Part shown: positions 1 to 24,444 of the stretch, piece after piece
Layout of the letters: the number at the start of each line of letters is the position of its first letter
Position numbering within the stretch: the first letter of the stretch is position 1
NCBI GenBank assembly: GCA_000385875.2
Contig: KK365231.1
Location: 8,291 to 32,734, forward strand
From: Anncaliia algerae PRA339
Taxonomy: Eukaryota > Microsporidia > Tubulinosematidae
DNA length: 24,444 bases
Reading direction: 5' to 3'
Position numbers and translations under genes: made by a program
Notes under the pieces: generated by a model
Database searches by the model: none
Told to the model about the DNA's origin: nothing
The model's input: the letters and a program-made list of their open reading frames with translations, nothing else

Positions 1-426
1 AGAATATCCTCAATTCTCATTTACTAACATTGCAATTTAGTTGATAATTGTTGTGTCTTGAATTGAAAAAAGGCAATTTATCTAAATAAATTTCTGTTTT
101 GAAATATTAATATAATTAATTAAACAATTTATCTAAAAAGGAATATGGTAACAGATATTTAAACAAAAGAAAAATGAAGGGATGGTTGGAGAAATGAAAG
201 ATAAAAACAAGACAGGAAGAAGTAAAGGACATAATAATTTAAACAAGTATTTTATTAAAAACTTTCAATTGCCCTGTATGCAAGAATAACAAACTTTTTT
301 AAAGCTCTAAAATATCATAAAGATATGTTATGCAACACTATTTTTTTCTAAAACATAAAAATTATGAAAGTTGCTTATATATTAAAGAGTGTTTAATATA
401 TTTTAGGGGTTTAGAAACAAATATAA

Positions 427-2307
427 TTATAATATTATTAAAAATTTGCGGTTCAAAAGTGGCATATGCAAAGAAGTTTCATAAAATACGAGCTAGAAAT
501 GTATATTGATGTTTAATATTAATATTTTAGAGAATATAGTATTAAATAGCTTGTAATTGATAAAAAAAAAGGCAAAAATTATATCTATACTAAGATTAAG
601 ATAAATTTTTAAGATTAGATATATTAATATTTTATCTTTTTTTGCAAATATTTGACCCAAGATATGATCAAGTATTGTTAAACATTTTTTGTAGTATCTA
701 TTTTTGCTTATATTAAAAAATTCTAAAGATCTGGCTATTAGATAAAATTTTATTTATCTTTCATATAAATATTCTTCATAACTCTCGCTACAAGATATTT
801 GGTTTTTGAATGATAAATTAAAAATATAAGAATCAAGCAAGAATTTTTGAAAATTTTCACCTAAAAAGCACAAATAATAATAATTTATAGCCATTTTTCT
901 TTTGAAATTTTCTATTTTTTATTTCACAAATCCAAACCCCTTAAAATCTATTTTAATAGAGAAAATAATCTTAAATATAAAAAATCGGTGCCAACATTGC
1001 TATTGAAGTCTGAAACGCTGAGGCTTAATTATTTTAAAAAAGCAATGGGTTGAATATTCATCCTACCAAATCAAACATTTAACAAAATCAAAGTAGTATG
1101 AATTCTATTAATGGGCTAAAAATTTTTTTATACCATGCGTCTCCATGTGATTGGATTGTATTAATGAATATATTTTTAAAAATATCTGTGAAATAATAAA
1201 TTTAGAAAAATATTTATCTTTTGAGTTAAACTGTAATTCTATCTTAAGTAATTTGGATTAGTAAATAACAAGAGATCAGTCACTATTATAAGCTTTAACA
1301 TTTTTAACAGTCTTATCGGAAAATATTTTTTCCTAGAACAAACAAATATATAATATTAATATTTCAATACACAAAAAAATGATGAAAACCAGGACCAAAA
1401 ACAAGGCACAATTCAAGTAACTTTAATAGGCAGTTTAATCGGTATATCTCTTATAAAATTCATAAAATTTTTGAGCCTCTACCGCCAAGGTACGACAAGT
1501 CTTAATGTAATATTCTATTGCCACAATTATATCCTCTAAGATGACAATTTTAACATCAAAGTATTAAATTTCTTTTTTAATTTTGCCTTGCTATTATTCA
1601 ATCAATAATTTGATTTTTGTATATACCTCCTTAAAAAACAACTTTCTTCTTTTAATGGATATAGTATTACTCTATTTAAACATAGAATTAAAAAAAGTCT
1701 TGAATGAAATGAACTTATAACTGGAGAATCTTTATAATTAAAGAGTGCTTTAAAAAAATTCTATTAAAAACAAGATAGAAATACTTTTTTGCATGAATAA
1801 AGATTCTGTCATTGTTAACTCTCTTAAAATCTTTATATCTTTCTTAGATCAATTAGAGCTTTGTTTTATCATACTCAACAAAGAATATTATTTTTTCTCT
1901 TAACTATTTTGTTTTTATTTTTAAACTCCATTTATTTGGTTCGAATCCAATGACTTTAAAATTATTATTGAGGAAGCCGTTACAACATTCTAAGTTTAAT
2001 CCAGATCGATCGTTTGCTTAACCTAATATATATTGACTTTGTATGAGATTAAAGGCCATTAAAAGAGGATTAAGCATTATAAGTTTATATAATATCTCAA
2101 TTTTTCACAAGTCTTAAGTATGTTGAGAACAGAACAACAACATGGAGCCAAAGCAAGTTTTTGTTTATCAAATTATTATGTTTCTATATTGCCAGTTGAA
2201 AAAAAATTAGACAGAAAATTTACAATTTCAAGAATAAATTTGATATAAATAATATTTGCACATTGAAATATATCGATTTGAGCTTAAGTGAAACTAAAAA
2301 CGCAATA
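427..2307 (-). pseudogene. Decayed coding region, family unknown
   Basis: On the minus strand a reading frame with far fewer stops than this AT-rich DNA should give runs through the stretch. From 999 down to 430, about 190 codons hold only three stops (919-921, 754-756, 493-495). The same frame continues up to about 1671 with more stops (for example 1063-1065, 1105-1110, 1258-1260, 1276-1278, 1435-1437), including a clean 49-codon run at 1111-1257. From about 1672 to 2104 the low-stop frame moves by one, and from 2105 to 2306 by one again. Readable pieces include IVAIEYYIKTC, QSNHMETHGIKKF and CLTILDHILGQIFAKKDK. A neighbouring minus frame sampled over 750-990 has about three times as many stops. 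I do not recognise the protein family. It could be an old transposon protein or a dead host gene. Element 1 abuts its upper end at 2308. Confidence 0.45.
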
Positions 2308-2312
2308 TCAAT
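2308..2312. repeat. Target-site duplication of element 1, left copy
   Basis: The pentamer TCAAT directly precedes the 5' LTR and is repeated at 6018-6022 directly after the 3' LTR. Five bases is the usual duplication for Ty3/gypsy integrases. It fixes the ends of the LTRs at 2313 and 6017. Confidence 0.85.
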
Positions 2313-2350
2313 TGTTGGATCAGCTATTGATCCATTATTCCTAAAAGGAA

Positions 2351-2404
2351 AATCACCAATCAACAATGGCTCCTTTAGAATTTAACTAAAGGTGATTGGT
2401 GATT
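2351..2404. repeat. Composite hairpin in U3 of element 1 LTR
   Basis: A perfect 12-bp inverted repeat (2351-2362 AATCACCAATCA with 2393-2404) encloses a second perfect 7-bp one (2372-2378 CCTTTAG with 2386-2392). The two stems are continuous on the right arm and separated by a 9-base bulge on the left. The loop is 7 bases. The same structure is unchanged in the 3' LTR (5833-5886), where the pol stop codon TAA lies in its loop. It lies just upstream of the TATA box. Confidence 0.7.
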
Positions 2405-2420
2405 GAAGAGGAACAAAAAG

Positions 2421-2428
2421 TATAAATA
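2421..2428 (+). promoter_or_regulatory. TATA box of element 1 LTR
   Basis: The sequence tataaata is followed 19 bases later by the gag ATG at 2447. A start site 25-30 bases downstream would fall at or after the ATG, so either initiation is unusually close or the message is essentially leaderless. Very short 5' leaders are typical of microsporidia. Confidence 0.55.
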
Positions 2429-2446
2429 GAGTAGAAAGGTGAGAGG

Positions 2447-3589
2447 ATGCCACGTTGGCCCAGGAATGAACAAGTAAATAAATATTCTACTTCTAAAGAT
2501 CCTTCTTCTAGCGGGAAACCACTGAAATCCAACCATAAGAATAGAATCTTATACGATGCAGCTCAAAATCAGCTCAAGGAATCAAATGAGTACTTTGAGA
2601 AAAAAAAATCAAAGGAAGATTCAAAAAGAATAGCTGAGAACACGAGTAATGTGCTGTTTAGAAGAAATATGTCTCTAAAAGAAGTAGAAATAGAGTTGTT
2701 TATGCTGGAATGTGATGAAATGTTTGAAGAAATTCCATTGAGGAATAGAATGCTTATAGTCATTAGGAAAAGCATTATGGAATTAAAAGAAAGTTTTTAC
2801 GATTTGGGTGTTAAGAAAAAACTTCCCGAAAGCTGGGGTGCTTTCAAAAAATGGATGATTGAGTATTGTACTGAAGAGGGTATAGAATCTATAGTGAAAT
2901 ATAGAGATGAGTTGTGGTCTAAATATTTATTGAGACTAAATGCTTGGAAAGTGAATAGAGAGCATAGTGATGAAAAAGTAATGAGTTATTTGAGGAAACA
3001 ATATTTGCCAAAGGACCTGAGAATAATATTTTTGTCACTGGAAATGACTTTGGATATGGCAATCTCTAGGGTTAGAGAATGGGAATCATTTAAAAAAGAT
3101 AATAATGCAAATGATTTTTTGGTAAAAGAAAATAGGAAAAACAAAAAATTTATTGAAAAGAAAGGCTTTCAGGAGATAAAGCAGAAAGTTAAATGCTTTA
3201 AGTGTGATAAAATGGGACACTATAGTAATGAATGTCCAGAAAAATCTAAGATAAATTATGTATCATGTAATAGAAATAGCATAATAGATAGAAGGGAAAT
3301 CATGATTGGAGATAAAAAATTTAGAGCGATTTTTGATACGGGTGCTGCTTGTAATGTCATACACAGATCAGTTTTAAATCAGTTAGGAAATGTCATATGT
3401 CATAAGGATGAAAAACTTTTTAAAAATTTTGATAACTCAGAATGGACTTCTAATTATTATGTAAAATTAGGATATGAATATAAAGGTATAAAATATGTTG
3501 ATCAATTTTGGGTAGTAGAAACTACTGGGGATGAAATTATTTTATCGAATGCAACGGTTAAAAAATTGGAGAAAAAAAAATTCCTATAG
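2447..3589 (+). CDS. Gag-protease polyprotein of element 1
   Basis: This 380-residue ORF starts inside the 5' LTR. Residues 70-230 are a helical Gag core. A CCHC zinc knuckle follows (C250-X2-C253-X4-H258-X4-C263), which binds element RNA. The retroviral-type aspartic protease has its active-site triad at D297-T298-G299, followed by A300. The late hydrophobic protease motif, normally ILG, reads ILS at 366-367. About the first 30 residues are encoded by LTR sequence. The ORF ends at TAG 3587-3589 just after a run of nine A, and pol continues in the -1 frame. The next in-frame Met is residue 75, well past the LTR, so it is a fallback start if transcripts begin downstream of 2447. No internal stops are present. 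Confidence 0.88.
   Translation: MPRWPRNEQVNKYSTSKDPSSSGKPLKSNHKNRILYDAAQNQLKESNEYFEKKKSKEDSKRIAENTSNVLFRRNMSLKEVEIELFMLECDEMFEEIPLRNRMLIVIRKSIMELKESFYDLGVKKKLPESWGAFKKWMIEYCTEEGIESIVKYRDELWSKYLLRLNAWKVNREHSDEKVMSYLRKQYLPKDLRIIFLSLEMTLDMAISRVREWESFKKDNNANDFLVKENRKNKKFIEKKGFQEIKQKVKCFKCDKMGHYSNECPEKSKINYVSCNRNSIIDRREIMIGDKKFRAIFDTGAACNVIHRSVLNQLGNVICHKDEKLFKNFDNSEWTSNYYVKLGYEYKGIKYVDQFWVVETTGDEIILSNATVKKLEKKKFL
2535..2552 (+). promoter_or_regulatory. Hairpin at the primer-binding position, element 1
   Basis: The inverted repeat ATAAGA (2535-2540) and TCTTAT (2547-2552) has a 6-base loop and starts at the last base of the LTR. A standard tRNA primer site would begin TGG here. None is seen, nor is there an obvious complement to the presumed 5' end of the transcript. 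Element 2 has a hairpin at the same place, which suggests a role in priming. The role is inference. Confidence 0.4.
3574..3580 (+). other. Candidate -1 frameshift site between protease and pol
   Basis: In the Gag frame the sequence reads A AAA AAA followed by TTC CTA TAG, a perfect X XXY YYZ slippery heptamer. A -1 slip gives the frame that reads into reverse transcriptase from 3580. A GGGCCT/AGGCCC stem (3616-3621, 3634-3639) lies 35 bases downstream, farther than the usual 5-9 bases, so a classical stimulator is not evident. The alternative is loss of one A from a homopolymer, like the other breaks in this copy. Confidence 0.5.
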
Positions 3590-4200
3590 AATGCAGCATA
3601 GATACCAAAGATAAAGGGCCTATCAGTTGGACAAGGCCCATAAGAAGTTATAAAGATAAAATAGATTTTGATACTTTGGTGCAAAAGTTAGAAAAAAATG
3701 GTGTTATTGAACCAAGTATATCGGCTTGGTTAAATCCTGTGGTTCTAACTAGGAAGAAAAATGGCAACTTGAGATTTTGTGTGGATTTTAGACGCTTAAA
3801 TGACCTGGTTGACTTAGATAGTTTTGAATTGCCTAGATTAAACTAATTGTTTATAACACTTAGAGATATGAAATATTTTAGCTTGATTGATTTAAAAGAT
3901 GGTTATTTCCAAGTGGAAATAAATAAAAGTGATCGTGAAAAAACGGCATTTTTTACAGGAAATAAGTTGATGCAGTTCAAGAAGATGCCTCAGGGATTTA
4001 AAAACAGCCCGGCAGTTTTTCAAAGAGTTATGAGCCATATATTGAAGGATTATATTGGTAAGATTTGCTTGTGTTATATTGACGACATATTGATCTTTGG
4101 GAAAACAAAATGTGAACATGAAAAAAATTTTAAGAAGATAAAAGAGAGATTGGATGAATATGAGTTGGAAGAAATCTCGAAAAAAGAATATTTTGCGTAG
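3580..4200 (+). pseudogene. Reverse transcriptase fingers and palm of element 1, broken
   Basis: The frame read from 3580 encodes the N-terminal reverse transcriptase core: RPIRSYKDKIDF, then LTRKKNGNLRFCVDFRRLN, the primer-template region ending at an in-frame TAA (3844-3846), then FSLIDLKDGYFQVEI and MPQGFKNSPAVFQRVM. The catalytic YIDD box is at 4075-4086. The frame ends at TAG 4198-4200, just after a short T run (4191-4194) where the frame changes by one and the thumb continues. The premature TAA and this shift are single-base events and make this copy non-autonomous unless suppressed. Confidence 0.85.
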
Positions 4201-4202
4201 AG

Positions 4203-5036
4203 AAGATTAAATTTCTAGGATATAGTGTATCTTATAACAAATTGAAACCTATTGTAGAAAGACAACAAGGCATATGTGATTATAAGCCTCCAAATACAAA
4301 GAAAGAGTTACAACGATTTTTAGGAATGATTAACTATGATCGTATGTTTATAAAAAACATAACAGAGAAAATTAGTCCATTATATAAGCTATTGGAGAAG
4401 GATACAAAATTTTGTTGGGACAATAATCATCAAGAAGCTTTTGAACAAATAAAGAATGAATGGTCAAAAAATTTGGAAATAGTTATTCCAGACATGACCG
4501 CTGATTTTTTTCTTGAAGCTGACGCTTCAAATGTAGGTTTAGGGGCTGTACTGAGACAAAATGAGATGCCGGTAGCATATATTTCTAGATCTCTTTGCAA
4601 AGCGGAAAAGAACTATTCAATCACTGAGAAGGAAGTTTTGGCATCTCTTTGGGCCATGGAAAAACTTAAGTTTTATCTGCATGGAAAAAAATTTAAATTG
4701 ATATCTGACCACAAGCCAATAGAAGTAATTAGAAAGAAAGCTGAATTCGGATCACCGAGACTTGTAAGGTGGTTAGAGAGACTAGAGAAATTCGATTTCG
4801 AATGTGTTTATCGAAAAGGTAGTGAAGTTGTGGTCGCTGATGCCTTGAGTCGATCAAGTCCTTCTCTGAAGGAGGGGGAGGAAGATGATAAAATAAATGC
4901 AATAATACCATGTGAAGGAGATGAACAGATATTGAGGGATAGGATTTTGAAGGTACATGTTGACTATGACCATAGAAAAAATATTTTGAATGAATGTTTT
5001 ATTGCTAACATAAAAATAAATTGCGAAACGTTTTAA
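4203..5036 (+). pseudogene. Reverse transcriptase thumb and RNase H of element 1
   Basis: Starting after the frame change, the ORF reads KIKFLGYSVS (end of the reverse transcriptase palm/thumb), the connection with RFLGMINYDRMF, and then RNase H. RNase H carries the first catalytic Asp in EADASNVGLGAVL (codon 4521-4523), TEKEVLASLWAMEKL and LISDHKPIE. It ends in the family motif VADALSRS, which joins RNase H to integrase. The C-terminal part starts the integrase zinc-binding domain with H-X4-H (HVDYDH). Translation stops at 5034-5036, where the frame changes. Confidence 0.86.
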
Positions 5037-5867
5037 AACAATGCAAAACATGTAAGGAAATGGATAAGGAAATAGGGAAAAGCTGTAAGTATATCCAATC
5101 ATTTTCTCCAGGAGAGAGTAGGTATTGATCTTATGGAAATATCAAAGAATGAAAGAATAATAGTCGCAATTGATTACTTTAGCAGAAAAATTTTTGCTAA
5201 AATGGTACGAAGTAAAGAGATGGAAAAAATTGTAAAATTTGTTAAAGAAATACATTCACAATTTCCAATAAAGCAGATCATAAGTGACAACGGTAAAGAA
5301 TTCGTGAATTTTGAGATGAGAAAATTTTGTAATGAAAACAAAATTGAGCACGTATTCGCAGTCCCCTATTACCATCAAAGCAATGGAAGGGTAGAACGTG
5401 CGAATAGGACAATTAGAAGCGGCTTGAGGAGATCCAAAGGATCAACAAAGATAAAGTTAAGTAAAATTATAGAAAATTATAATAATTCCTTTCATAGAGG
5501 AATTGGGATGACTCCAAATGAAGGATGCATTAAAAAGAATTATGGAAAAATTATTGATCATAGTAAAAAATATAAAAAGGAATTTGAAAAGAAGAATATT
5601 AAACAAGAGCAATTTAATATGAACGACACAGTGTTAATACGTAATGAACATCAGCATAGCAAAATGGATAAACAATTTAGTGAGGTAGCAACTATAAAGA
5701 GAAAATTGTATGGTGATGTGTATGAGCTTCAGATGAAAGGTAAGAAGGATATAAGGAGACATGCATCACAGATTAGGAAGCTTAAGGAGGGGGATGTTGG
5801 ATCAGCTATTGATCCATTATTCCCAAAAGGAAAATCACCAATCAACAATGGCTCCTTTAGAATTTAA
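5037..5867 (+). pseudogene. Integrase of element 1, frame-shifted at its start
   Basis: The CC half of the HHCC zinc finger (CKTCKEMDKE, from 5042) is in a different frame from both neighbours. The frame changes again within the short GA repeat at 5111-5119. From there the catalytic core is open: first Asp in GIDLM (5127-5129), second Asp in ISDNGKEF (5286-5288), and Glu in GRVERANR (5394-5396). The last two are separated by 35 residues, giving DD35E. The C-terminal region has an SH3-like fold pattern similar to the GPY/F module but lacks the GPY residues. The reading frame crosses the polypurine tract and 73 bases of the 3' LTR, ending at TAA 5865-5867 in the U3 hairpin loop. Confidence 0.85.
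5784..5794 (+). promoter_or_regulatory. Polypurine tract of element 1
   Basis: AAGGAGGGGGA abuts the 3' LTR. In this class it resists RNase H and primes plus-strand DNA. It is also translated as part of the integrase C-terminus. Confidence 0.85.
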
Positions 5868-6017
5868 CTAAAGGTGATTGGTGATTGAAGAGGAACAAAA
5901 AGTATAAATAGAGTAGAAAGGTGAGAGGATGCCACGTTGGCCCAGGAATGAACAAGTAAATAAATATTCTACTTCTAAAGATTCTTCTTCTAGCGGGAAA
6001 CCACAGAAATCCAACCA
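5795..6017 (+). repeat. 3' LTR of element 1
   Basis: This is the 223-bp copy of 2313-2535 with three substitutions and no indel. One substitution opens a small TTCCT/AGGAA stem present in the left copy (2338-2350). The LTR contains the last codons of pol, a second gag start at 5929 that is closed by a stop at 6022-6024 in flanking DNA, and the poly(A) signal at 5959-5964. Confidence 0.92.
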
Positions 6018-6022
6018 TCAAT
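6018..6022. repeat. Target-site duplication of element 1, right copy
   Basis: TCAAT is identical to 2308-2312. Confidence 0.85.
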
Positions 6023-7145
6023 GATGTACAATTATTTGCTGAAAATTCACACCTAACTTTGAATTTTTTTTTAATTTCAGATCATAAAATGAGTAATTAT
6101 AAAAATCCACCTATGGTTCGATATTAAATGGCAAAATCATATAAAATTAAGAGTTGTTTGCATAAATCCTTGGTTAATATTTGTAAAAATTTTCTTATAT
6201 TCTATAAGCACATCTTCAATCGAAAGAATATGATGAAAAATTCCAAAAATTGCTGGAAATATCCGCATCCTGGATATATTTCATTTTAAAAAAACACGAA
6301 GCCTAAATTCACAAAATGTAATTTGAATAAAATAATGAATTCTTGGCATATTACTTTAGAATTTTTTTTAAACTTGCAAAATTTTAATTGAAAGCTGTGG
6401 AAACAACTTAAAATACTAAGCATCTTTAGTTTAAATAATTCAATTTTCATAATAATTTATATTATTTAAATAAAATAAATCAAAAGGATACAATTGAATC
6501 TTTTAGGCTGTAATTTGCACTTATTTAATTTTAATATTTAAAGTGTATCTTGGGCATTAAAAATATTAGGGATCAGAATTATGTAGTTATCAAACGGAAA
6601 ATTATCTTAGAGACTTTATTTCATTTATTTTATGAGTTAATAATATGCCTTCTTTTATATTCGTTATATCCCTTCTATGATTTTAATCATTGGTTATCAT
6701 TTTAATCATGGACCGTAGGTACATATTCTTTTAGGATGTATCATAATATATGTGATACTCTATTTTTTTAATATCATACAAATCAATAAGTATAATTTTA
6801 AGAAATATCAATTTCATAAATTTTTGTCTTTTCATAATTTACAAACTTTTATATCATTTAATTCACAATAAATCAAAGAATTCTTAGATTTCATTTATAG
6901 AATAAAATTATATTTAATCATTTGGATTATTTATGGAAACAATCTAACTTAAGTTTTACAATCTTTAGTAATTTTATAGTAGTTTTGATTCATTTCTAAA
7001 AAAATCTTGATTTGTAATCATATTAAGTAAAAATATCATACCTTGATTAAAAAATTTTTTATAATCTTCCTTATCGTATATTCGAAAATAGAATATCTTA
7101 TTTACAATATAATAATATATAAATTAAGAATATATTACTCCTAAA
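6023..7145. other. AT-rich spacer with possible continuation of the left relic
   Basis: No intact ORF is present. On the minus strand, about 6070-6300 reads as peptide-like pieces (for example YPGCGYFQQFLEFF and RKFLQILTKDLCKQLL) broken by stops roughly every 15 codons. That is only mildly fewer than chance. It could be the 5' part of the minus-strand relic that element 1 split. The rest, to the transporter start, shows nothing I can name. A TATA-like aatatataaat lies about 25-35 bases before the transporter ATG. Confidence 0.25.
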
Positions 7146-8549
7146 ATGAGCACTTCAAGTGGAAACCTTAACAGCTTTGATGCGATTAGAATAATTGTTA
7201 CTAATATGTTTGGTGCTGGCATTTTAACCCTATCTAATTCCTTTGAATTGGCTGGATATATCGGAGGAACACTTCTTTTGTTTATTAGCTGCCTTTTAAC
7301 ATTCACAACAGGTTATTTTTTATACATTGCAACAGATTCTTATGAAACTGTTCCTGTAAATTCCTCTGAAGAAGAATCTCCAATTAAAAAAGAAACAACT
7401 TATGGTGACTTACTTGGTAGGATTAAAATTGTAAGCAAAGCTCTTAATTTAATTAATGCCTTGATTTGTTATGCAAGCACACTGGCCTATTTTATTTTTA
7501 TAGTTGAATACATTCATACATTCTTTTTGCCCCATGCTGAAGGAAATCAGTATTTTGATTCAAAAAAAGGAGGATATTTACGTCCATTGATATCAGCAAT
7601 TATGGGTATTTTATTCTTCTTGGTAAGCATACTGATTAGATCTGTAAAAAAGCTCTCAAAAATATGCTATGCTACTCTAGTGGGAGTATTTTGTGTATTT
7701 GTAATGAATTTATCATTGGGTTTTTTTGCTGTAAATTCATCCTTGTCAATATCAGCCTTTGGAAAAAATAGATTTGCAGAAGCAATTCCGGCATTTGTAT
7801 TTGCAACTTGTTGTCAAATATCTATTGTTCCAGTCTTTACTAAACTAAAAAATAAATCAAAAAGAAATGCAATTAAAATTTTAGCTTTTAGTTCTTTGAT
7901 TGCTTTTGTGGTTTATTTTATCTCAGGATTCTTTGGTTATTATGTTATAAGAGAATTAGGTAATAAAGATTTCTTAGAGATAATGTTTGATAAACAATCG
8001 TACTATTTAAAATCAATGACAGATTATTCTGGTGGGATATATTCGACTGCAATTTCAGTATCAATAATATTTATTTTTGGACTGTTTGGATCATATTCAT
8101 GTCAAAATTTTATGGGAAGAGATAACTTAATGGAATTGATAAACGGAAGCACCCATACAACAATGCCTATTAGAGTTATATTATCATTTGTGCATAATAC
8201 ATGCTTAGCTATTATTGCTGCTTACAATGTTCCTGCTGGGTTTGTTATAAGTTTAATAGGATCTTTTTGTATGCCAATAGTAGCATTTCTTATACCATCA
8301 TATCTTTATTTTGAAGAAAATTATGTTAACAAATATTATCATAATTTAATTGTACCAAGCATTGTATTTTTGATAGGAATCTTAATTTTTGGTTATTCCT
8401 CTACTGAGTGTATTTTAAACTTTAGAGCTTCAAGGGTAACTTTAGATTCAACTGGTAACATAACTGAATTATTTTCAAACTCATCTAAATTATTTAATAC
8501 TACACAAATATCTAATATGACTGTTACAGGGGCTACTCTTAATCCATAG
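7146..8549 (+). CDS. Amino acid transporter, AAAP/SLC38-like
   Basis: This 467-residue integral membrane protein probably moves neutral amino acids across the plasma or a vacuole-like membrane. Such carriers supply building blocks to parasites with reduced biosynthesis. Residues 20-33 carry the family signature NMFGAGILTLSNSF in the first membrane segment, and about eleven hydrophobic segments follow. A conserved central block reads AIPAFVFATCCQISIVPVF. Residues 67-86 form an acidic Ser/Glu-rich loop. After the last segment there is a polar tail (about 425-467) with four N-X-S/T sequons at N438, N445, N451 and N457. The ATG is the first in frame and lies just after a TATA-like stretch, consistent with a very short leader. 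No intron is seen. Exact substrate cannot be read from sequence. Confidence 0.88.
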   Translation: MSTSSGNLNSFDAIRIIVTNMFGAGILTLSNSFELAGYIGGTLLLFISCLLTFTTGYFLYIATDSYETVPVNSSEEESPIKKETTYGDLLGRIKIVSKALNLINALICYASTLAYFIFIVEYIHTFFLPHAEGNQYFDSKKGGYLRPLISAIMGILFFLVSILIRSVKKLSKICYATLVGVFCVFVMNLSLGFFAVNSSLSISAFGKNRFAEAIPAFVFATCCQISIVPVFTKLKNKSKRNAIKILAFSSLIAFVVYFISGFFGYYVIRELGNKDFLEIMFDKQSYYLKSMTDYSGGIYSTAISVSIIFIFGLFGSYSCQNFMGRDNLMELINGSTHTTMPIRVILSFVHNTCLAIIAAYNVPAGFVISLIGSFCMPIVAFLIPSYLYFEENYVNKYYHNLIVPSIVFLIGILIFGYSSTECILNFRASRVTLDSTGNITELFSNSSKLFNTTQISNMTVTGATLNP

Positions 8550-8562
8550 CCACCACGATATA

Positions 8563-8568
8563 ATTAAA
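8563..8568 (+). promoter_or_regulatory. Possible poly(A) signal ATTAAA after the transporter
   Basis: This is a common variant of AATAAA lying 13 bases after the stop codon. Such hexamers are frequent in this AT-rich DNA, so the call is tentative. Confidence 0.3.
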
Positions 8569-8655
8569 ATCAACTTATAAATTTTGTTACAATTCTTTAT
8601 AAATGTACAGAATATTAAATATTTAAAACTATTTTTTATTATAACAAAAGTCAAA

Positions 8656-8781
8656 ATGTTTTTAAATAAAAGCATTTTAAGGAAACTTAATAGAATTTTA
8701 AATTGTGATAAATCACATAAGGGTTATAATTTAAATTATAACCCTAATGGTATTAATACGGAATTTCAAAGAAGCCCATGA
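8656..8781 (+). CDS. Small hypothetical ORF, 41 residues
   Basis: A basic, Asn/Lys-rich ORF starts at ATG 8656 and ends at TGA 8779-8781, overlapping the next ORF by four bases (ATGA). The frame is open upstream to 8584 but without an earlier ATG. Its middle is encoded by a 26-bp perfect palindrome (8720-8745). I recognise no domain. It may be a real small gene, the front half of one frameshifted gene with the next ORF, or a remnant. Confidence 0.25.
   Translation: MFLNKSILRKLNRILNCDKSHKGYNLNYNPNGINTEFQRSP
8720..8745. repeat. 26-bp perfect palindrome
   Basis: The left arm AGGGTTATAATTT is followed at once by its exact reverse complement, with no spacer. The arms keep GGG/CCC in otherwise AT-only DNA, so this is more than low complexity. 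It could form a cruciform in DNA or a 13-bp stem (minus loop) in RNA. No similar copy was noticed elsewhere in the window. Confidence 0.8.
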
Positions 8782-8978
8782 AACCAAGGAACAAGAACCA
8801 AAAAAGAAATAAAAGTTATGAGAAAAACTCTAAGTATATTGGATCAATTTATTTAAAACATCTACTCTATAAGTACTTCCCGTGTGAACAAGACATAAAT
8901 ATAAATAATGAGGAGTTGTTAATCACCTATTTAAATGATTACTTATTAACTGAAAAAAAAATCCTTATTGAGGGTTAA
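8778..8978 (+). CDS. Small hypothetical ORF, 66 residues
   Basis: The ORF begins at an ATG inside the end of the previous ORF. Its first 20 residues are strongly basic (Lys/Arg/Asn), followed by a predicted helical part with IGSIYLKHLLYKYF and an acidic stretch before ILIEG. No in-frame upstream extension exists because stops lie at 8754-8756 and 8745-8747. I recognise no family. The mix of charged and hydrophobic residues looks coding. It could be a small nucleic-acid-binding or ribosome-associated protein, but that is a guess. Confidence 0.35.
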   Translation: MKPRNKNQKRNKSYEKNSKYIGSIYLKHLLYKYFPCEQDININNEELLITYLNDYLLTEKKILIEG

Positions 8979-9238
8979 AATTTTTCAAATAAGAAAAAAT
9001 TAAACTTAAAAGAGATACATGAATTATAGTTGTAAAAATATTAAAGAACTATTTTTATAGGGTTTTTAAATGAATCCATGGATTTTGTTGTTGGATAACC
9101 ATTATATAGCGTTGTTATCTTTGATTATAATTATTAAGACATTCGAAAGGTTAAATTAAAAGATAATTTGCTCCTTCAATTTGGTAAAATTTATTAAAAC
9201 AAATGGAGAAAAACTTTTAAGAAATTAGCTTGTTTTGA
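8979..9238. other. Spacer without a recognised gene
   Basis: A 29-codon ORF (9070-9159) with a hydrophobic stretch is the only open reading frame of note and is too short to call. The last 60 bases may belong to the transposase relic that follows. Confidence 0.4.
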
Positions 9239-9560
9239 GATGGTCCTATCAATGCTAGTATTGATGAAACTATGGTAAATCATAAAATAAAATTTCATAG
9301 GGAAAAAACTTTTAATTATAAACCTTAGATTTAATATTTAATGATTGCTCAACTAAACTATCGAAACAGCATCACCTCATAATTAAAAATGTTTTATTGT
9401 TTCGATAATGCTAATTATTAATAGAGTGATAAAACACTGGTCTACTTTTTATATTGATATTTCTTAGTTGATATATTTAAGAACCATGGTTTTACAATAC
9501 AAAAATAAATTTCTTGATTGTATATCAAGAATACATGCTCAAGGTGTCTTATTGTTTTAA
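9239..9560 (+). pseudogene. Relic of an ISXO2/Merlin-like DDE transposase
   Basis: A first frame from 9239 reads DGPINASIDETMVNHKIKFH and ends at a TAG. GGP followed by xIDETxxxxKxKxHR is the first catalytic-Asp block of ISXO2-like (IS1595/Merlin superfamily) transposases, with the Asp at 9263-9265. A second frame, from about 9360, reads IINRVIKHWSTFYIDIS and then LQYKNKFLDCISRIHAQGV (to 9548). These resemble the second-Asp block (GSxIYTDE) and the third-acid block (FVDxxSGxHTQGVES) in the correct order. There are stops at 9384-9386 and 9465-9467, and the second-block Asp-Glu and third-block Glu are not preserved. It is clearly dead. Terminal inverted repeats were not found. Family membership rests on motif recall. 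Confidence 0.5.
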
Positions 9561-9828
9561 TATATAATTAAAGACATAAATAATTTAACAAAAAAATAGA
9601 GAAATCTCTTAATATAAACTTTTAATTCTAGATTTAATATAAAATAAGCATAGACTAAGCAGATACAAAAGTGAATATTTAAATATTATATATTGATTTG
9701 TATTCATTTCATAATGTAGTCCCCTTACATTTTAATCATGTTTTTTATTGTTCCTTATTCATATTTTCTTAGAATATAAATTAAAATTTTTCTAAAACAA
9801 CTTGAAATTAAAAATTTACTAATAGCAA
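9561..9828. other. AT-rich spacer
   Basis: I see no ORF, repeat or motif in this stretch. Confidence 0.5.
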
Positions 9829-10673
9829 ATGGATACACTAACCAGTGAAACCATACAAGCAAGAGGAAATGGAGTAAGGGAAACATTAATAAATAAAAGC
9901 TATTTGATAGTTAACTTCTATGCTGTAGTCACGGTGAAATATAAAATTGATGCATAATTTCACTAGGCAAAACATTCTCAAATATATAAATTGGATTTCT
10001 ATTTATATTCCAACGGATAAATCCTAATTAGAATTCATTTATTATTAAATTTAAAATATAATGAAGAATTATGTCCAACGTAATCCTTAAGTACATGTTT
10101 CAAAAGATAGTAAAAATTTTGATAAGATATTCAACTCTGGAGTTCCTTTAATTAAGGTATAAAATATATTTCTTAATTTTCTATGTTAAAATAAATAAAG
10201 GCTATTTTACTACATATTAAGAAGTTTGGAGACGCTAAAAATATATCATCCTAAAATTGAAAAAAAGAAACTGGTAATTTAAACTCCTTTAAAAATAATA
10301 AAAAAGAGATCTTTAAGCAAAGAATGTTTAGTATTAAACGACGGGCAATCAAAAATACTTTTAATAAAAAATACTTATAGAATAGAGCATTAAAAAGCCC
10401 CTTGTGTTTTCAGGTTTTTACTCAAATCTAATAATATTACAAACCGTCGCGCATATGGATGTAAGTATTACGAGAGTATCTTTATATATTTTTAACAAAA
10501 ATACTCTTAACGTAAACCTAAGGAACCCCATAAAACCTATCCAAGGAATTTCAAATCGATGCATTAAGATAAATGTAGTAAATAATGCTGAATTAGGAGA
10601 AAAAAATATAATTTTAAGAATGTTTAAAACAGTTAAACTTTTATACTTTTGCATAATTAATATAAAGAACTAA
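9829..10673 (+). pseudogene. Possible Gag-protease relic of another LTR retrotransposon
   Basis: One frame starts at ATG 9829 with 42 open codons (MDTLTSETIQARGNGVRE...). After many stops, the same frame gives a basic peptide whose piece SFKNNKKEIFKQRM (10285-10326) has the spacing of a CCHC knuckle with all four metal ligands lost. From 10386 the neighbouring frame is open for 95 codons and contains AHMDVSITRVSLYIFNKN and IQGISNRCIKINVV. This pattern resembles a retroviral-type aspartic protease (DTGASI..VS) with the DTG motif damaged. The first ATG of this part is 10455. The order knuckle then protease fits Gag-PR, as in element 1. Stop density in the middle is near chance, so the call is weak. 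It could also be a host gene fragment. Confidence 0.3.
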
Positions 10674-10983
10674 TTAAAATATTAACAAATATTTTTTATC
10701 TTATACCTTAATTTTGTATGAAATCTAATTTCACAGTGTGGATAAATCATTATATCTCTTGTCTTGAGATTATGAATATGATAATATATATTATAAATCT
10801 TCTTGTAATCAGAAGATATTATTACATGTTGTATCAAAGCTTTTTTGAAATAATGCAAACTTTTTATCAAACATATGTTAAACTAAGAAGAAGAAAATAA
10901 TTTATAAATTATCTTTTATGAATTATACAAACTCATTCTATTAAGGTAAATTTAAACATAAATATATTGAGTTACCTTGGTGT
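10674..10983. other. AT-rich spacer
   Basis: Two ORFs of about 60 codons on opposite strands overlap here, but neither has a recognisable pattern. I treat the stretch as non-coding. Confidence 0.4.
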
Positions 10984-10988
10984 CTTAT
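10984..10988. repeat. Target-site duplication of element 2, left copy
   Basis: CTTAT precedes the LTR and recurs at 14967-14971 directly after the 3' LTR. Because the LTR identity extends two bases into it (10987-10988), the boundary could shift by up to two bases. Confidence 0.75.
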
Positions 10989-11191
10989 TAATAGGATATT
11001 TCCTATTATACTACCCCTTTTTGGAGGGAAATAAAAGTACAAATAGGATAAAAAATAAATAAAAATGGTTAATTACAAATATTCTTTATTAAACAACAAA
11101 AACAGTAAATCTGAACCAATTGGTTCAGATGTAGGTACTAGTTTATACCTACAGTACCTTACAAAGACTAAGGTACAGTGGCCACGCCACA
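10989..11191 (+). repeat. 5' LTR of element 2
   Basis: This 203-bp direct repeat is identical to 14764-14966. It starts TAATAGG instead of TG and ends CACA. Its first 20 bases form a stem (TAATAGGA 10989-10996, TCCTATTA 11001-11008) beginning at the LTR edge. A C-rich then G-rich patch (CCCC at 11014-11017, GGAGGG at 11023-11028) precedes an AAATAAAAG stretch. AATAAA occurs at 11054-11059 and again at 11058-11063, just before the gag ATG at 11065. The last 83 bases are a chain of palindromes that also code for Gag. Confidence 0.9.
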
Positions 11192-11206
11192 TTTTGAATT
11201 CAAAAT
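11109..11206 (+). repeat. Tiled palindrome array in the leader of element 2
   Basis: Five perfect inverted repeats follow one another with gaps of 0-5 bases. They are a 22-bp palindrome (11109-11130), a 7-bp stem GTAGGTA/TACCTAC (11131-11137, 11146-11152), a 7-bp stem GTACCTT/AAGGTAC (11154-11160, 11170-11176), an 8-bp palindrome GTGGCCAC (11178-11185), and a 16-bp palindrome ATTTTGAATTCAAAAT (11191-11206) that begins at the last LTR base. All five are in R-U5 and the primer position, and all lie in the Gag reading frame. In retroelement RNAs such structures serve dimerisation, packaging and priming; that role here is inference. Confidence 0.85.
11191..11206 (+). promoter_or_regulatory. Palindrome at the primer-binding position, element 2
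   Basis: A perfect 16-bp palindrome starts on the terminal A of the LTR, where minus-strand synthesis should be primed. No TGG and no recognisable tRNA 3'-end complement is present. Element 1 has a hairpin at the equivalent place. Confidence 0.4.
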
Positions 11207-11621
11207 GTTATGAAGCAAAGCAGTTATCGGGATATGCATTTGATAAGAATATTAACCATGCTCAAGAGGAAGCCCAGAAGATAATAAATTTTGAATATGA
11301 AGTGCCCAACACCAATCTAAGGTTTACAAAGAGAATCACAATGCTAAATGACCTTTCACATGATTTATTTCAATGGTCAGAAGAATTTCATGATATTGTA
11401 AAATCCTGCAGATATATTAAAGCATATAACTCAAAAAAACAATGCAGAGGGCATTATTACAGAAATATTTAAATTAAAATATCCTGCTCATGAATCTTAC
11501 TATTACAGTAATAAGATGAATAAATTAAAGCAAAAAGATTATTTTTACATAAATGATTACACAATGGCCATTGCAGAAAACTTAAAAAGATATAGCATAT
11601 GTATGACACTTACCAAAAAAA

Positions 11622-12317
11622 GAAAAAGAGAACAAATTTAATGAAATATTTTTTAATGGATTAAGTCTAGAATGCAAAGTGAAATTTAGCGAAGAGGGAA
11701 TGATGACTACTGAGCGGATACAAAAAAGAATCAATGAAGTTGAAAAAATGCTTGAACAAGAACTTAAACCAGAAAACCACAAATATGAGAATCAAAGAAA
11801 TGAATATATAAAAGTTAATGATACGAAAGTAAAATGGTGCAAGTATCATAAGACCTCAAGTCACGCAAACAGTGAATGCATATCACAAAAGAAAAGAGAA
11901 AACAATTATCAGAAAAAAGATGCAAAAAATTTCAACAACAAAAGTAATATAAATGCTTTAAATGAAGTACAAACAGAAAATACAATCATATTGCATGGGA
12001 ACAATCTTAAAACAAGCACCAGTATAGAAGCTTTATGTGATACAGGCTCAAAAAGAAATTTTGTGTCAGATACGTTTTGTTATCAAAATTCATTCAAAAC
12101 ATATAAAATTCCAGAATTTATTGTAACACTGGGAAACAACCAAAAAATCAGATGTAATACCGCCACTAAACAATCCTTTTATTTATTAAATCCAAGAATG
12201 GATCTTAATATTGAATTGGTAGTTTTAAAAAACCTAAGTGCGGACATTATACTAGGAAACAAATTTTTAAAAGAACATAATTGTATTATTAATTTAGTAA
12301 ATGATGAAATATCATAA
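11622..12317 (+). pseudogene. Gag C-terminus and protease of element 2
   Basis: In this frame Gag resumes after the A run at 11615-11621 and is open to TAA 12315-12317. A nucleic-acid-binding knuckle of the CX2HX4HX4C type (WCKYHKTSSHANSEC, first Cys at 11838-11840) replaces the usual CCHC. The aspartic protease has CDTGSKRNFV with the catalytic Asp at 12039-12041, and the late motif DIILGNKF (12243-12266) ends the domain. The frame then changes by -1 before the pol part. All protease hallmarks are kept. Confidence 0.82.
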
Positions 12318-13192
12318 ATAATACTAATTACAAATTTGTTAATAAGGCCGTAAAAGGAGAAATTAATCAGTTAGGAGTAAAACACGACGTAGAGGAAATC
12401 AAAGATAAAGAAAATAGTAAAGAATTAAATAAATTATTGGATGATTATTTGTCAAAATGTAACATTAATTTATCAAAACCGATTCCAGATGTGCTCTTTG
12501 AGATAAAATTAACTAACAATTTTCCAGTAAAATGTAAACCGTATATTATACCTCTCAAAGACAAAGCAAAATTTAAAAAAGAAATTTTTAAGCTTTTAGA
12601 TTCCGGTATACTAGTAAAAAGCATTTCGGAATTCGCATCACCCTGCTTTTTAGATTCAAGGAAACCAAACAAAACTAGACTTTTAATTGATTATAGAAGG
12701 CTAAATGCGAAAACTATAAGCTATGACACACACTTTCCTTCAGTTTTTGAAGAATTAAATAATTTAAATGGATCAAAGTATTTTACCACACTCGATATGA
12801 AACATGGGTATTATCATGTATTGATTAACGAGAATGACAGACATAAAACAGCTATTACCACTGAATTTGGAAAATTTGAATTTACAAGGGTTCCTTTTGG
12901 ACTCATTAATGCACCCAAGTTTTTTAACAATATGATGAGATCAAAATTGTTTCATTTAGATAATGTAAAAGTTTTCGTAGACGATATTATAATATATAAT
13001 CCTAATTTGGATGAGCATATGCAAACAATTGATAAAGTTTTACAAATAATGTTGGATAATAACATATTAATTAATCTTGATAAATGTAGATTTTTACAAA
13101 CAGAGATAGAATATTTGGGTATAATTATTAATGAACATGGATTAAAACCAAAGGTACGAAAAGATGAATATTTTAACTCAGTACCGAGATAA
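12317..13192 (+). pseudogene. Reverse transcriptase of element 2
   Basis: The pol frame reads from 12317 (NNTNYKFVNKAVKGEI...), in -1 relation to the protease frame. It covers the full fingers and palm: RLLIDYRRLNAKTI, YFTTLDMKHGYYHVLI, FTRVPFGLINAPKFFNNMM, catalytic FVDD at 12974-12985, and EYLGIIINEHGLKPK. It has no internal stop and ends at TAA 13190-13192, where the frame moves by -1. The missing base lies before the TAA, so this break is not in a long homopolymer. All catalytic residues are present. Confidence 0.85.
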
Positions 13193-14757
13193 AAACAAAG
13201 AAACAGTTACAAAAGATTTTAGGAACAATAAATTGGTTTAGACCATTTATTCCTAACTTAAGTGTTAAGCTTGCAAAACTATATGATTTGTTGAAAAATA
13301 AAAATCAAAGATTTATTCTGAATGACATGGAAAGACAAACAATTAAAAAAATATGCAAAGAAATCATGAATGCACCTCAACTATATTTTGCAGACCCAAA
13401 CAAACCATACGATTTATATACTGATGCGTCTAATGATGGTTTTGGATCAGTATTGTGCCAAGAAAACAAAATAATAGGATATTATAGCCATAAATTTAAC
13501 CAAAGTCAAAAAAACTATAATGTTATAGAAAAGGAACTTATAGCAATAATACTAAGTTTGAAATTCTTTAGGAAACTAATTTTGGGATGCGATATAACAG
13601 TTCATACAGATAATAAAAACTTAACATTAACAAAAGATAATTATGACAGTAAGGTTGAAAGATGGTTAACAATATGCAATGAATACAATGCACGATTAGT
13701 GCACATTAATGGAAGCGATAATTTAGCAGCGGATTACCTCTCAAGACTGACCAAAATCGAGGAACTCGAAATCACATCTGATTCATGCATAAAAGAAATA
13801 TCTGAAAATCCAACAAGAGATAATCTAAAGAAATTTCATGAAATTACGGGGCACCCAGGAATAAATGCCATGTATCTAACACTTAAAAAGTATTTCCCAC
13901 AGATGAAAAAGATATATAAAATAATTAAAGAAATAATAAAATCATGCGCAAAATGTCAAATGAACAAAACATCAAAATACGGATACGGACATATTTCAGG
14001 AAGAATAATTACAAATGAGGCGCTAGAACATGTATCATCAGATATTTTTGGTCCTTTTCCTTTAAAGAATTATAACACAACAAGGAGAGAAAAGAAAGGT
14101 TACATAGTCAGTTTTACAGACAGGTGCTCAAGATTTAGCAAACTATATTTTACAACAGAAATCACAACAGAAAGTATAATCAAAGGTTTCGAAAAGGTTT
14201 GGGTAAGCAAATTTGGATATCCATCCACACTTCTTACGGACCAAGGTAAATGTTACATAAGTAATGATTTTTTAAACTATTGTTCAAGAAATAAAATCAA
14301 ATCTATAAGAAGTAGTATCTACAATCCTACTGGTAATTCATTGTCAGAGACACTAAATAAGCATATTAATGTAATATTAAGAATTTATAAATATATGGGA
14401 CTTAATAAAATTATTAAATTAATTGAATTACGAAATAACTATTTTATAAATAGAAAAATGAACTGTTCACCAGCTGATGTTTTAAAAGTTGCCAACCCAC
14501 TAAATATCAATAATTTAAGAGTGCCACACAAACCAGTACAAAACAAGAATAATAATAATAAAAACAGAGTTAATCATGCATACAAAGAAGGAGATAAGAT
14601 AATTATGAAAAATATGTCTCCAAAGAAGACAACAGAATTATGGAAAGGTCCATATGGTATCTTACAGGTAAGCAAATGTAGAAACAGGGTGTTGATAAAC
14701 CATAATAAGAAACAACTTTGGATGAATATTAAGAACATTAAACCTTTCTTGGAGTGA
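13193..14757 (+). pseudogene. RNase H-integrase of element 2
   Basis: After the frame change, the sequence encodes the connection (KILGTINWFRPFIPNLS, from about 13216), then RNase H with DASNDGFGSVL (Asp at 13423-13425), EKELIAI and HTDNKNL, ending in AADYLSR. Integrase follows: a zinc finger with H (13837), H (13852), C (13945) and C (13954) in H-X4-H-X30-C-X2-C spacing, then catalytic Asp (14041), Asp (14239) and Glu (14347), the last two 35 residues apart. A GPY/F module (WKGPYGILQV, from 14641) ends the protein. From 13288 this is a clean 489-codon frame ending at TGA 14755-14757, six bases before the 3' LTR. The domain itself looks intact. Confidence 0.87.
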
Positions 14758-14763
14758 GCAAAT
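14751..14763 (+). promoter_or_regulatory. Weak polypurine-like tract of element 2
   Basis: GGAGTGAGCAAAT lies against the 3' LTR and includes the pol stop codon. It is interrupted by pyrimidines, so it is a poor polypurine tract compared with that of element 1. Confidence 0.3.
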
Positions 14764-14966
14764 TAATAGGATATTTCCTATTATACTACCCCTTTTTGGA
14801 GGGAAATAAAAGTACAAATAGGATAAAAAATAAATAAAAATGGTTAATTACAAATATTCTTTATTAAACAACAAAAACAGTAAATCTGAACCAATTGGTT
14901 CAGATGTAGGTACTAGTTTATACCTACAGTACCTTACAAAGACTAAGGTACAGTGGCCACGCCACA
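14764..14966 (+). repeat. 3' LTR of element 2
   Basis: It is identical over all 203 bases to 10989-11191 and includes a second copy of the palindrome chain up to the LTR end. The flanking base pairs that complete the 16-bp palindrome of the 5' side are absent here, so that structure is specific to the 5' leader. Confidence 0.93.
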
Positions 14967-14971
14967 CTTAT
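14967..14971. repeat. Target-site duplication of element 2, right copy
   Basis: CTTAT matches 10984-10988. Confidence 0.75.
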
Positions 14972-15161
14972 AATATGAATTATCATATTATACCTCTCTA
15001 ATGCTATTATCGAATATAATCTTTTTTTATTTCTTAGAAACAAGGCTAATTTCAAGCACTTGAATAAAACAGATAAAAATATATTTAAATTTAATGACTA
15101 AAAATAAATATAAAAAACATATAATTTATATATGAATGTTGTAAGTAACATAAATGATATC

Positions 15162-15785
15162 TTAGAATTCTTCTTCCCTTTTTTCATCAGTTAAAATTAT
15201 TTTACACCATTTTTGTATTAAAAAATTAGCTACTTTTTTTATCTCAGGTATTTCATTAGGATTTAGAGAATAAAAGTGTATAATTTTCCCTATTTGACTG
15301 TTTTTTAAATCTTGCGTTTTTATTTTCATATTAAGCAGTAATTGCAAAAGAGTTTTCCTAATAAGAACGTTAGGAAGTGTTTTATCAGGAAGGGGCTCCA
15401 GCCACATTTTTATGACCGATAAAATATCATTCTCAATTAATGTAGGTTGTAATTTTATATTCACACATGTTTTATACAAATTATCTAGTTGTGATAACTT
15501 ATTGGTTGCAGGTTTATTTTGTTCATTGTTTTCATTGTCTTGAATAACAATGTCTCTCATCTGTGATACGAATTCTTGTGATTTTAAATGATAGTCCATT
15601 TTGTTTTCTTTTGTTTTTAGATTTCTATTTTTATGTATATCATCTTCTGAGGATAATTTTCTCTTTTTTGATTGTTTCTCTTTATTTTTTGTTCTGTTAA
15701 TTTTATCAGTTTGTTCATCAATCTTTTTGCTAAGCATTAAATTTTTCCTATCAATGTTTATTTCATCTTCTGAGCTTTGTTGCAT
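15162..15785 (-). CDS. IWS1: Transcription elongation factor IWS1/Spn1
   Basis: This 207-residue nuclear protein acts with Spt6 on elongating RNA polymerase II. Residues 1-95 are charged and low-complexity with a basic nuclear-localisation-type cluster near 36-43. The TFIIS N-terminal (LW) domain fills about residues 105-205, with the typical core IKMWLEPLPDKTLPNVLIRK (W128) and the later IGKIIHFY and LIQKWCKII (W193). Yeast Spn1 is about twice as long; the shortened tails match microsporidian versions, where little more than the folded domain is kept. The ATG at 15785 is the first in frame. The gene converges with element 2, whose end lies 190 bp beyond the stop codon. No intron is seen. Confidence 0.9.
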   Translation of the reverse strand: MQQSSEDEINIDRKNLMLSKKIDEQTDKINRTKNKEKQSKKRKLSSEDDIHKNRNLKTKENKMDYHLKSQEFVSQMRDIVIQDNENNEQNKPATNKLSQLDNLYKTCVNIKLQPTLIENDILSVIKMWLEPLPDKTLPNVLIRKTLLQLLLNMKIKTQDLKNSQIGKIIHFYSLNPNEIPEIKKVANFLIQKWCKIILTDEKREEEF

Positions 15786-16769
15786 TTAAATGGATAGTAA
15801 AAATTAAATTATTATAAGATAATTTAAAAATAATATTCTGATTGGTTCAAATAAAATATTAAAAATTATTATTTCATTATAGCTATTTAGTTATATAAAT
15901 TATATTATGCTTTATAAAACTTTTAAACGTATTCATAAACATATCATATAAATACTATACACTTAGATCATAGGAATATTAAATATAAATTATTAATGAA
16001 AACATAAATAATAAGTTTTTCTAGATATACATTTAATTAAATCAATATACAGTTAATGGTTAAACAAGGTCATTAAAATACATGTTTTTTAATGTAAAGT
16101 AGATCTGATGAATCAAAAAGCCCAAATAAAATTGATAGACTTTAAAAAAAATGATTTAAAGAATATTTTATAAATATATCGTTTAAGATTGTTTTCATAA
16201 TATTACATGGTTATTTATATTATTACGTATTTTGTTTATATTTTTAGAATCGCCATACATTTTTACGAAACTTTGAAATTCGCATTTAATGTGTTTAAAA
16301 TAAAACTTCATAAAAATTTTCATAATAATGGTAAAATTTTATCATCATAAAATTCCTATTTTCCTAAAAATAATATGCTATAATCGAAGCATAAAAAAAT
16401 TAATACAATAGACAACCTAAAATTAAAACATCTCAGGATTACAATATAGGCTATTTTTAAGAAGGTTATAGTCACAAATTTTTTATGATTAAAGATTACC
16501 CAAGAGGCAGCATTAAAAAAACTGCTTAGCACTAAGCAAAATTAAAACCTTCAAATATAATTTCTATAAATAATTATATAAATAGGCAATCTAAACAATC
16601 ACATATTATGGACTCCGCCAATCTTTAAAGCAACAAAATGGTATTACATAGAAGTTTTATTAATGTATTTATATACTTTATATAGATGCTCGTTAATGTA
16701 TAAATCAACATATTTGTAGAATATGATATTTTGCTTGAATTATTTATTTATTAAATGAGTTTTAAATTA
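15786..16769. other. AT-rich spacer, possible remnants
   Basis: No intact gene is present. On the plus strand, one frame from 16246 reads as peptide-like pieces (for example IAIHFYETLKFAFNVFK and ILWTPPIFKATKWYYIEVLL), with a stop about every 16 codons. This may be old coding sequence but is not far from chance. Nothing else is recognised. Confidence 0.3.
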
Positions 16770-17266
16770 TTTATTTATAAAATATTTTCTAGAAAAAATA
16801 CTATAAAGGAAAAAGGGATAAGAGACATCTAGGAATCATGCGCGATTATAATACTATGATGCTTAAACCTACGGAGAATAAACAATTAGCCAGAGGAAGC
16901 AACACAAATAAAAGGTACTTAAAAAGATAACCCTGGCCTAGATGTAACAATATTATGAGCATTTCATTCATTTATTACTCTGTATACATAAATGTTGAAA
17001 TAAATGATCTCATTTGAGAATTTAATGACATATTTTTTAATTTTGGCAAAATTAATTATCAATCGTCTAAGTAAACTAAGCACAAATTTTTATTTCCTGT
17101 ATTTTTTAACAATAGTATGGTGGTTCTCAACTACCATTTTTCCTTGTAAGTAATTCAAATATATTGATTTATTAAGAGTTGTTTTAAAAGTAATACTACC
17201 TTTACCAACCATATTATATTTACTGTTTTCTCCTTTATCCTTCGTTTTTTGGAGGGAATATTTCCC
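16770..17266 (-). pseudogene. Relic of a Ty1/copia-like protease and pre-integrase region
   Basis: One minus-strand frame is open from 17266 to a single stop at 17090-17092, then for 41 more codons to 16964-16966, then goes on to about 16770 with three or four further stops. The first part contains MVGKGSITFKTTLNKSIYLN (ATG at 17212), like the GKGxIxFxT...IxLxNVLYVP segment of copia proteases. The second part has LIINFAKIKKYVIKFSNEII, like the pre-integrase domain of the same class. Order and spacing fit. The protease active site is not visible upstream. The assignment is by motif memory only. Nearby DNA to about 17400 may belong to it. Confidence 0.4.
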
Positions 17267-19264
17267 TCAGAAAATAGTATTGTGTTATTTTACAAAAAAT
17301 AGAATAACTACTTTAATTGGATAAGGGAATTTTTCGTTAATGTTTACTCCAAACCGGAGTTTTAATGTACCTATTTTCAAGGATTAGAATAACTATCAGT
17401 ATATGACTTTTTAATCATAAATAATTGAACAAATGTAAAAGTTAATTTGAGGATACATAGAAAAAATTCTATAACTTTAAAATGACTGTGGATTATATAT
17501 TATTTACCACAATCATGCTAGAATTATTTTGTAAAAATCGCACTGATTTGTGATGTACATTTAAGAATTCACATATGTTTAAATTAGAGGCCACTTTGAA
17601 ATCTACAAAATTTAGGAAAAATACTCTGCGACTTACAAAAAACATTACAAGACAATTGAACTCAAATTAAAATCAAGAATTTTAATAATTTGTATAAAAA
17701 GGTTGTTAAAATAAATGTTCCCCAAAAGCGCTTTAGCCAGAGACACTATTTACAAAAAAGAATATATTAATTTTAATTAAATTATCTCCCCCCAAGAGTT
17801 CCTTTCGCTTTTTAAAAGTAAAGAAATATTTAATTCCCTCTTTCCAATTAAATTTTTTTGTTTTTTTAATTTTAATACTTAAAGCAAATTTTCCTGCTAT
17901 AAATTTATACCCTTCTCCTTTTTAATGGTATTTCTCAACATATTTTTATTCTTAAAATTTTTGTATATAAATTCTGAGGTATTTAAGTTGTTGATTCTTA
18001 GTCAAATTATTTTAACCGAAGAATATAAAGATGTGAATTTACCTCTTTTTTAATGATAAATTATTTTTTATCAATAATATGCATGCAACCAAAAAATAAT
18101 AAGTGATGATATTGTTATAATTCAGATAAATCAACCCAAATTTGTCAAGAAAAAATATTAAATGTCGATTTGTAAAAATACTTAATTTTTTAATATTTGA
18201 TTTCCAAAGAAAACTGTTTTACGAAAAAAAGCCGTAGTAAATGTAGTAAAGTAATTTTAAATGTTGTACATTTGTTTAATTTGTCTTTTAAAACTTACCA
18301 TCTTCTATCCCTGATGTAAAATTAATGCTTATAGCTTTTTTCTTCCTATTGCATGAATGCAAATATATATATGCTAAGATATACAAAAATAATAATGCCT
18401 TGATGAATATTTTAAAACATACTTCCATTTTTTTAGATCCATACGCCGTATTCTTATGATACAAATATGTAGTGTATATGTAGAAAAAAAATGTTTAATC
18501 TCTTAGTATATAGAATTTTTAATATTCAAAATCAAAAAAATTTTTAATTTATCATAACAGTGTTTTTTTTGCAGTAAAGCTATTCTCGGAGAATTTCCTG
18601 CAAACATTCTTAAATTATTCTATTTATTCATTTTTATGATTCTATCATATAATTCGACGAAATTAAGAGCTTTAGAGGCTTAGATTAGTGTCTCATCGAT
18701 CATTGGTTTGGCAGTTATATAAATAAACTTATCAAAATGGCACAAGAGCACACATAAAATTGAAGAAATATATCTGAAATAAAGAAATACATTCAACTTA
18801 AATGTAGCTCTCTGAAAAAAATAATGCTTTGCTGAAAAAATTTAAATTAGAATAATATGAGATTATAAAATGGCATAATCTTTAAGAAACATTTTAATAA
18901 AGATTTTTAATCAAAATATTTATTTAAGTCTTTAGTATCCGTCATTCGTTTCAAATATTTTATTTAAGTAAAAAATATACTATTTGTTTTTCCATAACAC
19001 GAACGCAATATAAATGGTTAAATTTAATTCATCATATTTAGATATTACTTATATCCATGTTTTTCTCATTTTAATATAATTTTTTACAAAAATATTAATT
19101 ATGATCATCCTTGGGAAATAAATCTAATATTTTAAAATGTATGTTTTAAGTATACGAGATCTATTTATATACTTACAAAAATTAAATTAATTTTTTACAA
19201 TTAATTTAAAAATTATTATAAATGAAAGATAAAAATATAATTTAATTTAAATTTAAGACAAAGA
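17267..19264. other. Two-kilobase AT-rich spacer before RAD50
   Basis: I found no open reading frame, RNA gene or repeat to name. There are short C-runs (17787-17794) and a GAGGGAA/TTCCCTC hairpin just before the stretch (17252-17268). No clear core promoter for RAD50 is visible beyond general AT-richness. Confidence 0.4.
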
Positions 19265-22200
19265 ATGACAAGATTGGATAAATTAACAATAAAAGGAATA
19301 AGAAGCTTTTCTCCTGAGACATCAAACACAATTTATTTCTTTAATCCCTTAACCTTGATACTTGGAAGCAATGGAGCAGGGAAAACTACTATAATTGAAA
19401 GTTTAAAGTATATTTGTACAGGAAGTCTTCCTCCAAATTCTAAGAATGGCGCCTCCTTTATTTTTGATCCAAAACTTAATGGCCAATCAGAAACAAAAGC
19501 ACAAATAAAGTTAAAGTTTAAGAATATAAAAAAAGAAAATATAATTTGTTCAAGATCTTTGCAGTTAGCATTAAAAAGAAATAAAACTGAGGTTAGAACA
19601 CTTGAAAACTTAATATGGGTAGAAAATGAGGACAAAAACAGTTCAACAAGTACAAGATGTGCTGAGATTGACAAAGAAATGAGCTATCATTTGGGCGTAA
19701 TTCCTTCATTGATTGAGAATGTAATATTTTGTCATCAAGAGGACAGTAATTGGATATTAGATGATCCTAAGATAGTTAAAAAAAGAATGGATGATATATT
19801 TGCTTCAACAAAATATACAAAAGCCTTAGAAAACTTAAAAATACAAAAGAGAGAAATTTCAGCACAAATTAAACTAAAAAAACAGGAGGTAGAATTTCTT
19901 CACAAGCAAAAATTGCAAAAGGACAAATTAGAACAAATTATTAAAGAAACAAGCGAGAAAGTTTTTAAATTAGAAGAAAAAAGCAGGACGTATAATTTTG
20001 AAATTCTAAAGTGTCAAGAAATAAAAGACGAATTTAAAGCAGAAATTTCTAAACTAGAAGAAAGGGAAAGGATACTTTCTTTTCATAAACATGAATTACA
20101 AAGTTTAGAAAAATATGTAAATGAATTTAACAAACAAATTTTAACGGAAATAGAAATAAGTGAAATAAATAATATAAACTTTATAAAATTGGAAGAAGAT
20201 TTAATTATTAAGGAACATCTTTTAATTCAAATTAATGAAAATCTAACTGTAAAAAGGAAACAAAAAGATGAATCCATATTTAATAAACAAAAAAAACAAA
20301 ATTTAATACAAAATATTTCAAATGCTAGGTATAAAATAATTAATATTCTCAAATCGAAAAATAATTACTTAGAAGATTTCAAAACACAGTGTCTACAGCA
20401 AATGATTGAATATGTGGATGAAAATTATTTAACTTTTATTAATGATTCAATAGATGATAATTCTATGTTTAAGGATGAAAATGTTTCTAATTCTCTTAGA
20501 AATATTTCATTTGTGGAAAATTTTTTAGGCATTTTAGACGAATTTAGAGAATTTAATAAAATTTTGTTAAATTCTTTAAAATTTAAAATAAATGATTATG
20601 AAAAACAACGAGTTGATGAAGAGGGTGCTATCACATCAGAAAAAGAAAAATTATTGAATTTAAACTTTAGGCTTAAATATTTTGAGGACCAATTAAAAGA
20701 TCTAACATGTTTTGATTTTCAAGAGTTAAAAGGAATTACAAAGGAAGGCATACAAGAAGAACTTAAAAAAATAGATTTAGAAGATATCAAAAATGAAATT
20801 CTTAGTTTAGAAACGAGAATTCAACAGGAAGAAAAATCTTTTTATGAAAACTACGAGCTCAACTTGCAACACAAAATGAAAGAAAAAAGAAAAGAAGAAT
20901 TGGAGATAATTTTGGACAAATTAGAGGAAAATTGCCTAAGAAGTTTATTTAGCACATGTGATCTTAGTAATAGAAGGGAAAATAAATATAATTTTGTATT
21001 TATAACTGAAAAGTTTAAATTGGAGAAAATAATAAAAGAACAAAAGGATTTAAACAAATTAAGAGAAGAAGAAAAAATAAAAAATAAGTTCATCCAAATG
21101 GAAAAAAGTAATAAAATCAAAGAACTAAAATCAAATATTAAAGAGAATTATGAAAAAATAAAAGATATAAATAAAAAATACTCATTAAATGATTCTACAG
21201 AAATTTTGGAATTAGAAGAATTCACTGATTTAGAAGGTTGCCTAAAAGAGACTGAAGATTTAATAAATTTTTCAAAAAATTTAAACATAATTTATCAAAA
21301 ATTTAGACAAGAAAGTAACAAAGCAAATGAATGTTCTCTGTGTAAAAAAGGATTTTTAAATGAGGAATTAACAAATTTTAATCAAAGGATTGATAATTTA
21401 GTTAACTTATTATTGAAAAATCTTCAAAAATATGAAGAAAAGAAAGAGAAAATTTTGTGTAATCTGGATATATGTAAAAATAAAAGTAAAAATTTACAGG
21501 AAAGAAATAATATTATTCTATTTTATAATAAATGCATAACTGAATTAAAGGAATTAGTAGCATTTAATTCATTAGTTGATTTTTTAGAGGATGATGAGTT
21601 TCTTAGTGATGATTTTTCTTCTGATGACTCAGTTACCTTAGAATTAGAAGAAAGGTTATCAAGTATTAAGAATAATGAAGTTTACTATTTTGAATATAAT
21701 AAATTAAACGAAGAACTCAACAATAAAACAAATCTTAATTGCGAATCATTAAAAGAAGAAATTATTAAAAATAAAGAGTTATTGGAGAATTATAAAATTA
21801 AATTACAAGAACAAACTTATAAATCAGAAGAATTAAATTTAAAACTTAAAAAAATTATTAAAAAAGAAGAAATAGAATTTAAATTACTTAATTTAAATAA
21901 AAACAGAGACAACTTAAATGAAATAGAAAAAGAAATTAAAATACTTAATAAAAAAATTGATAAATTAACAATAAATAATCAATTAACTATTGATAAAATA
22001 AAGGATATAAGTAAAAAGTATAATTTATTATGGGAGAATTCTGTGAGTATTGAAAATATTCTTGGTAACTTCGTTAATGAACTCAATTCTTTAATAAAAG
22101 AAGTTAATGATAATACTAAATTCATGCATGAAATTAATTCAATAGATTTTGATGAGAAAGAATTTGTAGTACTTGAAGAAAACTATAACAAAATTTTTAA

Positions 22201-23074
22201 TGAATTAGAAAATTATAAGAAATACATTTATGATTTAAGAATTAAAAAAGAATTAGTGAATGATAATATTAAATTAATAGAGAATAAAATAAAAATTAAA
22301 CAATTAAAAATAGAATTACAGGATGAAGAGATTGATAAAATACATTTATTGAGAGAAAAATATGAAAAGATTTGTGACAAACTATTTCAGTTAGAAAACA
22401 CAAAGAGCATGAATATTGGAGAATTAAACCAACTTAAAGAATTTCTAAGTAAACAAACACATGAATTAAATGTATTTTATGAAAATATTGATGATACATT
22501 TATTACAGCTGATGCATATCTTAAAACATTAGAGGTAGCATTGAGTGACATAGACACAGGAATAAAGCATTTAGATAAATCAATTGTTGAATTTCACTCT
22601 TTAAAGATAGAAGAAGTAAATAGATCATTAAAAGCTTTATGGATTAACACATATAAGGGAAATGACATTGACTTAATACAACTTAAGGCCGAAGTAATAG
22701 AAGAAAAAAGTTATAATTATCAACTGATTATGATTAAGAATGGTGTTGAATTGGAAATGAGGAATAAGTCTAGTGCAGGACAAAAGGTCATTTGTTCTAT
22801 TCTATTTAGGTTATCACTTGTGGATGCATTTTCTAAAAATTGTTCATTTATTGCATTAGATGAGCCTACAACTAATTTAGATGAGTACAACATGGAAAGT
22901 TTAGCTAATACTTTGTTAGAAGTAATTGAACAAAAGAAGAATTTATCATTTCAGATAATTATTATTACACATGATGAGAAATTCTTAAGTTTATTAAACA
23001 GAGGTAATTTTGATGAATACTATGAAATTAGTAAAATAGAAGGAAAGAGTATAATTAAGATAAAGAATGCATGA
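19265..23074 (+). CDS. RAD50: DNA double-strand-break repair ATPase RAD50
   Basis: This 1269-residue SMC-like ATPase is the core of the MRE11-RAD50 complex, which tethers and processes broken DNA ends in the nucleus. The N-terminal lobe has Walker A GSNGAGKTT (34-42), followed by the conserved NVIFCHQEDSNWIL (Q-loop). Two long coiled-coil arms rich in Lys, Glu and Leu flank the zinc hook C690-S-L-C693, which joins two molecules. The C-terminal lobe has the signature NKSSAGQKV (1167-1175), Walker B FIALDEPTTNLD with D1199-E1200, and an H-loop region ITHDE. Length is close to the usual 1300. The first ATG in frame was used. All key residues are present and there is no intron. Codon use is AT-biased like its surroundings. 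Confidence 0.96.
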   Translation: MTRLDKLTIKGIRSFSPETSNTIYFFNPLTLILGSNGAGKTTIIESLKYICTGSLPPNSKNGASFIFDPKLNGQSETKAQIKLKFKNIKKENIICSRSLQLALKRNKTEVRTLENLIWVENEDKNSSTSTRCAEIDKEMSYHLGVIPSLIENVIFCHQEDSNWILDDPKIVKKRMDDIFASTKYTKALENLKIQKREISAQIKLKKQEVEFLHKQKLQKDKLEQIIKETSEKVFKLEEKSRTYNFEILKCQEIKDEFKAEISKLEERERILSFHKHELQSLEKYVNEFNKQILTEIEISEINNINFIKLEEDLIIKEHLLIQINENLTVKRKQKDESIFNKQKKQNLIQNISNARYKIINILKSKNNYLEDFKTQCLQQMIEYVDENYLTFINDSIDDNSMFKDENVSNSLRNISFVENFLGILDEFREFNKILLNSLKFKINDYEKQRVDEEGAITSEKEKLLNLNFRLKYFEDQLKDLTCFDFQELKGITKEGIQEELKKIDLEDIKNEILSLETRIQQEEKSFYENYELNLQHKMKEKRKEELEIILDKLEENCLRSLFSTCDLSNRRENKYNFVFITEKFKLEKIIKEQKDLNKLREEEKIKNKFIQMEKSNKIKELKSNIKENYEKIKDINKKYSLNDSTEILELEEFTDLEGCLKETEDLINFSKNLNIIYQKFRQESNKANECSLCKKGFLNEELTNFNQRIDNLVNLLLKNLQKYEEKKEKILCNLDICKNKSKNLQERNNIILFYNKCITELKELVAFNSLVDFLEDDEFLSDDFSSDDSVTLELEERLSSIKNNEVYYFEYNKLNEELNNKTNLNCESLKEEIIKNKELLENYKIKLQEQTYKSEELNLKLKKIIKKEEIEFKLLNLNKNRDNLNEIEKEIKILNKKIDKLTINNQLTIDKIKDISKKYNLLWENSVSIENILGNFVNELNSLIKEVNDNTKFMHEINSIDFDEKEFVVLEENYNKIFNELENYKKYIYDLRIKKELVNDNIKLIENKIKIKQLKIELQDEEIDKIHLLREKYEKICDKLFQLENTKSMNIGELNQLKEFLSKQTHELNVFYENIDDTFITADAYLKTLEVALSDIDTGIKHLDKSIVEFHSLKIEEVNRSLKALWINTYKGNDIDLIQLKAEVIEEKSYNYQLIMIKNGVELEMRNKSSAGQKVICSILFRLSLVDAFSKNCSFIALDEPTTNLDEYNMESLANTLLEVIEQKKNLSFQIIIITHDEKFLSLLNRGNFDEYYEISKIEGKSIIKIKNA

Positions 23075-23080
23075 AATAAA
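23075..23080 (+). promoter_or_regulatory. AATAAA poly(A) signal directly after RAD50
   Basis: The hexamer starts at the first base after the stop codon. Poly(A) signals at or overlapping the stop codon are typical of microsporidian mRNAs with tiny 3' UTRs. Confidence 0.5.
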
Positions 23081-24018
23081 CAATTCATATTCTAAAGTAA
23101 TCTTTTTCATAGAAGAAATCATTTGAAAAATCCTTAAAACTAATATTTATGTATTTAATATTACAAATAACTACTATAAAATAATTAAATATAAACAATA
23201 ATTATTAATGAAACTAGAAACATAATTTAAAGTTTTTTTAATTTTATTTCTTAAAAAATGATTATTTAGAAGAGGAATACATTTTTTACAAATCCTTTTA
23301 AAAATATTTAAATAAATTACATAAAAAACTCAAATTATTTTCATTAATAATAGAATATTTTTAGTATTTTAATTTTATAAGAAAGTACTCAATCATTAAT
23401 TTACCCATAAAATTAACTACTGCCAAGAATTTTGTTTTCATACTTTTAATCTCACTGGAAGTATAATTTATATTTAATTACCTATGAAGTATAAATCTAT
23501 AAAATTAAGATTCAATTTCTATCTTTTTAGATTTATTTTTCAATGAACATATATTGCTTTTATAAAACTATAAAATCTTAAATATATAATATTTTTAAAA
23601 AATAAATATTTACTCTTTTGATGGCTTGTTGTTAGAGTTTAAGAGAAATAGTTTTTTTAGGAAAATAATTATTGTTATTTTAGGTTGGAACTAATTAATT
23701 TGCTAAATTTCATGCCAGAAGGTAAAGTAAAATATAAAAAGAAGCAAAATAATTAAATTTAAAAAAAGAATTATGGAAAATTTATTATTTAAGGTTTTTA
23801 ATCATAAAGCTTATTTTTTAAAGAACTAAAATAATTATATTTTATAATAATTAGACCAATAAGAAACAAAGTTTTATTATTTTCTATTAGAAAGAATAAG
23901 ATTAAATTTAAATAATTATTTATGACATGTCAATCAAAAAACAACAATAAAGATTTCAATAAATATATTTTTAAGTCAAACAGATGTTTTTATCATTAAA
24001 TAATGAATTAAATTTTTA
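23081..24018. other. AT-rich spacer after RAD50
   Basis: No gene is recognised. A minus-strand open piece near 23370-23480 reads SSEIKSMKTKFLAVVNFMGK and could be further relic sequence, but it has no identifiable motif. Confidence 0.35.
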
Positions 24019-24444
24019 ATATTGCGATGCAAAAATTTTAATTAATTGTATTAATTCTTCCTTGTTATAATTGTATTTATTTAGTTGGTAAAGTTGATAT
24101 AAGAATTATCATAAAACTCTTCCTTGTTTATCAAAATCAAATAAATCTATCAGAACTTTACTCAAATAAAATAATTAATATAAATTTATTTTAACTTAGG
24201 TTGGATTTTTGTGCTTTCCCTTATTTATGTTATAAGATTTATAAATCATTTGTAAAAGACTTTTTTTATTTAAAAGGTTCTCTTTCATATTTTAAAAAGA
24301 ATTGAAATAACAATCTTTCTTTTTCCATTTAAGGATGACATTTTGCTAACCTCATGCAACAACTTCTTTTATTTATTCATTCAATAATCTTCTATTTCGC
24401 ATAAAAGATTCAAGAATTTCTTTTAAGAATATAAAAGAAATATT
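24019..24444 (-). pseudogene. Decayed EF-hand protein, possibly calcineurin-B-like, cut by window edge
   Basis: One minus-strand frame can be followed from the window edge to TAA 24016-24018 with about nine stops in 142 codons. It contains SKVLIDLFDFDKQGRVL (about 24112-24159), then TGA TAA, then FLYQLYQL. Asp-x-Asp-x-x-Gly-x-Val after a hydrophobic helix, followed by a Phe-led helix, is an EF-hand pattern. The lead VLIDLFDFD resembles the second EF-hand of calcineurin B (RVIDIFDTD). KEELIQLIKIF downstream would be the next helix. The stops fall where the loop's last ligand should be. The protein's start would lie beyond the window. Family assignment is tentative. Confidence 0.3.

Follow-up and report, generated by a model that had tools for sequence, protein, structure and literature searches.

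A self-complementary candidate primer site at the LTR ends of Ty3/gypsy-like retrotransposons in a microsporidian-like genome

Element A and its surroundings

The sequence analysed here, called the window, is a stretch of 24,444 bases from a single genome, the assembly of which comprises 5.6 Mb in 78 contigs. An LTR pair and profile matches place a Ty3/gypsy-like LTR retrotransposon, element A, at positions 10989–14966 on the plus strand; its features described below are all on that strand. The target-site duplication CTTAT flanks it on the left (10984–10988) and on the right (14967–14971). The 5′ LTR (TAATAGG...GCCACA, 203 bp, 10989–11191) is matched by the 3′ LTR (14764–14966) at 203 of 203 positions, and a solo LTR on contig C4 with ATGAG on either side gives the same borders. 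The 5′ open frame of gag (11065–11472, 135 codons, stop at 11472) had no match in Pfam. Because its start codon (11065) lies inside the LTR, gag codons 1–42 are LTR sequence. Downstream are open frames with a retroviral-type aspartyl protease (PF08284, 11679–12317), a reverse transcriptase (RT; PF00078, 12437–13192), and an RNase H and integrase (PF17917; PF17921 and PF00665; 13288–14757).

Element A thus has the features by which we class it as Ty3/gypsy-like: two LTRs, a short target duplication, and the order protease, RT, RNase H, integrase. The succession RT–RNase H–integrase is what we take to be the Ty3/gypsy order and not that of Copia. We conclude that element A is a young Ty3/gypsy-like retrotransposon of a microsporidian-like genome. 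Despite the identical LTRs, its gag and pol are broken into several frames (11065–14757), unlike two other elements of the genome (C48 and C11), which have frames of more than 1200 aa; either a very young insertion is already broken or the sequence contains errors. A protein search with the RNase H–integrase region of A returned 18 matches, most of them unnamed and one a weak match from shrimp; the named relatives included proteins of Dictyocoela muelleri and Pseudoloma neurophilia.

Elsewhere in the window are a minus-strand frame with a TFIIS/Med26-like domain (15162–15785), about 195 bases past element A, and a Rad50-like ATPase (19265–23074). A second LTR element, w1 (2313–6017), has LTRs that are about 99% alike and a gag start (2447) within its LTR.

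Consecutive hairpins in the gag leader of element A

The original prediction placed a chain of five perfect palindromes in the leader of this element. The features exist, and all of them lie inside gag codons 15–48 as described, but they consist of three perfect palindromes (22, 8, and 20 bp) and two stem-loops. Hairpin 1 (11109–11130) is the 22-bp palindrome, which as RNA has a 9-bp stem and a 4-base loop. Of the two stems predicted to have 7 bases, hairpin 2 (11131–11152; arms 11131–11137 and 11146–11152) has a 7-bp stem with an 8-base loop, and hairpin 3 (11154–11176; arms 11154–11161 and 11169–11176) has an 8-bp stem with a 7-base loop. In the RNA fold the 8-bp palindrome (11178–11185) becomes hairpin 4 at the end of U5 (11178–11190; arms 11178–11182 and 11186–11190), which has a 5-bp stem and a 3-base loop and stops one base short of the LTR end. 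Hairpin 5 is a palindrome of 20 bp (11189–11208), not of 16 bp as first read. The LTR borders place it across the LTR/internal junction and agree with the earlier assignment of the region to R-U5 and the primer region of an LTR retrotransposon. Its core, TTTTGAATTCAAAA (11192–11205), begins at the first base past the LTR. Because the LTR of A ends at 11191, this is the expected position of a primer site, and we propose the core as a self-complementary site for self-priming.

The RNA from 11105 to 11212 was predicted to fold into these five consecutive hairpins with an energy of −39.9 kcal/mol. Dinucleotide shuffles (n = 200) gave −18.7 ± 3.1 kcal/mol (z −6.8). Two controls that preserve the protein gave −15.5 ± 3.6 when drawn according to codon usage (n = 1000, z −6.8) and −22.1 ± 3.7 when synonymous codons were permuted (n = 1000, z −4.7). 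None of the 200 shuffles, and none of the 1000 sequences in either protein-preserving set, matched A. That the region doubles as coding sequence, as originally predicted, is supported, and it folds better than the controls that preserve the protein. Among the codon-usage samples, 7 of 1000 contained a palindrome of at least 22 bp and 1 of 1000 contained two palindromes of at least 14 bp. Of the 12 perfect palindromes of at least 14 bp listed for the whole window, one that is unrelated exceeds 22 bp. The longest in the window is the 26-bp AGGGTTATAATTTAAATTATAACCCT at 8720–8745, about 170 bases past an amino-acid-transporter frame.

Hairpins 1–3 were found only in the lineage of A itself, in which two decayed solo-LTR relatives retain most of the pairs. 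Over these three sequences the proportion of paired cells was 92.6% for hairpin 1, 81% for hairpin 2, 78% for hairpin 3, and 82% for hairpin 4. For the four hairpins together 84% of cells pair, a value that includes A, which is paired by construction, as compared with 22–34% when the pairing is slid. The two decayed relatives had no cell with both sides changed in hairpins 1–4, and the shuffle control was empty; the compensatory change expected from the original prediction is therefore not shown for the four upstream hairpins, whereas covariation was seen in the arms of the last palindrome (see below). The centre of hairpin 1 is not conserved: in the relatives CAAACC and CAAACG replace the CAATTG at the centre of the 22-bp palindrome. 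Because this central symmetry is gone while 16 of 18 arm cells pair, hairpin 1 fits a plain hairpin, and the idea that the 22-mer dimerises the RNA found no support. The plainest guess is that hairpins 1–3 are a stable scaffold of the leader.

Palindromes at the LTR ends of other elements

From at least 12 RNase H matches, nine LTR elements whose 5′ leader could be read were taken into a survey of the genome (A, C1, C9, C11, C48, C70, C71, C75, and w1). Left out were C5 (unreadable leader), C18 (gag frame or LTR pair not found), and C77 (internal stops and no convincing LTR pair); for C4 and C2 the RT profile was the only match. LTR ends were set by 5′/3′ LTR pairs, or by solo LTRs for C70 and C11, and LTR pairs with 5-bp target duplications fix the ends in A, C1, C48, and C71.

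Six of the nine elements have a perfect palindrome of 12–14 bp that begins 0 or 1 base past the LTR. Such palindromes begin at 0.16–0.68% of positions around each of the six, which gives P = 4 × 10⁻¹² for six of nine if independence is assumed; the elements are related, and A and C48 share 14 bases. At offset 0 are TTTTGAATTCAAAA in A and C48 and TGATGAATTCATCA in C1; at offset 1 are TCTGAATTCAGA in C71, TTTGAATTCAAA in C70, and ACTGAATTCAGT in C11. The six elements therefore hold five different palindromes. C75 and C9 have a TGG-type site, TGGCGTCAGCCG, and the palindrome is absent there; the LTRs of these two are very short, at about 72–79 bp. In w1 an inverted repeat, TAAGA-ATAGAA-TCTTA (5-bp stem, 6-base loop), comes straight after the LTR (2313–2535). 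Because such stems begin at 2.2% of the surrounding positions, w1 was not counted as support.

Several other observations were made during the survey. In the C11 leader and seven solo LTRs roughly the final 24 bases of U5 (in C11, AAGTAATTTTTCTAAAGTCTATCA) seem by eye to be more conserved than the remaining LTR sequence. A possibly non-LTR element (C72, from 13688 onward) matched the RT profile and left the LTR-type RNase H profile unmatched; it has an 8-base tandem repeat, ATTTTATT, which directly precedes the first long frame and recurs close to the end of the contig. The protein database contained microsporidian relatives, and the gag of C70 has two relatives in Anncaliia algerae, one 96% identical (PRA109) and one 49% identical. 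Together with the named relatives of the RNase H–integrase region of A, they point to a microsporidian host, probably near Anncaliia. A search for relatives in viral contigs gave 24 pattern matches, none of which was confirmed by tblastn.

Covariation was examined in an alignment of eight rows, seven of them distinct. The GAATTC core is identical in all eight rows and its central AATT is invariant. Outside the core the arms are TTT/AAA in A, C48, and C70, GAT/ATC in C1, TCT/AGA in C71, and ACT/AGT in C11. Columns 8/19 hold UA, AU, or GC, and columns 9/18 hold UA, CG, or AU plus a broken type in two decayed relatives on C41, in which one arm pair is broken. Paired cells made up 91.4% as compared with 74.9 ± 4.3 in shuffles, 5 cells were changed on both sides as compared with 1.5, and the covariation score was 0.476 as compared with 0.142 ± 0.065; in each case 0 of 500 shuffles was as high, and kinship of the rows alone can lift covariation scores above shuffles without any structure. 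When the pairing was slid, 57% or less of the cells paired; the +2 slide had 4 doubly changed cells and 5 further pair types, and the +3 slide had 3 and 6, the observed values being 5 and 5. Counted by pair, both sides were changed in 2 pairs, which 149 of 500 shuffles matched, and the number of pair types was matched by 29 of 500. Two of the five arm pairs are invariant, and the outermost pair is G-G in C70 and C11. For the last palindrome, the priming role suggested earlier for the region gains support, in that a self-complementary site is kept in six of nine elements and the arms covary.

In A, C1, C48, and C70 the core falls into the frame AAT TC (Asn-Ser); in C11 and C71 the frame is GAA TTC (Glu-Phe). 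Because two gag reading frames are used, protein conservation fails to explain the core. RT identity ranges from 35 to 60% among the five palindromic elements with a stop-free RT match. In a tree of seven elements, made from an RT alignment that omits C70 (stop codon) and w1 (stop in the match), C71 groups with C11 and C75 with C9, and a single branch divides the five palindromic rows from C75 and C9. A single origin of the palindrome is possible on the basis of these sequences.

Structure beside the palindrome varied among the elements. An exact stem of at least 5 bp ending one base before the LTR end was present in three of nine (A, C70, and C71), at which the background for such stems is 3.8–7.5% per position. 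The hairpins of C70 and C71 differ in their letters from hairpin 4 of A and have the same end point. No exact stem was found within 0–3 bases of the LTR end in C1, C11, C48, w1, C75, or C9, and a U5-end hairpin was rejected as a universal feature. By folding, C48 has a stem of seven pairs, one of them G-U, that ends two bases before the LTR end. Five sequences of the C70/C48 type have two doubly changed pairs in the U5-end stem, and 25 of 500 shuffles were as high; this apparent covariation is suggestive only. The C27b row, in which the stem looks decayed, was omitted from the count. Folding of the stretch from 85 bases ahead of the LTR end to 20 bases past it gave z −7.6 in A, moderate values in C1 (−3.3), C70 (−2.7), and C71 (−2.2), and a weak value in C48 (−1.8). 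The fold was absent in C11 (−0.3), w1, C75, and C9 (−0.7, −0.7, and −1.3), and two stretches at the C11 junction had no structure (z +1.4 and −0.3). The fold also contained a long-range helix that joins the region of the gag start to 11245–11259; its P against shuffles was 0.042 in A and 0.37–0.92 in five others, and it is not claimed.

Candidate primers, a proposed mechanism, and its alternatives

Comparison of the 20 bases past the LTR with 16 tRNAs, made without a chance control, gave no match longer than 7 bases, and the best matches, of 6–7 bases, lay at scattered places. These tRNAs are not a complete set, since 63 of 189 candidates were scored. The site in A begins with TTTTG, not TGG, and its best match to a tRNA 3′ end was 6 of 12 bases among the 16. 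For the TGG elements C75 and C9, the expected tRNA was not found by one strict pattern. A Tf1-like complement between the whole LTR and the next 20 bases reached 5–7 bases in six elements (5 in A), and 29–100% of shuffles did as well. The best GalEa-like downstream copy, 20–400 bases past the LTR, was 9 bases long in A (at +96, P 0.13) and 5–6 bases long in the other five palindromic elements (P 0.83–1.0). Because neither an LTR complement nor a downstream copy exceeded chance, and tRNA matches did not exceed 7 bases, we infer self-priming after a cut at the 3′ edge of the palindrome.

We propose that in these elements a self-complementary primer site, which in A starts at the first post-LTR base, replaces the tRNA-complementary site; we put the probability of this reading at about 0.5. 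The self-pairing would most likely take the form of an RNA dimer, between the two RNA genomes that share a particle. An RNA–RNA duplex is favoured over a hairpin because the central AATT is invariant, and AATT pairs in a duplex and not in a loop. Predicted energies for the site in six elements were −10.6 to −23.0 kcal/mol for the duplex and 0 to −5.6 kcal/mol for the hairpin; the duplex is far stabler in all six, as expected of any palindrome, and the hairpin is weak in most. A primer ending at the LTR border needs a 3′ end complementary to the post-LTR bases, and in the six elements these bases are the 3′ half of the palindrome itself. If the palindrome were cut at its 3′ end, a 3′-OH would come to lie opposite or beside the last LTR base, and reverse transcriptase could then extend the cut end through U5. 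Plus-strand synthesis would copy one arm from the other, so that, by reasoning, the arms would stay complementary in every cycle, which would account for arms that pair perfectly although their letters vary from family to family. Hairpin 4 may keep the junction in place, in the manner of the U5-IR stem of Tf1 and retroviruses. Levin in 1996 reportedly found that RNase H cleaves the self-primer duplex of Tf1, and Lin and Levin in 1998 are said to have likened a Tf1 stem to the retroviral U5-IR stem. As a tentative extension, packaged RNA dimers might prime themselves in trans, the palindrome being both primer and template and staying perfect while its letters drift.

Other explanations have to be weighed against a self-complementary primer site. 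The palindrome could be a dimer-initiation site, with the minus strand primed at or near it by a tRNA fragment or another RNA, an alternative that we consider doubtful although a stable self-duplex is predicted. Short palindromes near the 5′ end can mediate dimerisation of retroelement RNAs (PAL6 of Ty3 and PAL of Ty1), and, in the portions of PMC4974528 and PMC11381356 drawn on here, Ty1 and Ty3 resemble the present elements in having a structured 5′ leader with palindromes and, for Ty1, a primer-binding site (PBS) in the gag frame. By the same portions, unlike here, both use tRNAiMet, and the proposed dimer palindrome of Ty3 is separate from its PBS. A dimer site would not have to start 0–1 base past the LTR, as the palindrome does in six elements, and priming by a tRNA is opposed by the lack of any match above 7 bases between the 20 post-LTR bases and the 16 tRNAs. 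If priming were instead by an internal fragment of a tRNA or of some other host RNA, the palindrome would be a by-product of the stem of that RNA. Internal tRNA primers occur in other LTR elements and are known in Copia; one is stated for FunCo1 in the available part of PMC5445492. The comparison covered just 16 tRNAs, but their best matches were short and scattered, and the differing arms would require several host RNAs with matching palindromes, which makes a host-RNA primer unlikely.

The remaining three accounts are less probable again. Shared ancestry and coding constraint could have kept GAATTC in gag without any role of the RNA: the core is the same in all eight rows, the RT tree is compatible with a single palindrome origin, four elements have Asn-Ser in common, and three of these four have Leu-Asn-Ser-Lys. 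Against this, two elements use the other reading frame and changes in the arms, outside the core, come in pairs; we regard it as very unlikely. The palindrome is symmetric as DNA too and might be bound as DNA by a protein of the host or the element, an account that would leave both the position at the LTR junction and the family-specific arms unexplained and that has little to recommend it. The least probable is self-priming of the Tf1 type, in which the transcript folds back so that its 5′ end pairs with the primer site. According to the sections of PMC10085805 used here, Tf1/sushi elements likewise belong to the Ty3/gypsy class, dispense with a tRNA primer, and have an RNA duplex at the PBS and adjacent duplexes, including a stem beside the PBS of Tf1. 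In those sections Tf1 pairs the 5′ end of its transcript with the PBS, whereas here the site is self-complementary, and the 5–7 bases of LTR complement equalled by 29–100% of shuffles disfavour such a fold-back.

For the self-complementary primer site the closest precedent comes from fungal Copia elements of the GalEa type, in which a palindrome, the Conserved Hairpin Site, lies where the LTR ends (Donnart et al. 2017, PMC5445492, as far as excerpted); its authors knew of no described model that would fit it. Similar repeats in bivalve TRIMs are noted in an excerpt of PMC6934838. By the excerpts of PMC5445492, GalEa elements are alike in lacking an ordinary PBS and in having a short palindrome at the LTR end in many families, the GalEa palindrome including the final A of the LTR. 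They differ in being Copia elements of filamentous ascomycetes with a non-coding site, in having two sequences in 85% of families, and in having a second downstream copy, CHSeq2, 12–41 bases downstream, that forms a hairpin (PMC5445492, same excerpts). In contrast, the elements described here have a Ty3/gypsy-like pol, a microsporidian-like host, a site inside gag, and covarying arms, and no significant second inverse-complementary copy lies 20–400 bases past the LTR. Microsporidian Ty3/gypsy elements of the same host group were described in Anncaliia algerae (Parisot et al. 2014, PMC4202319), for which that study gives 97 LTR families, and a Tubulinosema genome in PMC6675976, both consulted as excerpts; the main text of Parisot et al. 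does not mention a PBS, tRNA, or palindrome. In the titles and abstract openings of open-licence literature, no self-complementary primer site was found for Ty3/gypsy or microsporidian elements.

Apart from Tf1, little is known about how reverse transcription begins in LTR elements that have no tRNA site. Now that a second superfamily has a palindrome in this position, with covarying arms and in two frames, the self-complementary primer site becomes a testable general mechanism. If true, self-priming in trans by RNA dimers would be a third route into reverse transcription, besides tRNA priming and the fold-back of Tf1, and might also account for the GalEa site.
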